Positions 1-64,000 of a stretch of 64,000 nt of DNA are shown here, one piece after another (within the stretch, counting starts at the first letter, position 1; each line of letters starts with the position of its first letter). The position numbers were made by a program, and so were the translations under genes. This DNA is from Accumulibacter sp. (GTDB lineage: Bacteria > Pseudomonadota > Gammaproteobacteria > Burkholderiales > Rhodocyclaceae): contig NZ_JAPUVI010000030.1 in NCBI RefSeq assembly GCF_029255285.1, forward strand, positions 1-64,000, written 5' to 3'. The notes below the pieces were generated by a model. That model saw nothing but the letters and a program-made list of their open reading frames with translations, ran no database searches and had not been told where the DNA came from.

Positions 1-123
1 GGCAAGGGCAAGAAGAACCCGGTCACCAAGCCCGATCAGTGCCTCGGCAAGACGAGTCCGAAGGTCATCGCCTGCCTGCAGCCTGACCGTCGGGTCGACA
101 TCGAACTCATCGGCACCAAGTAA
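1..123 (+). CDS. OmpA-family outer membrane protein, C-terminal end (partial)
   Basis: The window opens inside a reading frame that ends at the TAA at 121-123. The visible 40 residues are Lys/Pro-rich and end in CLQPDRRVDIELIGTK, which is the typical end of the OmpA C-terminal peptidoglycan-binding domain (the R-R-V-D/E-I-E strand). The family anchors the outer membrane to the cell wall. Everything upstream lies outside the window, so barrel type and length cannot be judged. A rho-independent terminator follows 18 bp after the stop, which supports a real gene end. Confidence 0.75.
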   Translation, partial: GKGKKNPVTKPDQCLGKTSPKVIACLQPDRRVDIELIGTK

Positions 124-141
124 TCCGCCATCCCTCGGCGA

Positions 142-168
142 AGCCCTGCCCCGGCAGGGCTTTTTCGT
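142..168 (+). terminator. Rho-independent terminator after ompA
   Basis: AGCCCTGCC pairs perfectly with GGCAGGGCT across a 2-nt gap (142-150 with 153-161) and runs into TTTTTCGTTT. This is a strong GC stem plus U-tract and separates ompA from ubiG. Confidence 0.85.
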
Positions 169-315
169 TTCCGGCACTCAGCGCTCGGCGGAGCGAAGTG
201 AGCATTTCTTGCCTCAGTGTCGACGCGGCAGTTTCGGCGAGCGCCGTGGCGGCGTATTCGGGCAGAAGGAATGTTCTTATACTGAGCGGGGCAACTTGTT
301 ACGGACGACGCAGGC

Positions 316-1017
316 ATGACGATCAACGCCGATCAGGGCGAGCTTGAGAAATTCAGCCAGCTGGCGCATCGCTGGTGGGATCCGGGTAGCGACTTCAAGC
401 CGCTGCATGACATCAACCCGCTTCGCCTGGACTGGATCGACAGCCAGTCCGGGCTTGCTGGCAAGAGCGTTCTCGATGTCGGTTGCGGGGGCGGTTTGCT
501 GTCCGAGGCGATGTGCGAGAGGGGCGCGACGGTGACCGGCATCGATCTGTCGGACAAGGCGCTGAGCGTTGCTCGTCTGCACCTGCTCGAAAGCGGTCGG
601 ATGGTCGATTATCGTCGGGTTTCGGCTGAGGAACTGGCGGCCGAAAGACCTGGCAGCTATGATGTCGTGACGTGCATGGAGATGCTCGAACACGTTCCCG
701 ATCCCGCCAGTGTTGTGCTTGCCTGTGCGACTCTTGTCAAACCGGGAGGGCACGTTTTTTTCTCGACCATCAACCGTAACGCCAAGGCCTATCTGTTTGC
801 CGTCGTCGGGGCCGAGTATGTCCTGCGCATGCTGCCCAAGGGCACTCATGACTACTCCCGATTCATCAAGCCTTCGGAACTCCTGCGCTGGGCAAGGGCG
901 GCCGGTCTCGAGGCCGGTGCTTTGCGCGGCATGACCTATAACCCGATCAGTGACCGCTACGCTCTGGGGTGCGACACCGACGTGAATTACCTTTTGCATT
1001 GCGTAAAGAGTGTTTGA
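316..1017 (+). CDS. ubiG: Ubiquinone biosynthesis O-methyltransferase UbiG
   Basis: This 233-residue protein is a class I SAM-dependent methyltransferase that performs both O-methylation steps of ubiquinone synthesis. The glycine-rich SAM motif [13 protein letters not shown] lies at about residues 53-65, and the family N-terminus [20 protein letters not shown] and the motif [10 protein letters not shown] are intact. Length is typical. The ATG at 316 begins the conserved N-terminus. A TATACT hexamer at 278-283 is a possible -10, but its -35 is poor. The 3' end overlaps the next gene by 8 bp, so the two are probably translationally coupled. The ubiG-gph pairing is common in betaproteobacteria. 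Confidence 0.95.
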
Positions 1018-1666
1018 AGCGATTCTGTTCGACCTTGACGGTACTTTTGCCGATACCGCACCCGACCTCGCTGCCGCCTTGAACCGTCTGCGTGCTGATC
1101 TGCATCTCGCACCGTTACCGCTCGCCCGGCTTCGCCCCTATACCTCCCAGGGGGTGCGCGGAATGCTCGGCGCTGGTCTCGCGATGCGCCCGGGTGACGC
1201 GCTCTATGCGGAGTTCTACGAGCGCTTCCTGCACTATTACAGCCAGGACATTTGCGTGGAGACGACGGTGTTTCCGGGTATCGACCAGCTTCTCGGCCGA
1301 GTGGAGAGACGCGGCGCTCCGTGGGGGATCGTTACCAACAAGGCACAACGCTTTACCCTGCCCTTGCTGGCTCGACTGGGTTATGCCAAACGGGCCGCCT
1401 GTGTCGTCAGTGGCGACTCGGCGCGGCGTGCCAAGCCGGCGCCGCAGCCGATGCAGTTGGCTTGCGCCTTGATCGCCAGGGAACCCGCGCGTTGTCTTTA
1501 CATCGGCGATGATCTGCGCGACGTACAAGCCGGTCGTTCCGTCGGCATGGTGACCGTCGCCGTACGTTATGGCTATCTCGGCGATGGCGAGCCGATCGAA
1601 GCCTGGGGCGCCGATCATCTCGTCGATCACGCGGACGACATCGCCGTTTTGGCAGGTTTGCACTGA
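1010..1666 (+). CDS. gph: Phosphoglycolate phosphatase (HAD family)
   Basis: This 218-residue HAD hydrolase removes phosphate from 2-phosphoglycolate, a by-product of oxidative DNA repair. HAD motif I is [13 protein letters not shown] at residues 7-19, with both catalytic aspartates. Motif II is the T of GIVTNK near residue 108. Motif III/IV are the K of AKPAPQP and the acidic pair in YIGDDLRDV near residue 166. Start is a GTG at 1010 overlapping the ubiG stop by 8 bp. HAD substrate range is broad, so the exact substrate is inferred from family and from the ubiG-gph context. Confidence 0.88.
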
Positions 1667-1767
1667 TGCACTCACTCATCTTTCCGCCCGTCACTCGGGT
1701 CCGGCAGAGCTGGGCCTGCCGTGTATTCGTATCGGCGTTGGCACTAGCGATACGGTAAACTGGAACG

Positions 1768-2142
1768 ATGTCCAAAGCCGCCCTGATCCTTTTTGCGCAT
1801 GGCGCGCGTGACCCGGAGTGGGCCGAGCCGATGCGCCGCGTCAGCGCGGCTCTGGGCCGGCAGGCTCCCGAGTTGCGGGTCGAGTTGGCGTTCCTGGAGT
1901 TCATGCGGCCAAGCTTGCGCGAGTGCGCCGAGTCGTTGCTGGGCGACGGTTTCGAACGTATCGTCGTCTTGCCGATGTTCATTGCCCGTGGTGGCCACTT
2001 GAAGCGCGATGTTCCCTTACTGCTCGACGAACTGCGGCGGCGCCATCCGCAAGTGACGTTCGAACTGGCTGGTGCGGTCGGTGAAGCCGAGGCCATCGTG
2101 CAAGCCATGGCCGGACATGCGCTGACCGTCGCCGGTGTTTAG
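1768..2142 (+). CDS. CbiX/SirB-type sirohydrochlorin chelatase (single domain)
   Basis: This 124-residue class II chelatase fits the short CbiX-S/SirB form, which inserts cobalt or iron into sirohydrochlorin for cobalamin or siroheme synthesis. The metal-ligand histidines appear as FAHGARDPEW at residues 9-18 and GGHLKRDVP near residues 75-83, and the connecting FLEFMRPSL and VLPMF motifs are intact. It stands alone between gph and trmO without other tetrapyrrole genes. The metal therefore cannot be read from context. A cobalamin-dependent mutase is encoded 54 kb downstream. Confidence 0.85.
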   Translation: MSKAALILFAHGARDPEWAEPMRRVSAALGRQAPELRVELAFLEFMRPSLRECAESLLGDGFERIVVLPMFIARGGHLKRDVPLLLDELRRRHPQVTFELAGAVGEAEAIVQAMAGHALTVAGV

Positions 2143-2218
2143 TCGGTGAAGGCGATCCTCCGCGCCGGGAAGAATCTTGTGCGCTGGAATCACGCCGCGC
2201 GATTAGCCATGGTGCCCC

Positions 2219-2920
2219 GTGTCTGATAGCTGTTTTTCGCCGCTCGGCTTTCTGGAAACGCCGTTTCGTGATCGTTTCGGTATTCCTCGACAGCCCCAAA
2301 TGGCAACGCATGCGCGCGCTCGCTTGCGCTTGCTAAAGCCCTATGATCGGGCCGAAGCGGTACGCGGTCTCGAAGCGTTTTCCCACGTTTGGCTGATTTT
2401 CGTTTTCCATCGCACGGCCGGCAGGTGGAGCCCGACCGTTCGGCCACCGCGCCTCGGCGGCAACCGACGGGTCGGCGTGTTTGCCAGTCGCAGCCCTTTT
2501 CGCCCTAACCCGCTCGGCTTGTCGCTGGTCGAGCTATTGGCGATAGACGCTTGTGACGGTGTGCTGCTGACCTTCGGTGGCGTCGATCTGCTCGACGGTA
2601 CGCCGGTACTCGACGTCAAACCCTACCTCCCGTTTGTCGAGAGCCGGCCGGCTGCTCGTACGGGTTTTGTCGATGGTGTGCCGACGCCAATGACTGTTCG
2701 CTTTGCGGCCCGTGCGCAGGCGGAATTGGACTGCTACACGGCGCGCTGGCCCGACCTGGCCGAGCTTATTTGCGAGGTGCTGGCACAGGACCCGCGCCCT
2801 GCCTATGCTGACGACCCTTTGCGGCGTTACGGCTTGCGGCTTTACGACCTGGAAATCAAATGGCACTGCGCGGACCGGCAGGCGATCGTCGATTCGATCG
2901 AGACCGTCGCTGGCGGCTGA
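2219..2920 (+). CDS. trmO: tRNA (N6-threonylcarbamoyladenosine(37)-N6)-methyltransferase TrmO
   Basis: This 233-residue TsaA/YaeB-family protein uses SAM to methylate t6A37 of certain tRNAs. Diagnostic motifs are the start IGFLETPF-like SPLGFLETPFRDRFGIPRQP, the central FSHVWLIFVFH, RVGVFASRSPFRPNPLGLS near residues 82-100, and the C-terminal DPRPAYADDPLRRYGLRLYDLEIKW. Length is usual for the proteobacterial two-domain form. GTG at 2219 is chosen because the N-terminal motif begins a few codons later. No close RBS is obvious. Confidence 0.92.
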   Translation: MSDSCFSPLGFLETPFRDRFGIPRQPQMATHARARLRLLKPYDRAEAVRGLEAFSHVWLIFVFHRTAGRWSPTVRPPRLGGNRRVGVFASRSPFRPNPLGLSLVELLAIDACDGVLLTFGGVDLLDGTPVLDVKPYLPFVESRPAARTGFVDGVPTPMTVRFAARAQAELDCYTARWPDLAELICEVLAQDPRPAYADDPLRRYGLRLYDLEIKWHCADRQAIVDSIETVAGG

Positions 2921-3063
2921 GGCCATGGCGCCTCTGGGGCTGTCCAAGGCACGCGCCCGCTGAGGCCAGGAAGTGCCGTCGAACCGCGAGCACGTTATTT
3001 GATGGGCGGGCTTGTCGGCGCCAGCCGGGGCGCCGCGTTACTTCCTAGTGAACTGCCGGATAC

Positions 3064-3091
3064 GGACCTCTGTCGCGCCTACCAGAGGTCC
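3064..3091 (+). repeat. Hairpin upstream of the Pro-rich exported protein
   Basis: GGACCTCTG (3064-3072) pairs perfectly with CAGAGGTCC (3083-3091) around a 10-nt loop, 47 bp before the next start codon. A second GC-only inverted repeat, CGGCGCC/GGCGCCG, lies at 3016-3035. There is no U-tract, so this is more likely leader structure than a terminator. Confidence 0.4.
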
Positions 3092-3138
3092 ATGTTGGGC
3101 GACGCACATCGAAGAATCACCATCCTGGAGTACAGTTC

Positions 3139-3579
3139 ATGAAAAAGTCGATTCTCGCGCTGATGGCGCTGGCGTTCAGTCAATCGAGCCTCGTCTTGGC
3201 TGATGGCCGTGGCTACAACGTATCAGGGGCCGTGGTTGTCGGCGGACCGGTCGGGCCTCGGGGATATTACGGCTATGGGCACCGGTGGGGATATCCTGGG
3301 CCGCGCGTCGGCGTCTACTTCGGTGGTCCGGCGGTCTGGGGTTGGCCGTGGGGACCGCCGGCCTACTATCCGCCACCCGTCGTCTATCCCCCGGTCGTCG
3401 CCGTGCCGCCACCCGTGGTCTATGTCGAAAAAGCCGACGAGGCCGGGTCGTCAGCCTCACCTGTCGGCGAGCCGCTGGAGCCGGGATACTGGTACTACTG
3501 TCGGGAACAAGGCGCTTACTACCCGGTCGCGCGTGAGTGTCAAGGCGCTTGGCAGAAGGTCGCGCCGATCAGAAAATAG
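3139..3579 (+). CDS. Small secreted Pro/Gly/Tyr-rich protein of unknown function
   Basis: The 146-residue product starts with a signal peptide (MKKSILALMALAFSQSSLVLA, cleavage expected near ADG). A low-complexity stretch rich in Gly, Tyr and Trp follows at about 38-80, then Pro/Val repeats (YYPPPVVYPPVVAVPPPVVY). The C-terminus has two cysteines in WYYCREQGAYYPVARECQGAW. This YYC...YYP...C...W ending recurs in small exported proteins of proteobacteria, so the end is probably the folded part with one disulphide. Location is periplasm or outer surface. No function is assigned. It stands alone, with TGGAG upstream of the ATG as RBS. Confidence 0.75.
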   Translation: MKKSILALMALAFSQSSLVLADGRGYNVSGAVVVGGPVGPRGYYGYGHRWGYPGPRVGVYFGGPAVWGWPWGPPAYYPPPVVYPPVVAVPPPVVYVEKADEAGSSASPVGEPLEPGYWYYCREQGAYYPVARECQGAWQKVAPIRK

Positions 3580-3605
3580 TCCGCTTCGACGGGCTTGAAG
3601 CGGAC
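3579..3605 (+). terminator. Hairpin between convergent genes
   Basis: GTCCGCTTC (3579-3587) pairs perfectly with GAAGCGGAC (3597-3605) around 9 nt. It begins at the stop codon of the exported protein and sits between that gene and the convergent pdxH. No clear U-tract follows on either strand, so terminator activity is inferred from position. Confidence 0.5.
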
Positions 3606-3671
3606 CTCCAAACCGAGTTCAATACCCGGACTCCGGTGTTGGTGCCGGGGCTAAACTGGGAGCACAGCGCT

Positions 3672-4313
3672 TTACGGTGCCAGTCGTTCGCGAATCCAGC
3701 GCCTGTCGTCGGTCAGCCGGTAACGCAGGCGGTCATGCAAGCGGCTCTTCCTGCCTTGCCAGAATTCCCAGGTGTCGGGCTGTAGGCGGTAGCCTCCCCA
3801 GTGCGGCGGGCGGGGTGGGTTCAAAAGAAATTTTGCGCCGTAACGGGCCGCGTTGCTCAGGAGCACGCTCCGTCCGGTGATGACTTGGCTTTGCGGGCTG
3901 GCCCAGGCGCCAATGCGCGAATCCAGCGGGCGGCTGGCGAAGTAGGCGTCGCTCTCCGCCTCGCTTATTTTACCGACCCGACCTTCGATACGCACGACCC
4001 GCTCCAGTTCGACCCAGTGAAATTGCAGCGCCGCCCAGGGATTGTCCATCAGCTCTCGACCCTTGCGGCTGTCGTAATTGGTGTACCAGGTAATGCCGTC
4101 CCGATCGTAAGCCTTGATCAGCACGACCCGGGTTGAGGGACGGCCGCTGCCGCGGTCCACTGTCGCTAGCGTCATGGCGTTGGGTTCGGGGAGGTGTGCC
4201 TTGATCGCTTCGGCGAGCCATTGCTCGAACTGTTGGATTGGGTCGGCGTGCGAAGCTTCTTCGCTGAGTTCGGCGCGTTCGTAGCTCTTTCTGAGGGCGG
4301 CAAGATTGGTCAT
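3672..4313 (-). CDS. pdxH: Pyridoxine/pyridoxamine 5'-phosphate oxidase
   Basis: This 213-residue FMN enzyme oxidises PNP/PMP to pyridoxal 5'-phosphate, the last step of vitamin B6 synthesis and salvage. The N-terminus [18 protein letters not shown] is typical. The FMN-binding segment [19 protein letters not shown] lies at about 62-80. [15 protein letters not shown] near 131-145 and the C-terminal [20 protein letters not shown] are diagnostic of PdxH rather than of general split-barrel flavoproteins. Length is full. It is a single gene, convergent with the upstream exported protein. Confidence 0.95.
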
Positions 4314-4419
4314 GGCGAGGTCGCAAGGGGGGCGGTTCGAAAAGGGCTCAATGACGGTCGGTGAAGGCTTGACAAAACAAGCGCCTTACCACTCTCCACC
4401 GGCTGCCAGGCGGGTGTCT

Positions 4420-6207
4420 TCAAGCCTGCAGCCAGGCCGCGCGCAGGGCATTGCTTTTCTTTTGCCAAAGCAGTTTGTGGTGGTCTTTGGTCGGTGCCGC
4501 GAGGCGAAGTGTAAACTCCATGAGTTCGTCGCGCCGAAACGCATGTAGCTTGATGGTATCGCCCGCTTTCCGGCGGCACAACAGGCGGTCGAAGGAGGCT
4601 GGCGTGACGCGCAGACCATCGATCGCCAGCAGTCGGTCGCCGGCGGAAAGCCCGGCCGCTTGCGCCGGGCCACCCTCGTAGACCGTCGCCAGGTTCACTT
4701 CATTGCCCTCGTTTTCGGTGCGCACGCCAAGCGACGGCAGGGTGGACGTTGCGGCACGCTTGAGGACGATGCCGAATGGTTTGAGTAGGCGTGCGAGAGG
4801 CAGTTCGGCGGTGCCGTGCACGGCGTCGGCGAAAAAGCGTTCGAGCTTCAGACCCGACAATTCCTCGGCCATCAGGCGAATGTCCTCTTCGCCGAGGCCC
4901 CTGCCGGTACAGCCATCGAGTTTTCCGTGGCGTTGCCAGAGGGCGCGCATAAGCTCGTCGAGCGAGCTGCGGTTCTCGGTTTCGGCGCGCAGCGTCAAGT
5001 CGAGGGCCAGCGCGACGAGCGCTCCCTTGGTGTAGTAGTTGACCACAGCATTGGCGCTGTTTTCGTCCGGCCGGTAGTACTTGATCCAGGCGTCGAAGCT
5101 CGATTGCGCGAGCGTTTGCCGGCGTCGACCGGGGTCGCGCTGGACCCGGTCCATGGTCTTGCCGAGGAGTTGCAGCCAGTCCTTTGCCGTGATCAGGCCG
5201 CAGCGCAGCAGCGCCAGATCGTCGTAGTACGAGGTGAAACCCTCGAAGGCCCAGAGCAGGGTGGTGTAGTTCTCAGCATCCAAGTTGTAGCGGCTGAAGG
5301 TGGCCGGTTTGATGCGCTTGACGTTCCAAGTATGGAAGTACTCGTGGCTACACAGGCCGAGAAATGTGCGATAACGTTCCGGCAGGCCCTTCATGCCACG
5401 GTAAGGCAGGTCGTCGCGCGCACAGAGCAGCGCCGTCGAAGAGCGGTGTTCGAGTCCGCCGTAGGCGTCGCCGACGGCGGTGATCAGAAAAACGTAGCGC
5501 GACATCGGTGCCGGTTCGCCAAAGAAACGGATCTGCCACTCACAGAGGCGCTTCAGGTCGCTGGCCAGGCGTTGCAAGTCGCTGTCCTGACGGCCACTGA
5601 CGGCAATCTCATGCGGCACGCCGCAGGCCGTGAAGGTGGCCATGGCGAAGCGCCCCATTTCGACCGGGTGGTCGATCAGTTCGTCGTAACTGTCCGCGCG
5701 GTAGAGACCAAAGCCATGGTCGTCGGCCGCCGAAACTTCGCCGTGTGCCGGCGACAGCGCAGTGGCGACGCGCCACTGCTCGAACGGCTGGCCGAGGGGC
5801 GGCTGGAGGTCGACCAGACAGGGTCTCTGTTCTTGGCCGATGGCGCGCAGAAAAACGCAGCTGCCGTTGAAGAACGCGTGCGTCTGGTCGAGGTGTGCGC
5901 CGCGAACCGAGAGATCCCAGGCATAAATCTCGCTGATCACGGTCAATGCTTGGGTGTTGTCGACTGGCCTTGCGTGCCAGGTATGCTTGTCGACTTTTTC
6001 GAGTGGGACCGCTTGGCCACCCGCCTCGGCGCGAATCGCGACGACATGGCGAGCGAAGTCGCGGATCAGATAGCTGCCGGGAATCCAGGCTGGCAAGGCG
6101 AAACGTTGGCCCGCCGGGTCGCTTTCGGTAAGTGTGCAACGGACCTCGAAAAGATGCGCCTGCAGATTGCTCGGGCGAAGGCTGTAACGGACGGGTGTGG
6201 TTTTCAT
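4420..6207 (-). CDS. M61 family metallopeptidase with C-terminal PDZ domain
   Basis: The 595-residue protein belongs to the glycyl aminopeptidase-like M61 family. An N-terminal beta domain (IPGSYLIRDFARHVV near 47-61) is followed by the zinc motif SHEYFHTWNVKRIKP near residue 288 and the downstream AFEGFTSYYDD that supplies the third zinc ligand. A PDZ domain (VYEGGPAQAAGLSAGDRLLAIDGL) lies near 505-530. No signal peptide is seen, so a cytoplasmic location is inferred. The ATG at 6207 is taken because residues upstream of it in the open frame are Arg-rich and not family-like. The natural substrate is unknown. Confidence 0.88.
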   Translation of the reverse strand: MKTTPVRYSLRPSNLQAHLFEVRCTLTESDPAGQRFALPAWIPGSYLIRDFARHVVAIRAEAGGQAVPLEKVDKHTWHARPVDNTQALTVISEIYAWDLSVRGAHLDQTHAFFNGSCVFLRAIGQEQRPCLVDLQPPLGQPFEQWRVATALSPAHGEVSAADDHGFGLYRADSYDELIDHPVEMGRFAMATFTACGVPHEIAVSGRQDSDLQRLASDLKRLCEWQIRFFGEPAPMSRYVFLITAVGDAYGGLEHRSSTALLCARDDLPYRGMKGLPERYRTFLGLCSHEYFHTWNVKRIKPATFSRYNLDAENYTTLLWAFEGFTSYYDDLALLRCGLITAKDWLQLLGKTMDRVQRDPGRRRQTLAQSSFDAWIKYYRPDENSANAVVNYYTKGALVALALDLTLRAETENRSSLDELMRALWQRHGKLDGCTGRGLGEEDIRLMAEELSGLKLERFFADAVHGTAELPLARLLKPFGIVLKRAATSTLPSLGVRTENEGNEVNLATVYEGGPAQAAGLSAGDRLLAIDGLRVTPASFDRLLCRRKAGDTIKLHAFRRDELMEFTLRLAAPTKDHHKLLWQKKSNALRAAWLQA

Positions 6208-6507
6208 CGGGGAGTTTTCATGCTTTTTGGCAAGCTGGCGGAATTGTACGGCCTGCGCACGGTCCGACGAAGGGACCTGGCGACACCGCCTCGAACAAAT
6301 CGGGCTGGCAATGCGCCGCACGCGGTGCTCGGCCAAGGCCATGCGGCGTACCCGCAAGCGTCGTTATCGGCCTGTCCAGAAATAGTGCGCCGATACGGCT
6401 TCACTCATGACCGTTTCATTGCTTGGATCCGGGCCCGAGTCATGCCACAATCGCGTGGTCCGGTATGAGGCCGGTAACCTATTCTGGTTTTCGAGGAGGG
6501 AGAGACA

Positions 6508-8548
<2,041 letters not shown>

Positions 8549-8740
8549 TCGGATTCCCGTCCGGCGGGGCGGGAGGCGATCTCGTGGCGAGCTATTGTCT
8601 TCGCCGGCGGCGGCCAGTTTCTTGGATCTTCCTATGGCTGAAGCAATGGTCGCCTGTCCTCATCGCCGGCTTTTCGCGCCGGTCGGGCCGGGCGATATTC
8701 CCGAATGGCTGGCCGACCGCCACGCGAAGGAGAAGCGTAT

Positions 8741-9478
8741 ATGGGCTATAACTGGAACTGGGGTATCTTTCTGCAGCCGACGGCGACCGGCGATGGAACC
8801 TATCTGGGCTGGATGTTCTACGGCTTCAAGGTCACCATTGCCCTGTCGCTGTCGGCCTGGCTGATCGCGCTGGCGCTCGGCGCCGTCGTTGGTATTCTGC
8901 GAACGGTACCGAACAAGTGGCTGTCGGGTTTCGCAACGGCCTACGTCGAAGTCTTTCGCAATATCCCGTTGCTCGTGCAGCTCTTCCTCTGGTACTTCGT
9001 GATGCCCGAGTTGCTGCCCGAGAAATTGGGTAACGCCTTCAAGCAAAGCAATCCGATCGTCCAGCAGTTTCTCTCGTCGATGGTCTGTCTGGCGCTGTTC
9101 ACCAGTGCGCGGGTCGCCGAGCAGGTACGTTCGGGGATCAATTCGCTGCCGCCCGGACAGAAGAATGCCGGCCTGGCGATGGGCTTCTCGCTGCCGCAGA
9201 CCTATCGCTACGTGCTGTTGCCGATGGCCGTGCGGTTGATCGTGCCGCCGCTGACTTCGGAGTTTCTCAACATTTTCAAGAATTCGGCCGTATGTTCGAC
9301 GATCGGCCTGCTGGAATTGGCGGCGCAGGGCCGACAACTGGTCGATTACACCGCACAGCCTTACGAGTCGTTCATCGCCGTCACACTCGCCTATCTGCTG
9401 ATCAACGTCGTCGTGATGTTCGGCATGCGCTGGGTCGAAGGGCACGTGCGCGTTCCCGGTTATATCGGAGGGAAGTGA
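8741..9478 (+). CDS. gltJ: Glutamate/aspartate ABC transporter permease GltJ-like
   Basis: The 245-residue inner-membrane permease belongs to the polar amino-acid His/Glu/Gln/Arg family. The N-terminus [12 protein letters not shown] is typical of GltJ. Several hydrophobic helices are visible, along with the family segments [18 protein letters not shown] and the cytoplasmic EAA-like loop near [20 protein letters not shown]. The ATG at 8741 is preferred over in-frame codons 12 triplets upstream because AAGGAG precedes it and the family N-terminus begins there. The stop is 1 nt from the next gene. Confidence 0.92.
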
Positions 9479-9479
9479 G

Positions 9480-10160
9480 ATGCATGAATTCGACTGGTCT
9501 TCGATTCCCAATTCACTGCCCTTCCTCTGGGACGGCATGAAGATCTCGCTCGAGATCACGCTCAGTGCCGTGGTTTTCGGGATCGTCTGGGGCACGCTGC
9601 TGGCGCTCATGCGCCTGTCGTCGATCACACCGCTGTCGTGGTTCGCGGCCGGCTATGTGAACCTCTTCCGCGCCATCCCGCTGGTCATGGTGCTGCTGTG
9701 GTTTTTCCTGATCGTGCCGCACTTGCTGGAGAGCATCTTCGGTTTCCCACGCGGTTCGGACATGCGCCTGTCGTCGGCGATCGCTGGTTTTGCCCTCTTC
9801 GAGGCGGCCTACTACTCGGAGATCATTCGCGCTGGCATCCAGTCGGTTCCCAAGGGACAGATGGCGGCCGCCAGTGCCCTCGGCATGACCTATGGCCAGG
9901 CCATGCGTCTGGTCGTACTGCCGCAGGCTTTTCGCAACATGGTGCCGCTGCTGCTCACGCAGGGGATCATCCTGTTCCAGGATACCTCGCTGGTCTACGT
10001 TTCGGCGCTGGCCGATTTTTTCGGTGCCGCCTACAAGGTCGGCGACCGTGACGGGCGCCTGGTCGAGTTGTTGCTCTTCGCCGGCGCCGTGTATTTCGTG
10101 ATCTGCTTCACCGCGTCACGTATCGTTCGCCACTATCAGAACAAGCTCAAGACGGCCTGA
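9480..10160 (+). CDS. gltK: Glutamate/aspartate ABC transporter permease GltK-like
   Basis: The 226-residue second permease subunit is presumed to pair with GltJ in the membrane channel. It begins [20 protein letters not shown], a GltK-type start. It carries [16 protein letters not shown] and the ATPase-contact loop [20 protein letters not shown]. It starts 1 nt after the gltJ stop, with the RBS (GGAGGGAAG) inside the end of gltJ, so the two are translationally coupled. Confidence 0.92.
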
Positions 10161-10205
10161 AACTGCCCGCACCCACCTTTGAGCCACGAGTAGAGGAGAC
10201 TCTCG

Positions 10206-10934
10206 ATGATTTCGATGAACAAGGTCAGCAAGCATTACGGAGCCTTTCAGGTTCTCACCGACTGCACGACGCAGGTGCACAAAGGCGAAGTGATCGTCGT
10301 CTGCGGACCTTCAGGTTCCGGCAAGTCGACGCTGATCAAGTGTGTCAATGGCCTCGAGCCTTTCCAGAGTGGTGAGATCATCGTCAACGGGGTATCGGTC
10401 GGTGATCCGAAAACGAACCTTTCCAAGCTGCGGTCGACGGTCGGGATGGTTTTCCAGAACTTCGAACTGTTCCCGCACATGAGCATTATCGACAACCTGA
10501 GCATTGCTCAGCTCAAAGTGCTCGGGCGCAGCGAGGAGCAGGCGCGCGAGAAAGGTTACAAGCTGCTCGACCGGGTCGGTCTGCGCCAACAGGCGGAGAA
10601 GTACCCCGGACAGCTCTCCGGCGGTCAGCAGCAACGCGTGGCAATCGCCCGGGCGCTGGCGATGGACCCCATCTGCATGCTTTTCGACGAACCGACGTCG
10701 GCGCTCGATCCCGAGATGGTCAACGAGGTGCTCGACGTGATGACCGAACTGGCGCAGGAAGGAATGACCATGATGTGCGTGACGCACGAAATGGGTTTTG
10801 CGAGACGCGTGGCGAGCCGCGTCATCTTCATGGATCAGGGCCGCATCGTCGAGGACGACAGCAAGGAAGCGTTCTTCGAGCATGCGCGTTCCGAGCGTGC
10901 GCAACAGTTTCTCGCCAAGATACTGCATCACTAG
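10206..10934 (+). CDS. gltL: Glutamate/aspartate ABC transporter ATP-binding protein
   Basis: The 242-residue ABC ATPase energises GltJK. Walker A is GPSGSGKST near residues 38-46, the Q-loop is [10 protein letters not shown], the signature is [15 protein letters not shown] near residues 138-152, Walker B is MLFDEP, and the H-loop His is in [15 protein letters not shown] lies 6 nt before the ATG. It sits 45 bp after gltK and 21 bp before the glutamate dehydrogenase gene. Confidence 0.94.
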
Positions 10935-10955
10935 TCTAGTCCACCTGCCGAGGGG

Positions 10956-13900
10956 ATGGCCATGGTCAGCGAATCCGCCCAGAACCTGCGCCGCAACCTG
11001 CGCGAAATCACCGAGCAGCAGAATCTTTCGCGCTCGCTTGGCGAGTACCTCGAATCCTACTTCGCTGATGTCGAGTTGAGCGACGCCAGCGACGCCAGCC
11101 CGGAAGAGCTTCTCGGCGCGGCGCTGCAGCATTTCCGCCTTGGCGAAGCGCGACAGCCGGCGCAGTCCGCCGTGGCGCTCTACACTCCGGACTTCGATCG
11201 CCACGGCTGGCATTCGCCGCACACCGTGATCGATGTCGTGACCGACGACATGCCCTTCCTGGTCGATTCGATCACCATGGTCGTCTACCGCCATGGCCTG
11301 GTCATCCATCGTCTCGTGCATCCCTTGCTCGGTGCCGAGCGCAGCCCCGAAGGCAAGCTGCAACGCGCCTTGCCGCGCGGCGCCCCGGGTAGTCGGCCGG
11401 AATCGTGGATCCACATCGAGATCGATCGCGTGGGTGACGCCGGGCTGCTCGACGAACTGCACCGCGAGGTCGTCGCCGCTCTCGCCGACGTCCGCGCGGC
11501 GGTCGAGGACGGGGCGACGATGCAACAGCGGATGCGCGAGGCGCATGCCGAGATGCTGGAGGCCAAAGTCGCCGAGAGCGACGAAGTGGCCGCCTATTTG
11601 CAGTGGATCGGCGCCAACAATCTCGTCTTTCTCGGTTACGCCGACTATCGGGCGGCACCTGGCGACAGTACGCTGGCACGCGTCGCCGACAGTGGCCTGG
11701 GCATTCTCCGCGATCCCGAGCATCCGGGCTTCGGGCGTTGTCTGGCCGGCATTCCTGGCGGCGTCGCCGATCTGGCCGAGGATCCGGTGCCGGTGATCCT
11801 GGTCAAGGCCGATGCCCGAGCAACCGTCCATCGCGCCGCCTATCTCGACTTCATCGGCGTCAAGTGTTACGACACGAGCGGTCGCATCGTCGGTGTGCGA
11901 GCTTTCGTTGGTCTCTACACAGCGCACGTCTACCACGTCGCGGCGACCGAGATCCCCCTATTGCGGCGCAAGATCGCCGCCGTACGCGAAGCGATCGGTT
12001 TCCTGCCACGCAGCCATCGCGACAAGACCTTGATCAACGTCCTCGAAACCTATCCGCGGGACGAATTGATCGAGATCGACCGCGATGATCTGATGCGCAT
12101 CGCGCGTGGCATCGTTTCGGTTTACGAACGCGAGCGGGTACGCGTCTTTCTGCGTAACGACGCCTGGGGGCGATACGTTTCGGCCATTGTGTACATGCCG
12201 CGCGATCGTTTCGACACCACGGTTCGCGAGCGGATCTCGGCGTTGCTCTACGACACCCTCGCTGCCGAGCGCGTGGACTATTTCATCACGCTTGGCGAAG
12301 CCAGGCTGGCTCGCCTGCATTTTATCGCCCGCACACCTGTCGGGAGCCGTTACCGCTACGACGCCGAGGCCATCGAGCGCCAGGTGGCGCGCATCGTCCG
12401 CGGCTGGACCGACGAGTTGAAGCAGAACCTCGTCGGCCACTTCGGCGAGGAACGGGGCAATAGTCTGTTGCGTCGTTACTCCCTGGAGCTTCCGCTGTCG
12501 TACCAGGAGCGGGTGACGCCGGCCTCGGCCGTATCCGACCTCGAACGACTCGAAACCGCCGAACGCAGTGGCTGTGTCGAAGTCAAGCTGAGCGCCACAC
12601 AAACCGACGACGGTTCACATCAGCACCTGAAACTTTTCCATCGCGGCCGCCCGCGGCCTCTCTCGGCGATCCTGCCGATCCTCGAAAACATGGGGCTGAC
12701 GGTGCTTTCCGAGCAACCGTTCAGCCTGCCGAAGAGCGACCTGCATATCGCCGACTTCGCCGTCCTCTTGCCTGATCCGGCGGCGCTCGACGACGACACG
12801 ACACGGCAGGCATTCGTCGGACTGCTCGAACAACTGCTGCGCGATCAGGCGGAGAACGATGGTTTCAACCGCCTGGTCCTGCTGGCTGGCCTCGACGGAC
12901 GGCAGATCGCCATTCTGCGTGCCTATAGCCGCTACCTGCGGCAGGCCGGTCTGCCGTTCAGCCAGGCCTATGTCGAACGTTGCCTGGCGACGCATTTCCC
13001 GATTACTCGCCGCCTGGTCGACCTCTTCGAGGCGCTATTTGCGCCGCACCACGACGACTCTCTCGCCGGCGCGCTGATCGACGAACTGAACATGGCGCTG
13101 CTGCAGGTCGCCAATCCGGACGACGACCGCATTCTTTCCTCGTTGCAAACGGTCATCCAGGCGACGCTGCGCACCAACGTTTACCAGCCGGACGGTAACG
13201 ACCGGCCGAAACGCTACCTGTCGTTCAAGTTTTCGTCGCGCGACATTCCCTTCCTGCCCGCACCGGCGCCGCTCTACGAGATCTTCGTTTACAGCGAGCG
13301 CGTCGAAGGCGTACACCTGCGTGGTGCACGCGTGGCGCGTGGAGGCCTGCGCTGGTCGGACCGTATGGAAGACTTCCGCACCGAAGTACTCGGCCTCGTC
13401 AAGGCTCAGATGGTCAAGAACGCGGTCATCGTTCCGCTCGGCTCGAAAGGCGGCTTCGTCTGCAAGCGGCTGCCCTCGGCCGCCGACCGCGAAGCCTTCC
13501 AGGCCGAGGGAATCGCCTGCTACTCGACTTTCGTTCGCGGCCTGCTCGATCTGACCGACAACCTCGTTGGCGGCGCGATTCGGCCGCCGCGCGACGTGCG
13601 CCGCCGCGATGGCGACGATCCCTATCTGGTGGTCGCGGCCGACAAGGGGACAGCGACCTTTTCGGACATTGCTAACGCGATCGCCATCGACTATGGCTTC
13701 TGGCTCGGTGACGCTTTCGCTTCCGGTGGTTCGGTGGGCTACGACCACAAGAAAATGGGAATCACCGCCAGGGGGGCCTGGGAAGCAGTCAAACGGCATT
13801 TCCGCGAGATGGGTCTGGATACCCAGACGCAGGCGTTCAGCGTCGTCGGGATCGGCGACATGTCGGGCGACGTGTTCGGCAATGGTCTGCTGCTCTCACC

Positions 13901-15629
13901 GCACATCCGCCTGCTTGCGGCGTTCGACCACCGGCACGTCTTTCTCGATCCAGCACCTGACGCGGCGCGCAGCTTCGCCGAGCGTCGGCGCCTGTTCGCG
14001 TTACCGCGCTCCTCTTGGGCCGACTACGATGCGACGCTGATTTCGCCTGGCGGCGGCATCTGGTCACGCGGCGCCAAAGCCATTCCGCTGTCGGAGGAAG
14101 TTCGCGCCTGGCTGGGCAGCGAGGCGAGCCAGATGACGCCGCCCGAGCTCATCAAGGCCATCCTGCAGGCACCGGTCGATCTGCTCTATAACGGCGGCAT
14201 CGGCACTTACGTCAAGGCGAGCAGCCAGACTCACCAGGAGGCCAACGACCGCGCCAACGATATCCTGCGCGTCGATGCTGACCGGCTCGGTGCGCGGGTC
14301 GTCGCCGAAGGCGGCAACCTCGGCCTGACACAAAAGGGCCGTATCGAATTCGCCCTCAACGGTGGTCGCATCTACACCGACGCGATCGACAACTCGGCCG
14401 GCGTGGATTGTTCCGATCACGAGGTGAATATCAAGATTCTGCTCAGCGGCCTGGTCAGTCGCGGCGACATGACCGGCAAACAGCGTGACGCACTGCTTGC
14501 CTCGATGACCGATGACGTGGGTCACCTGGTTCTGGTCGACAACTATCAGCAGACGCAGGCCATTTCACTCGAGGTGGCGGCGGGAGTCGTGCTGATCGAC
14601 GTGCATGCGCGCCTGATACGCAGTCTCGAGGCGCGTGGCGCACTGAATCGGGCGATCGAGTTCCTGCCCGACGACAAAGCACTCGGCGAGCGGGCGCAGC
14701 AAAAGCGCGGTCTGACCGCGCCGGAAATCGCGATTCTGCTAGCCTACGCGAAAATCGCTTTGAAGGAAGCGATTCTCGCTTCCACCCTGCCGGACAGCGA
14801 CGACGTCCGCGAGCTCCTGGTGAACTACTTCCCCGCCGCGCTGCTCGATCATTGTCGCGACCTTCTGTCGACCCATCCCTTGAAACGGGAAATCGTCACC
14901 ACCCAACTCGTCAACCGCCTGGTCAATCGCATGGGGACTACGTTCGTCATGCAAGTCGCCGACGAAACCGGCGCCTCCGCGGCACAAGTCGCCGGCGCCT
15001 GGTATGCCGCGAGTAGTGTCCTGGACAGCGAAACACTGTGGTGCGAGATCGAGGCGCTCGACCTGATCATCGACTCGGCTCGCCAGACGGAGCTGATGGA
15101 AGGACTGCGCGCGATGACGCTCGCGGCGACACGGCGCCTGCTGAGGCAACACCTCGGAGGAGCGGCGATCGGTTGCCTGGTGGCCGACTATCGCCCGGCG
15201 GTCGGCGCCGCCATCGACCGCGTTTGCCACGGCAAGACCGGTGTGCCGGCAGTCACGGCGCTGATCGAGGGGCGCCTGGCGATCGTCGCGGCTTTCGACC
15301 TGGTGGATCTGGCGCGTGCCTGCGACCAGCCGATAGAGGTCGTCGCCAGCGCCCTCAACGGCCTGAAAGCGGCGATCGACCTCGACTGGCTGGCCAACGC
15401 CGTGAACCGCCTGCCAGCCGGCAACCGCTGGCAGGCGCGGGCGCGGGCGCAACTCAGCGGCGATCTGGCGGCGCTCAGGCAGCATCTTGTACGACAGCTT
15501 CTCGCCGGTGGCCTGCCGGCGACCTGTGAAGCACGCGCCGTGCTGGACGAGATCCAAGGCAACGAGCCGCAGGATCTGGCGATGCTCTCGGCGGGAGTGG
15601 CGGAAATTCGGCGACTTTTGGTACTCTGA
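10956..15629 (+). CDS. NAD-specific glutamate dehydrogenase, large (about 180 kDa) type
   Basis: The 1557-residue protein has the full length of the large bacterial NAD-GDH class. This class oxidises glutamate to 2-oxoglutarate plus ammonium and is usually catabolic and allosterically controlled. A long N-terminal regulatory half (residues 1 to about 770, ACT-like segments) precedes the catalytic core. The core contains RGGLRWSDRMEDFRTEVLGL near 797, KAQMVKNAVIVPLGSKGGF, GDMSGDVFGNGLLLSPH and AEGGNLGLTQKGR. The gene follows the transporter ATPase by 21 bp, which gives uptake and oxidation of glutamate in one unit. A hairpin separates it from the convergent chemoreceptor. Confidence 0.95.
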   Translation: MAMVSESAQNLRRNLREITEQQNLSRSLGEYLESYFADVELSDASDASPEELLGAALQHFRLGEARQPAQSAVALYTPDFDRHGWHSPHTVIDVVTDDMPFLVDSITMVVYRHGLVIHRLVHPLLGAERSPEGKLQRALPRGAPGSRPESWIHIEIDRVGDAGLLDELHREVVAALADVRAAVEDGATMQQRMREAHAEMLEAKVAESDEVAAYLQWIGANNLVFLGYADYRAAPGDSTLARVADSGLGILRDPEHPGFGRCLAGIPGGVADLAEDPVPVILVKADARATVHRAAYLDFIGVKCYDTSGRIVGVRAFVGLYTAHVYHVAATEIPLLRRKIAAVREAIGFLPRSHRDKTLINVLETYPRDELIEIDRDDLMRIARGIVSVYERERVRVFLRNDAWGRYVSAIVYMPRDRFDTTVRERISALLYDTLAAERVDYFITLGEARLARLHFIARTPVGSRYRYDAEAIERQVARIVRGWTDELKQNLVGHFGEERGNSLLRRYSLELPLSYQERVTPASAVSDLERLETAERSGCVEVKLSATQTDDGSHQHLKLFHRGRPRPLSAILPILENMGLTVLSEQPFSLPKSDLHIADFAVLLPDPAALDDDTTRQAFVGLLEQLLRDQAENDGFNRLVLLAGLDGRQIAILRAYSRYLRQAGLPFSQAYVERCLATHFPITRRLVDLFEALFAPHHDDSLAGALIDELNMALLQVANPDDDRILSSLQTVIQATLRTNVYQPDGNDRPKRYLSFKFSSRDIPFLPAPAPLYEIFVYSERVEGVHLRGARVARGGLRWSDRMEDFRTEVLGLVKAQMVKNAVIVPLGSKGGFVCKRLPSAADREAFQAEGIACYSTFVRGLLDLTDNLVGGAIRPPRDVRRRDGDDPYLVVAADKGTATFSDIANAIAIDYGFWLGDAFASGGSVGYDHKKMGITARGAWEAVKRHFREMGLDTQTQAFSVVGIGDMSGDVFGNGLLLSPHIRLLAAFDHRHVFLDPAPDAARSFAERRRLFALPRSSWADYDATLISPGGGIWSRGAKAIPLSEEVRAWLGSEASQMTPPELIKAILQAPVDLLYNGGIGTYVKASSQTHQEANDRANDILRVDADRLGARVVAEGGNLGLTQKGRIEFALNGGRIYTDAIDNSAGVDCSDHEVNIKILLSGLVSRGDMTGKQRDALLASMTDDVGHLVLVDNYQQTQAISLEVAAGVVLIDVHARLIRSLEARGALNRAIEFLPDDKALGERAQQKRGLTAPEIAILLAYAKIALKEAILASTLPDSDDVRELLVNYFPAALLDHCRDLLSTHPLKREIVTTQLVNRLVNRMGTTFVMQVADETGASAAQVAGAWYAASSVLDSETLWCEIEALDLIIDSARQTELMEGLRAMTLAATRRLLRQHLGGAAIGCLVADYRPAVGAAIDRVCHGKTGVPAVTALIEGRLAIVAAFDLVDLARACDQPIEVVASALNGLKAAIDLDWLANAVNRLPAGNRWQARARAQLSGDLAALRQHLVRQLLAGGLPATCEARAVLDEIQGNEPQDLAMLSAGVAEIRRLLVL

Positions 15630-15635
15630 GGCGCT

Positions 15636-15663
15636 TGGCGGCGAGCGGCAGGCTACGCCGCCA
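15636..15663. terminator. Hairpin between convergent gdh and chemoreceptor genes
   Basis: TGGCGGCG (15636-15643) pairs perfectly with CGCCGCCA (15656-15663) in the 47-bp gap between two convergent genes. The stem is GC-rich with no U-tract, so bidirectional termination is inferred from position. Confidence 0.5.
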
Positions 15664-15676
15664 GGAAGGATATCGA

Positions 15677-17686
15677 TCAGGCGAGCTGGAAGCGCTTGAC
15701 CGACTGCTCCAACGTGCTGGCCAGCGACTCCAGGTGCTTTGCGATTTCCGCCATCGAGTCGACGGTATTGCTGACTTGCGTGCTGCTCGTGGCGATTGCA
15801 CTGACGTTGTTCGATATCTCTTTGCTGCTACTGCTTTGCTCGCGCAACTGGGCGGTGATGTCGTCGACACTGGAAATCACCCGCGAGGCGGAGCCGTGGA
15901 TGTCATCCATCGAACGTTTGGCTCGTTCCGCCTCGGCCAGCGCATCACGAACCCGTGTCGTACCGGCGGCCATGCTCTTTTCCGCTTCCGTCATGCACGA
16001 GCGAATCTTTTCGACGGTCGAGGATATTTCCAAGGTTGATCGTCGCGTCCGTTCGGCGAGCTTGCGCACTTCATCGGCAACGACCGCAAAGCCGCGGCCC
16101 TGTTCGCCGGCACGGGCGGCCTCGATGGCGGCATTAAGCGCCAGCAGGTTGGTCTGATCGGCGATCTCGCGAATCACATTGGCGATCGTGGCAATTTCCT
16201 CCGATTGCTGGCCAAGTTCGGTTACCGATCGCGACGATGCTTCGACCACCTCGGCGATCGACTTCATTTCGCTGGCCGTGCGACTCACGATCTCGCGGCC
16301 GGCGATCGCCGCCTCGCCCGTTTCTCTCGACGTGCTGTTGACTACATTCGAACTGCCCGAAATGTTCTGGATCGACGTCGACAGTTGCTCGACCGCAGCG
16401 GCGATCGTCTGTGCCGACTGGCTGCTGGCCGACGAGGCAGCCGACACTTGGCTCGATGCGCCAGCCAGGCGGCTGGCTTCCGACAACACTTCGCCGGATG
16501 TGGCATGAACAGCGGCGATCATCTCCCGCAGGTTTTCCTGCATCGTCCGCATGGCGGCCATCACGCTCTGTGTATCGTTGGGTACCAGGCTGATCGACTG
16601 CGTCAGGTCGCCACTGGCAATGGCGCGCGCGAGCGCAGCGGCGGTCGCCGGTTCGCCGCCAAGACGGCGCGTCAGGCGCCGGATCGTGGCGCCGCTCAAC
16701 AGCAAAGCGACGGCGACGGCGGTCAGCGAGCCCAGTAGCGCCAAAATCACGATGCGAAGCGCGGCGTTCTCCTGCTTGGCCAACTCCGCCCGGATCTGCT
16801 CGTCGAGTTTCGACTCGACCGTCTTCATCAAATCGATGCGTGCCGTCGATGCCCGGAACCACAACGCCGGAGCGACGTCGAACTCCTCGCCGGCGATCGA
16901 TTCGAGTGCCTTCCGGCTCATCTGTGCCACCTCCTCGACGATGCCGCCCTTGACGGTCTGGTCGACGGTGTCGCGTGCTTCGGCGGTGGCGAAAGTTCGG
17001 AAGCTTCGCATGTAAAGATCGTGGGCGGCGACGATTCCGACAAAACGACGGAACGACTCGGGATCAAAAGTCTTAGCGGCGAAGGCCGCGTTCAGTGTTG
17101 CACGTTCGCGGCCCGCGAACTCCTTGGCTTGAACGAACATCAGATAGGCCGTCGCCTGGCGCGCGATTTCCGCGTTGTTGGTGGCCTGGGCAACAGCGCC
17201 GATCACGTCGACCCCAGCCGAAATGGCTGCCGTATAGTGGGCAAAGGATTCTGCCGGCTTGACCGTCAGGGCGTCGACCTGGCGGCGGAGATCGGACAGG
17301 GCCGCGGCTTTGTCGATCGCCGCTTCGACTGGGGGGAGCAACGCTTGCGCCAGCCGGGGCGTTTCGCCCAGGCGCGTGGCGACCAACTTCAGACCGTCCA
17401 GTTTCTGATTGGTCAGTTCTCTTTGGCGGCTCAGTTCGGGGTGAAACTGCTCGCCTTTGCTGGCCAGAAAGCCTCCCGAAAGCCCTCGCTCCTTTTGCTG
17501 TTCGTGAACAAGTTGGCCGGTGACGATTGCCGCCTCGATGGCCGCGTTCGAGAGGCGGACTGACCGCAACTCGCCGATTGCTTCCCAGACAGCGAGCGTC
17601 GAGTAAACGACCAAGGCCAGGAGGGGAAGCGAAAGCATGACGAGCAGCCGGTTGCGGGTCGACATTTCTCGGGATGGATTCGCCAT
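15677..17686 (-). CDS. Methyl-accepting chemotaxis protein with NIT sensor domain
   Basis: The 669-residue transmembrane receptor has TM1 ([21 protein letters not shown]) near the N-terminus. A periplasmic helical region with [18 protein letters not shown] is characteristic of the nitrate/nitrite-sensing NIT fold. TM2 ([22 protein letters not shown]) lies near residue 325, followed by a HAMP segment. The signalling hairpin [20 protein letters not shown] lies near residue 500. No C-terminal CheR-docking pentapeptide is seen. The ATG at 17686 is preferred over an upstream start 18 codons earlier because it begins just before TM1. The ligand is not deducible. Confidence 0.9.
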
Positions 17687-18166
17687 CGTGAAGGCCTCGC
17701 ACAGGAAGTCTAAACACGCAATTTTAACGTGGACATCCAAGACGCACCATTCTGATGCGTTCTGAACTCGCTCTTCAGATCAAGCCAGAAAGTCTTTGCC
17801 ACAACCCGATCTGACGCGGCGCAACATGTCCTGCGTCAGGTTTACGATGGTTGCCGCCATTCTCGGCGGCAAGAGACGACTTTCTCCTCGACCGGCACCA
17901 TCGCGCGTCTGAGTTGCGCGCGCGTCGAAACGCGCCAGACAAGCGCCTGGTGTCCAGCCGGTGCTAAGTGCGCAGCACGTTGGAAAAACAAGGGTCATCC
18001 ATGTGATGAAAAAGTATTTCTCAAGCCTGGGAATGCCTCTAAAATCCTCAGGCTTGGGTGCCCAAACCAAGAATTCGGTCAGCGCAACGACCCAGGGTCG
18101 AGCAGGCAGTGAGAGAAGCGTCGAAGTTTGGACAAGTTTCAACGGTCTATTAGCTTTGGGGCCAGC
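17687..18166. other. Intergenic stretch without a convincing gene
   Basis: About 480 bp separate the divergent chemoreceptor and kinase genes. CAAGCCTG (18022-18029) pairs perfectly with CAGGCTTG (18049-18056) around 19 nt. A 140-codon open frame on the minus strand (17780-18202) has no RBS or recognisable domain and overlaps the kinase start, so it is not called. An unusual run of sequence near 17980-18050 is AT-richer than its surroundings. Promoters of both neighbours must lie here, but no clean -35/-10 pair was found. Confidence 0.5.
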
Positions 18167-20737
18167 ATGGAAACACTCCATAAGAACTTGGTGAAGCACC
18201 ACAGAATTTCCCGGCAGATCGCCGTTCGGATGGCGGTTGGGGCGCTCTTGGTCACGCTGCTATCGTTGTTGAGCTTCGGCATGCTCGACTACCGGGACCG
18301 GGTGCAAGCCGCGCGAGACGCGTTGAACGAAATCGCTCAAAGCTCTGCACCGGCTATTGCGGGTAGCCTGTGGGGGTTCGACACGGCGCAGGTGGAGGTC
18401 ATCGTCGATGGACTCACCCTCATCCCGAGCATCGCTAATGTGCTCGTGCTGGACGAGAAAGGTGTCGAGGTGACTGGCTCTGGCTACGAGGTAAGCGATC
18501 CAGACAGGCGGCTCGAAAAGCGGGTCGATCTTGTCTATCGGGATCCCGTGATGGAATCTCGGGTCGGCCAACTGCGGGTGGTGGTCGATCTCTGGCCCCT
18601 CAAAGTTGCGGCGGTGTCGCGCCTGCTGCCGCTCCTGATCGCGCTCGTGCTCGTGGTCACGGCGCTTGGTGCGGTCTTTTTCGCGCTGTTCGAGCGGGCG
18701 GTTGCTCGGCACTTGATTGCCATTTCCGACTATTTGTCGGGCATGTCCTTGGACCGGCTCGACAAACCGCTGGCGCTCCCGCCAGGCGCCCGGCTCGACA
18801 ACGAGTTGGGCGTGGTGGTCGCGGCCATCAACGGCATGCGTCAACAGATCCTCAAATCGCACCGGGAACTGGAAGATCATCGGCGACACCTGGAAGAGAC
18901 GGTGGCGCGACGTACGGCCGAACTCCGGCGCCAGCAGGCGTTCGCCCAGGCCGTGTTGGAGAACATTTCCGATGGCGTCGTCGCCTGCGACGAGAGCGGG
19001 CGGCTCTCGTTCTTCAACCGTGCGGCGCGCGAGATGCCGGGCATCGCCCAGGACGACCTGCCGCCGGAGCAGTGGGTGGAGCGTTACAGGATTTTCGAGG
19101 AGGACGGCGCGACGCCCATGGCCTTAGCGGACATACCGCTGTTTCGCGCCCTGCAGGGGGAGAGCGTGCGCAACGCGCAGATGGTCATCGAGCAGGCGGA
19201 CGGACGCCGGCGGAATCTTCTGGTTTCCGGACAATCGATGCTCGACGCCGATGGCGCCAAGATTGGTGCGGTCGTCTCGCTGCACGACGTGACGGAACAG
19301 AAGATGGCCGAGGCCAGGCTGCTGGAAGCCAAGGATGCGGCGGAGGCGGCGAATCGCGCCAAGAGCCTGTTCCTGGCCAACATGTCCCACGAGTTGCGCA
19401 CCCCACTGAATGCCATCCTTGGCTTCTCCGACCTTGTCCGCCGCAGTTCCGGCCTGTCCGAAACCCAGCAAGCGAACCTGTCCATCATCCACAAGAGCGG
19501 CGATCACCTGCTCGGTCTCATCAACGACGTGCTCGACCTGGCGAAGATCGAGGCCGGGCGCACCCAGATCGAGCGCGCGCCCTTCGACTTGGCCGACCTG
19601 ATCGACGGGATCGCCAACATGATGCGCGTCCGCGCCCTGGAGAAGGGAGTGCAGCTACTGGTCGTGCAAGCCCCCGAGTTTCCCCGCCATATCGTCGACG
19701 ATCAAACCAAATTACGCCAGATTCTCATCAACCTGCTGTCCAACGCGGTGAAGGCTACCGAAGAAGGAGGCGTCACCCTGCGTCTGGGCGTCGAGCCGGA
19801 ACCCACCGAGCGCCTGATTCTGGAGGTCGAAGACACCGGCATCGGCATCGCCCCGGAGGAACAGAGCCGCATCTTCGATGCTTTCGTCCAGTCCGGTGCT
19901 TCGGGAAGTTGGCAGGGCACCGGGTTGGGCCTGGCCATCACTCGGCAATTCGTGGCGATGATGGGCGGCCAACTGACGCTCACCAGCGAAGTCGGCAAAG
20001 GCAGCCTCTTCCGGGTCGCCCTGCCGCTGCACCGGGCGCGCGCCGAAGATCTTCCCGAGGTGCTGCCGGAAAAAGGCGAGGTGATCGGGCTGGCAGCAGG
20101 ACAGCCGGAGTACCGGATTCTGGTCGTCGACGACAATCCGGAAAACTCTCTTCTGCTCACTCAGTTGCTGGAGCATGCCGGCTACCTCGTGCGGGGGGCG
20201 GACAACGGCGCCGAGGCCGTGGCGCGCTACCAGGACTGGGCCCCCCATTTCATCTGGATGGACCAGCGCATGCCGGTGATGAACGGGGTGGAAGCGACCC
20301 GGCGGATTCGCAGCTTGCCCGGCGGCGACGTCGTGAAGATCGCGGCCGTCACCGCCTCCTCCTTCAAGCAGGATGACGCCCTGCTGCTTGAAGCCGGGTT
20401 CGACGCCATCGTCCACAAGCCGTTTCGGCCCGAGGAGATCCACGAGTGCATGGAAGATCTGCTCGGCGCCAAGCTTGTCCGCGCGGCGCTGCCGACGATC
20501 GAACGCGCACGCCAACTGCCGGCGCAACAACTCGCCACGCTGCCCGAAGCCCAGCGCCAGGCTCTCGTCGAAGCCATCGTCAGCCTCGACCGTAGCTGCA
20601 TGAAGGCGGTTCTGCTGGAGATTGCGGAGTCGCAACCCACCTCTGCCGACGTACTCGGCCATCTGGTGGATAACTACGAGTATGAAACCATTCTGAACAT
20701 TCTGGAGCGTGTGCCGAGTGCGGCGGACAACCCGTAA
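18167..20737 (+). CDS. Hybrid sensor histidine kinase (TM-PAS-HisKA-HATPase-REC)
   Basis: The protein is about 856 residues. TM1 (ALLVTLLSLLSFGML) and TM2 (LLPLLIALVLVVTALGAVFFALF) flank a roughly 110-residue periplasmic sensor. A HAMP-like linker, coiled coil and PAS domain (about 260-380) follow. The H-box FLANMSHELRTPLNAILGF lies near residue 410. The N-box (LINLLSNAVKAT), G1 (DTGIGIAPEE) and G2 (GTGLGLAI) are intact. The receiver domain near 655-775 has RILVVDDNPEN, the acceptor Asp in IWMDQRMPVMNG, and HKPF. A short C-terminal helical tail remains. An in-frame TTG at 18128 is an alternative start. No partner regulator is adjacent, and a truncated group II intron begins 45 bp downstream. 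Confidence 0.9.
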   Translation: METLHKNLVKHHRISRQIAVRMAVGALLVTLLSLLSFGMLDYRDRVQAARDALNEIAQSSAPAIAGSLWGFDTAQVEVIVDGLTLIPSIANVLVLDEKGVEVTGSGYEVSDPDRRLEKRVDLVYRDPVMESRVGQLRVVVDLWPLKVAAVSRLLPLLIALVLVVTALGAVFFALFERAVARHLIAISDYLSGMSLDRLDKPLALPPGARLDNELGVVVAAINGMRQQILKSHRELEDHRRHLEETVARRTAELRRQQAFAQAVLENISDGVVACDESGRLSFFNRAAREMPGIAQDDLPPEQWVERYRIFEEDGATPMALADIPLFRALQGESVRNAQMVIEQADGRRRNLLVSGQSMLDADGAKIGAVVSLHDVTEQKMAEARLLEAKDAAEAANRAKSLFLANMSHELRTPLNAILGFSDLVRRSSGLSETQQANLSIIHKSGDHLLGLINDVLDLAKIEAGRTQIERAPFDLADLIDGIANMMRVRALEKGVQLLVVQAPEFPRHIVDDQTKLRQILINLLSNAVKATEEGGVTLRLGVEPEPTERLILEVEDTGIGIAPEEQSRIFDAFVQSGASGSWQGTGLGLAITRQFVAMMGGQLTLTSEVGKGSLFRVALPLHRARAEDLPEVLPEKGEVIGLAAGQPEYRILVVDDNPENSLLLTQLLEHAGYLVRGADNGAEAVARYQDWAPHFIWMDQRMPVMNGVEATRRIRSLPGGDVVKIAAVTASSFKQDDALLLEAGFDAIVHKPFRPEEIHECMEDLLGAKLVRAALPTIERARQLPAQQLATLPEAQRQALVEAIVSLDRSCMKAVLLEIAESQPTSADVLGHLVDNYEYETILNILERVPSAADNP

Positions 20738-20781
20738 ACCGACGCTCCCGCGCAATGTGCCGGTAGCTGCGGGCAGTCGTT

Positions 20782-21463
20782 GTGCGGCTTGTGTCGCCGT
20801 GATCTACCCACCGCCAGTCAGGGTAAGCTTGCGGCGTCATGTCGTTTCGGGTGGAAACGGGCCACCCGAGTTCGACCTGCGCCGTGCCAAGGGGCGCTTG
20901 TCCAGTGGGTGCGAAACCCACCCGGCGACTTTCGCTCCAGCCGGTAGCCATCGGACCCGTCATGGAAGTAACGAAGTGGCTGAATCCTTCGGTGTAGAGG
21001 GTTACTGGGTGACTTGGCGAGCGTACAGGCTGTAACGTGAGTGAACGCTGAGCAAGCTTCGAAAAGGGTGACGCACGGGCGACCTGCCAGTCGATGCGGG
21101 GAAGGCTGAGACTGCTTGGGAAGAGAGCGGAACGAGCACCGGGTAGCCGCGCCGGGGTATTGGCGGTGGCCTGTACGAAAGAGGAAGAGCGCGCGCAACA
21201 CGGGAAGTCCTCGATGGTGGAGGTAGGAGTCTCCAACAAGTTGCCGGTGACGGCGAGGCCTGGCCATGGAGGATGGCGGAGGGGCCGGTAGTAGCGTGGA
21301 AGCCGGGTAATGCCGGTGGAGGGAAGGGGCCCTGGTTCAGAATCAACGCAGGAAGTGGCAAGGGCAGGAGATTGGGACACCTATCAACTCCGACAAGCGT
21401 TCAGAAGCTTCAGGCGGTGTTAAAGGCGAAAGCGAAGGCAGAACCCGAGTTTCGGTTCTATGT
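20782..21463 (+). mobile_element. Truncated group II intron (5' ribozyme part)
   Basis: From GTGCGGCTTG, a GUGYG-type 5' intron end, the sequence runs through stretches typical of bacterial group II intron domains I-IV. Examples are GAAGTAACGAAGTGGCTGAA, TACAGGCTGTAACGTGAGTG and GGGAAGGCTGAGACTGCTTG. It then enters the start of an intron-encoded reverse-transcriptase frame. It stops abruptly where ISAs1-family transposase sequence begins, so most of the RT gene and domains V-VI are missing and it cannot splice or move. The exact 5' boundary is inferred from the GUGYG rule. Confidence 0.75.
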
Positions 21464-21479
21464 CTTGGCCAGGCAATAG
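21372..21479 (+). pseudogene. Group II intron reverse transcriptase/maturase, N-terminal fragment
   Basis: The frame LGHLSTPTSVQKLQAVLKAKAKAEPEFRFYVLARQ matches the usual start of LtrA-type intron proteins (an SxxxLQxxLxxKAKAEPxxRFYxL segment). It ends in a TAG within the adjoining transposase sequence. Only about 30 of the usual 400 or more residues remain. The last genuine intron residues are probably FYVL, with the junction near 21460-21466. Confidence 0.7.
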
Positions 21480-22172
21480 TCGCCAGCAAGAGCCATGAGA
21501 TCACTGCCATCCCGGAACTCCTGAAGGCACTGCCTATCAACGGGTTGCTCGTTACCATCGACGCCATGGGGTGCCAGAAGAACATCGCCCGTCAGATCAC
21601 CGACCGGGGCGGCGACTACCTGCTGGCGGTCAAAGGCAACCAACCGACGCTGTTGGATGCCATCGAGACGGAATTCATTGACCAGTCCCCATCGGCAGAT
21701 GTCGATCGTCACCGCCAGGTCCACACGTCCCATGGTCAGATCGTCGCTCAAATCGCCTCGGTGCTAGCGGCGCAAGGGATCGTTGATCTGGCCAATTGGC
21801 CCAATAGCAGGACGATCGCGTGGGTCGACTCCCGCCTAAGGTCGCTGACCACGAGTAGACGCTCGAGCGGCACTACTTACATCCGCTCTCGTGAATTGAC
21901 GGCCGAAAAACTCGCCGCAGCGGTTCGGGGCCACTGGGGCATCGAGAATCACCTTCACGGGGTGCTCGATGTCAGCTTTGGCGAGGATGCCAGCGCCGTA
22001 CGCAAGGACAACGCTCCACAGAAGAGAACCTCTCCCTCCTGAGGAAAATCGTTCTCGACCTAATTCGTCTGGATACCGCCGGCAAAACCAAGACCAGCCT
22101 GCGCCTGAAGCGCAAGCGCACCGCTTGGAAGGACGACGTCCGGATGAGGATACTGGGCTTTAGCGTGCAATA
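21464..22172 (+). pseudogene. ISAs1-family transposase, 3' part, frameshifted
   Basis: LGQAIVASKSHEITAIPELLKAL, VTIDAMGCQKNIARQI, GGDYLLAVKGNQPTLL and VRGHWGIENHLHGVLDVSFGED are the core DDE segments of ISAs1-type transposases. The N-terminal third is absent, replaced by intron sequence. A frame slip near 21840-21880 disrupts the LERHYYI region. An extra 5 nt near 22021-22025 breaks the frame before NLSLLRKIVLDLIRLDTAGK, which continues to the TAA at 22170-22172. CCCTG at 22190-22194 may be the right end of the element. It cannot encode an active enzyme. Confidence 0.85.
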
Positions 22173-22204
22173 ACATCCGAGTGCCGAGGCCCTGACCTGC
22201 CGAA

Positions 22205-22918
22205 CTACTTGATCAGTGAATATTTTCTTACGACATTGTTGAATCTGTCGAGAAACCACTTGTGTTCATTGAGAAATTTTTTGGAGAAATACATGCCAAG
22301 CGGCATATCTCGGCAAAGTATCTTCTTATATTTGCCCGCATCTATTTTGTTGTTGGCGAAGTACTCCTCGATCACCTTGTCGTTTACAAGTACGGCCTTG
22401 ATCCTTTTGGCGTCCAGCATCTTGACCAGCGCGTCCATGTCGCCTGGCGTTCCGGAGATTATGTAATTGTTGTCGCGCAGATATTTTTGCATGTTTGTGC
22501 CAAGAAGAACGGCCACCGGTTCGCTTTGCTGGAATTCCCGACTATTTGGGTCGAGGTTTGAATCCTTGTTCAAGAACCAATACCATTTTTGAGGCACGAA
22601 AACCTTGGACAAGACCGCGTAGGAGCTTCTCTCCTCGTTCCATGAGGCGGCAAAAAAAGCATCCGCTTCGCCATCCTTCACCATCGCCTGAGCTCTTGCC
22701 CATGGATAGATCGTAATTTCATACTTTATGTTCATCTCGTCGAGAACCCTTTTCACCACTTCTGTCGCCTCGCCTCCGACTTCGCCACTTGGCAGTTTAA
22801 AATGGTAGGGCGCCCACTCCTGGGTTGTGATAATTATTTTCCGGTTAATTTCTTCCGCAGAAAATGCATTTGAAAAACCAAAAATCCACAACACAGCAAG
22901 CAAAGCATAGTTTTTCAT
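22205..22918 (-). CDS. Family 3 periplasmic solute-binding protein (orphan, AT-rich)
   Basis: The 237-residue protein has a signal peptide (LLAVLWIFGFSNAFSA-EE) and an SBP_bac_3-like fold. Visible motifs are TQEWAPYHFKLPSGEVGGEATEVV, YPWARAQAMVKDGEADAFFAASWNEER and GMYFSKKF. The length fits the short, transporter-less proteins of this family found throughout proteobacteria. No permease or ATPase is adjacent. The gene is clearly richer in A/T and in codons such as AAA, AAT and ATA than its neighbours, and it lies next to IS and intron remnants. Recent transfer is therefore likely. The ligand is unknown. Confidence 0.85.
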   Translation of the reverse strand: MKNYALLAVLWIFGFSNAFSAEEINRKIIITTQEWAPYHFKLPSGEVGGEATEVVKRVLDEMNIKYEITIYPWARAQAMVKDGEADAFFAASWNEERSSYAVLSKVFVPQKWYWFLNKDSNLDPNSREFQQSEPVAVLLGTNMQKYLRDNNYIISGTPGDMDALVKMLDAKRIKAVLVNDKVIEEYFANNKIDAGKYKKILCRDMPLGMYFSKKFLNEHKWFLDRFNNVVRKYSLIK

Positions 22919-23236
22919 GTGCTCTCCATCCGTGACACTAAAGATTCGCTGATCAATGCGCCTCGCGACCCCGCTTCAATTTCGGTAGCGCCGCGCAACC
23001 AAACACAAGAACTTCTGCCCACGGGGTTGTCTCGTCCATTTCGTACCTTCAGGATCTACTTGGGAAGAACTGATCTGCTTCATCTCGCCATTTGGCGGGC
23101 GAGAAAGCCGAGATTATACTATGCGGATAGGTTGCGACTGAATCAACGGTCCTCTGGACGTGTTCTCGGCTGATCTGGCGAACCGCGCAGGCCAGCAGCA
23201 TCAGTCTCCGCACCCTTGCCAAAACCCCGGAGGCGG

Positions 23237-23440
23237 GTGGTGGCTGCCGCCCAGACTTCTTGGCCATCTCGATTGTTTCGTCGATGATCGGCGCGGTTTC
23301 GATGCCTCGGTTGTGGTGGTGTCTGATCACGTTGATCGGCCACTCGAAAAACTTGTTCGCCTGCTGACACCGGTGGACGGTCCGGTCCGTCCAGATTTCG
23401 AGAGAAGAGAGGGTGACACGGAGGGCGGGAGACTTCCGCT
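23237..23440 (-). pseudogene. Possible relic of type I restriction subunit HsdR
   Basis: Read on the minus strand, the peptide HHHNRGIETAPIIDETIEMAKK resembles the HsdR C-terminal helical motif (Q-N-R-x-I-E-T/A-A-x-V-I-E-E-L-I-x-x-A-K). The flanking residues do not fit the family, and the frame is short with no start or partner hsdM/hsdS gene. If the call is right, this is a fragment of a lost restriction system. It rests on one motif, so a chance match is possible. Confidence 0.3.
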
Positions 23441-23516
23441 CTCGCACAGGGGCTTGGCGTTACACAAAGAATGGCCGGGAGAGCCGCGCGTAATGCGGAA
23501 AGCACAAACGAAGACG

Positions 23517-23536
23517 CCCAAGCGAGAACGCTTGGG
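23517..23536. repeat. Perfect hairpin CCCAAGCG-N4-CGCTTGGG
   Basis: Eight bases pair perfectly around AGAA. On the minus strand it is followed by CGTCTTCGTTTG, so it could be an orphan terminator left from a lost minus-strand gene. Confidence 0.45.
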
Positions 23537-24449
23537 TGCGGAATTCTTGTGGCGGAGCGCTGACCATTGCCGACTGACCTCCCGCGCTTGCGAACGATGG
23601 GGCAGAGATGCGACGGCTCGCGAGGGGTTACGGGATACACAGCGGTCGATCGCCGACCCAGCCCTAGCCGATCCGCTCCTGCTTTAGTCGCAGCCTGATC
23701 TGGTGACGATCGTATCTGAGCTCGTCATAGACGGTCGCCTTCTCAGTCGCCACACCTGACAAGGCGTCGCGCGCGGCTCGGGTACTCGTCCTCATTGTTC
23801 CCGCCTTCTGGCGTACCCGCTCAGGCGTTGGTCGCTCGCGTCGTGCGCAAAGCCCCGCTATGGCCGATGCCGAGCCGGGCGAGTTCAACCGAAGCTCAGG
23901 CGGCACCCGGCTACCAATTCGATCAGCGCATCGCCTGGTGTCTTCAGCGGTAGGAAAACGCGGAAATCTGGCGGAGAAAAGCTCAGGCCACCATGGCTGA
24001 AGCGCGAAATGCCGTGCTTACGGCTAGGCTCCCGCGTATCCGTCCCTTCGCCGCGTCGAGGACTCGCTGCGTCAGGCTGCCGCCCGTCCTTCGCCCGGCT
24101 CCAGGCCGACAATTTTCGGGCCCGATTTCTTGGTGGCGCCAGACCCCCGTGGCTGTTGGCCGCCTTTGACACTTGGTAGAGGCCGCACGAAGACGGTTCG
24201 TCCCAAGCCGTCGGGACTGCTTGCCGCCTGGGTTGCGCTGCGATTCCGGCGAAGTTTTCAGCTTTCGTCGGCATGCTTTCCCCGAACAACGAGTGCTGTC
24301 AGCGCCTTTCAGAGCCTGAATTAGTTGCGGGAACCGCATTGGTCTCCTATTGTTTTATTATCCATTCTTCGGTCGGCGTTGCGACACTTTGGGCTATAAG
24401 CCCTAAATACTAAATATGGATGCCGTAACTTCCTGGGGGGTTGCCAATC

Positions 24450-25265
24450 ATGGCGGCACGGGTCTTGTTGGTCGTCTTGCTTGCCTTTCTCGTCGGTTGT
24501 GCCCAAATGAGCGAGATGGCATTCAAGCTGAAGGTGACGGCGGCACCAAATTCGCAGCTTTATGTGCAACAGGAAGGCTTTCAGCCAACCGTTCGAACCC
24601 TCGAGGTCGTGGTTGATGTGGCCCCGCCGGTACTAGGGTGGGACGATTCAACTGCTTCGATTCACTCAGCCCTTCGCAACGAATACGATACGATTACCGA
24701 TGTCGTTCTTGAGCAACTGGTAGCTCAGTCAAAACAGTTGGGATATGAACCGAGCTTCCGGCTTCAGGCCGAGCGGGTCAGCCTGTTCCACAGAAGTCCC
24801 TCGACATCTCCCGTTGCGGTCGTGAGTTCCGTAGGAAAAAAAGTGACTGAGCGGCGCAAACAGCTCGAGCCGCACAACCTGCTCTATGTCTGTCTACCAG
24901 TTGCCAAGAGCCAGACTATTCCCGCGGCATTTGGAGGAAGGCAGGCCATCCTCGCTTTTTCCAGGCCAGTCTTGTATCTGGGCTCAGCCCGAGAAGACTG
25001 CGGAGGGATGTTCGGTCTCACCAACATGAATATCGGTTTCAGTGATAACAATGGCAAAGGTGTTTGGAGCGCACAGGTGCGTGTCAGATCAATTCTCGCC
25101 ATCGCACCGAACGATTTTGATTCCCTATACAGCCGGGTAACCAGGAACTCGAATGAGAGTTCGTTTCAAGTGCCCAGCGTGCAGTACCTCACCGCAAAAG
25201 AGTGGGGTGCCGTCCTTGCCAAGGATTTGGCGGATACCTTCTCGTCGGCCTCGAAGCCCGAGTGA
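24450..25265 (+). CDS. Putative lipoprotein of unknown function
   Basis: The 271-residue protein begins MAARVLLVVLLAFLVGCAQ, a lipoprotein signal with lipobox LVGC, so it is probably membrane-anchored outside the cytoplasm. The body is a mixed alpha/beta sequence (TLEVVVDVAPPVLGWDDS, YVCLPVAKSQ, VRVRSILAIAPNDFDSLYSR) with no family I recognise. The ATG at 24450 is chosen over a TTG three codons upstream because CTGGGGGG lies about 9 nt before it. It sits at the edge of the decayed accessory region, and codon use is less GC-biased than in the core genes. Confidence 0.75.
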   Translation: MAARVLLVVLLAFLVGCAQMSEMAFKLKVTAAPNSQLYVQQEGFQPTVRTLEVVVDVAPPVLGWDDSTASIHSALRNEYDTITDVVLEQLVAQSKQLGYEPSFRLQAERVSLFHRSPSTSPVAVVSSVGKKVTERRKQLEPHNLLYVCLPVAKSQTIPAAFGGRQAILAFSRPVLYLGSAREDCGGMFGLTNMNIGFSDNNGKGVWSAQVRVRSILAIAPNDFDSLYSRVTRNSNESSFQVPSVQYLTAKEWGAVLAKDLADTFSSASKPE

Positions 25266-25510
25266 CCGGCAGTTCCCCGAACTCTGGCGTGTGGGCTTGC
25301 TTCGTCAATTCGGCCGGGAGCGATGCTCCGCCGTTACTGGGGGGCGTTGCTTGCAAGGAGGAGCAGACGCAAGATGACGGTTTTTGCCGATCTGGCCAAC
25401 GTTTGTTACTTCGCGAAAGTCAAGCCTGAGTGACACTCCTGTGCGCAACAGCGGCTAAATAGGCTCGAAGGGCAGAGCGAAGAATATGGCGCAGACCACG
25501 GCCCGGCGTT

Positions 25511-27829
25511 TCAGCGTCCCTGCCAGTACCGACGGTACTCGCCGCGATAGGAGGACAGCGCGAGTTCGCTGGCCAGCTCGATGCGCACCGCGCCGTCGCG
25601 GTCGCTGCGCCACAGCCGGCTGCCGGCGTAGCGTGCGACGACATCGGGCCGCGGATGCTGGAAGCGGTTGCGGTAGCCAACCGGAATGATCACTTCCTGA
25701 GCGCCAACGGCCGCCACGAAGTCCGGGGTCGATGACGTTCCACTGCCGTGATGCGGCACCAACAGCACGTCGCTGCGCAGTTGATCCGCTGCCCGGGCCA
25801 GCAGCGCCTGCTCGTCGCGTGCCTCGATGTCGGAGGTGAGCAGCATGCTGCCGACGGCATTCTCGATCCGCAGCACACAACTCATGTTGTTGGTCTTGAC
25901 GGCCTGGTGCTCGTAGTCGTCCGCCTGCGGATGGAGGATCGTGAAACGCACGCCATCCCAGGTCCAGGTCTGACCCGCGACGCAGCGTTCGCCGGCGAGT
26001 TCGGGAACCGATGACAGCGTGCGGGCGATCGGTAAAGCTTCCTGCACGGCGACGACGCCCCCAGAATGGTCCTTGTCGCGATGCGTCACGATCAGCGCAT
26101 CGATCAGCCCAAGCCCTTGCGCGCGCAGAAAGGGAACGACGATTCGCTGGCCGGCGTCGGATTCCGCGCTGTACAGCGGCCCGGTATCGTAGAGCAGGGT
26201 ATGTCCGGCCGTGCGCACGACCACGGCCAGTCCCTGGCCGACATCGAGCACGTCGATCCAGGCGTCGCCTGCCGCCGGCCGGGCAGCCGGCCAGGAGAGC
26301 GCCGGCAGCAGCAGGCACAGGCCGAGCCAGCGTGCCGGGAAGCCGCGTGGCAAGAGCAGCCACAGCACGCCGAGCACGGCCAGCAGGGTGGCCGCTAGTG
26401 GCGGTGCCGGCTGTTGCCAGATCGGCCAGCCGCCCAGCCAGGCGAGAAAGTGCATCACGCCCGATAGCAGCCAGTGGTCGAGAAACAGCAGCGGTGGCCA
26501 GGGAAATACGGCGAAGACCAGCGCCAGCGGCGTGATGACGAAGCTGACCAGGGGGATGGCCAGCGCGTTGGCGAGCGGCGAGACGAGCGAGAACTGCTGG
26601 AACAGAAAGAGCAGCAGGGGCAGCGTGCCGATCGTCACTGCCCACTGCGTCGCTCCCCAGCCGACGAGTGCCGCCCGCCAGCCGCCCGCGGTGCCGATTC
26701 GCGCCGTGCCGACGAAGAAGAGCAGGCCGACGGCGACGAAGGACAGCCAGAAGCCGGGCGCCAGAACGGCCCACGGATCGATCAGCAGCACGACGAGCAG
26801 CGCCAGCAGAAGGCTGCGGCTGGCGCCGAAGTGGCGACCCGACCACAACGCCAGGGCGACGACGGTCAGCATGTAGAACGTCCGCTGCGTTGGCACGGCA
26901 AAGCCGGCGAGCAGCGAGTAAGCGCCGGCGGCCAGCCAGCCGGCGGCGATCGACGCTTTCGGCGCCGGCAGGAGAAGCATCAAGCGCTCGCTGCGCCGCC
27001 ACAGCCAGCCGACGAGGCCGGCGAACAGAGCCGCCACCATCGTCACATGCAAACCCGAGATCGACATCAGGTGAGTCACCCCGGTCTGCCGGAACAGGCG
27101 CCATTGGTCGGCGGGAATGGCCGCCTGGTCGCCGATTGCCAGCGCCGCGAGAATTCCCACATAAGGCGCTTCCGGCAGGGTATCGAAGAACGAGCGGCGG
27201 AGCCGCTCGCGCCAGCGCTCGAGCGCGTAAGCGGGTCGCCAGACGAAATCGTCGAGTCGCTGCGCCGCGCTGCGCGGCCGCACATAGCCTGTCGCCCGCA
27301 GTCCGCGTTCGAGCAGCCAGGCCTCGTAGTCGAAGCCATGCGGATTGGCGTTGCCGTGCGGACGCTTCAGGCGAACGGTGAATCGCCAGCGCTCGGCGGG
27401 GCGGATCGGCAGCGCCTCACGCCACTCTTCCTCGAGCTGGCCGCGGTACCAGGAAAGCATGACGCGGCGAGGTAGCACGGCACCCGGCGTCACCACCGTC
27501 TCGACGACGAACTCGAAGCGCTCGCCACGCTCGAAGGCGTGCGGCAGCGCGGCGACGACGCCGACGACTTCGATATCGCGGCCTTCCCACTCGGGTGGCA
27601 GTCGATCCGCCAGACGCTCGCCGGCGAGCAGCGCGGCCCAGGCCAGACCGAGTAGCGCGCCGCCCAGCATGGCCGCCAGGTGGCCGATGGCGCTTGGCCG
27701 ACGGCCCGGCCATACGGACAGCAGCAAGCCGGCAAGCAGCAGGCCGGCGAGCAGCAGCAGGGCCGGAAGTCGTTCCTGGATCTGCAGAAGCCCGACACCG
27801 AGGGCGAAAGCGATGATGCGCAGGCGCAT
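25511..27829 (-). CDS. comEC: DNA internalisation protein ComEC/Rec2
   Basis: The 772-residue polytopic inner-membrane protein forms the channel for single-stranded DNA in natural transformation. The order is N-terminal helices with an OB-like DUF4131 segment (DIEVVGVVAALPHAFERGERFEF), the Competence domain with GDQAAIP and MSISGLHVTMVAALFAGL near residues 255-272, then a C-terminal metallo-beta-lactamase-like domain. That last domain has DVLDVGQGLAVVVRT, VTHRDKDHSGG near 586-596 and VPHHGSGTSSTPDF. Length is full and all key motifs are present. No other com or pil genes lie within the window. Confidence 0.93.
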   Translation of the reverse strand: MRLRIIAFALGVGLLQIQERLPALLLLAGLLLAGLLLSVWPGRRPSAIGHLAAMLGGALLGLAWAALLAGERLADRLPPEWEGRDIEVVGVVAALPHAFERGERFEFVVETVVTPGAVLPRRVMLSWYRGQLEEEWREALPIRPAERWRFTVRLKRPHGNANPHGFDYEAWLLERGLRATGYVRPRSAAQRLDDFVWRPAYALERWRERLRRSFFDTLPEAPYVGILAALAIGDQAAIPADQWRLFRQTGVTHLMSISGLHVTMVAALFAGLVGWLWRRSERLMLLLPAPKASIAAGWLAAGAYSLLAGFAVPTQRTFYMLTVVALALWSGRHFGASRSLLLALLVVLLIDPWAVLAPGFWLSFVAVGLLFFVGTARIGTAGGWRAALVGWGATQWAVTIGTLPLLLFLFQQFSLVSPLANALAIPLVSFVITPLALVFAVFPWPPLLFLDHWLLSGVMHFLAWLGGWPIWQQPAPPLAATLLAVLGVLWLLLPRGFPARWLGLCLLLPALSWPAARPAAGDAWIDVLDVGQGLAVVVRTAGHTLLYDTGPLYSAESDAGQRIVVPFLRAQGLGLIDALIVTHRDKDHSGGVVAVQEALPIARTLSSVPELAGERCVAGQTWTWDGVRFTILHPQADDYEHQAVKTNNMSCVLRIENAVGSMLLTSDIEARDEQALLARAADQLRSDVLLVPHHGSGTSSTPDFVAAVGAQEVIIPVGYRNRFQHPRPDVVARYAGSRLWRSDRDGAVRIELASELALSSYRGEYRRYWQGR

Positions 27830-27911
27830 GCGGCATCAGACCTCAATGACTCGCATCCGCGGAAACGACCATGCGGGTTGCTGCCGCGCGCCGGCCGCCA
27901 CAGGAAGCCGG

Positions 27912-29933
27912 TCAGCCGAGACGGAAGCGGCGCATCTCGGCCTCGAGATCTCGCGACAGTGTTTCGAGCTGCTGAGCCGTGCTGGCGTTACCGGCCACCA
28001 GGCGGCGGTTCTGTTCGGCCATTTCGGCGACGCGCTCAACATTGTGGGCGATCCCGCTACTGGTGGTGCTCTGTTCGCGCAGCGCCTGCGAAATGTCGGC
28101 TACGCGGTCGACCACCTGCCGCGCGTTGCCACCGATTTCGGCGATCGACTCCCCGGCCCGCCTGGCCAGGGCGACGCCCTCGCCGACACGGCCGACCCCG
28201 GCGTTCATGCTGGCCGCCGCGGCGCGTGTGCCGTTCTGAATGGCGCTGATCATCTCCGCGATCTCGCTCGTCGAGCGGCTTGTCCGCTCGGCCAGTTTGC
28301 GCACTTCGTCGGCCACCACAGCGAAGCCGCGTCCCGACTCGCCAGCGCGCGCCGCCTCGATCGCCGCGTTGAGCGCCAGCAGGTTGGTCTGATCGGCAAT
28401 CTCCTTGATCACGTTGACGATCGCCGAGATACGTTCCGAACGTCCGCCCAGCTCGGCGACGATGGTTGCCGACTGATTGACGATGTCGGCGATCCGCTCG
28501 ATCGCCTGGACGACACTGCCGACCGCTTGCTGGCCCTCGGACGACAGCTCGCCGGCTCGCGCAGCAATCCGGTCGGCGTCCTGCGCACGGCTCGACAGGT
28601 GTTCGATGCGCGCGCTCATCTGCTCAATGGCGGCGGCCATGGTCGACGCCGCGTTGCTCTGCTGCTCGCTGCCATGCTGAATACGCGCCGCCGACGCGGA
28701 AAGGTGTTGCGTCGCGTCGCGCACCTCGCCGGCGCCGCGCTGGACGCTTTGGAGCAGGCCGCGGAAGGCGGCCACCATGTCGTTCAGGCTGTCGCCGACG
28801 AGTTTCAGCTCGTCGGCGGTTCCGAGATCGACGCGGACGCTCAGGTCGCCGGTAGCGATCGTTCGTGCGTCGGCCGCCAGCCTATCGATACTGCCTATCG
28901 TCGAGTAGTAGGCACCGACAGAGACGTAGGCGTAGAGCAGCAGGATCAGCACCGACAGGGCGAGGCTGAGGTGCAGCTTGCGTTCGGCCTCGGCGACGCG
29001 GCCATGCAGCAAGTGCTCGATGGTCGGAAACAGGCTGCCGAACATCTCCTTATACGCTTTTTCGAGTGAAGCGGTGGTTAACGAAAAATACTCGCTCGCG
29101 GGCGTCGCGAAGGTGCCCGAAAGAATGTCCTGGTTGACCAGCGCGCTGACTTTCTCGGCCGCCCCCGCCATGTCGCCGGTCGAAGCCGCCAGCGCCGGCT
29201 GCAGGGCGGGGTTGTAGCGCGAGGTTTTTCCAATATTGCGGCGCAGACCTTCCACGGCCGCATTCAGGTCGGCCAGCAAGGCGGTAAACTCGACCTGTTG
29301 CGACAACACCAGCGCTTGCCTGCGGGTCAACACTCCCGTACCCAAAGCGCGTAGCTGTCCCATTCGCTCGATGGCCAGCGGCAGCTTGTCGACCGCCGTA
29401 TCGATCAGGTAAGTCGAGTCGATTTCCGGATCATTGATCAGCGTGTAGTGATCGGCGACGAAACCCTGCAGGCTGAGCAGATCGTCGATCAGGCGGTTGT
29501 GCGCCAGGAAGTTCTCGCGCGGGATCAGATCCAGGCCATCCTTCTGAATGGCAGCCCAGCTTTCGGCAATCTTCTGCCACAGATCGCTCGTTGCCAGTGC
29601 AGGCACCAGCCCGCCTTCGAGGGCCTGGAAGGCGGCGTTCACTTCCTCTTCGCGTGCCGCTCGCCTGTCCCGCATCTCCTCGCTTCCGTTGAGCACGCCC
29701 GCCGAAAGACCCCGGTGGACCTGCAGATGTTGGACCAGGCGGGCGACCGGTTTGAGCACCTCGATACCGGCCAACTCGTGTCGCGAACTGTCGATCACTC
29801 GGGACAGGCTCTGGTAGAGGTTGGCCACCAGAACGGCGATGGCGATCAGGGCGAGCGCACCCATGAACGCGAATTTCTTCGTATAACCGACACGGTTGAG
29901 CAGCACGATGGCGGGTGTGAACAGGGCTCGCAT
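27912..29933 (-). CDS. Methyl-accepting chemotaxis protein
   Basis: The 673-residue receptor has TM1 ([20 protein letters not shown]) near residues 22-41, a long helical periplasmic sensor of about 270 residues ([20 protein letters not shown]), and TM2 ([22 protein letters not shown]) near residue 330. HAMP follows, then the signalling domain with [20 protein letters not shown] near residue 520. The sensor has an HRG-LSAG segment reminiscent of the KERG-LSGG in the 15.7 kb receptor, so the two may share a NIT-like sensor ancestry. A short C-terminus lacks a CheR pentapeptide. The ligand is unknown. Confidence 0.88.
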
Positions 29934-30009
29934 CTTTGGCTCCCTCCTTTCCTTGGACCAGGCTTGTCAGGCATCGCGAGCGGCGCTGGCCAGAGCCGGT
30001 CCATGAATG

Positions 30010-30696
30010 TCACTCGCCCGACGTGTGCAGGCGTCCGTCGCGCAGCGTCAGGATTCGGCCGACGCGGCCGGCCAGGGCCGGGTCGTGGGTGACGACGACG
30101 AAACTCGTCTGGCGCGAGCGGTTGAGCGCCAGCATCAGCTCGAAGACGCTTTCGGCAGTCTGTCGATCCAGGTTGCCGGTCGGTTCGTCCGCCAGCACGC
30201 AAGCCGGCTCGGTGACCAGTGCGCGGGCGATCGCCGCCCGCTGGCGCTCGCCGCCCGACAGCTCGGCCGGTGTGTGTTGCAGGCGGTGCGCCAAGCCGAC
30301 CTCGTCGAGAACCTTTGCCGCGCGCGCTTCGGCTTCGCTCCTCGCTACCCGGCGGATGTGCAGCGGCATGGCGACATTCTCCAGAGCGCTGAATTCGGAA
30401 AGCAGATGGTGAAACTGGTAAACGAAGCCGAGGTGGCGATTGCGTAGCTCGCTGCACTGCGCGTCGTCGATTTTCGCCAGATCGTGCCCCATCAACTGCA
30501 CGCTGCCGCCGCTCGCCGCATCGAGACCGCCGAGCAGGTGCAACAACGTGCTCTTGCCCGAGCCCGACGCACCGACGATAGCCACCCGTTCGGCGACGCC
30601 GATCGCCAGATCGACGCCGAGCAGGACCGGGACGTCGGTTTCGCCCTGGCGAAAGATTTTGCGCAGGCCCTGGCAGGCCAGTACCGGATCACTCAT
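30010..30696 (-). CDS. lolD: Lipoprotein-releasing system ATPase LolD
   Basis: The 228-residue ABC ATPase powers extraction of lipoproteins from the inner membrane for delivery to LolA. Walker A is GASGSGKST near residues 42-50. The LolD-specific stretch [19 protein letters not shown] is near residues 90-108. The signature is [15 protein letters not shown] and Walker B is [12 protein letters not shown]. The ATG at 30696 lies 8 bp inside the end of lolC, giving translational coupling. Confidence 0.94.
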
Positions 30697-31936
30697 AGCG
30701 CAACGCCGCCGCCGGATTGACACGTGCCGCTCGCCAGCTCGGATAGAGCGTCGCCACCAAGGCGAGAACGAAAGCGACACCGGTGATCGTCGTCACGTCG
30801 CGCCATTGCAGTTCGGACGGCAGATTGGAAATGTAGTAGACCTCCTTGGCCAGAAACTGTGTGCCAAGCAATCGTTCGATGAAGGGAACGACGACGTCGA
30901 CATTGAGCGCCAGCGCCACGCCACCGGCGACGCCAAGCCCGAGGCCGATGAAACCGATCAGGGCACCCTGCACGATGAAGATGGCCATGATGCTCGACGG
31001 GCGGGCGCCCAGAGTGCGCAAAATGGCGATGTCGGACTGCTTGTCGGTCACCGCCATGACCAGGGTCGACACGATGTTGAAGGCGGCGACCGCGATGATC
31101 AGCGACAGGATGATGAACATCATGTTCTTTTCGATCTGCACGGCGCGAAAGAAGTTGGCGTGGCTGCGCGTCCAGTCGCTGATGAAGGCATCAGTATCGA
31201 GCGTGGCGGCCAGCGCGCGCGCGACGCGCGGCGCCAGAAAGAGATCGTCGAGTTTCAGGCGCACGCCGGACACCCGGTCATCCATGCGGTAGAGACGCTG
31301 TGCGTCGGCCAGGTGGATCAGGGCCAGGCCGCTGTCATATTCGTACATGCCGACCTCGAACAGTCCGGCAACGGTGAAGGTCTTCAGGCGAGGAACGACG
31401 CCGGCCGGCGTGACGACACCCTGGGGCGCGATCAGCGTCACCTTGTCGCCGACGAAGACGCCGAGCGCACGCGCCAGTTCGCTGCCGAGAACGATGTTGA
31501 AATGCTCGGCCTGCAGGGCGTCGAGCCGGCCGCTTTTCATGTGCGGGCCGAAGTCGGCGACCTTGTCTTCCCGATCCGGCAGAATGCCGCGCACCAGCGC
31601 GCCGCGCACCGCTTGCCCGAAGGCGAGCATTCCCTGCGCCTGCACGAAGGGCGCCGTAGCCAGGACATGGGCCTGCCCGGCGGCCTGGCTGGCGACCCGC
31701 TCCCAGTCCCCCATCTCGCCGCTGGCGCCGGTGATCTGGACGTGCGAGACGACGGCAAGGATGCGCGCTCGCAGCTCGGTCTGAAAACCGTTCATCACCG
31801 ACAGAACGACGATCAGTGCCGCAACCCCCAGGGCAATGCCGAGCATCGAGATCAGCGAAATGAAGGAAATGAAGTGGTTGTGCTTCTTGGCGCGCGTATA
31901 ACGCAGGCCAATCAGCAGTTCGTAGGGCAGAGCCAT
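30689..31936 (-). CDS. lolC: Lipoprotein-releasing system permease LolC/LolE type
   Basis: The 415-residue inner-membrane protein has the FtsX-like fold. TM1 lies in [27 protein letters not shown] near residues 28-55, followed by a large periplasmic domain with the conserved [16 protein letters not shown]. Three C-terminal helices begin with [41 protein letters not shown]. The start begins with the family sequence [22 protein letters not shown] lies 12 nt before the ATG, and a TTG three codons upstream is an alternative. Only one permease gene is present next to lolD, as is usual in betaproteobacteria. Confidence 0.93.
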
Positions 31937-32088
31937 CAGCGGCAAATACTCCTCTCAGGGTGGCGGCGCGAAGCGCCGAAGGCACGGGTTCACTATGCTA
32001 CACTTTTCGACGTCATCCGGCCGCAGGCTGTCCGTCGCTCCCATCGGAACGGCCTGCCTGGCCTTCCGTCACATCACTACGCCTCCCC

Positions 32089-33144
32089 ATGCCGCTTACC
32101 CTGGTCGTTCCCGAACTGCTATGGCCCGAACCCGGCGACCGCCAGACTTTGGAGTCCCTGGACTGCCCGGGCTTGTGCACGCTGCTGGCGCGCAGTCGGC
32201 TCGGGCGGCGCCCGCCGCAATCGTTCGAAGCCGCACTCTGCGAGCCATTCGGACTGACCGGCGAGCTTCCGTATGCCGCCTATCGCGTGCTTGGCGAAAG
32301 CGGCATGACGGCGGCGCGTGAAGCCTGTTGGATCTGCGCCGATCCCGTTCATCTACGCCTGCATCAGGAGCGCCTGGTTCTGGCCGACGGCGGCAGCCTG
32401 GCCATCGATTCCGCCGAGGCCGAGGCGATCGTCGGCGAACTCAACCGCCAGTTCTCCGACATCGGCACGTTTCACGTCGCGACGGCCGAGCGCTGGTACT
32501 TGCAGTTCGCCGGCGCGCCCGATCTCGGCCAGTTCGACGTTCTGCCGCTGTCTACGGTCGCCGGCCGACGGGTCGAACGGCAACTGCCGGAGACGCCACG
32601 CTTGCGCTGGCTGCGCCAACTGCTCAACGAGATCCAGATGCTGCTCCACCGGCATCCAGCCAACATCAAGCGTGAAGAGGAAGGCCGATCGACGATCAAC
32701 AGCCTGTGGTTGTGGGGTGCCGGCGCCTTGCCGGCGACCGCGGCAAGCTCACTCGCCGGTGTCTGGGCGGACGATCCGCTGGCGCTCGGCCTGGGCCGGG
32801 CGTTCGGGCTGCCGGCGCATCCACTGCCGGACGATGCCGGCCAGTGCTTGTCCCGCTGCGCTTCCGCCAGCCGCCAACTGCTGGTCGTCGACGCGCTGCA
32901 GCGGGCGGTTCACTACGAAGATGCCGATGCCTGGCGCGCCGCTTTGCTCGACCTCGAAGCCCGCTGGTTTGCTCCCCTGCAGAAGGCGCTGGCCGGCGGT
33001 CGGATCGGCCGCCTGTGCCTGCAGGCGACAACGGCCTACGGGACGCTGGCCTGGGAGAGCGGCCGCAGCGAACAGTGGAAGTTGTGGCGCCGCCCTGAGC
33101 CATTGATCAGCCACGTGCAGTCGCTGGCCAGGGCGAAACGATGA
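32089..33144 (+). CDS. RpfE-like protein of unknown biochemical role
   Basis: The 351-residue cytoplasmic protein is of the type annotated as 'regulatory protein RpfE' in beta- and gammaproteobacteria, and it is sometimes compared with cofactor-independent phosphoglycerate mutases. Visible segments are MPLTLVVPELLWPEPGDRQT, LLNEIQMLLHRHPANIKREEEGR near 180-202, INSLWLWGAG near 206-215, and VVDALQRAVHYEDADAW. The metal-binding residues of true mutases are not evident. It overlaps recJ by 4 bp (ATGA), so the two are co-translated. I infer the family from these motifs and the recJ linkage, and function remains open. Confidence 0.75.
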   Translation: MPLTLVVPELLWPEPGDRQTLESLDCPGLCTLLARSRLGRRPPQSFEAALCEPFGLTGELPYAAYRVLGESGMTAAREACWICADPVHLRLHQERLVLADGGSLAIDSAEAEAIVGELNRQFSDIGTFHVATAERWYLQFAGAPDLGQFDVLPLSTVAGRRVERQLPETPRLRWLRQLLNEIQMLLHRHPANIKREEEGRSTINSLWLWGAGALPATAASSLAGVWADDPLALGLGRAFGLPAHPLPDDAGQCLSRCASASRQLLVVDALQRAVHYEDADAWRAALLDLEARWFAPLQKALAGGRIGRLCLQATTAYGTLAWESGRSEQWKLWRRPEPLISHVQSLARAKR

Positions 33145-34877
33145 CGCGCCTGCGCGCTCGTCCGGTCGCGCCGCGTCTCCAGTGGCAGCTCGAACAACAG
33201 GGGTTGCACCCGTTGCTGGCGCGCCTCTACGCGGCACGCGGAATCACTACGCGCAGCGAACTCGACTACGATCTGACCTCGCTGCTGCCGCCGGCCAGAC
33301 TGACGCACGCCGCCGAAGCCGCCGTCCTGCTGGCCGATGCGATCGCCGCGCGGACCCGGATCCTGATCGTCGCCGACTACGACTGCGACGGGGCGACGGC
33401 TTGCGCGGTCGCCATCCGGGCGCTGCGCGCCTGCGGTGGCTGCGTCGACTACCTGGTGCCGAACCGCTTTACCTGCGGCTACGGCCTGTCGCCCGACATC
33501 GTCGACCTGGCGGCGACTCGTCGGCCGCAGCTCATCGTCACGGTGGACAACGGCATCGCCAGCATCGACGGCGTGGCCCGTGCCCGGCAACTCGGGATCG
33601 CCACGCTGATCACCGACCACCACTTGCCGGCGGACGAATTGCCGGCCGCCGACTGCATCGTCAACCCAAATCTGGCGCACTGCGACTTCCCGAGCAAGCA
33701 CCTGGCCGGGGTCGGCGTCATCTTCTACGTGATGCTTGCGCTGCGCGCCGAACTGCGCGGCCGCGGCTGGTTTGCCGAAGGCAGTGGGCGCCAGGAACCG
33801 AAACTCGCGGCCCTGCTCGATCTGGTGGCTCTCGGCACCGTCGCCGACGTCGTGCGGCTAGATCACAACAACCGCGTACTGGTCAGCCAGGGCCTGCAGC
33901 GCATTCGCCAGGGCCGGCTGACGCCCGGTTTGCGCGCCATTTTCGACGCCGCCGGACGCTCGCCGGCGCAAGCCACGGGTGTCGACCTCGGTTTCGTGAT
34001 CGGCCCCCGCGTCAACGCCGCCGGCCGTTTGGCCGACATGTCGCTCGGCATCGAATGCCTGATCACCGACGACGAGGCGCGTTCGATGAACATCGCACAG
34101 CAGCTCGACGCGCTCAATCGTCAGCGGCGCGAGATCGAATCGGGCATGCAGGAGCAGGCGCTGAGCCAGATGGCCCGGGCGACCGCCGATCTGGAAGCGG
34201 CCGCGACGGGTATGGCGACGGCGGCGGCCGGGCTGGCGCTGTTCGATGCGCAGTGGCATCAAGGCGTCGTCGGCATCGTCGCCGCACGCCTCAAGGAAAA
34301 GTGGCATCGGCCAGTCTTCGCCTTCGCGCGCGGTGAAGGTGGCGAAATCAAGGGTTCGGGCCGTTCGATCGCTGGCCTGCACCTGCGCGACGCCCTGGAT
34401 CTGATCGGCAAGCGCGCGCCTGGCCTGCTGTTGCGCTTCGGTGGTCACGCGATGGCCGCCGGGGTGACGATTCGTGAAGTCGACTTCGAACGTTTTCGCG
34501 AGCTGTTTGCCGAGGTCGCCGACGAGTTTTTGGCACCGGCCGATCGCCTGCGCACGCTCGAAACCGACGGCGGACTGGAAGCCGGGTATTTCTCGGTTGC
34601 CACGGCGCGACTGCTGGCGGCCGAAGTCTGGGGTCAGGGCTTTCCGCCGCCACTTTTCGAAGACGAATTCGTCGTCGAAAGCCAGCGCATCCTCAAGGAC
34701 AAGCACCTCAAGCTACGCCTGCGCAAGGGGACGCAGCCGCTCGATGCGATCCAGTTCAACTTCGAGCAGGCGCCCGGCGGTACGATGCGCGCCGCTTATC
34801 GACTGGCGATCAACGAGTTCAATGGCGTCCAGACGCCGCAGTTGATGATCGAACATATCGAAAGCGTGGTGCCGTGA
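33141..34877 (+). CDS. recJ: Single-stranded-DNA-specific exonuclease RecJ
   Basis: This 578-residue DHH-family 5'-3' exonuclease acts in recombination and mismatch repair. DHH motif I is VADYDCDGATA near residues 75-85, motif II is VTVDNGIAS near 131-139, and motif III is ITDHHLPADELPAADCIVNPN near 155-175. DLVALGTVADVVRL follows. The DHHA1 RNA/DNA-binding motif GSGRSI and LLRFGGHAMAAG lies near 404-440. Full length. The start overlaps the upstream RpfE-like gene by 4 bp. Confidence 0.95.
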   Translation: MTRLRARPVAPRLQWQLEQQGLHPLLARLYAARGITTRSELDYDLTSLLPPARLTHAAEAAVLLADAIAARTRILIVADYDCDGATACAVAIRALRACGGCVDYLVPNRFTCGYGLSPDIVDLAATRRPQLIVTVDNGIASIDGVARARQLGIATLITDHHLPADELPAADCIVNPNLAHCDFPSKHLAGVGVIFYVMLALRAELRGRGWFAEGSGRQEPKLAALLDLVALGTVADVVRLDHNNRVLVSQGLQRIRQGRLTPGLRAIFDAAGRSPAQATGVDLGFVIGPRVNAAGRLADMSLGIECLITDDEARSMNIAQQLDALNRQRREIESGMQEQALSQMARATADLEAAATGMATAAAGLALFDAQWHQGVVGIVAARLKEKWHRPVFAFARGEGGEIKGSGRSIAGLHLRDALDLIGKRAPGLLLRFGGHAMAAGVTIREVDFERFRELFAEVADEFLAPADRLRTLETDGGLEAGYFSVATARLLAAEVWGQGFPPPLFEDEFVVESQRILKDKHLKLRLRKGTQPLDAIQFNFEQAPGGTMRAAYRLAINEFNGVQTPQLMIEHIESVVP

Positions 34878-34903
34878 CGGATTCGGAGATCGGTAAACAA
34901 GAA

Positions 34904-34921
34904 AGGCGGCCGAAGCCGCCT
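34904..34921. terminator. Bidirectional terminator between recJ and PEP-CTERM gene
   Basis: AGGCGGC-CGAA-GCCGCCT forms a 7-bp GC stem with a tetraloop. On the minus strand it is followed by TTCTTGTTT, serving the PEP-CTERM gene. On the plus strand it lies 27 bp after the recJ stop, with only a weak T-run. Confidence 0.7.
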
Positions 34922-34948
34922 GCTTGTGCGTTACGCTGAAACGGTGTA

Positions 34949-35464
34949 TCAGCTGCGGCGCCGACGCGTCGCCAAACCCAGTAGACCGAGGCCGACAAGC
35001 GCCAGCGATCCGGGTTCCGGCACCTGAATCTGGACGGTCTCGATTTCAACGATCCAGTTACCCGGGTCGATGTCGATGCGCAGCGTGTTCGCTCCCGGCA
35101 GCAGCTCGGCAAACACATCGAAGAACGAGTCCAGACTTTCGGTCGTTCCGACGCCAAGGCTCCCCGGTCCCGGCTGAATGTCGAAGCAGCAGTAGTTGTA
35201 CGTCTGGTGGGTCAGCACGCCGAGCAGGTTACCGTTCAGCCGCACCTCGTCGTTCTCGCTCAGGTCGACTCCCTCGGCCGTGATCCTCAGGCGCCCCGCG
35301 ACGCCGGCGGGCTTGGGGTTGAAGAAGGTGATCTCGACGGATTCGGGGTAAGGATCGCCTGCGCTGCTCTGCAGGATCTGATAGACGTCGAGGTTGATCA
35401 GAGCCGCTCCCGCCGAGAACGGCAGGCCGAGGAAAGCCAGGGTTGCCAAGACTTTCTTGATCAT
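34949..35464 (-). CDS. PEP-CTERM sorting domain protein 1
   Basis: The 171-residue secreted protein has a signal peptide (MIKKVLATLAFLGLPFSAGA) and a PEP-CTERM tail. The tail is VPEPGSLALVGLGLLGLATRRRRS: a PEP motif, one hydrophobic helix and an Arg cluster. Such proteins are cut by an exosortase and are linked to exopolysaccharide and floc formation. The middle is a beta-rich stretch (SVEITFFNPKPAGVAGRLRITAEG, NTLRIDIDPGNWIVEIETVQIQ) with a CC pair in YNYCCFDI. GGAGACAC precedes the ATG. A sigma-54-type promoter lies about 110 bp upstream. Confidence 0.9.
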   Translation of the reverse strand: MIKKVLATLAFLGLPFSAGAALINLDVYQILQSSAGDPYPESVEITFFNPKPAGVAGRLRITAEGVDLSENDEVRLNGNLLGVLTHQTYNYCCFDIQPGPGSLGVGTTESLDSFFDVFAELLPGANTLRIDIDPGNWIVEIETVQIQVPEPGSLALVGLGLLGLATRRRRS

Positions 35465-35573
35465 GTGTGTCTCCTTGCGTGGTGGTCGGTGGAAGAACGT
35501 GGAGAGCCAAGCGTCCGTCTGCGGGGCCTTCCCTTTCGCGCTACTTCACTTGCGGCTTGCGAAGAAAATCCGA

Positions 35574-35589
35574 GCAAAATTCGCACCGG
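35574..35589 (-). promoter_or_regulatory. Candidate sigma-54 (-24/-12) promoter of PEP-CTERM gene 1
   Basis: The minus strand reads CCGGTGCGAATTTTGC. GG and GC are separated by exactly 10 nt, and the -12 box TTGC is perfect against YTGGCACG-N4-TTGC (9 of 12 defined positions). It matches C-N-GG-N3-GAAT-N2-TGC, shared with the sites upstream of the two other PEP-CTERM genes. The predicted leader is about 100 nt. Confidence 0.65.
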
Positions 35590-35720
35590 AAATATTTTTT
35601 ACTTGGAATCCGAGAGTTGAATACATCTTGCCGGCGATCCGTAAAGTTTCCCGACATCGCTCGGAATGGCTATAGTTTTCTCGCCGCAGGAGTGGAGTTC
35701 CGTCGGTGTGGTCACCGAAG

Positions 35721-36572
35721 TCAGCTCCCCTCGCTTCGGGCACTCGGCCGCCGGCGTCGCCATGCCGTCAGGCTGCCAAGCAGGAGGCTCCCAGCCGCCA
35801 ACGCAAGACTCGACGGTTCGGGTACGGCACGCGTGGGTTCGGCATAGAGGAAATCGTCCATCACCACCATGTCGGTGATCTCGTCGGCGCGCACGCCATT
35901 GGACAGGATGGCATTGGCGCCCGAGGTGAGCCGCACCCGGCTGATCTTCTCGCCAGCTTTGGCCACGGCGCCGACGAAGCTCAAGCCCTGGTTGCCTCCG
36001 ACCAGAACGTCGCGCGCCAGGAGCAGCGTATCGGTCGCGTCGAAGAACTCGATCCTGGTCACGCGAGGCAGTTCGACATCCACGAAAATGGCGCCGAAGG
36101 CGCTCGTCGTGGCGGCGATGCCTGTCCCCGGGACAAAGAACGTGACGTCGGTGATATTGCTTTCGACGGCCGTAAACAGCCGCTGCGCGCTGAAAGTCTG
36201 CAAGTCGCCCGGGAATCCGAACAGCGTCGGGGTGGGCAGGTCGGCGTTGGCGCTCACCAGGAAACCGCTTCCCGGCGTGCTGAAGACCGCTCCACGCGGC
36301 GAGTTGACGTTGAAGAAATTGCCGGGCAGGGGGTTGGGATCGGCCCGTGGGTCAGGCACGCCATCCCAGTTGATCTCGCGGCGAAGGCCGCCGAAAGACC
36401 CGTTTGCTCCAGCAACGCTTCCTCCCCCGACGGCGGTACGGAAGGCGTCGCGCGCGGGGCTGATCGCCGCCGGGTTGGCGCCGGCCGCCTCGAAGGTGAT
36501 CAGGCTGGCCCCCGCTGCCGGGGCCAGCAGCAAGGCGGCGACCGCTGCCGCCGATGTGTAGATTGACTTCAT
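35721..36572 (-). CDS. PEP-CTERM sorting domain protein 2
   Basis: The 283-residue secreted protein has a signal peptide (MKSIYTSAAAVAALLLAPAAGA) and a beta-rich body (LITFEAAGANPAAISPARDAFRTAVGGG, VSANADLPTPTLFGFPGDLQTF, RVTRIEFFDATDTLLLAR). This resembles the all-beta domains common in PEP-CTERM proteins. The tail VPEPSSLALAAGSLLLGSLTAWRRRRPS is a full PEP-helix-Arg sorting signal. The start is ATG at 36572, after GGAGAAGGGAC. The sequence upstream of it lacks a leader. The product is probably exported for exosortase processing. No exosortase gene is in the window. Confidence 0.9.
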   Translation of the reverse strand: MKSIYTSAAAVAALLLAPAAGASLITFEAAGANPAAISPARDAFRTAVGGGSVAGANGSFGGLRREINWDGVPDPRADPNPLPGNFFNVNSPRGAVFSTPGSGFLVSANADLPTPTLFGFPGDLQTFSAQRLFTAVESNITDVTFFVPGTGIAATTSAFGAIFVDVELPRVTRIEFFDATDTLLLARDVLVGGNQGLSFVGAVAKAGEKISRVRLTSGANAILSNGVRADEITDMVVMDDFLYAEPTRAVPEPSSLALAAGSLLLGSLTAWRRRRPSARSEGS

Positions 36573-36647
36573 GTCCCTTCTCCTCGCTCTGAAAACGCCT
36601 TGGCGATACGACCATCGGCTCGCGTTGAATGCGAACAATAAGCATAA

Positions 36648-36663
36648 GCAAGATTCTGGCCTG
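36648..36663 (-). promoter_or_regulatory. Candidate sigma-54 (-24/-12) promoter of PEP-CTERM gene 2
   Basis: The minus strand reads CAGGCCAGAATCTTGC with GG-N10-GC spacing and a perfect TTGC followed by TTA. It shares the pattern C-N-GG-N3-GAAT-N2-TGC with the other two PEP-CTERM promoters. The predicted leader is about 65 nt to the ATG at 36572. Confidence 0.6.
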
Positions 36664-36832
36664 AAAACATTTATTGCGGTATAACAGGTAGTTAGGAAAT
36701 GTATTTTGCCTTGCTTGCCGATTGGTGTAAAGAATTTCGACAAGTAGGATTGACGCTGGGGCCGCGATCGGCCGGCGGAGGCAAGGGGTAGGACGTCGGT
36801 GGCGATCGTGCCCCGGTGTCAACGCGCCGAGT

Positions 36833-36861
36833 TTGCGTCGCGTCGCGCGACCGACGATAAT
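36833..36861 (+). promoter_or_regulatory. Candidate sigma-70 promoter for the SDR gene
   Basis: TTGCGT (36833-36838) and GATAAT (36856-36861) are separated by 17 bp, and the -10 matches 5 of 6. It lies 47 bp upstream of the ATG at 36909. Confidence 0.5.
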
Positions 36862-36908
36862 CCGTTTCGGAGCCGGCTGTGCGGGCCGGCCGAACAGGGA
36901 GGTGGTGG

Positions 36909-37661
36909 ATGGATTTGTGGGCGTGCCCGGCGGTGGTCACCGGCGCAGCTTCGGGCCTTGGTGCGGAAACGGCGCGCTATCTGGCCGAAGCCGGCGCCAA
37001 GGTGACGGTGATCGACATCGATGGCGACGGTGTGCAGAAGATCGCCGAGGAGATCGGCGGCCTGGCGATTCCCTGCGATGTCGCCGATTCACGGTCGGCC
37101 GAGAATGCCGTGGCCATGGCGCGTGCCGCACATGGTGCGGCACGCGTTCTCGTGCATTGCGTCGGCCGTGGCCACTCCGAGCCGATCATCAGTGGCGACG
37201 GTCCGATGCCGCTCGACGACTTCCGCCAGCTCGTCGAAGTCAACCTGATCTCGACCTTCAACATGATGCGGCTCGCCGCCGCCGACATGGCGCAACTGCC
37301 GCCGCTGGCCAATGGCGAGCGCGGCGTCATCCTGTCGACCGCGTCGGTTTCCGCCTACGAAGGGCAGAGCGGTGAAGCGGCCTATGCGGCATCCAAAGGC
37401 GGTGTCGTCAGCATGATCCTGCCGGCGGCGCGCGAACTCGGTGCGCTGGGAATTCGCGTCGTCGGTATCGCGCCGGGGCTGTTCGGTACGCAGACGCTGT
37501 TCAACATGGAGAAGAACCTGGATTCCCGGCTCGCTCGCCAGATCCCGTTTCCACACCGCTTTGGCGATGCCGCCGAGTTCGCCATGCTGGTCCTCCACGT
37601 CCTCAAGAACATCATGCTCAACGGCACCGTGTTGCGCCTGGACGGCGGCTACCACCGTTAA
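36909..37661 (+). CDS. SDR-family dehydrogenase, 3-hydroxyacyl-CoA dehydrogenase (HSD10)-like
   Basis: This 250-residue classical short-chain dehydrogenase has NAD-binding TGAASGLG near residues 9-16. An acidic residue after beta-2 (TVIDIDGD) favours NAD over NADP. The catalytic Ser/Tyr/Lys are in STASVSAYEGQSGEAAYAASKGG near residues 143-165. The C-terminus (IPFPHRFGDAAEFAMLVLHVLKNIMLNGTVLRLDGG) resembles type-2 3-hydroxyacyl-CoA dehydrogenases. Fatty-acid or branched-chain acyl-CoA oxidation is therefore the likeliest role, by inference. GGGAGGTGG lies just upstream of the ATG at 36909. A PEP-synthase regulator follows 32 bp downstream. Confidence 0.82.
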   Translation: MDLWACPAVVTGAASGLGAETARYLAEAGAKVTVIDIDGDGVQKIAEEIGGLAIPCDVADSRSAENAVAMARAAHGAARVLVHCVGRGHSEPIISGDGPMPLDDFRQLVEVNLISTFNMMRLAAADMAQLPPLANGERGVILSTASVSAYEGQSGEAAYAASKGGVVSMILPAARELGALGIRVVGIAPGLFGTQTLFNMEKNLDSRLARQIPFPHRFGDAAEFAMLVLHVLKNIMLNGTVLRLDGGYHR

Positions 37662-37693
37662 GCGGCGGGACGAACGAACGCTGGGTCGCCATC

Positions 37694-38515
37694 GTGGGCA
37701 AGCCCCTTGTTCTCCACCTCGTTTCGCACGCTTCGGGCGAGCTGGTCGAAATGCTGGCGCGTAACGCCGTCGCGCAGCTCGCCGGTGTCGAGATCGAGCG
37801 ACGCTTGTGGAAGATGGTCCGCCGCCTGGGCCAGATACCGGGGATTCTGGCGGCGGTGGCCAGCAAACCGGGCTATGTCCTGCACAGCATCAGTCACATG
37901 GACATTCGCGAGACGCTGGAAGAGGGCTGCCGCCGTCTGGCCGTACCTTGCGACTTCGTCCTCGAACCTCTGGTCGGCCGCCTGGCCGCGCACGTCGGCA
38001 CGGCCGTACAGTTGCATACCAGCTCCGGCGACGCCTTCGACGAAGACTACTATCGCCGCGTCGAGGCCATGAAGTACGCCCTCGCTCACGACGATGGAAT
38101 GGCAAGCGACGATCTCGAGGGTGCCGACGTGATTCTCGTCGGCGTGTCGCGAGCCACCAAGACGCCGACCTGCATGTATCTCGCATCGCGCGGCATCAAG
38201 GCGGCCAACGTGCCGCTGGTGCCGGGCGCGGCGCTGCCGGGCGGACTGATGAACGCACGCAGTCCGCTCATCATCGGACTGGTCGTCGATCCGGCCCGCC
38301 TGGCAACCGTCCGCTCGGCCCGCCTGCACTCCCTGAACCAGGACGGCGGCAGCGAGTACGCCGACGTCGAAGCCTTGCGCAAGGAGGTACTCGAGGCACG
38401 CCGCCTGTTCGTCATGCGCGCCTGGCCGGTCATCGACGTCACGCATCGTTCGATCGAACAGGCGGCTTCGATGATCATCGCGAAGCTCAAGGCGCGCGCC
38501 GGCGATCGTTCCTAA
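37694..38515 (+). CDS. PEP synthase regulatory protein (PSRP/DUF299 kinase-pyrophosphorylase)
   Basis: The 273-residue protein belongs to the bifunctional ADP-dependent kinase/pyrophosphorylase family, which switches PEP synthase or pyruvate phosphate dikinase off and on. The P-loop-like motif GVSRATKTPTCMYLA starts near residue 149, preceded by the conserved YALAHDDG near 131. ANVPLVPG and the C-terminal WPVIDVTHRSIEQAASMI complete the signature. Start is a GTG at 37694. The target ppsA gene usually sits beside it but is not in this window. Instead it follows an SDR gene by 32 bp. Confidence 0.88.
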   Translation: MGKPLVLHLVSHASGELVEMLARNAVAQLAGVEIERRLWKMVRRLGQIPGILAAVASKPGYVLHSISHMDIRETLEEGCRRLAVPCDFVLEPLVGRLAAHVGTAVQLHTSSGDAFDEDYYRRVEAMKYALAHDDGMASDDLEGADVILVGVSRATKTPTCMYLASRGIKAANVPLVPGAALPGGLMNARSPLIIGLVVDPARLATVRSARLHSLNQDGGSEYADVEALRKEVLEARRLFVMRAWPVIDVTHRSIEQAASMIIAKLKARAGDRS

Positions 38516-38538
38516 CTCGCCGAGCGTCCGGCCGACCG

Positions 38539-39414
38539 TCAATCGACGCTGGCGAGAAGGCTTTTCGCCTCTGTGTGGAGTTGGTAAAGGTCGGTGTCCA
38601 CAAGTTCGAGAAGGCGCAGGCACGAGCCGCCGAGCTTTTGCCATTCCTCGGTTCGGCTGCCACCGGTGAGCTGCTGGACGAGGTGTTCCGCCGTTTGGCT
38701 GATGGCCACCAGATGGCGGCTGGCGACGGGTAGGCCAGAGTCCGTGAGGTCGATTGCCGAATGGTCATGGTGGTGTCGGATGGCCAGACAGATTTCCTCA
38801 GGCAACCACCAGTCCCGCGCCAGCAGGCAGCCGATCATGGCGTGGTCGGTCGGAAAATCCTGTTGCTCGACGGTCGTGAAAGCGCGCTCGCAGTCGGCGT
38901 TGGCCCGCTCAAGGGTTTGCCGGTAGGTCGGGAAACGGAGCAACAGCATGGCGATGCCGGTGTCCCGAAACAGGCCGTAGGTGTAGGCGTCATTGGCTTG
39001 CACGCGACGGTGCGGGGTTTTCTGGGCGAGCCAGCCGGACAGTACGGCAATCTGAGCCGAAGCGCCCCAGAAACGCTCGAGCCGGTTGTTGACCGGAAAG
39101 GCCCGACGCAGGCTGAGGGTGGCGATGGCGCGGCTGGCGACGTCCAGGCCGAGCATCAAGAGCGCGTCGTGCACCGAGCGAGCGCGCTTGCGAAAACCGA
39201 AGTAAGCGGAATTCACGCTCTGGATCAGTCCGGCCGCCAGGCCGACATCGACGCTGATCAACTGACCGATGCGTTGCAGATTCGGCCGGTCGCTGTCCAT
39301 TTCGGCCTTGATGCGGTCGATGATGAGCGGGCGCGGGGGAACGTCCAGATCCTTGAGCATCCGTTCCAGGAAGAGATCGACGTCGGGTACGGCGTTCGAG
39401 GTTTTGTCTTTCAT
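38539..39414 (-). CDS. HDOD domain protein
   Basis: The 291-residue protein has an HDOD domain over most of its length (about 15-225). Recognisable segments are the helical start PPRPLIIDRIKAEMDSDRPNLQRIGQLISVDVGLAAGLIQSVNSAYFG and, later, DTGIAMLLLRFP and EICLAIRHHHD. HDOD domains are HD-like but lack the HD catalytic pair and act as protein-protein signalling modules. The ATG overlaps the stop of the upstream GGDEF-EAL gene as TAATG, which indicates coupled translation and a shared pathway, probably in c-di-GMP-linked control. Confidence 0.85.
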   Translation of the reverse strand: MKDKTSNAVPDVDLFLERMLKDLDVPPRPLIIDRIKAEMDSDRPNLQRIGQLISVDVGLAAGLIQSVNSAYFGFRKRARSVHDALLMLGLDVASRAIATLSLRRAFPVNNRLERFWGASAQIAVLSGWLAQKTPHRRVQANDAYTYGLFRDTGIAMLLLRFPTYRQTLERANADCERAFTTVEQQDFPTDHAMIGCLLARDWWLPEEICLAIRHHHDHSAIDLTDSGLPVASRHLVAISQTAEHLVQQLTGGSRTEEWQKLGGSCLRLLELVDTDLYQLHTEAKSLLASVD

Positions 39415-40775
39415 TACTGCAGCCTTTGAGCCATCCACGCCATCAAGGCGGGTTCGGGCATGGGTCGTGCGTGAAAGAAGCCCTGGGTCGCGTCGACGGC
39501 CGCTTCGGCGAGCGCGGCCAGTTGCGCGGGGTTTTCGACCCCTTCGGCAACGACGGTCATGCCCAGCTCGGAGCCCAGGCTGGTCATCGCCTTGACGACA
39601 GCGAAGGAGCGTCGGTCGGTCGGCAGAACGCTGGCGAAGGAACGGTCCAGCTTGAGCTTGTTGGCCGAGAGATCCTTCAGGGTCGACAGACAGGAAAAGC
39701 CGGTACCGAAGTCGTCGATCGCCAGTCCGACGCCAGCGGCGCGTGCCGCCCCCAAATTCGCCTGTACGGGGGGTGCGAGATCCATGAAAAGCGACTCCGT
39801 GAGTTCGAGCTCAAGCAAGTCCGGCGGTAAATTGGCGCACACCAGCGCGGCGTGCAGAGCCTGAGTGAACTTGGGCGAAATCAGTTGCGCTCGTGAAACA
39901 TTGATCGCCATCTTGGTTGGGGTTCCCTGTTCGCGCAGGCGGGCGGCGCAACGCGCGCCCTGAAACAGGCTCCACTCGCCGAGGCGGACGATCAGCCCCG
40001 TTTTCTCGGCCACCGGGATGAAGCGCGCCGGAGTGATCTGATGCCCGTCGACGGCGCAGCGCATCAGCGCCTCGACTGCCTCGACCCCGCCGCTGGGGCG
40101 GACAATGGGCTGGAAGTGGAGGCACAGCTCACCATTTTCCAACGCACGGTGCAGGGCGTTTTCGATGGCCAGTTCCTCGCGCGCCAGTTCGACACCGAGG
40201 CGCCTGGTCAGCAACTCGTCGCCCGACGTCACCAGGCGGTTGCGGCCACGGCGCTTGGCCTCGCTCATCGCGCGGTCAGCCCGTTCGAGCCAGACCACCG
40301 GCTCCTCGTCACACAGCTTGACGGCAAGGCCGATGCTGACCGACGGATGGATCACGAGTTCGTCGACGTGCAAGGGCCGCCGTATCTCGAGCAACAGCCG
40401 GCGCGCCAAGTCGTTGGCCGACGCTTGGTCGAAGCCGGGGGCGAGCACGACGAACTCGTCGTCACCCATGCGCGACAAGCGGCACTGGACACCGGCGAGC
40501 GCGCGGATACGTTCGGCGATGTGGGCAATGACGCGGTCTCCGGCGCTATGCCCGAACGATTCATTGACCTGCCGAAAACGGTCGATATCCAGCCAGATGG
40601 CGCTCAGACCTGTGGCCACGGTGGCGGCCTCGGCCGCCAGAGCGATGGCTGCCTGCAGACAGGCCCGACGCGTAAGGAAACCAGTAATCGGGTCGAGCAG
40701 GGGATTCGCGGAGGGAGTCGTGGCGGCACGCCGCTGGCGTGTCGCTGCTGATGGACGGTCGGTCCGGTCGGTCAT
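39414..40775 (-). CDS. GGDEF-EAL protein, probable c-di-GMP phosphodiesterase
   Basis: The roughly 453-residue cytoplasmic protein has a GGDEF domain (about 25-185) with LSAIWLDIDRFRQVNESFGHSAGD and an altered active site, RMGDDEF, where the second Gly is Asp. The EAL domain (about 200-450) keeps VEALMR, LELTESLFMD, AIDDFGTGFSCLSTLKDLSANKLKLDRSF, VVAEGVE and TQGFFHARPM. EAL phosphodiesterase activity is therefore likely, whereas the cyclase is probably weak, absent or GTP-sensing only. No sensor or TM domain. The ATG at 40775 follows AGGAAAGC; upstream in-frame codons extend to 40898 but are Arg/Lys-rich. It is coupled to the HDOD gene. Confidence 0.87.
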   Translation of the reverse strand: MTDRTDRPSAATRQRRAATTPSANPLLDPITGFLTRRACLQAAIALAAEAATVATGLSAIWLDIDRFRQVNESFGHSAGDRVIAHIAERIRALAGVQCRLSRMGDDEFVVLAPGFDQASANDLARRLLLEIRRPLHVDELVIHPSVSIGLAVKLCDEEPVVWLERADRAMSEAKRRGRNRLVTSGDELLTRRLGVELAREELAIENALHRALENGELCLHFQPIVRPSGGVEAVEALMRCAVDGHQITPARFIPVAEKTGLIVRLGEWSLFQGARCAARLREQGTPTKMAINVSRAQLISPKFTQALHAALVCANLPPDLLELELTESLFMDLAPPVQANLGAARAAGVGLAIDDFGTGFSCLSTLKDLSANKLKLDRSFASVLPTDRRSFAVVKAMTSLGSELGMTVVAEGVENPAQLAALAEAAVDATQGFFHARPMPEPALMAWMAQRLQ

Positions 40776-40930
40776 CGCTTGCTTTCCTGACGCAGAGGGG
40801 GCGGTGGTGCTCGCTGGCTTGGTCGAGTCGCCGAGCTTACGCAACCGGGTGGCAAGACGCTTGACCCGGCGCGTCTTCCGCATGACCATTCGTGCCATTG
40901 GGAGATTCAGCGCATCTGGGAGCCGCCGCC

Positions 40931-41941
40931 ATGCCTAAACTGGAAAGTACCCTGGCCAGCCTATGGCTGATCGTGTTGCGGTTGGTTGAACTCCACGGTA
41001 TCGATCCTCAACGCTTCCTGCACGAACTCGGGATCCGACCCGAGACGCTGCGCGATGTCCACGCGCGCCTGCCAAGTCGGCTGGCCGATGTCGCTTTTGC
41101 CAAAGCCGCGGCGCAGATTCCGGACCCGGCGTTCGGCTTGCGCGCCGGCGAGTGCTGGCACCCCTCCAATCTCGGGACGATGGGTTACGCTTGGTTGTCC
41201 AGCCGAACCCTGCACACCGGGCTCAAGCGGCTTGAGCGTTTTTCGTGCGTGCTGGGCAATCGCGCGACCTATCGCTGTGTCGACGAAGCGGCCGGTATAC
41301 GCTTCCTATTCGACCACGGCCGCAAGGACGCGAAGGTCGGCTATCCGATGGCCGATTTCACACTGTCTGTTTTGATCGACATGTGCCGGACCAATTTCGG
41401 TAGCAAGCTGAACGCCGCCGCTCTGCGCCTGCGTCGCCCCCAACCCGACGACCCACGGGCCTGGTTGGAACTGTTCGGCTGCGACGTGCAGTTCGGCGCC
41501 GCCGAGGACAGCCTTCTGCTCGACCGCGAAACCGCTGACATGCCGCTGCCTTCGGCCAACATTCCATTGGCCAACACCTTCGATCGCATCCTGACCGAGC
41601 AATTGGCCTGCTTTTTCGACGACGACGTCGTCAGTCGCTGCAAGGCCCATCTGCTGCGGCAACTCACCTCGGGACCGCCGTCGGCGCAAGAAACGGCTAA
41701 AGATCTGGGTATGAGCCAGCGCACTCTGCAGCGCAGACTGGGCGAACTTGGCCTGACCTATCAACGCTTGTGTGACGAAACGCGTCACGAATTGGCACGT
41801 CGCTACCTCGACGACAGTCGCAAGTCGGTTACCGAGGTGACCTTTCTGCTCGGTTTTTCCGAGCAAAGTGCCTTCACCCGTGCCTTCAGGCGCTGGAGCG
41901 GCATGTCGCCGAGCGCTTATCGCTACGGTCCGGCCGCTTAG
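40931..41941 (+). CDS. AraC-family transcriptional regulator with arabinose-binding-like N-domain
   Basis: The 336-residue regulator has an N-terminal domain (about 15-210) of the type seen in OruR/ArgR-like AraC proteins (LPSRLADVAFAKAAAQIPDPAFGLRAGECWHPSNLGTMGYA). The C-terminal double helix-turn-helix is QETAKDLGMSQRTLQRRLGE near 255-275 and VTEVTFLLGFSEQSAFTRAFRRWSGMSPSAYR near 300-331. The ATG at 40931 begins the domain. It is divergent from the GGDEF-EAL/HDOD pair with a short gap, so it may control that pair or itself. The effector is unknown. Confidence 0.88.
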   Translation: MPKLESTLASLWLIVLRLVELHGIDPQRFLHELGIRPETLRDVHARLPSRLADVAFAKAAAQIPDPAFGLRAGECWHPSNLGTMGYAWLSSRTLHTGLKRLERFSCVLGNRATYRCVDEAAGIRFLFDHGRKDAKVGYPMADFTLSVLIDMCRTNFGSKLNAAALRLRRPQPDDPRAWLELFGCDVQFGAAEDSLLLDRETADMPLPSANIPLANTFDRILTEQLACFFDDDVVSRCKAHLLRQLTSGPPSAQETAKDLGMSQRTLQRRLGELGLTYQRLCDETRHELARRYLDDSRKSVTEVTFLLGFSEQSAFTRAFRRWSGMSPSAYRYGPAA

Positions 41942-41976
41942 AAGCGGTGTCGGCAGCAAGCTCGGCCGCGCCCGTA

Positions 41977-41982
41977 TATAAT
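41977..41982 (+). promoter_or_regulatory. Candidate -10 element of prfB
   Basis: A perfect TATAAT lies 34 bp upstream of the prfB ATG in an otherwise GC-rich gap. The -35 region is not recognisable. Confidence 0.5.
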
Positions 41983-42015
41983 TGTCAGTTTTCCCCTTAG
42001 AAGATCAGAGGCATT

Positions 42016-43120
42016 ATGGAAGCCGAACAGCTCAACATCCTAGACAGCCGCCTGGCCGACCTTGGCCTGCGCGCTTCCGAACTGCGGAGGTATCTTTGAC
42101 TACGATCAGAAGGCCGATCAGCTAAAGACCGTCGAGCGCGAACTCGCCGATCCCAAGGTCTGGGAAGACGCCGAGCGCGCGCAGGATCTTGGTCGCGAAA
42201 AGCGATCGCTGGAAACCGTCGTGCTGACGCTGGACCGCGTCGGCGACAGTCTGCGCGATGCCGGCGAACTGTTCGCCATGGCGCGCGAGGAGGACGATGA
42301 CGACACGCTGCACGCGCTGGTGTCGGATATCGACGGTATCGAGAAAGAGCTAGCCGGTCTGGAGTTCCGCCGCATGTTCAACAATCCGGCCGATCCGCTC
42401 AATTGTTTTCTCGACATCCAGGCCGGCGCCGGGGGTACCGAGGCACAGGACTGGGCGGCGATGCTCTTGCGCATGTACCTGCGCTACGCCGAGCGCAAGG
42501 GCTACGCGGTCGAAGTGCTCGAGGAGTCGGAAGGCGAGGTCGCCGGCATCAAGACGGCGAGCCTGAAGATTTCCGGCGATTACGCTTACGGCATGCTGCG
42601 ATCGGAAACCGGCATTCACCGCCTGGTGCGCAAGTCGCCGTTCGATTCCAATGCCCGAAGACACACCAGTTTCTGCTCGGTTTCCGCCTATCCCGAGATC
42701 GACGACTCGTTCGAAGTGGAGATCAACCCGGCCGAACTGCGTATCGACACCTATCGCGCTTCCGGCGCGGGCGGTCAGCACATCAACAAGACCGATTCGG
42801 CGGTACGCATCACGCACTTGCCGACCAATATCGTCGTTCAATGTCAGAACGACCGCTCGCAGCACCGCAACCGTGCCGAGGCGATGGCGATGCTCAAGTC
42901 GCGCATCTACGAAGCCGAGATGCGCAAGCGCCAGGCCGAACAGCAGAAGCTCGAAGATGCCAAATCCGACATCGGATGGGGTCACCAGATCCGCTCCTAC
43001 GTTCTCGACCAGTCACGAATCAAGGATTTGCGCACCAACGTCGAAGTCGGCAACACCCAGGGTGTGCTCGACGGCGACCTCGACCAGTTCATCGAAGCGA
43101 GCCTGAAACAAGGCGTCTGA
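42016..43120 (+). CDS. prfB: Peptide chain release factor 2 (programmed +1 frameshift)
   Basis: RF2 terminates translation at UGA and UAA. The gene is read as 42016-42096 joined to 42098-43120. The first frame encodes 27 residues ending RRYL and meets an in-frame TGA at 42097-42099. A +1 shift at CTT-TGA-C then continues as [20 protein letters not shown]. The peptidyl-hydrolysis motif GGQ ([19 protein letters not shown]) and the stop-recognition SPF ([15 protein letters not shown]) are both present. The full product is about 367 residues, the usual length. Translation from a later ATG would lose the family N-terminus. lysS follows 70 bp downstream, a standard linkage. Confidence 0.97.
42085..42100 (+). 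promoter_or_regulatory. RF2 autoregulatory frameshift site
   Basis: GGAGG-TAT-CTT-TGA-C places a Shine-Dalgarno-like GGAGG 3 nt before the slippery CTT, followed by the UGA that RF2 itself reads and by C, the classic weak stop context. When RF2 is scarce the ribosome slips +1 and makes more RF2. The spacer sequence GGTATCTTTGAC is the same as in the well-studied enterobacterial site. Confidence 0.95.
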
Positions 43121-43190
43121 GGTCGGCGACGTCGCGCCGACCGGACCCTGAAACTCCCGCACCCCAACCGATCACGAGATACCGCTAACC

Positions 43191-44705
43191 ATGTCTCCAG
43201 ACGACACTCAGGTCAAGGGCTTGCTGCCGCAAGACGAGAATCACATCATCGCCGAACGTCGCGCCAAACTGGCCGAATGGCGGCAGACCGGTCAAGCCTA
43301 TCCGAACGATTTCCGGCGGGAGAATACCGCCGGCAAGATCAACGAGGTCTACGATGCGCGAAGCCGAGACGAACTCGCGGCTTCGCCGGTCGAGGTCAAG
43401 GTGGCGGGCCGTATCCTGCTCAAGCGCGTGATGGGTAAGGCGGCGTTCATCAGCATTCAGGACCTCTCCGGGCGCCTGCAGTTGTATGTCAGCCGCGACC
43501 AGCTCGGCGAGCAAGACTACGTCGCCTTCAAGCGCTGGGACATCGGCGACATCGTCGGCGCCGTCGGTACGCTGTTTCGCACCAGAACGGGCGAACTGAC
43601 CGTCGATTGCTCGGCCATCCGCCTCCTCACGAAGTCGCTGCGACCGCTGCCGGAAAAGTTCCACGGCTTGACCGACCAGGAACAGAAGTACCGGATGCGT
43701 TACGTCGACCTGATCACCAACGAGCAATCGCGCCTTGCTTTCGCCATTCGCAGCCGTATCGTGCAGTCGATCCGCAACTTCATGGTGCGCCACGGTTTCC
43801 TCGAAGTCGAAACGCCGATGATGCACAGCATCCCCGGCGGTGCCGCGGCGCGGCCGTTCAGGACACATCACAATGCGCTGGAGATGGAACTCTTTCTGCG
43901 CATTGCCCCGGAATTGCACCTCAAGCGCCTGGTCGTCGGCGGCTTCGAGAAGGTCTTCGAAATCAACCGCAACTTCCGCAACGAAGGCTTGAGCCCGCGC
44001 CACAACCCCGAGTTCACCATGATGGAGTTCTACGAGGCGTACTCCGAGTATGGCCAGTTGATGGACTTTACCGAAGGGTTGTTGCGCCATAGCGCGCGCG
44101 AAGCGCTGGGGGGCGAGGTCTTCGCGTATCAGGGGCGGCCGCTGGACTTCGCCAAACCTTTCGCGCGTCTGACGATCAGCCAAGCGATTCATCGGTCGCA
44201 CCCCGGTTTCAGCCTGACACAACTCGCCGATGCCGCCTGGTTGCGCGAAAAGCTCGCCGCACTCAAGGTCGAGGCGGGATCCGCGGCCGGGCTGGGGGCT
44301 TTGCAGCTGGCGCTCTTCGAAGCGACGACCGAGGTCGACCTGTGGAATCCGACCTTCATCGTCGATTACCCGGCCGAAGTCAGCCCGCTGGCGCGCCGCA
44401 GCGACCGCAACCCGGACGTCGCCGAGCGCTTCGAGCTGTTCATCGCCGGTCGCGAGATCGCCAACGGCTTCTCCGAACTGAACGACCCGGAAGACCAGGC
44501 GGCGCGCTTCCTCGAACAGGCGAAAGCCAAGGACGCCGGCGACGAGGAGGCCATGTACTACGACGCCGACTACATCCGGGCACTCGAATACGGGCTGCCG
44601 CCGACCGGCGGCTGCGGTATCGGTATCGACCGCCTGGTGATGCTGCTTACCGATGCGGCGAACATTCGGGACGTCATTCTTTTTCCGCAGATGCGGCCGG
44701 AGTAG
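43191..44705 (+). CDS. lysS: Lysyl-tRNA synthetase, class II
   Basis: The 504-residue enzyme charges tRNA-Lys. The N-terminal OB-fold anticodon-binding domain (about 65-150) contains [29 protein letters not shown]. The class II core follows with motif 1 ([16 protein letters not shown]), motif 2 ([29 protein letters not shown] near 258-286) and motif 3 ([13 protein letters not shown] near 479-491). Full length. It follows prfB, as in many proteobacteria. Confidence 0.96.
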
Positions 44706-44719
44706 GCCGCGACCGGGCG

Positions 44720-45937
44720 ATGAACCGCCGGGCGATCGTCATCGGCGCCGGCCTGGCGGGCAGCAGCGTCGCCGAACGGCTGGCGGCGCGTGGCTGGTCG
44801 ATCGAGCTGATCGAGCGTGCCGAAGCGGCAGGCCAAGGCGCTTCCGGAAATCTGGCCGGGGTTCTGCGGCCGCTGCCTTCGCTCGACGACAACCGTCTGG
44901 CGCGTCTGACGCGCGCCGGCTTCCTTTACGCCCGTCAACATTTCGCTGCGCTGGAGGCCGCCGGTCTGGCGCTGCGCTGGCGGCCGACCGGCGTGCTGCA
45001 TCTGGCGCGCGACGAGGCGCATGCCGCCACGCAGCGACGTATTGTCGAGGCAAGGCAGCCGAGTGCCGACGAACTGCGTTTCGTGGACCGGCGGCAGGCC
45101 GCGCAACTCGCCGGCTGGCCGGTAAGCGGCGGCGGCTGGTGGTTCGCCGGGGGCGGCTGGGTTGCTCCGGCCTCGCTGTGCCGCGTCAATCTGGCACGCC
45201 ACGCCGATCGCATCCGGCCGCACTACGGGCGCCAGGTGGCCTGTATCGACCGGCCGGCAGATCTCTGGCGAGCGTACGACAGCGCCGGCCAGATGATCGC
45301 CGAAGCACCGATTCTGGTTCTCGCCAATGCCGGTGACGCGAAACGCTTCGCCCTCGCCGAGCACTTGCCCTTGCGCGTGGCGCGTGGTCAGGTTTCGCAT
45401 CTGCCGGCGCCCGCTGGCTCGCCGCCCGACGTAGTCGTTTGCCGATCGGGCTACGTCACCCCGGCGATCGACGGGGTGCGCTGCGTTGGCGCGACGTTTT
45501 CGGTCGACGACGGAGAACTCGGCCTGCGCCAGGCCGATACGGCCGAAAATCTGGCCAGACTCGATTTCATCCTGCCCGGCTATGGCGACGGACTGTCCGC
45601 CTCGATGCTCGGTGGCCGGGTCGGTTTCCGCCCGCTGGTGCCGGACCGTCTGCCAATGATTGGCGCCATCGGCGACGCTGCGGCGATCGACCCCGAGCGC
45701 CGCCCCGCGCGGCTGGCCGAAGTGCCGCGCGTTCCGGGGCTCTATCTGAACAACGGATTCGGTGCGCGCGGTATCGTCTGGTCTGCGCTGGCCGGCGAGC
45801 TGCTGGCTTGTCTGATTACCGGCGCGGCGCCGCCGCTCGCCGGCGATCTCGTAGGCGCGGTCGATCCGGGTCGCTTTCTGCTGCGCGGCCGTCAGCAACG
45901 GCTACGCAACCTTGCCGTCCAGCGTCCGCCGGGCTAG
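44720..45937 (+). CDS. MnmC-type FAD-dependent tRNA-modifying oxidase, stand-alone
   Basis: The 405-residue flavoprotein matches the C-terminal (FAD, MnmC1) half of bifunctional MnmC, which converts cmnm5s2U34 to nm5s2U34 in tRNA. It has the dinucleotide motif AIVIGAGLAGSSVAERLAARGWSIELIE at residues 5-32. GQGASGNLAGVLRPLPS follows, with VGFRPLVPDRLPMIG near 300 and the family ending LYLNNGFGARGIVWSALAGELLACLITG...DPGRFLLR. The methyltransferase half (MnmD) is absent. The start is 15 nt after the lysS stop. General DAO-family oxidases are the alternative, but the C-terminal signature favours MnmC. Confidence 0.8.
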   Translation: MNRRAIVIGAGLAGSSVAERLAARGWSIELIERAEAAGQGASGNLAGVLRPLPSLDDNRLARLTRAGFLYARQHFAALEAAGLALRWRPTGVLHLARDEAHAATQRRIVEARQPSADELRFVDRRQAAQLAGWPVSGGGWWFAGGGWVAPASLCRVNLARHADRIRPHYGRQVACIDRPADLWRAYDSAGQMIAEAPILVLANAGDAKRFALAEHLPLRVARGQVSHLPAPAGSPPDVVVCRSGYVTPAIDGVRCVGATFSVDDGELGLRQADTAENLARLDFILPGYGDGLSASMLGGRVGFRPLVPDRLPMIGAIGDAAAIDPERRPARLAEVPRVPGLYLNNGFGARGIVWSALAGELLACLITGAAPPLAGDLVGAVDPGRFLLRGRQQRLRNLAVQRPPG

Positions 45938-46066
45938 CCGAATTAGCCGAATTAGCCGGACCGGTGTAGCGGCCTGGTGCGGATCACGCGGCCTGCCGCC
46001 CATCTGTGGCCGCGCGCCCCACCCGGAAAGGCGGGACGGCGATTCACCGGTCGGAGGCAGGCTCTT

Positions 46067-46909
46067 TCAGGCTGGCCGACGGCGGCGTGCGGCGGCGAGA
46101 CCGGTCAGTCCGATGGCCAGCAATGCGAGCGAGGCAGGCTCGGGGATTCGCGGGTCGGGCTCGAAATTCGCACGCAGGCCCATGACGCCGTTGATCTCAT
46201 TGTCACCGTCCGAAATCAGGGCACCTGGCCCGCCATTGATCACCGAGGCGTAACGGAACGTGGCGCTGGTACCGGTGCCGACGGCATATACGAAACCGTC
46301 CCAGACGACCGAAGTGTCGCTGTAGAGTCCTTCCAGCCAGACACGTTCGGTCACTGCCAGCGTCCAGGTGATCAGGTCATTGGACAGGTAGACGGTGGAT
46401 TCGATGGCTTCCTGGGGTAGCGGACCATGGTCGATGGTGTTGAAAATGGCTGCCTTGGTGGCCTGGAATCCGAGATCCCAGACCGAATTGCCGATCGTAG
46501 CATCGGTCTGAATCCAGTGCTGGTCGATCCCATTGCCGCCAGCGGCGGCGCCTACGCCGCTATACGTATAGTTGTAACTCCCCTGGTTGCCACCGTCGTT
46601 GACGCCCGGCTGATCGAGCGATGTGCCGTAGCTTCCGAAGGAGGGGTTGCTGACGACGTTGACGCCGTTGTACCGGATCATCTGCGCCGCGGCGAAGCCG
46701 GCCGCATTGAAGTTGCCGTCGTCGAGCAAATTGTTGGCGACTACCAGCGCACGGTTCGCCGGCGTGTCGGCGCCGTAATAGAGACTGGCGAAAGTGCCGA
46801 CGGTGGCGCTCTGCCAGCTACGGGCGTCGTTGGGATCAGTGAGCAGCGCAGCGTGAGCGGCACCGACGGTAAGCAGCGATGCGGAGAGGAAAACGATTGG
46901 TTTGAGCAT
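46067..46909 (-). CDS. PEP-CTERM sorting domain protein 3
   Basis: The 280-residue secreted protein has a signal peptide (MLKPIVFLSASLLTVGAAHA) and a beta-rich body. The tail is IPEPASLALLAIGLTGLAAARRRRPA, a complete PEP-CTERM signal. Body segments include YNYTYSGVGAAAGGNGIDQHWIQTDATIGNSVWDLGF, LSNDLITWTLAVTERVWLEGLYSDTSVVWDGFVYAV and FRYASVINGG. This SxD/xxW arrangement is common in large PEP-CTERM paralog families of floc- and biofilm-forming bacteria. GGAGGTTTC precedes the ATG. A sigma-54-type promoter lies about 105 bp upstream. Its exact role is unknown. Confidence 0.9.
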   Translation of the reverse strand: MLKPIVFLSASLLTVGAAHAALLTDPNDARSWQSATVGTFASLYYGADTPANRALVVANNLLDDGNFNAAGFAAAQMIRYNGVNVVSNPSFGSYGTSLDQPGVNDGGNQGSYNYTYSGVGAAAGGNGIDQHWIQTDATIGNSVWDLGFQATKAAIFNTIDHGPLPQEAIESTVYLSNDLITWTLAVTERVWLEGLYSDTSVVWDGFVYAVGTGTSATFRYASVINGGPGALISDGDNEINGVMGLRANFEPDPRIPEPASLALLAIGLTGLAAARRRRPA

Positions 46910-47011
46910 GAAACCTCCGTGGCGAAAGAGAGTCGGGACGGGAAGAGCTTGACGGTCGCCGGCCAGGTACTATCGGTGCGAAGACTGGTCACGTGCGATG
47001 GCTTGCGGCAA

Positions 47012-47027
47012 GCACAATTCATACCAG
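47012..47027 (-). promoter_or_regulatory. Candidate sigma-54 (-24/-12) promoter of PEP-CTERM gene 3
   Basis: The minus strand reads CTGGTATGAATTGTGC with GG-N10-GC spacing. It matches 9 of 12 defined positions of YTGGCACG-N4-TTGC and shares C-N-GG-N3-GAAT-N2-TGC with the other two PEP-CTERM promoters. The predicted leader is about 90 nt. Confidence 0.65.
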
Positions 47028-47179
47028 ACTTTTTCGTCGATTGCAGAGTCGCTGTTATATCGGACAGTTGGCTTTTCTGACGGGAATCACTGGAACAGCG
47101 TCTCCACTCTCATGGCAATCCCTGTAAAGAATATCGACAGCGCGCTGCTGGCCTCGGCTTAGTTAGGTACGGCGACCTT

Positions 47180-47194
47180 CGAACCAATGGTTCG
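47180..47194. repeat. 15-bp palindrome CGAACCA-A-TGGTTCG
   Basis: This is a perfect dyad in the 250-bp gap between the PEP-CTERM gene and the downstream end of the convergent-side kinase gene. It is of operator size, but no start codon is close enough on either side to assign it. Confidence 0.35.
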
Positions 47195-47335
47195 CTGTGC
47201 TCTGTAAACCGCGCTGGCCACCGCAGGTCCTGCACCCTGGTCAGGCGACCCTCACGCCAGCGTGTCACTGGCGCGACAGTCGTCCCGGACTCGCCGGTGG
47301 ACAACGACCGGGCGCGGGAGAAGGCGACAGGGCCG

Positions 47336-48967
47336 CTACCTTGCACTTTCCTGCGCTTGCTTGGCCACCTGGTTCAGGTTCGCCTGGCGCTTGCTTCGGA
47401 AACTCAGGGCAAAGCAAGTGCGCTCCCCGGGAACGACGACGAGCGCTCCGTCGATTTGCCGGGTCAGGTTGAGCAGCAGCTGCCAAGCAAGGCTTTTCGT
47501 CGCCCGGTCGAGCCGGAAGCCTGCCGGCAACCCGACGCCGTCGTCGCTGACGGTGACGCCTACCGCGCCGTCCATGGCGATCGCCAGTTCGACATCGACA
47601 CGACCGCGGCGGCCAGCAGGAAAACCGCGTTGCAAAGCGTTGGAAACCAGTCCGCTGACGATCAGGCTGCAGGGCAACGCGATCCCGATGTCGAGTGTGA
47701 CCGCGGCCAGCGTACGGTGGAGGACGACACCCGCCGGCGTGTGCTGCTTGTCGACCTGCATGAGAAGCCGCTCGAGAAACTGATCGAAGGCGATGTCGGC
47801 GAGATTCGCGGTGTCGCACCGCGGCTCGCTCGCTGGCGCTATAGATTGTCGGTAGCCAGTTTTTTCCATGCGCACGACGCGCCCCGCCGGATCGGCAGTC
47901 GCGCGGCCCGGAATGCTTCGCAAAGCTGTCACTACGTGTGCCGGCTTCTTGACCGCATGACGATGCCGCAGGGCTTCCTCTTCCTCGAGCGCTGCCATGC
48001 TGCAGGCCAGCGCGCGTTTACGTTGCGTGACGTCGTGCACGATGGCATAGATGCCATCCGGAACGCCGGCGACGCTGGTCCGCAGGAAGGCACGCACTTC
48101 GACGGGAACGACAGTCCCATCGCGCCGGACGTACTCCTTCTCGTAGCTGTCGGAAAAGCCGCGCGGCAGAAGCTGCTGATCGATGATGCGGGATTCGCTG
48201 GTGTGCCAGCACGCCGGCGTCAGTTGAGTGTGGCTCAGGTTTCGCAGTTCGGTCAGCGTATAGCCGAGCATTTCCTGGAAGGCCGGGTTGGCGTCCTCAA
48301 CCCGGCCAGTCATGTCGACGCTGACGAAGGCGTCGCGCAGGCTATGGCACAGGCGCCGATACTTGGCTTCGTTTTCGCGCTGTGCCTCCTCGATGGCGAT
48401 ACGTCCCTGGATTTCCCGGCGTAGCTCCTGGCTGTTGCGGATCAGATCTTCGGTGCGCTCGACGACCAGGCCTTCGAGGTGGCGGCTGACCTGTCGCAGT
48501 GCGTCTTCGGCGCGTTTGCGCTCGAAGATTTCGGCCTGCAAGGCCTGGTTCTGCGCTTCGACACGAGCCCGCAAGCGACGCAAACGAAGCTGTGTGTCGA
48601 TCCGGGCGAGCACCTCGGCGCTCTCGAAGGGTTGGCTCAGATAGTCCGACGCGCCGACCTCGAAGGCCAGGACTTTGTCGAAGGGTTCGCCAGAGGGGCA
48701 CAGCAAGATGATCGGAATGCCGGCCATAGGCGGATCGGCACGTAGGCGACGGCATACTTCGTAGGCGTCCATACCCGGCACGTTCAGGTCGAGCAGAATC
48801 AGGTCCGGTGGTTCGCGGCTGGCGCAGGTCAGCGCGGTCGCCGCCTCCGCTGGCGGACGAACGTCGTAGCCATGCGTGGACAAGACGCTGCCGAGAACAC
48901 TTGGGTTCTCGCCGTCTTCGATCAGCAGAATGTCCGCGACCGCCGTCAGTGGTCGATGCTCAGTCAT
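47336..48967 (-). CDS. Response regulator-PAS-histidine kinase with degenerate phosphorelay residues
   Basis: The 543-residue cytoplasmic protein has an N-terminal receiver domain (about 12-130: ILLIEDGENPSV, acceptor in LILLDLNVPG). A coiled coil (about 135-205), a PAS domain (about 208-320: DAFVSVDMTGRVEDANPAFQEMLGY) and a HisKA_2/HWE-like ATPase domain (LIVSGLVSNALQRGFP, VTVSDDGVGLP, LLLNLTRQIDGAL) follow. The receiver's conserved Lys is Gln (DYLSQPF). The expected H-box HHRVKNN is replaced by RHRHAVKKPAHVV. Phosphotransfer is therefore doubtful. The start is ATG at 48967; an Arg/Ala-rich extension to 49042 is not favoured. Confidence 0.82.
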   Translation of the reverse strand: MTEHRPLTAVADILLIEDGENPSVLGSVLSTHGYDVRPPAEAATALTCASREPPDLILLDLNVPGMDAYEVCRRLRADPPMAGIPIILLCPSGEPFDKVLAFEVGASDYLSQPFESAEVLARIDTQLRLRRLRARVEAQNQALQAEIFERKRAEDALRQVSRHLEGLVVERTEDLIRNSQELRREIQGRIAIEEAQRENEAKYRRLCHSLRDAFVSVDMTGRVEDANPAFQEMLGYTLTELRNLSHTQLTPACWHTSESRIIDQQLLPRGFSDSYEKEYVRRDGTVVPVEVRAFLRTSVAGVPDGIYAIVHDVTQRKRALACSMAALEEEEALRHRHAVKKPAHVVTALRSIPGRATADPAGRVVRMEKTGYRQSIAPASEPRCDTANLADIAFDQFLERLLMQVDKQHTPAGVVLHRTLAAVTLDIGIALPCSLIVSGLVSNALQRGFPAGRRGRVDVELAIAMDGAVGVTVSDDGVGLPAGFRLDRATKSLAWQLLLNLTRQIDGALVVVPGERTCFALSFRSKRQANLNQVAKQAQESAR

Positions 48968-49624
48968 CACGCCTTCTCCCGCCTGAAGAAGCGCCGCCCG
49001 GCGCCGGGTTGAAGCGGCGCGCTTCGCCGACCAGGCCGCCATTGGCGGCCCTTTCCCGGTGCTTCAGCCGGTCGACGGCGGTCAGGTCGGCTCTCCGCCA
49101 AGCTGCATGATCATGGTGCTCGTCGTGTTTCACTAGACTTGTTTCCTTTGAAGTTCGTGCCGCGTAGTGGCCAGTCATCCCCGGCATCGTGCTGGCACAC
49201 CGGGTTCAGAACGTCGTGTTCGATGCATTCTGGTGACGGCCCCGTGATCGCCTCGGCGACGATCCTGCGCCGACCTTACAGAGGTTCAGGCGCGCTACCA
49301 AGCGCGCTAGCGAGCCTGCCAGGAGGTAATACTAATCACAGGAAGGGCGGCAGACTATCCGCAGATATACGGAAGATCGGTAGAAGTACCGAGTCGGGCT
49401 TCGTTCCCTCCGCCGCGCAAGCTTTGGCCGCTTACGATTGACGGCGCTTGCCGACGGCTTCTATACTGGCCGTTGATTGTCCAACGGGCTGGTCGAGCGG
49501 TCGTTGGCCCGGACTCCGTCCGGAGAGTCCGCATTTTCAGGCGGTAGGCGGAGCGTCAAGGTTGGCGCGTACCGCTCGTCAGCACCGATTTTCCCCGCCG
49601 CCGGGCAGGCCGAAGGAGCACTGC
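48968..49624. other. Long intergenic region with one strong promoter
   Basis: About 650 bp between divergent signalling genes has no convincing coding frame. The plus strand holds a good sigma-70 promoter at 49438-49467. AGGAGGT at 49321-49327 looks like a Shine-Dalgarno sequence but is not followed by an open frame of useful length. Confidence 0.5.
49438..49467 (+). promoter_or_regulatory. Strong sigma-70 promoter for the HD-GYP gene
   Basis: TTGACG (49438-49443) and TATACT (49462-49467) each match 5 of 6 consensus positions with an 18-bp spacer. The predicted leader to the ATG at 49625 is about 150 nt. Confidence 0.65.
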
Positions 49625-50770
49625 ATGTCCATGACGTCGATCCTGCGTCCGGTGGTGATGCCGCCCGAACTGATCGGCCAAGCCGCCCCCTGCGATCTGT
49701 TCAATGCCAGCGGTGTTTTGATGTTGCGGGCGGGCGCCCGCATTGGCCACGGTCGCCAGGATCCCTCCGAGCCGTTGCGCTTTCATTGTCCGGCGTCGTT
49801 CGCCGCCAGAATTTGTCACGTTAACCCGGCGCGGGAACTGTCGCGCATCGCGCTTGCGCTGGGCGACATGGCGGAGCGCGTCGCCAGTGGCGGGAATGTG
49901 TCGGCCAGCGAACTGCGTCGACTTGCCGATGACCTGCTCGAGGTTTGGCGACTCGACGCGGACGCCTGCCTGGGTGCCGTGCGGCTCAGCCGGTTTGCCC
50001 GGGCCGGTGTTCGCCACGCCATCCTCGTCGCTTTGCTGGCTCTCGAGACTGGCGCGGCGGGTGGGGTACCGATCCGGAGTCTGCCTACGCTGGCCGGCGC
50101 CGGACTCAGCATGAATCTGACCAAGCTGGCGCTGCACGACGAGATGTTCGAGCGGAGCGCGGCGCCCGATGCGGCGCAGCGGCGCGAGATCGTCAGCCAT
50201 CCCGCCGAGGGCGCCCGCTTGCTGCGCCGCATCGGTCAGGGTTGCGAGGAATGGATACCGGCCGTTGCCGGACACCACGAGAACATCGACGGCAGTGGCT
50301 ATCCGGCGGGATTGAAAGGCGCGTCGATTACCGTGACAGCGCGTATTCTGCGCGTCGCCGATACGCTGGCGGCGCGCTTGACCGGGCGCCGGGCGCGTTC
50401 GCCCGTCTATTGGAACCTGAGCCGCTCGGGAGACAGTTCGTTGCTGACGCGGCACGTCTTCGGTCCCGATCTCGCGCTGCTGGACAAGTCGCTGGCTGGT
50501 CAACTCATGAGGTCTCTCGGTCCATTTCCGCCGGGCAGTCTGGTTCGTTTGAGCAATCGCGAATTGGCGGTCGTCACGCGCCGGACTTTGGGTGCTGCGG
50601 CACAGCCGCGGCAGGTGTTCGCGATCACCGACACCGATGGCCGCCCCTTGGAAACCCCGACCTTTCGCAGAACGGGTCTTGGCTGGCTGGCGATACGGGC
50701 TTACGCGCAGGATGAGGCGAGCCGCCATCAGAGCCATGGCTGGAGTTCGGCCTGGGGCTACGATGTCTGA
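49625..50770 (+). CDS. Degenerate HD-GYP domain protein
   Basis: The 381-residue protein has an uncharacterised N-terminus (about 1-120) and an HD-GYP-like domain (about 125-300). The second half of the active site is intact: SHPAEGARLL, GHHENIDGSGYPAGLKG near 219-235, and ARILRVADTLAARLTG. The hallmark LHDIGK segment is replaced by GAGLSMNLTKLALHDEMF, so the HD metal pair is missing. Cyclic-di-GMP hydrolysis is therefore unlikely, and a binding or regulatory role is inferred. The C-terminus (FPPGSLVRLSNRELAVVTRR) is usual for the family. AAGGAG lies 6 nt before the ATG. Confidence 0.83.
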   Translation: MSMTSILRPVVMPPELIGQAAPCDLFNASGVLMLRAGARIGHGRQDPSEPLRFHCPASFAARICHVNPARELSRIALALGDMAERVASGGNVSASELRRLADDLLEVWRLDADACLGAVRLSRFARAGVRHAILVALLALETGAAGGVPIRSLPTLAGAGLSMNLTKLALHDEMFERSAAPDAAQRREIVSHPAEGARLLRRIGQGCEEWIPAVAGHHENIDGSGYPAGLKGASITVTARILRVADTLAARLTGRRARSPVYWNLSRSGDSSLLTRHVFGPDLALLDKSLAGQLMRSLGPFPPGSLVRLSNRELAVVTRRTLGAAAQPRQVFAITDTDGRPLETPTFRRTGLGWLAIRAYAQDEASRHQSHGWSSAWGYDV

Positions 50771-50805
50771 CCGCGGCCCCGCCGGCGCTGGGCGGCGGCA
50801 CAAAC

Positions 50806-50832
50806 AGGGAGCCCACCTTGCGGCGGGCTCCT
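50806..50832. terminator. Bidirectional terminator between HD-GYP and pccA genes
   Basis: AGGGAGCCCACC (50806-50817) pairs with GGCGGGCTCCT (50822-50832) around TTGC with one mismatch. On the minus strand a CTGTTTG tail follows, serving the pcc operon. On the plus strand the tail is CTCTGG. Confidence 0.65.
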
Positions 50833-50872
50833 CTGGCAACCGGTTGCGGCGGCAATCGCCACCGCCAGGGTT

Positions 50873-52861
50873 CTACTCGAATTCGATGATCACCTGATCG
50901 ACCGACAGGCTATCGCCGGGCGCGGCAACTACCTTCTTGACCTTGCAGTCGAGTTCGGCCTTGAGGACGTTTTCCATCTTCATCGCTTCGATGACAGCCA
51001 GCTTTTCACCGGCGCTGACCTGCTGTCCAACGACCACCGACACTTCGCGCAGCAGTCCCGGCATCGGCGAAAGCAGGAACTTCGACAGGTCCGGCGGCAG
51101 CTTCTTGGGCATCAGCGCCAGCATGCGGGCCGCGTTGGCTGTCATCACCGTCACCTTGACGTGCTTGCCGAAGTGCACGACGCGATAGAGCAATCCGATG
51201 CGCTCGAGTTGCAGACAGATCGGTGCGCCGTTGCAGGTGCCGCGAAAAACGAGTTCGCCGAATTTCCAGTCGGAAACGAGATCGTAGCGGTCCACTCCGT
51301 GCGTCACCGAGTAGCCCCCGGGAATCGGTTTCACGACCACAGGGTAGTCCTTGCCTTCCATCTGCACGACCCATTCGTCACCGACCTTGCGCTGGTGACC
51401 GGCCATCTGGCCGCTGACTTGGACGGCGCGGTCGATGTAGCGGCGGCGCCCAAAAGCGGCCAGCGCGGCCAGTAGCCCCGGATCCTCGTGAACGACGTCG
51501 GAAGCCACGAAGCCGTTCGGATATTCTTCGGCAATGAAATTGGTCGTGAACACCCCCGACAGGAAGCGCGGATTCTGCATCAGCGCTGCCTGGAACGGAA
51601 TGTTCGAGTCGATGCCGCGGATCACGAAAGCGTTCAGCGCATCACGCATGCGGCTGATCGCCTGATCCCGCGTTGCCCCGTGGCAAATCAGTTTGGCGAT
51701 CATCGAGTCGTAATACATCGAAATTTCGCCGCCCTCGAAGACGCCGGTGTCGACGCGGACCTGTCCTTCGGCGGTTTCCGGCGGCCGATACTTGACCAGG
51801 CGGCCGACCGACGGAAGAAAACCACGGAAGGGGTCTTCGGCGTTGATCCGGCACTCGATCGCCCAGCCGTTGGGCTTGATGTCGTTCTGCGTGAACGGCA
51901 GTTTCTCGCCGGCCGCGACACGAATCATCAGTTCGACGAGGTCGACGCCGGTAATCATTTCCGTCACCGGATGTTCGACCTGAAGGCGGGTGTTCATTTC
52001 GAGGAAATAGAACGACTTGTCGGAGCCGACGACGAACTCGACGGTGCCGGCGCTCTGGTAGTTGACGGCCTTGGCCAGTGCCACGGCCTGTTCGCCCATC
52101 GCCTTGCGGATGCTGTCGTCGATGAACGGCGAGGGAGCTTCCTCGAGCACCTTCTGGTGTCGCCGCTGGATCGAGCACTCGCGCTCGAGCAAGTAGACCG
52201 TGTTGCCGAAGGAGTCGGCGATCACCTGAATCTCGATGTGGTGCGGACCTTCGACGAACTTCTCGATGAACACGCGGTCGTCGCCAAAGCTGTTGCGGGC
52301 TTCGTTGCGGCAGGCCTCGAAGCCTTCGAAGGCTTCCTTGTCGTTGAAGGCGACGCGCAAGCCCTTGCCGCCGCCACCCGCGGATGCCTTGATCATCACC
52401 GGATAGCCGATTCCCTTGGCGATCTCGACCGCCTGCGCCGAGTCGGCGATTTCCGCGTTGTAGCCCGGGATGGTGTTGACCTTGGCTTCCATGGCCAGCT
52501 TCTTGGAGGCGATCTTGTCGCCCATGGCGGCTACCGAATAGTGTTTCGGGCCGATGAAAATGACGCCGTTGTCCTCGAGACGGCGCGAGAACTCCTCGTT
52601 CTCGGAGAGGAAGCCGTAGCCCGGATGGACCGCTTCGGCGCCGGTTGCCTTGCAGGCGTCGATGATCTTGTCGATCACCAGGTAGGATTCCTTCGAAGCG
52701 GCCGGGCCGATGCAAACGCTTTCGTCGGCCATCAGCACGTGCATCGAGTCCTTGTCCGCCTCGGAATAGACCGCGACCGTCTTGATGCCCATCTTCTTGG
52801 CGGTCTTCATGACCCGGCAGGCGATCTCGCCGCGGTTGGCGATCAGAATTTTCTTAAACAT
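50873..52861 (-). CDS. pccA: Propionyl-CoA carboxylase, biotin-containing alpha subunit
   Basis: This 662-residue acyl-CoA carboxylase subunit carboxylates its own biotin and passes CO2 to propionyl-CoA via PccB. The biotin carboxylase domain (1 to about 450) has KILIANRGEIACRV, the ATP-grasp loop KASAGGGGKGLRV, RECSIQRRHQKVLEEAPSP and EMNTRLQVEHPVTE. A BT linker domain follows, and the biotinyl domain at the end carries IEAMKMEN with the biotinylated Lys. Propionyl rather than acetyl specificity is inferred from linkage to pccB, meaB and mutB. It is the last gene of the operon, 21 bp after pccB. Confidence 0.93.
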   Translation of the reverse strand: MFKKILIANRGEIACRVMKTAKKMGIKTVAVYSEADKDSMHVLMADESVCIGPAASKESYLVIDKIIDACKATGAEAVHPGYGFLSENEEFSRRLEDNGVIFIGPKHYSVAAMGDKIASKKLAMEAKVNTIPGYNAEIADSAQAVEIAKGIGYPVMIKASAGGGGKGLRVAFNDKEAFEGFEACRNEARNSFGDDRVFIEKFVEGPHHIEIQVIADSFGNTVYLLERECSIQRRHQKVLEEAPSPFIDDSIRKAMGEQAVALAKAVNYQSAGTVEFVVGSDKSFYFLEMNTRLQVEHPVTEMITGVDLVELMIRVAAGEKLPFTQNDIKPNGWAIECRINAEDPFRGFLPSVGRLVKYRPPETAEGQVRVDTGVFEGGEISMYYDSMIAKLICHGATRDQAISRMRDALNAFVIRGIDSNIPFQAALMQNPRFLSGVFTTNFIAEEYPNGFVASDVVHEDPGLLAALAAFGRRRYIDRAVQVSGQMAGHQRKVGDEWVVQMEGKDYPVVVKPIPGGYSVTHGVDRYDLVSDWKFGELVFRGTCNGAPICLQLERIGLLYRVVHFGKHVKVTVMTANAARMLALMPKKLPPDLSKFLLSPMPGLLREVSVVVGQQVSAGEKLAVIEAMKMENVLKAELDCKVKKVVAAPGDSLSVDQVIIEFE

Positions 52862-52882
52862 CTCTCTATGTCTCCCCGTCGA

Positions 52883-54415
52883 TCAAAGCGGAATGTTGCC
52901 GTGCTTGCGCCACGGGTTTTCCAGATGCTTGTTGCGCAGCATCGCCAGCGAGCGGCAGATGCGCTTGCGTGTTTCGTTCGGCATGATGACGTCGTCGATG
53001 AAGCCACGTGCGCCGGCGACGAAAGGATTGGCGAACTTGGCCTTGTACTCGGCCTCGCGGGCCGCCAACTTGGCCGGGTCGTTCTTCTCCTCGCGGAAAA
53101 TGATCTCGACCGCGCCCTTCGGCCCCATGACCGCGATTTCGGCCGACGGCCAGGCGAAATTGACGTCGCCGCGCAGGTGTTTCGATGCCATCACGTCGTA
53201 CGCGCCGCCGTAAGCCTTGCGCGTGATCACGGTGATCTTCGGCACCGTGCACTCGGCATAGGCGTAGAGCAGTTTGGCGCCGTGTTTGATGATTCCGCCG
53301 TATTCCTGGGCCGTGCCGGGCATGAAGCCGGGGACGTCCACGAAGGTCACCACGGGGATGTTGAAAGCGTCGCAATAGCGGACGAAGCGCGCCGCCTTGA
53401 TCGAGCTCTTGATGTCCAGGCAGCCAGCGAGGACCAGCGGCTGGTTGGCGACGATGCCGACCGTCGAACCGTCCATGCGCGCGAATCCGATCACGATGTT
53501 CTTGGCGTACTCGCGCTGCAGTTCGAAGAAGTCGCCGTCGTCGGCGATCTTGATGATCAGCTCCTTGATGTTGTACGGCTTGTTCGGATTGTCGGGAACC
53601 AGCGTGTCGAGCGAGAAGTCGAGGCGGTCGGCCGGATCCTGCGACGGCAGGCGCGGCGGTTTTTCCCGGTTGTTCGACGGCAGGAAGCTGATGAAGCGGC
53701 GAATCATCATCAGCGCTTCGACATCGTTCTCGAAAGCGAGGTCGGCGACCCCCGATTTGGTGGTGTGGGTGATCGCGCCGCCGAGTTCTTCGGACGTCAC
53801 GTCTTCGTGCGTCACCGTCTTGACCACCTCCGGGCCGGTGACGAACATGTAGGACGAGTCCTTGACCATGAAGATGAAGTCGGTCATCGACGGGCTATAG
53901 ACCGCACCGCCAGCGCACGGCCCCATGATCAGCGAGATCTGCGGCACGACGCCCGAAGCGAGAACGTTGCGCTGGAAAACATCGGCGTAACCCGCCAATG
54001 ACGCGACGCCCTCCTGGATGCGCGCCCCGCCCGAGTCATTGAGGCCGATCACCGGTGCGCCGACCTTGATCGCGTGATCCATGACCTTGCAGATCTTCTC
54101 GGCGTGCGCCTCCGAGAGCGAGCCGCCAAAAACGGTGAAGTCCTGCGAAAAGACGAACATCAGCCGGCCGTTGATGGTCCCGCAGCCAATGACGACGCCG
54201 TCGCCAGGCACTGATTGCTCAGCCATGCCGAAGTCGTTGCAGCGGTGTTCCTTGAACATGTCCCACTCTTCGAAGGAGCCGCTGTCGAGCAGCAGCTCGA
54301 TGCGCTCGCGGGCAGCCAGTTTGCCCTTGCTGTGCTGGTTGTCGATGCGTTTCTGGCCACCACCCAGGCAGGCCGCCGCGCGCTTTTCTGCCAGCTGGCG
54401 AATGATGTCATGCAT
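52883..54415 (-). CDS. pccB: Propionyl-CoA carboxylase beta (carboxyltransferase) subunit
   Basis: The 510-residue carboxyltransferase makes (S)-methylmalonyl-CoA. It has the family start [24 protein letters not shown] and two crotonase-like halves. The oxyanion segments are [20 protein letters not shown] and [16 protein letters not shown] in the first half, and [26 protein letters not shown] and [19 protein letters not shown] in the second. Length is typical of PccB. It lies between meaB and pccA on the same strand. Confidence 0.94.
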
Positions 54416-54487
54416 ATGTTCTACTCCCTAACGGTCGCGTCAATCAGAACTACAAACAAGTCGGAGGTTTCGGTGTGATAAGCGAAG

Positions 54488-55486
54488 TCAGTGCTTCAGG
54501 TAGGCCAGCAGCCGGGAGGCGGCGGCTCCGGGTGTCGTGCGTCCTTCCGCGACGTCGCCCGACAGCTCGGGCAGTGCCGAGCGGACTGCCGGGTGGGAAC
54601 GGAAATAGTGACGCAGGCCCGAATCGATCAGGTTCCACATCCAGTCGACGGCTTGCCGACGTCGCTTCTCGTCGAACTCGCCGCTGGCGATCATGGTTGT
54701 CCGGTAGCGTTCGATCTCGGTCCAGAACTCGCTGATGCCGCGCTTGGCCAGTGCGCTGACGGTGAGAACCGGTGGCCGCCAGTTCGGGCTGGTGCTGCGC
54801 AGCATCGTCAGCGCCGCTTTCATCTGTCCGCGGGCAAAGGCCGCGGCGCGCTCGTCGATGTCGGCCTTGTTGAAGACCACCAGGTCGGCGATCTCGACGA
54901 TTCCCTTCTTGATCGCCTGCAAGTCGTCGCCAGCGTTGGGCAGTTGCAGCAGGACAAAAGCGTCGACCATGCCGGCCACCGTCGTCTCGGACTGTCCGAC
55001 GCCGACCGTTTCGACAATGATGACGTCGAAGCCGGCCGCTTCGCAGACCAGCATCGCCTCGCGCGTCTTGTCGGCTACGCCACCCAGCGAACCCGACGAA
55101 GGGCTGGGCCGGATGAACGCCTCGTCACGCTGACAAAGCATCTCCATGCGTGTCTTGTCGCCGAGAATCGAACCGCCCGAGACCGAGGAGGACGGGTCTA
55201 CGGCGAGCACGGCGACGCGTCGGCCGGCGGCAATCAGATGCAGTCCGAGAGTTTCGATGAAGGTCGACTTGCCCGCGCCAGGGGCACCGGAAATGCCGAC
55301 ACGCATGGTTTTCCCGGTGTGCGGCAGGAGTGCCGTCAACACCTGCCGGGCGCGTCGCTGATGGTCGTGGCGCGTCGATTCGACGAGCGTGATGGTTTTT
55401 GCGAGCGCTCGCCGACGACCGGCCAGCACCCCTTCGACGAGATGCTGGTCGGCAGCCGAGAGGCCGGCGGCAGGGGGGCTGGTCAT
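54488..55486 (-). CDS. meaB: Methylmalonyl-CoA mutase-associated GTPase MeaB
   Basis: The 332-residue G3E P-loop GTPase guards cobalamin loading and protects the mutase from inactivation. The P-loop is GISGAPGAGKSTFIE near residues 64-78. VDPSSSVSGGSILGDKTRM (Switch/Walker region) is near 98-116, the VETVGVGQSE G3 motif is near 158-167, and NKADID is the G4 base-recognition motif. It starts 31 bp after the mutB stop, the usual partner order. Confidence 0.95.
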   Translation of the reverse strand: MTSPPAAGLSAADQHLVEGVLAGRRRALAKTITLVESTRHDHQRRARQVLTALLPHTGKTMRVGISGAPGAGKSTFIETLGLHLIAAGRRVAVLAVDPSSSVSGGSILGDKTRMEMLCQRDEAFIRPSPSSGSLGGVADKTREAMLVCEAAGFDVIIVETVGVGQSETTVAGMVDAFVLLQLPNAGDDLQAIKKGIVEIADLVVFNKADIDERAAAFARGQMKAALTMLRSTSPNWRPPVLTVSALAKRGISEFWTEIERYRTTMIASGEFDEKRRRQAVDWMWNLIDSGLRHYFRSHPAVRSALPELSGDVAEGRTTPGAAASRLLAYLKH

Positions 55487-55517
55487 GTCGGTCGGCGAAA
55501 GATGCGCGGCGGCTGGC

Positions 55518-57692
55518 TCAGGCCGTGACCGGTGCGCGCGCTTTGCGGATTTCGGCGAGAACGGTCATCGCCGAATCCTCGATCCGGGTTCCTGGCCCGA
55601 AAATGGCTTTGGCGCCCGCCTGGTAGAGAAAGTCGTAGTCCTGCGCCGGAATGACGCCGCCGGCGAAGACGATGATGTCGTCGGCCCCTTGATCCTTCAG
55701 CGCCTGGACGAGCGCGGGGAGCAGCGTCTTGTGGCCGGCGGCGAGCGACGACACGCCGACGGCATGGACGTCGTTCTCTATCGCCAGACGGGCCGCTTCT
55801 TCCGGCGTCTGGAAAAGCGGTCCGACGTCGATGTCGAAACCGAGATCCGCGAAGGCGGTGGCCACTACCTTGGCGCCGCGGTCGTGGCCGTCCTGGCCAA
55901 GCTTGGCGATCATGATCCGCGGCCGGCGGCCTTCCTCGTCGTTGAACTTGGCGATCTCGGACTTCAGTGCCTCCCAGCTCGACAGGCCGTCGACGACCGC
56001 GCCATAGACGCCGGAAACCGTCTGCTGCGTGGCGCGGAAGCGGCCGAACACCTTCTCCATGGCGTCCGAAACCTCGCCGACGGTGGCGCGCAGGCGCATG
56101 GCCTTGACCGCGAACTCGAGCAGATTTCCGTCGCCGGTTTCGGCGCAACGCGTCAGGTCGGCCAGCGCCGCGTTGACCTGGTCGCTGTCGCGGGTGCTGC
56201 GGACTTGCTTGAGGCGAGCGATCTGCGATTCACGGACAGCGTTGTTGTCGATGTCGCGAATGTCGATCGTGTCTTCCTTGGCCAGCTTGTATTTGTTGAC
56301 GCCGACGATCACGTCCTTGCCGGAATCGATGCGCGCCTGTTTGTCGGCCGCGCAGCCTTCGATCTTCATCTTCGCCCAGCCCGATTCGACGGCGTGCGTC
56401 ATGCCACCCATGGCCTCGACTTCCTCGATGATCTTCCAGGCTTCGTCGACCAGATCCTGCGTCAGCTTTTCCATCATGTACGATCCGGCCCACGGATCGA
56501 TGACATTCGTGATGTGCGTTTCCTCCTGAATGATGAGCTGTGTATTGCGTGCGATGCGGGCCGAGAACTCGGTCGGCAGGGCAATCGCTTCATCCAGGGC
56601 ATTGGTGTGCAGCGACTGGGTACCGCCGAACACGGCGGCCATCGCTTCGATCGTCGTGCGCACGACATTGTTGTAGGGATCCTGTTCGGTCAGCGACCAG
56701 CCGGAGGTCTGGCAGTGCGTGCGCAGCATCATCGACTTGGCGCTTTTCGGCGAAAACTCCTGCATGACCTTCCACCAAAGCAGGCGCGCCGCGCGCAGCT
56801 TGGCCACCTCGAGGTAGAAGTTCATGCCGATGGCGAAGAAGAACGACAGGCGGCCGGCAAATTCGTCGACGTCGAGGCCGGAAGCGAGCGCCGTTTTCAC
56901 GTACTCGCGGCCGTCGGCGATGGTGAAGGCAAGTTCCAGCGCCTGTGTCGCACCGGCTTCCTGCATGTGGTAACCCGAAATCGAGATCGAGTTGAACTTC
57001 GGCATGTGGTGCGCGGTGTAGCCGATGATGTCGGAAATGATCTTCATCGACGGCTTCGGTGGATAGATATAGGTGTTGCGAACCATGAACTCCTTGAGGA
57101 TGTCGTTCTGGATCGTTCCCGAAAGCTTGTCCTGCGGTACGCCTTGCTCTTCAGCGGCGACGATGTAGCCAGCCAGAATCGGCAGAACGGCGCCGTTCAT
57201 CGTCATCGACACCGAGATCTTCTCGAGCGGGATGCCGTTAAAGAGGATCTTCATGTCTTCGACTGAATCGATCGCCACGCCGGCCTTGCCGACGTCACCG
57301 GTAACGCGCGGATGATCGGAATCGTAGCCCCGATGGGTGGCCAGGTCGAAGGCGACCGAAACGCCCTGGCCACCGGCCGCCAGCGCCTTGCGATAGAAAG
57401 CGTTCGAGGCTTCGGCGGTGGAGAAGCCGGCGTACTGGCGAATGGTCCACGGACGCACGGCATACATCGTTGCTTGCGGGCCGCGGACGAAGGGCGCCAG
57501 ACCGGGCAAGGTATCGGTGTACTCCAGACCTTCGATGTCGGCCTTTGTATACAGTGGCTTGACGACGATTCCTTCGGGCGTGACCCAGTTCAGGGCTTCG
57601 ACCTGACCGCCGGGAGCCGATTTGGCGGCAGCCTTTTTCCAGGCTTCGAGATTTGCAGGGACTAAGGGCGCAGCTTTGTTCGCGTTGGACAT
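55518..57692 (-). CDS. mutB: Methylmalonyl-CoA mutase (large, homodimeric type)
   Basis: This 724-residue B12-dependent enzyme interconverts (R)-methylmalonyl-CoA and succinyl-CoA. The TIM-barrel substrate domain (about 35-560) has [61 protein letters not shown] and the [16 protein letters not shown] active-site stretch. The C-terminal cobalamin domain (about 590-724) has [14 protein letters not shown], the DxHxxG motif whose His ligates cobalt. No separate small subunit is present. Start ATG at 57692 follows AAAGGTTCC. It is the first gene of the operon. Confidence 0.95.
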
Positions 57693-57799
57693 GACGGAAC
57701 CTTTCACGAAATCTGTGGAGTGGAGGCGGCGCTTCCGCCTTCTACGCAAGAATCATACCTGTCTGGAGAGTCATGTCGAATCACGGGAATCTGAAACGC

Positions 57800-57848
57800 T
57801 TGACACTCCGCCTGCCGAATAATACTGTATCCATAATTATGAAAGCAA
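57800..57848. promoter_or_regulatory. Overlapping face-to-face promoters and operator-like palindromes, mutB / gntR
   Basis: Plus strand: TTGACA (57800-57805), 17 bp, TACTGT (57823-57828), toward the GntR gene. Minus strand: TTGCTT (57848-57843), 18 bp, TATTAT (57824-57819), toward mutB. The two -10 regions overlap. Two short perfect dyads cover them: ATAC-T-GTAT (57822-57830) and CATAATTATG (57832-57841). A regulator bound here would affect both directions at once. The GntR/FCD protein encoded 40 bp away is the obvious candidate. Confidence 0.6.
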
Positions 57849-57889
57849 GGTCCGATGGGGGCTTCGCACAGGTCGGTGAGAAAGGATCA

Positions 57890-58561
57890 ATGGCTCCGAG
57901 TCGTATAGCCCAGACAGCGTTGTATCAGGAAGTTGCCGAAAGGTTGCGGCAGCGGATTTTTGCCCATCAGATACCGCCGGGAACGCGTATCGACGAGCAG
58001 GCACTGGCGATCGACTACGGCATCAGCCGGACCCCGTTGCGTGAGGCGCTCAAGGTGCTGGCCTCGGAAGGTTTGGTGACGCTGCGGCCGCGTCGAGGTT
58101 GTTTCGTGACCGAAATTTCGGAACAGGATCTCGACGAAATTCTGCCGCTGATGGCCATGCTCGAAGGCCGCTGCGCGCTCGAAGCGGCGCAGCGGGCGCA
58201 AGCCGCCGAAATCGTCAGGCTCGAATCGATCCACCGGCAACTCGAGCGCTTTGCCGAGGGCAACCAGATCGAACGCTTCTTCGAGGCCAACCAGGAGTTT
58301 CATTCCCTGATTCAGGAGATGGCCGGCAACCGCTGGCTGCGCCAGGTGATCCAGGACTTGCGCAAGGTGCTCAAGTTGACGCGTCTGTTGTCGCTGAGCA
58401 TCGACGGTCGCCTCGAACAGTCGCTGATCGAGCATCGCACCATTCTGGCGGCGATCAAGGCCGGCGACGGGCCGCGCGCGCAGACGGCGATGCACGATCA
58501 CATCCTCTCGGTCCGCCGGGCTCTGGTGCGGAGCTTGGCGCAGCATGAAGTGATGGCGTGA
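57890..58561 (+). CDS. GntR-family transcriptional regulator (FCD subfamily)
   Basis: The 223-residue regulator has a winged helix-turn-helix at about 8-75 (YQEVAERLRQRIFAHQIPPGTRIDEQALAIDYGISRTPLREALKVLASEGLVTLRPRRGCFV). The C-terminal FCD ligand domain (about 85-215) contains ILPLMAMLEGRCALEAA, FFEANQEFHSLIQEMAGN and the metal-ligand-type EHRTILAAIKAGD. ATG at 57890 follows GAGAAAGGATC and begins the family N-terminus; in-frame codons to 57773 are not favoured because they precede the promoter. It is divergent from mutB and likely senses an acyl-CoA or organic acid of propionate metabolism. Confidence 0.9.
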   Translation: MAPSRIAQTALYQEVAERLRQRIFAHQIPPGTRIDEQALAIDYGISRTPLREALKVLASEGLVTLRPRRGCFVTEISEQDLDEILPLMAMLEGRCALEAAQRAQAAEIVRLESIHRQLERFAEGNQIERFFEANQEFHSLIQEMAGNRWLRQVIQDLRKVLKLTRLLSLSIDGRLEQSLIEHRTILAAIKAGDGPRAQTAMHDHILSVRRALVRSLAQHEVMA

Positions 58562-59337
58562 GCGGCCATATCGTCTGGGCTCGCGAGTCGGCGATCGCCA
58601 CCATCACACTGGTCAATCCGGGCAAACGCAATGCCCTCGACTTCGCGATGTGGCAGCAGTTGGCCGAGATTGCCGGCCGACTGTCGAAGGACGACCAACT
58701 CCGTTGTGTGGTCGTGCGCGGTGATGGCGACCAAGCTTTCGCGGCTGGTGGCGACATTGCGGAGTTCCTCAGCCAGCGCGATACGCTCGATCGCGCCATG
58801 GCCTACCACGCGCAGGCAGGAGCCGCCTTGCAGGCGCTCTACGACTGCCGCCCGCCGACCATCGCGCTCATACAGGGGTCTTGTATCGGTGGTGGGCTGG
58901 AGATCGCTGCGCAGTGCGACCTGCGCATTTGCGGTGCTTCAGCCCGCTTCGGGGCGCCGATCAACCGGCTCGGCTTTTCGATGTATCCCGGTGAAATGCA
59001 GGCCTTGCTGCGTCTGCTCGGGCCGGCGACGATGCTCGAAATCCTTCTCGAAGGCCGCCTCCTCGACGCCCAGGAGGCACTCCTCAAGGGACTCGTGACG
59101 CGCCTGGTGGCCGATGCCGAGGTGGTCGATGAGGCCTATGCCACGGCGCGTCGCATCTGCGCCGGCGCGCCGTTGGTTGCGCGTACGCACAAGCAGTGGA
59201 TACGCCGTCTGCAACAGCCGTCGCCACTGAGCGACGAAGAGCTGCGAGCGTCGTTCGCCTTTCTCGACACCGAGGACTACCGCGAAGGTCTGGCGGCATT
59301 TCTCGAGAAACGTCAGCCGCACTTCCGGGCGTGCTGA
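58558..59337 (+). CDS. Crotonase-family enoyl-CoA hydratase/isomerase
   Basis: The 259-residue protein has the crotonase fold, with ITLVNPGKRNALDFAMW near 17-33, the oxyanion loops AAGGDIAEF near 62-70 and GSCIGGGLEIAAQCDLRICG near 106-125. The first general acid/base Glu (GGGLE, residue 115) is kept. The second, normally in a F-G-x-P-E motif, is Ile135 (FGAPINRLG). Simple hydratase activity is therefore doubtful, and an isomerase, decarboxylase or thioesterase role is possible. GTG at 58558 overlaps the GntR stop by 4 bp, so regulator and enzyme are co-translated next to the methylmalonyl-CoA operon. Confidence 0.85.
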   Translation: MSGHIVWARESAIATITLVNPGKRNALDFAMWQQLAEIAGRLSKDDQLRCVVVRGDGDQAFAAGGDIAEFLSQRDTLDRAMAYHAQAGAALQALYDCRPPTIALIQGSCIGGGLEIAAQCDLRICGASARFGAPINRLGFSMYPGEMQALLRLLGPATMLEILLEGRLLDAQEALLKGLVTRLVADAEVVDEAYATARRICAGAPLVARTHKQWIRRLQQPSPLSDEELRASFAFLDTEDYREGLAAFLEKRQPHFRAC

Positions 59338-59346
59338 GTCGCGGTT

Positions 59347-60147
59347 TCAGGCGAAAAGACTCCACAGCATTTTCACGGCGAGCCCGATCAGAACGACTGC
59401 GAACAGACGTTTCAGCGTCGCTACGGGCAGGCTGTGCGCCAACCGGGCGCCAAGCGGCGCCATCAACATGCTGGACGGGACCAGCCAGACGAGGGCCGGC
59501 AAATAGATGTAGCCCAGGCTCCACTCCGGCAGCCCGGGATGCCCCCAGCCGTTGTAAAGGTAACCCAGCGAACCGCCGATGGCGATCGGAAAACCGATCG
59601 CGGCCGATGTCCCGATGGCGTGCTGGACGCGCACGTTGCACCAGGTCAGGAAAGGCACCGTCAGAGAGCCGCCGCCGATGGCGACCAGCGCCGAAACGGC
59701 GCCTATCCCGGCGCCGACGGCGAAGACACCGCGTGCGCCGGGCAGTTCGCGCGACGGCTTGGGCTTCAGATTCAGCAGCATCTGCAGCGCGACGAGGCAA
59801 ACGAAGGCGGTGAAGAAGACGGCCAGCGGCTTGGCCGGGACACTCGATGCGAACAGCGTACCGGCCAGGGTGCCGAGGAGAATCCCCGGCGTGATCTGGC
59901 CGACGACGCGCCACAGTACGGCGCCGTGTCGGTGGTGGGCGCGCAAGCTGGCCAGGGCGGTGAACAGGATGGTGGCCATCGATGTGCCGAGCGCGAGATG
60001 AAGTACCTCGGAAGCCGGGACGGCCGCCTGCGCGGCGAACATCATGGTCAGCGCGGGAACCATGACCAACCCGCCGCCGATGCCGAGCATGCCGGCGAAG
60101 CAACCGGTGAATAGGCCCAGGGCGACATAGGCCAGCGACCAGAGCAA
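59347..60147 (-). CDS. TauE/SafE-family membrane transporter
   Basis: The 266-residue integral membrane protein with about eight helices has the family's two repeats, each beginning with a glycine-rich motif. These are GLFTGCFAGMLGIGGGLVMVPAL near residues 11-33 and GAVSALVAIGGGSLTVPFL near 150-170. TauE/SafE proteins export sulfite or organosulfur anions, but specificity varies. No sulfur-metabolism gene is adjacent. It lies downstream of and in the same direction as manC-rmlB-rmlD. Confidence 0.85.
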   Translation of the reverse strand: MLWSLAYVALGLFTGCFAGMLGIGGGLVMVPALTMMFAAQAAVPASEVLHLALGTSMATILFTALASLRAHHRHGAVLWRVVGQITPGILLGTLAGTLFASSVPAKPLAVFFTAFVCLVALQMLLNLKPKPSRELPGARGVFAVGAGIGAVSALVAIGGGSLTVPFLTWCNVRVQHAIGTSAAIGFPIAIGGSLGYLYNGWGHPGLPEWSLGYIYLPALVWLVPSSMLMAPLGARLAHSLPVATLKRLFAVVLIGLAVKMLWSLFA

Positions 60148-60260
60148 TTCGAACCCCCGAACACGGCTGCCAGAAGGCCGTTATCATCCCACGATTCCGC
60201 TTGCGCGTGGCTGCTCCGAGCGAAAGCTCGTAGACGCGGCAAGGAGCGCCTTCCGTCGCC

Positions 60261-61157
60261 TCAGCGGGTGAAAATTTCTGCCAGCACGCGGTTTACTCCG
60301 ACTCGCCAGTCGGGCAGCTCGACGGCGAAGGTATGGCGCAATTTGTCGGTAGCCAGACGCGAATTGTGCGGGCGTTGGGCTGGCGAGGGCCAGGCACTGG
60401 CCGGTACGGCTTCGATCGCGGTCGGGATGACGCGCGTCCCCCGGCCGGCCAGGCGCGCCTGCTCGACGATGTGACAGGCATAGCCGTGCCAGCTGGTTTC
60501 GCCACTGGCGGCGAGGTGATAGAGTCCGGCCAGGTGAGGCTGCCGCTGCACTTCGCGAACGGCGTGCGCGGTGACGTCGGCGATGAGTTCGGCGCCAGTC
60601 GGGGCGCCGATCTGATCGGCCACGACTCGCAGGTGATCGCGTTCGGCTGCCAGGCGCAGTATTGTCCGGACGAAGTTGTTGCCGCGGGCCGCATACACCC
60701 AACTGGAGCGGAAGATCAGGTGCTTGGCCCAACGGCTGACGGCCTGCTCGCCCGCCAGCTTGGTCTGCCCGTAGACGCTGAGTGGTCCGGTGGCATCGTT
60801 TTCACGCCAGGGGATTTCGCCGCTGCCGTCGAACACGTAATCGGTCGAGTAATGAACCAACCAGGCACCGAGGCGGCGGGCTTCGTCGGCCAGAACAGCG
60901 GGCGCCAGCGCGTTGATCGTGCGCGCCAGTTCCGGTTCCGACTCGGCCCGGTCGACGGCGGTATGAGCGGCGGCATTGACGATGACGTCCGGCGCCACTT
61001 CGCGCACACCAGCGGCCAGTCCGGCGAGATCGGTAAAATCACCGCCTGTCTGGCCATCGCCCTGCGCATCGAGAGCGATCAGCACGCCAAGTGGCGCCAG
61101 GCTGCGCTGCAGTTCCCAGCCGAGCTGACCACGTTTGCCGAAGAGCAGCAGTTTCAG
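60261..61157 (-). CDS. rmlD: dTDP-4-dehydrorhamnose reductase RmlD
   Basis: This 298-residue SDR-like enzyme performs the last step to dTDP-L-rhamnose. It has LLLFGKRGQLGWELQRSL at the start (nucleotide-binding GxxGxxG), DVIVNAAAHTAVDRAESEPELA near 60-80, and YSTDYVFDGSGEIPWRENDATGPLSVYGQTKLAGE near 115-150 with the catalytic Tyr and Lys. FRSSWVYAARGNNFVRTIL and GAPTGAELIADVTA follow. No ATG or GTG begins the domain. A CTG at 61157 overlaps the rmlB stop by 4 bp (CTGA) and gives the standard N-terminus. TTG at 61190 would add 11 residues inside rmlB. Confidence 0.92.
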   Translation of the reverse strand: MKLLLFGKRGQLGWELQRSLAPLGVLIALDAQGDGQTGGDFTDLAGLAAGVREVAPDVIVNAAAHTAVDRAESEPELARTINALAPAVLADEARRLGAWLVHYSTDYVFDGSGEIPWRENDATGPLSVYGQTKLAGEQAVSRWAKHLIFRSSWVYAARGNNFVRTILRLAAERDHLRVVADQIGAPTGAELIADVTAHAVREVQRQPHLAGLYHLAASGETSWHGYACHIVEQARLAGRGTRVIPTAIEAVPASAWPSPAQRPHNSRLATDKLRHTFAVELPDWRVGVNRVLAEIFTR

Positions 61158-62221
61158 CGGTCGCGCTCCCCGTAGTTCTTGTCGACCCAATCGCGATAGG
61201 CGCCGGACAGCACGTCGCTGATCCAGTCCGGGTTGTCCAGATACCAGAGAACCGTCTTGCGAATCCCGGTCGCGAAAGTCTCCGCCGGTCGCCAGCCCAG
61301 TTGGCGGGCAATCTTGCGGGCGTCGATGGCGTAGCGCCGGTCGTGTCCCGGGCGGTCGGCGACGCGGGTGATCTGCTCGGAGTAGGGTTTGCCGTCAGAT
61401 CGCGGGCAGAGTTCGTCGAGCAGGGCGCAGAGCGTGTGCACGATCTCGAGGTTGGGTTTTTCGTTCCAGCCGCCGACATTGTAGGTCTCGCCAGGGTCGC
61501 CAGCCTCGAGAATGCGGCGGATCGCCGCGCAGTGGTCCTCGACATAGAGCCAGTCGCGAATCTGCCGGCCGTCGCCATAAACCGGCAGAGGTTTTCCGGC
61601 CAGGGCATTGACGATCATCAGCGGAATCAGTTTCTCCGGGAACTGGTAGGGGCCGTAGTTGTTGGAACAGTTGCTGGTCAATACGGGCAGACCGTAGCTC
61701 TGATGGTAGGCGCGCACCAGATGATCGCTCGCCGCTTTGCTGGCCGAATAGGGGCTGTTCGGCCGATAGCGATGGTTCTCGTCGAAGGCCGCTTCGTCGG
61801 GCGCCAGCGAACCGTAGACTTCGTCTGTCGACACGTGCAGAAAACGGAAGCGGCGCGCCGCTTCGGCCGGCAGATGCTGCCAGTAGCCGCGTGCGGCTTC
61901 GAGCAGACGGAAGGTGCCGACGATATTGGTCTGGACGAAGTCTTCCGGGCCGTGAAGCGATCGATCGACGTGCGACTCGGCGGCGAAATGAACGACCGCC
62001 CGTGGCTGGTAGCGCGCCAGCAGGCCGCTGATCAAAGGCAGGTCGTTGATGTCGCCGTGCACGAAAACGTGTCGCGGGTCGTTGCCCAGAGAGCAAAGGT
62101 TCTCGCGATTGCCGGCATAGGTCAGCTTGTCGAGGTTGATGATCGCTTCGTCGCTGTGAGCCAGCCAGCCGAGAACAAAATTGGCGCCGATGAAGCCGGC
62201 GCCACCTGTAACCAGAATCAT
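61154..62221 (-). CDS. rmlB: dTDP-glucose 4,6-dehydratase RmlB
   Basis: This 355-residue extended SDR makes dTDP-4-keto-6-deoxyglucose, the branch point to rhamnose and other deoxysugars. It has MILVTGGAGFIGANFVLGWL (NAD site), VVHFAAESHVDRSL near 79-92, FLHVSTDEVYGSL near 130-142 (catalytic Thr-Asp-Glu), YSASKAASDHLVRAY (Tyr/Lys) and SNCSNNYGPYQFPEKLIPLMI. Full length. It is 62 bp after manC and overlaps rmlD by 4 bp. The usual partners rmlA and rmlC are not in the window. Confidence 0.95.
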   Translation of the reverse strand: MILVTGGAGFIGANFVLGWLAHSDEAIINLDKLTYAGNRENLCSLGNDPRHVFVHGDINDLPLISGLLARYQPRAVVHFAAESHVDRSLHGPEDFVQTNIVGTFRLLEAARGYWQHLPAEAARRFRFLHVSTDEVYGSLAPDEAAFDENHRYRPNSPYSASKAASDHLVRAYHQSYGLPVLTSNCSNNYGPYQFPEKLIPLMIVNALAGKPLPVYGDGRQIRDWLYVEDHCAAIRRILEAGDPGETYNVGGWNEKPNLEIVHTLCALLDELCPRSDGKPYSEQITRVADRPGHDRRYAIDARKIARQLGWRPAETFATGIRKTVLWYLDNPDWISDVLSGAYRDWVDKNYGERDR

Positions 62222-62283
62222 GTCGCGATGCTTTCAGGGGATTCGTCGGCCGCTCGAGGTTTCGGTCGGCCGGCGGCTTCGGT

Positions 62284-63705
62284 CTACCTGCCGTAACTGT
62301 CTTGCAAGCGAACGATGTCATCCTCGCCAAGGTAGCTGCCGGACTGGATTTCGACGATTTCGAGGTCGATCTTGCCCGGATTCTCGAGCCGATGAACGAC
62401 ACCGAGCGGGATATAGGTCGACTGGTTCTCGGACAGCAGCAGCGATTCGTCACCGCGCGCGATCATCGCCGTTCCCTTGACGACAACCCAGTGTTCGGCG
62501 CGGTGATGGTGCTTCTGCAGGCTGAGGCTGGCTCCCGGTTTGACCAGGATGCGCTTGACCTGATAGCGCGGGCCAGTCGCCAGACCCTCGTAGCTGCCCC
62601 ACGGGCGGTGCACGATGTGGCGGAACTCGGTCTCGCCGCGGGCGCCGAGTTTCAGCTCGGCGACCAGCGTCTTCACGTCCTGAGCTTTCGACTTGTCCGC
62701 CACCAGTACCGCGTCGGGCGTAGCGATGACGATCAGGTTGCGGACGCCGACCGTGGTGAGCAGGCGTCCTTCGGACAACAGCACGCAGTTTTCCGTATCG
62801 ACGCTGTGTACGTCGCCCCGTTCGGTATTGCCGTTGCGGTCGGCCAGGCCGAGGGTGGCAAGCGCGTCCCAGGCACCGATGTCGTTCCAGCCGGCATCGA
62901 GCGGAATGACGACGCCACGGTCGGTTTTCTCCATCACCGCGTAGTCTATCGAGTCGGACGGGCTGGCAACGAACGCGTCGCGGTCGAGGCGCAGGAAATC
63001 GAGATCGTGCTGCGCGTTGGCCAGGGCGGCTACGATCGACTGCCGAATTTCCGGCGCGAAACGTTCGAGTGCCTCGAGGAAGCTGTCAGCACGAAACATG
63101 AACATGCCGCTGTTCCAGTAATAATCTCCGCAACTCAGGTAAGTCTGCGCCGTCTTGGCGTCGGGTTTCTCGACGAAACGGTCGAGAACGTAGCCGCCGA
63201 CCACCGGCTCGCCGCGGCGAATATAGCCGTAACCCGTTTCCGGTCGGTCAGGCACCACACCGAAGGTAACGAGAGCGCCGGAGAGAGCGTGCGGAATGGC
63301 CGCCCTGACGGCGTCCTGCAAGGCCCCGACGTTGGCGATCACGTGATCGGAAGGCAGCACCAGGAGGAGGGTCTGCGCCGGGTCGCCTGCCGCGCTCAGG
63401 CTGTGCAAGGCGGCTGCCGCAACGGCCGGCGCCGTATTGCGGGCGGCGGGTTCGAGCAGAATGTCGGCCCGTAGTCCGATCTCGAGAAGCTGTTCGGCGA
63501 CCAGGAAACGGTGGCTATCGTTGGCGACGGCGATGATGCGGGCGAGGCCCGGCAGCCCTTCGAGTCGGCGCAAGGTGTTCTGGAGAAGCGAAAACTCGTC
63601 CGCCAAACGCAGAAACTGCTTGGGGTAATGCGTTCGCGAGAGCGGCCACAAACGGGTCCCCGAGCCTCCGCAAAGGATGACCGGGCGAATCACAGGCAAG
63701 TTCAT
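62284..63705 (-). CDS. manC: Mannose-1-phosphate guanylyltransferase / mannose-6-phosphate isomerase
   Basis: The 473-residue bifunctional enzyme makes GDP-mannose for polysaccharide synthesis. The N-terminal nucleotidyltransferase has PVILCGGSGTRLWPLSRTHYPKQF near 7-30, VLPSDHVI near 118 and FVEKPDAKTA near 173-182. The C-terminal cupin (type II isomerase) has RPWGSYEGLATGPRYQVKRILVKPGASLSLQKHHHRAEHW near 365-404. Full length for the AlgA/CpsB/ManC type. It probably heads the manC-rmlB-rmlD unit and is divergent from a heptosyltransferase gene. Confidence 0.94.
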   Translation of the reverse strand: MNLPVIRPVILCGGSGTRLWPLSRTHYPKQFLRLADEFSLLQNTLRRLEGLPGLARIIAVANDSHRFLVAEQLLEIGLRADILLEPAARNTAPAVAAAALHSLSAAGDPAQTLLLVLPSDHVIANVGALQDAVRAAIPHALSGALVTFGVVPDRPETGYGYIRRGEPVVGGYVLDRFVEKPDAKTAQTYLSCGDYYWNSGMFMFRADSFLEALERFAPEIRQSIVAALANAQHDLDFLRLDRDAFVASPSDSIDYAVMEKTDRGVVIPLDAGWNDIGAWDALATLGLADRNGNTERGDVHSVDTENCVLLSEGRLLTTVGVRNLIVIATPDAVLVADKSKAQDVKTLVAELKLGARGETEFRHIVHRPWGSYEGLATGPRYQVKRILVKPGASLSLQKHHHRAEHWVVVKGTAMIARGDESLLLSENQSTYIPLGVVHRLENPGKIDLEIVEIQSGSYLGEDDIVRLQDSYGR

Positions 63706-63759
63706 GTGCAGTGTCTCCAGGAGATTGGGCGCGCCGGAACGAGGGTTCGGGAGGCGGGA

Positions 63760-63789
63760 TTATAGCGTCTCGCCGTGATCTCCTATAAT
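63760..63789 (+). promoter_or_regulatory. Candidate promoter of the heptosyltransferase gene
   Basis: A perfect TATAAT lies at 63784-63789, 46 bp before the ATG at 63836. A weak TTATAG about 18 bp upstream may serve as -35. Confidence 0.55.
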
Positions 63790-63835
63790 GGGCGTCCATT
63801 TGCTTGCCGCCCGACTCACCGACCCTGACCGACCG

Positions 63836-64000
63836 ATGCGCATCCTACTGGTAAAGACTTCGTCGCTCGGTGATGTAATCCACAACCTGCCAGTGGTCAG
63901 CGATTTGCGACGCATTTTTTCCGACGTGCGGATCGACTGGTGCGTCGAGGAGAGCTTTGCCGACCTTCCTCGCCTCCACCCGGCTGTCGACCAGGTCGTT
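63836..64000 (+). CDS. waaC: Lipopolysaccharide heptosyltransferase I, N-terminus (partial)
   Basis: The visible 55 residues begin MRILLVKTSSLGDVIHNLPV and continue VVSDLRRIFSDVRIDWCVEESFADLPRLHPAVDQVV. This is the glycosyltransferase family 9 N-terminus typical of WaaC, which adds the first heptose to Kdo2-lipid A. The VKTSSLGDVIH motif favours heptosyltransferase I over II. The gene runs off the right edge. It is divergent from manC, so both flank a shared 130-bp control region in a cell-surface polysaccharide locus. Confidence 0.85.
   Translation, partial: MRILLVKTSSLGDVIHNLPVVSDLRRIFSDVRIDWCVEESFADLPRLHPAVDQVV

Follow-up and report, generated by a model that had tools for sequence, protein, structure and literature searches.

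Three secreted surface-protein genes of a wastewater-type bacterium appear to share a known kind of remotely controlled promoter, and relatives suggest control sites set whole helical turns apart around a likely DNA bend

At the NifA-activated nifH promoter and the XylR-activated Pu promoter, an IHF site lies between the activator site and the –24/–12 box, and the bend aids the activator in reaching the polymerase. Both are cited as enhancer-IHF-sigma-54 promoters (PMC7057263), an arrangement also described for the orp promoter of Desulfovibrio (PMC3897727). For proteobacterial PEP-CTERM genes, an upstream PrsR enhancer motif ending in TTTACA and followed by a sigma-54 box has been predicted (Haft 2006; PMC1569441). 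The predicted site comprises a 17-nt motif and a spacer with a mean of 62.8 nt (SD 10.6, range 32–92), with a mean of 71 nt to the start, and it co-occurs with PrsK, PrsR, and PrsT (PMC1569441). In Aquincola tertiaricarbonis, pepA is reported to be RpoN1-dependent: its mapped start follows TGGCAC / CTGCTT, an enhancer is predicted further upstream, and insertions in either prsT or prsK lead to floc deficiency, the prsK result being without complementation (PMC9850573). PEP-CTERM proteins of Candidatus Accumulibacter have been reported, citing earlier work, to be overexpressed in granular relative to floccular cultures (PMC12019908).

The window analyzed here, a 64,000-nucleotide stretch of Accumulibacter DNA, contains three PEP-CTERM genes whose proteins all match PF07589 above cut-off in a profile search (Table 1). 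A first-pass annotation of this DNA had reported upstream of them three sites with GG-N10-GC spacing and a common pattern, and these sites are genuine: CNGGNNNGAATNNTGC matches at 35574-35589, 36648-36663, and 47012-47027, on the minus strand each time and nowhere else in the whole window, whereas shuffled windows give a mean of 0.21 and 0/100 shuffles have three matches. This count is post hoc because the pattern was derived from those same three sites. A two-box module model, for which 180 sites of other genomes served as training set, provides an independent test and detects, across both strands of the window, exactly three strong modules (41.2, 41.0, and 30.5; runner-up 10.0). By itself, a generic sigma-54 consensus scan is uninformative, with 92 loose matches in the window versus 111 expected by chance. 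From the end of the box to the A of the start codon, the distance is 109 bp in gene 1, 75 bp in gene 2, and 102 bp in gene 3. The start of gene 2 was taken as the ATG at 36572; a longer TTG-started frame (35721-36743) would engulf the promoter of this gene.

The sigma-54 regulon part of the earlier promoter reading is supported, and what that reading overlooked is the upstream enhancer motif, which bears much of the specificity. This motif is also present upstream of all three genes, its TTTACA ending being exact in genes 2 and 3 and carrying one mismatch (TTTACG) in gene 1. The enhancer-to-GG spacers, 52, 64, and 97, occupy three different teeth of the spacing comb described below, and the spacer of 97 is slightly above the published range yet on a populated tooth. 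An IHF-like site with one mismatch lies between enhancer and box in all three promoters, at an offset which matches most sites of the 53 class for gene 1 and is identical to that of the 64 class for gene 2 and of the 97 class for gene 3. Each of the three genes very probably has its own PEP-CTERM regulon promoter, which would work through a PrsR enhancer, an IHF bend, and sigma-54 polymerase.

Table 1. Genes and predicted promoter elements of the three PEP-CTERM loci in the window.
Feature	Position	Strand	Basis or remark
PEP-CTERM gene 1, 171 aa, VPEP near C-terminus	34949..35464	-	PF07589 35.0 bits, cut-off 20.7
Gene 1 sigma-54 –24/–12 box CGGTGCGAATTTTGCT	35573..35588	-	Pattern and module model
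Gene 1 IHF-like box CAACTCTCGGATT, 1 mismatch to YAANNNNYTGATW	35607..35619	-	20 nt past enhancer motif
Gene 1 predicted PrsR enhancer (motif 1) TGTCGGGAAACTTTACG, degenerate	35640..35656	-	52 to GG
PEP-CTERM gene 2, 283 aa from ATG 36572	35721..36572	-	PF07589 22.0 bits
Gene 2 sigma-54 box AGGCCAGAATCTTGCT	36647..36662	-	Pattern and module model
Gene 2 IHF-like box TAACTACCTGTTA, 1 mismatch	36682..36694	-	31 nt past enhancer motif
Gene 2 predicted PrsR enhancer motif TGTCGAAATTCTTTACA	36726..36742	-	64 to GG
PEP-CTERM gene 3, 280 aa	46067..46909	-	PF07589 26.1 bits
Gene 3 sigma-54 box TGGTATGAATTGTGCT	47011..47026	-	Pattern and module model
Gene 3 IHF-like box CAACTGTCCGATA, 1 mismatch	47058..47070	-	52 nt past enhancer motif
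Gene 3 predicted PrsR enhancer motif TGTCGATATTCTTTACA	47123..47139	-	97 to GG

The proposal that these scattered genes form a sigma-54 regulon is supported across the whole genome, where modules lie upstream of 18 of the 24 PF07589 matches; the module model finds none upstream of 6/24 PEP-CTERM genes. Seventeen of the 18 modules score at least 30 in the fetched loci, the eighteenth (for locus L016, at C106:48195-48290) lies outside the model scoring, and the –24 GG itself is degenerate in two of the counted modules (L009 and L020). The regulators are encoded as well: one cluster contains PrsR (739 bits), PrsK (870), PrsT (942), and EpsB2 (518), rpoN has one match in the genome, and a search for the IhfA family gives IhfA over cut-off. 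Our survey of the order covered 150 genomes, this one among them, and the motif pair at 44–74 bp was present in 34/37 PrsR-positive genomes (PrsR over cut-off) versus 10/113 PrsR-negative genomes (Fisher P 2.6e-21). A reversed-pattern control gave 5 matches versus 218 with the real pattern. Probable PrsR pieces, judged by score per position, occur in four of the 10 motif-pair genomes without PrsR over cut-off, and six motif-pair genomes of the survey have neither PrsR nor a probable piece. Modules are present too at C95:1190, C89:83406, and C73:19874. When the three non-PEP-CTERM targets in L047, L051, and L059 were searched, no family was above cut-off. A second enhancer copy lies at most 200 bp upstream at 34/193 sites (33 at 98–197 bp and one at 57 bp), compared with 1/193 in shuffles; the 33 second-copy distances show weak phasing (R 0.40, without a null).

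Across 207 enhancer-box pairs from 47 genomes, spacer lengths cluster in a comb whose teeth, at 53, 64, 75, 86, and 97 bp, are about 11 bp apart, and 198 of the 207 lie within 3 bp of a tooth. The period is 11.2 with R 0.72, a value reached by none of 2000 uniform draws. Outside the class, 4/14 matches are off the comb, and 11 scattered matches with spacers of 13–43 bp were treated as background. The published IHF consensus, with at most one mismatch, occurs in 88/206 spacers, whereas mononucleotide shuffles give 19.8 and the flanks upstream give 5, and its W base lies about 20 or 31 bp before the GG for either consensus orientation. An in-phase IHF-like site, with whole turns on both arms, was found in 111/206 spacers versus 8.2 in shuffles, using windows of 18–23 and 29–34 bp that were chosen after inspecting the IHF-site positions.

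Sigma-54/PrsR promoters could hold and the spacer element could nevertheless be something other than an IHF site, either an AT-rich stretch of intrinsically curved or UP-like character or a site for HU or another bending protein. The stretch between the spacer box and the –24 element is AT-rich, the shuffle controls of the IHF test preserved base composition only and not dinucleotides, and a recognizable IHF site is not strictly needed for a place on the comb, because spacers without one still follow it: R is 0.60 for the 95/206 sites lacking a 1-mismatch in-phase IHF-like site and 0.40 for the 35 sites lacking even a 2-mismatch one. However, the spacer box fits the published 13-bp IHF consensus WATCARNNNNTTR far above shuffled and reversed spacers, and the common position of the W base in both orientations, unexpected from a plain AT tract, disfavors such a tract. 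We consider this alternative unlikely and favor an IHF site as the spacer element.

Another explanation is that tandem duplication or shared descent, and not a helical-face requirement, left the 11-bp comb behind. Sites of one genome or family are related to some degree, and spacers with at least 10/11 self-identity at lag 10–12 are in slight excess (4/196 versus 1.1 expected from shuffles), but this excess concerns a few spacers at most and tandem duplication is not favored as the source of the comb. Moreover, the comb is still seen when each of 26 families contributes a single site (mean R 0.65, compared with 0.48 for the 99.9th percentile of the null), and a model without spacing prior recovered five further modules in 80 loci, 5/5 on teeth. 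A duplication or descent origin is highly unlikely, and we favor a helical-face requirement.

The first-pass annotation had also suggested that GAAT in the box spacer may give the regulon an additional recognition signature. GAAT is present in 5/18 modules of the genome, three of the five being the window promoters, and in L318, a second relative of gene 2. However, GAAT occurs in 10/196 on-comb sites when independent column frequencies predict 9.3, and the gene 2 orthologue in L314 (84% identity across 253 aa) has GGAT instead. A genome scan with the GAAT pattern gave 16 matches, 10 of them within open frames of 90 codons or more on the same strand, and the G of GAAT is part of the canonical –24 element TGGCACG. 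On these counts the GAAT signature was rejected, and we give it hardly any credence. That the three –24/–12-like sites are chance matches in genes served by sigma-70 promoters is likewise hardly credible: the shortness of GG-N10-GC and the loose consensus matches, fewer than expected, speak for it, but as a coupled module the enhancer and box score about 20 units higher than anything else in the window and lie at preferred spacings. The sigma-54 and GAAT interpretation as a whole is partly supported, and its tie of PEP-CTERM genes to RpoN and PrsK/PrsR was already in print (PMC1569441; PMC9850573).

A model for the PrsR-IHF-sigma-54 promoters is that the membrane kinase PrsK would phosphorylate PrsR, which would bind the 17-nt enhancer motif, an imperfect TGT-N11-ACA dyad. 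IHF would bend the AT-rich spacer, the bend would carry the PrsR AAA+ ring to RNA polymerase with RpoN on the –24/–12 box, and ATP hydrolysis would open the promoter. Spacers as different as 52, 64, and 97 may occur because PrsR would go on facing the polymerase only if both arms change by whole helical turns. The enhancer motif, spacer site, –24/–12 box, quantized distances, and regulator genes are evidence at the level of sequence, from which we infer the identities of the binders and the requirement for IHF. More tentatively, these arrays might constitute a helical-turn code, in which the arms of the IHF bend are lengthened by whole turns only and the level at which a surface protein is made is graded by the tooth that its promoter occupies. 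The arms of such a speculative code could measure about 32/43/54/65 bp from enhancer to W base and about 20/31 bp from W base to GG. If true, the code would offer a natural library for testing the effect of loop geometry on sigma-54 activation. Our analysis is useful mainly for the geometry, which sharpens a motif pair of loose spacing into a testable model, predicts that IHF is a missing regulator of PEP-CTERM proteins, and supplies a more specific search tool for the regulon.

The promoter class itself is already known (Haft 2006), and the window promoters have the sequence features of that regulon, namely motif 1, a spacer and GG-N10-GC box, and a PEP-CTERM gene downstream. Section 7 of that paper presents two motifs with spacer mean, SD, and range only, and a helical comb and an IHF-like third element are unmentioned there (PMC1569441). 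In the open-access literature searched, no paper was found on PEP-CTERM together with IHF, and phased spacing at PEP-CTERM promoters is announced in no title or abstract start; the comb and the in-phase IHF-like site, not found in that literature, go beyond the published description. Aquincola pepA resembles the window genes in being a PEP-CTERM gene with a –24/–12 box and a predicted upstream enhancer, but it is described as one promoter (PMC9850573). The Desulfovibrio orp promoter resembles the PEP-CTERM promoters in having an IHF site between activator site and –24/–12 box, a site that is predicted here (PMC3897727). Whereas orp, nifH, and Pu are single promoters that were studied singly, the PEP-CTERM regulon provides 207 natural pairs in 47 genomes with a common comb.

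Exactly three boxes in the window match the sigma-54 pattern proposed by the first-pass annotation, all on the minus strand, and they are present as it described them, ending 109, 75 and 102 bp 5' of the ATG of the PEP-CTERM genes at 34949, 35721 and 46067 (genes 1, 2 and 3). Because the pattern was derived from these same sites, its chance expectation of 0.21 is post hoc, and the generic sigma-54 consensus is uninformative alone (92 loose matches versus 111 expected). The start of gene 2 was taken as the ATG at 36572, which is preceded by GAGGAG and followed by an N-terminus that by eye resembles a signal peptide; the promoter would fall inside a longer TTG-started frame.

Each box is one component of a regulatory site already known to have two parts. 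Of 167 proteobacterial PEP-CTERM genes, 99 were found to have upstream a 17-nt motif ending in TTTACA and, after a spacer with a mean length of 62.8 nt, a sigma-54 box, an arrangement that was tied to PrsK, PrsR and PrsT (Haft et al., 2006; PMC1569441). The first-pass annotation had the box right and overlooked this first motif, a predicted enhancer, which lies upstream of each box in the window (table). When both strands of the window were scanned with a whole-module model covering enhancer, spacer and box, for which 180 of the 206 sites served as the training set once own-genome loci and off-comb sites (see below) had been removed, three modules emerged with scores of 41.2, 41.0 and 30.5, the next best reaching 10.0.

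Predicted enhancer motifs upstream of the sigma-54 boxes in the window
Feature	Sequence	Position	Strand	Basis
Predicted enhancer motif, gene 1	TGTCGGGAAACTTTACG	35640-35656	minus	window sequence read upstream of box
Predicted enhancer motif, gene 2	TGTCGAAATTCTTTACA	36726-36742	minus	window sequence read upstream of box
Predicted enhancer motif, gene 3	TGTCGATATTCTTTACA	47123-47139	minus	window sequence read upstream of box

We searched the order (150 genomes, the window's own among them) for TGTCG-N6-TTTACA followed, after a spacer of any sequence, by GG-N9-TGCW, counting matches in other genomes by sequence pattern, whatever gene follows. Match counts for spacers of 13-43, 44-74 and 75-105 bp were 11 (10 genomes), 147 (44 genomes) and 60 (31 genomes), versus 1, 1 and 3 for the reversed pattern. 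Every match pairs one enhancer with one box, and G120:C7:149116, an enhancer with two boxes, enters the 207 matches at 44-105 bp twice; the sequence logo is inflated at positions fixed by the search, which left spacer length and content free. The 207 spacers form a comb with teeth at about 53, 64, 75, 86 and 97 bp: 198 lie within 3 bp of a tooth (35 of 62 possible values) and 190 within 2 bp (25 of 62). Periodicity peaks at 11.2 bp with an R of 0.72, a value as high arising in 0 of 2000 uniform draws, as was also the case after removal of the main tooth (R 0.64); with one site per family (26 families) mean R is 0.65 versus 0.48 for the 99.9th percentile of the null. A model without a spacing prior, applied to 80 RecJ-anchored loci, found five further modules at 53, 63, 63, 64 and 86 bp. 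Elsewhere in the class, none of the 10 matches (7 genomes) is more than 3 bp from a tooth and 8 are at most 2 bp away, a weak test (P 0.0025), and outside the class 10 of 14 lie within 3 bp. The window shows three different teeth in one short region.

At 34 of 193 on-comb sites, versus 1 of 193 in shuffles, the 200 bp upstream contain a second, same-strand enhancer motif, 33 of the 34 at 98-197 bp and with weak phasing (examples are loci L196, L206 and L210). Four genomes of one genus, g9 (G005 C10, G055 C4, G100 C243, G140 C202), carry same-strand module pairs with spacers of 51-53 bp and starts about 200-490 bases apart, which suggests tandem promoters or a small gene in between.

The GAAT core of the box, put forward earlier as an extra signature, does not hold as one. 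It occurs at 10 of 196 on-comb sites versus 9.3 expected under independent columns, and GATT is equally frequent (10); these columns prefer G/A, A, A/T and T, which makes GAAT no more than a frequent combination. Of the 18 modules in this genome 5 carry it, three of them within the window, and the gene 2 orthologue in locus L314 has GGAT, a second relative (L318) GAAT. A genome-wide scan for NGGNNNGAATNNTGCW gave 16 matches, versus 5 for the backward control. PEP-CTERM genes follow 5 of the 16; another 10 fall inside same-strand open frames of 90 codons or more, and 1 falls outside such frames.

The draft genome (4.19 Mb; nearest named RecJ relatives Candidatus Accumulibacter, 86% identity) has 24 PF07589 matches, 23 over cut-off. 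It encodes one PrsR over cut-off (739 bits), adjoined by PrsK (870 bits), PrsT (942) and an EpsB2 glycosyltransferase (518), a single RpoN match (465 bits) and IhfA (149 bits). In the model scan of fetched loci, modules scoring at least 30 precede 17 of the 24 PEP-CTERM genes, two with a degenerate -24 GG (L009, L020). For an 18th gene (L016), the motif pair is present in exact form at C106:48195-48290, just beyond the fetched locus, a pattern match carrying no model score, and the remaining six of the 24 loci are without a module (L003, L011, L012 at 9.4, L017, L018, L023). Spacer-64 modules also precede near-identical small proteins at two contig ends (L051 1647-1904 and L059 1646-1903; G000 C94 and C112), with a signal-peptide-like start, MN[K/T]KLT[R/Q]IALAAALA..., and no family over cut-off in the family search; the proteins are truncated by the contig ends and are possibly a repeated gene at assembly breaks. 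At L047 1629-2573 (G000 C86), a module with a 65-bp spacer and a one-mismatch IHF-like box precedes a 314-aa protein that, on inspection by eye, ends in a region with a hydrophobic stretch and a basic tail; the family search gave neither PEP-CTERM nor another family, and it is possibly a regulon member of another kind.

With up to 10 PrsR candidates per genome scored, at least 37 of the 150 genomes have PrsR over cut-off, and the motif pair is found at 44-74 bp in 34 of these 37 and in 10 of the remaining 113 (Fisher P 2.6e-21, counting PrsR over cut-off only). This co-occurrence repeats a published result with more genomes. One of the three exceptions (G039) has a 75-105 match and the other two are 87% and 78% complete. 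A fuller look at the ten genomes found no PrsR over cut-off; score per position points to probable PrsR pieces in four (G052, G082, G092, G128). In G092, which keeps one motif pair, PrsR at C6:79473-80800 is matched in two abutting parts (positions 1-272 and 272-445), perhaps through a frame break or an assembly error.

The spacer itself holds a candidate for a third element. Where the spacer is 64 bp long (47 sites), a 13-base stretch starting 31 nt past the enhancer reads approximately YAANNNNTTGWTW. In reverse complement this nearly equals the IHF consensus, printed as WATCARNNNNTTR (PMC3897727; PMC7962754), and an AT-rich run separates this box from the -24 element. Scanning with the published consensus, no matrix being trained, and 50 rounds of mononucleotide shuffling, we found it with at most one mismatch in 88 of 206 spacers, versus a shuffled mean of 19.8 (27 in the highest round); reversed spacers gave 19 and upstream flanks 5. 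Exact matches number 17 versus 1.2, and matches at two mismatches 167 versus 109. The opposite orientation is enriched too (60 versus 19.2 shuffled, 15 reversed and 12 in flanks). The W base of the consensus lies near the bend centre. In forward orientation it stands about 20-21 or 31-33 bp before the GG; in reverse the distance is about 20 or 31 bp. An in-phase site is present at 111 of 206 sites versus 8.2 in shuffles, which never exceeded 14; the windows that define the phase were chosen once the result of the consensus scan was known. On the other arm, enhancer and W base are about 32, 43, 54 or 65 bp apart. Since both distances are stepped, both arms around the IHF-like site appear, judging from sequence, to change in whole helical turns. 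The window promoters have one-mismatch boxes 20, 31 and 52 past the enhancer (genes 1, 2 and 3), offsets typical of spacers of about 53, 64 and 97. The comb persists at sites where no IHF match can be recognised (R 0.60 in 95 sites, 0.40 in 35), which counts against a strict IHF requirement.

General sigma-54 boxes read TTGCW in their -12 part. In the 47 spacer-64 sites, T follows the -12 TGC in about 95% of cases (the search pattern admitted A as well), and about 68% of the sites have T at the position after that, a stronger preference than in the general box.

Sigma-54 polymerase waits on an AAA+ activator, and IHF often aids looping (PMC7057263). At the promoters described here, PrsR would bind the predicted enhancer motif, IHF the spacer box and RpoN polymerase the -24/-12 box, and helical phase would be constrained on both arms. 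In Aquincola, pepA is RpoN1-dependent with a mapped -24/-12 start, and prsK complementation was unsuccessful in that study (PMC9850573). In the open-access literature searched, we found no paper on PEP-CTERM and IHF together and no description of the comb or of the IHF-like element at PEP-CTERM promoters. The window promoters are further members of an already known promoter kind, whose spacer is given in section 7 of Haft et al. (2006; PMC1569441) as mean, SD and range alone, whereas the spacers collected here cluster on discrete teeth.
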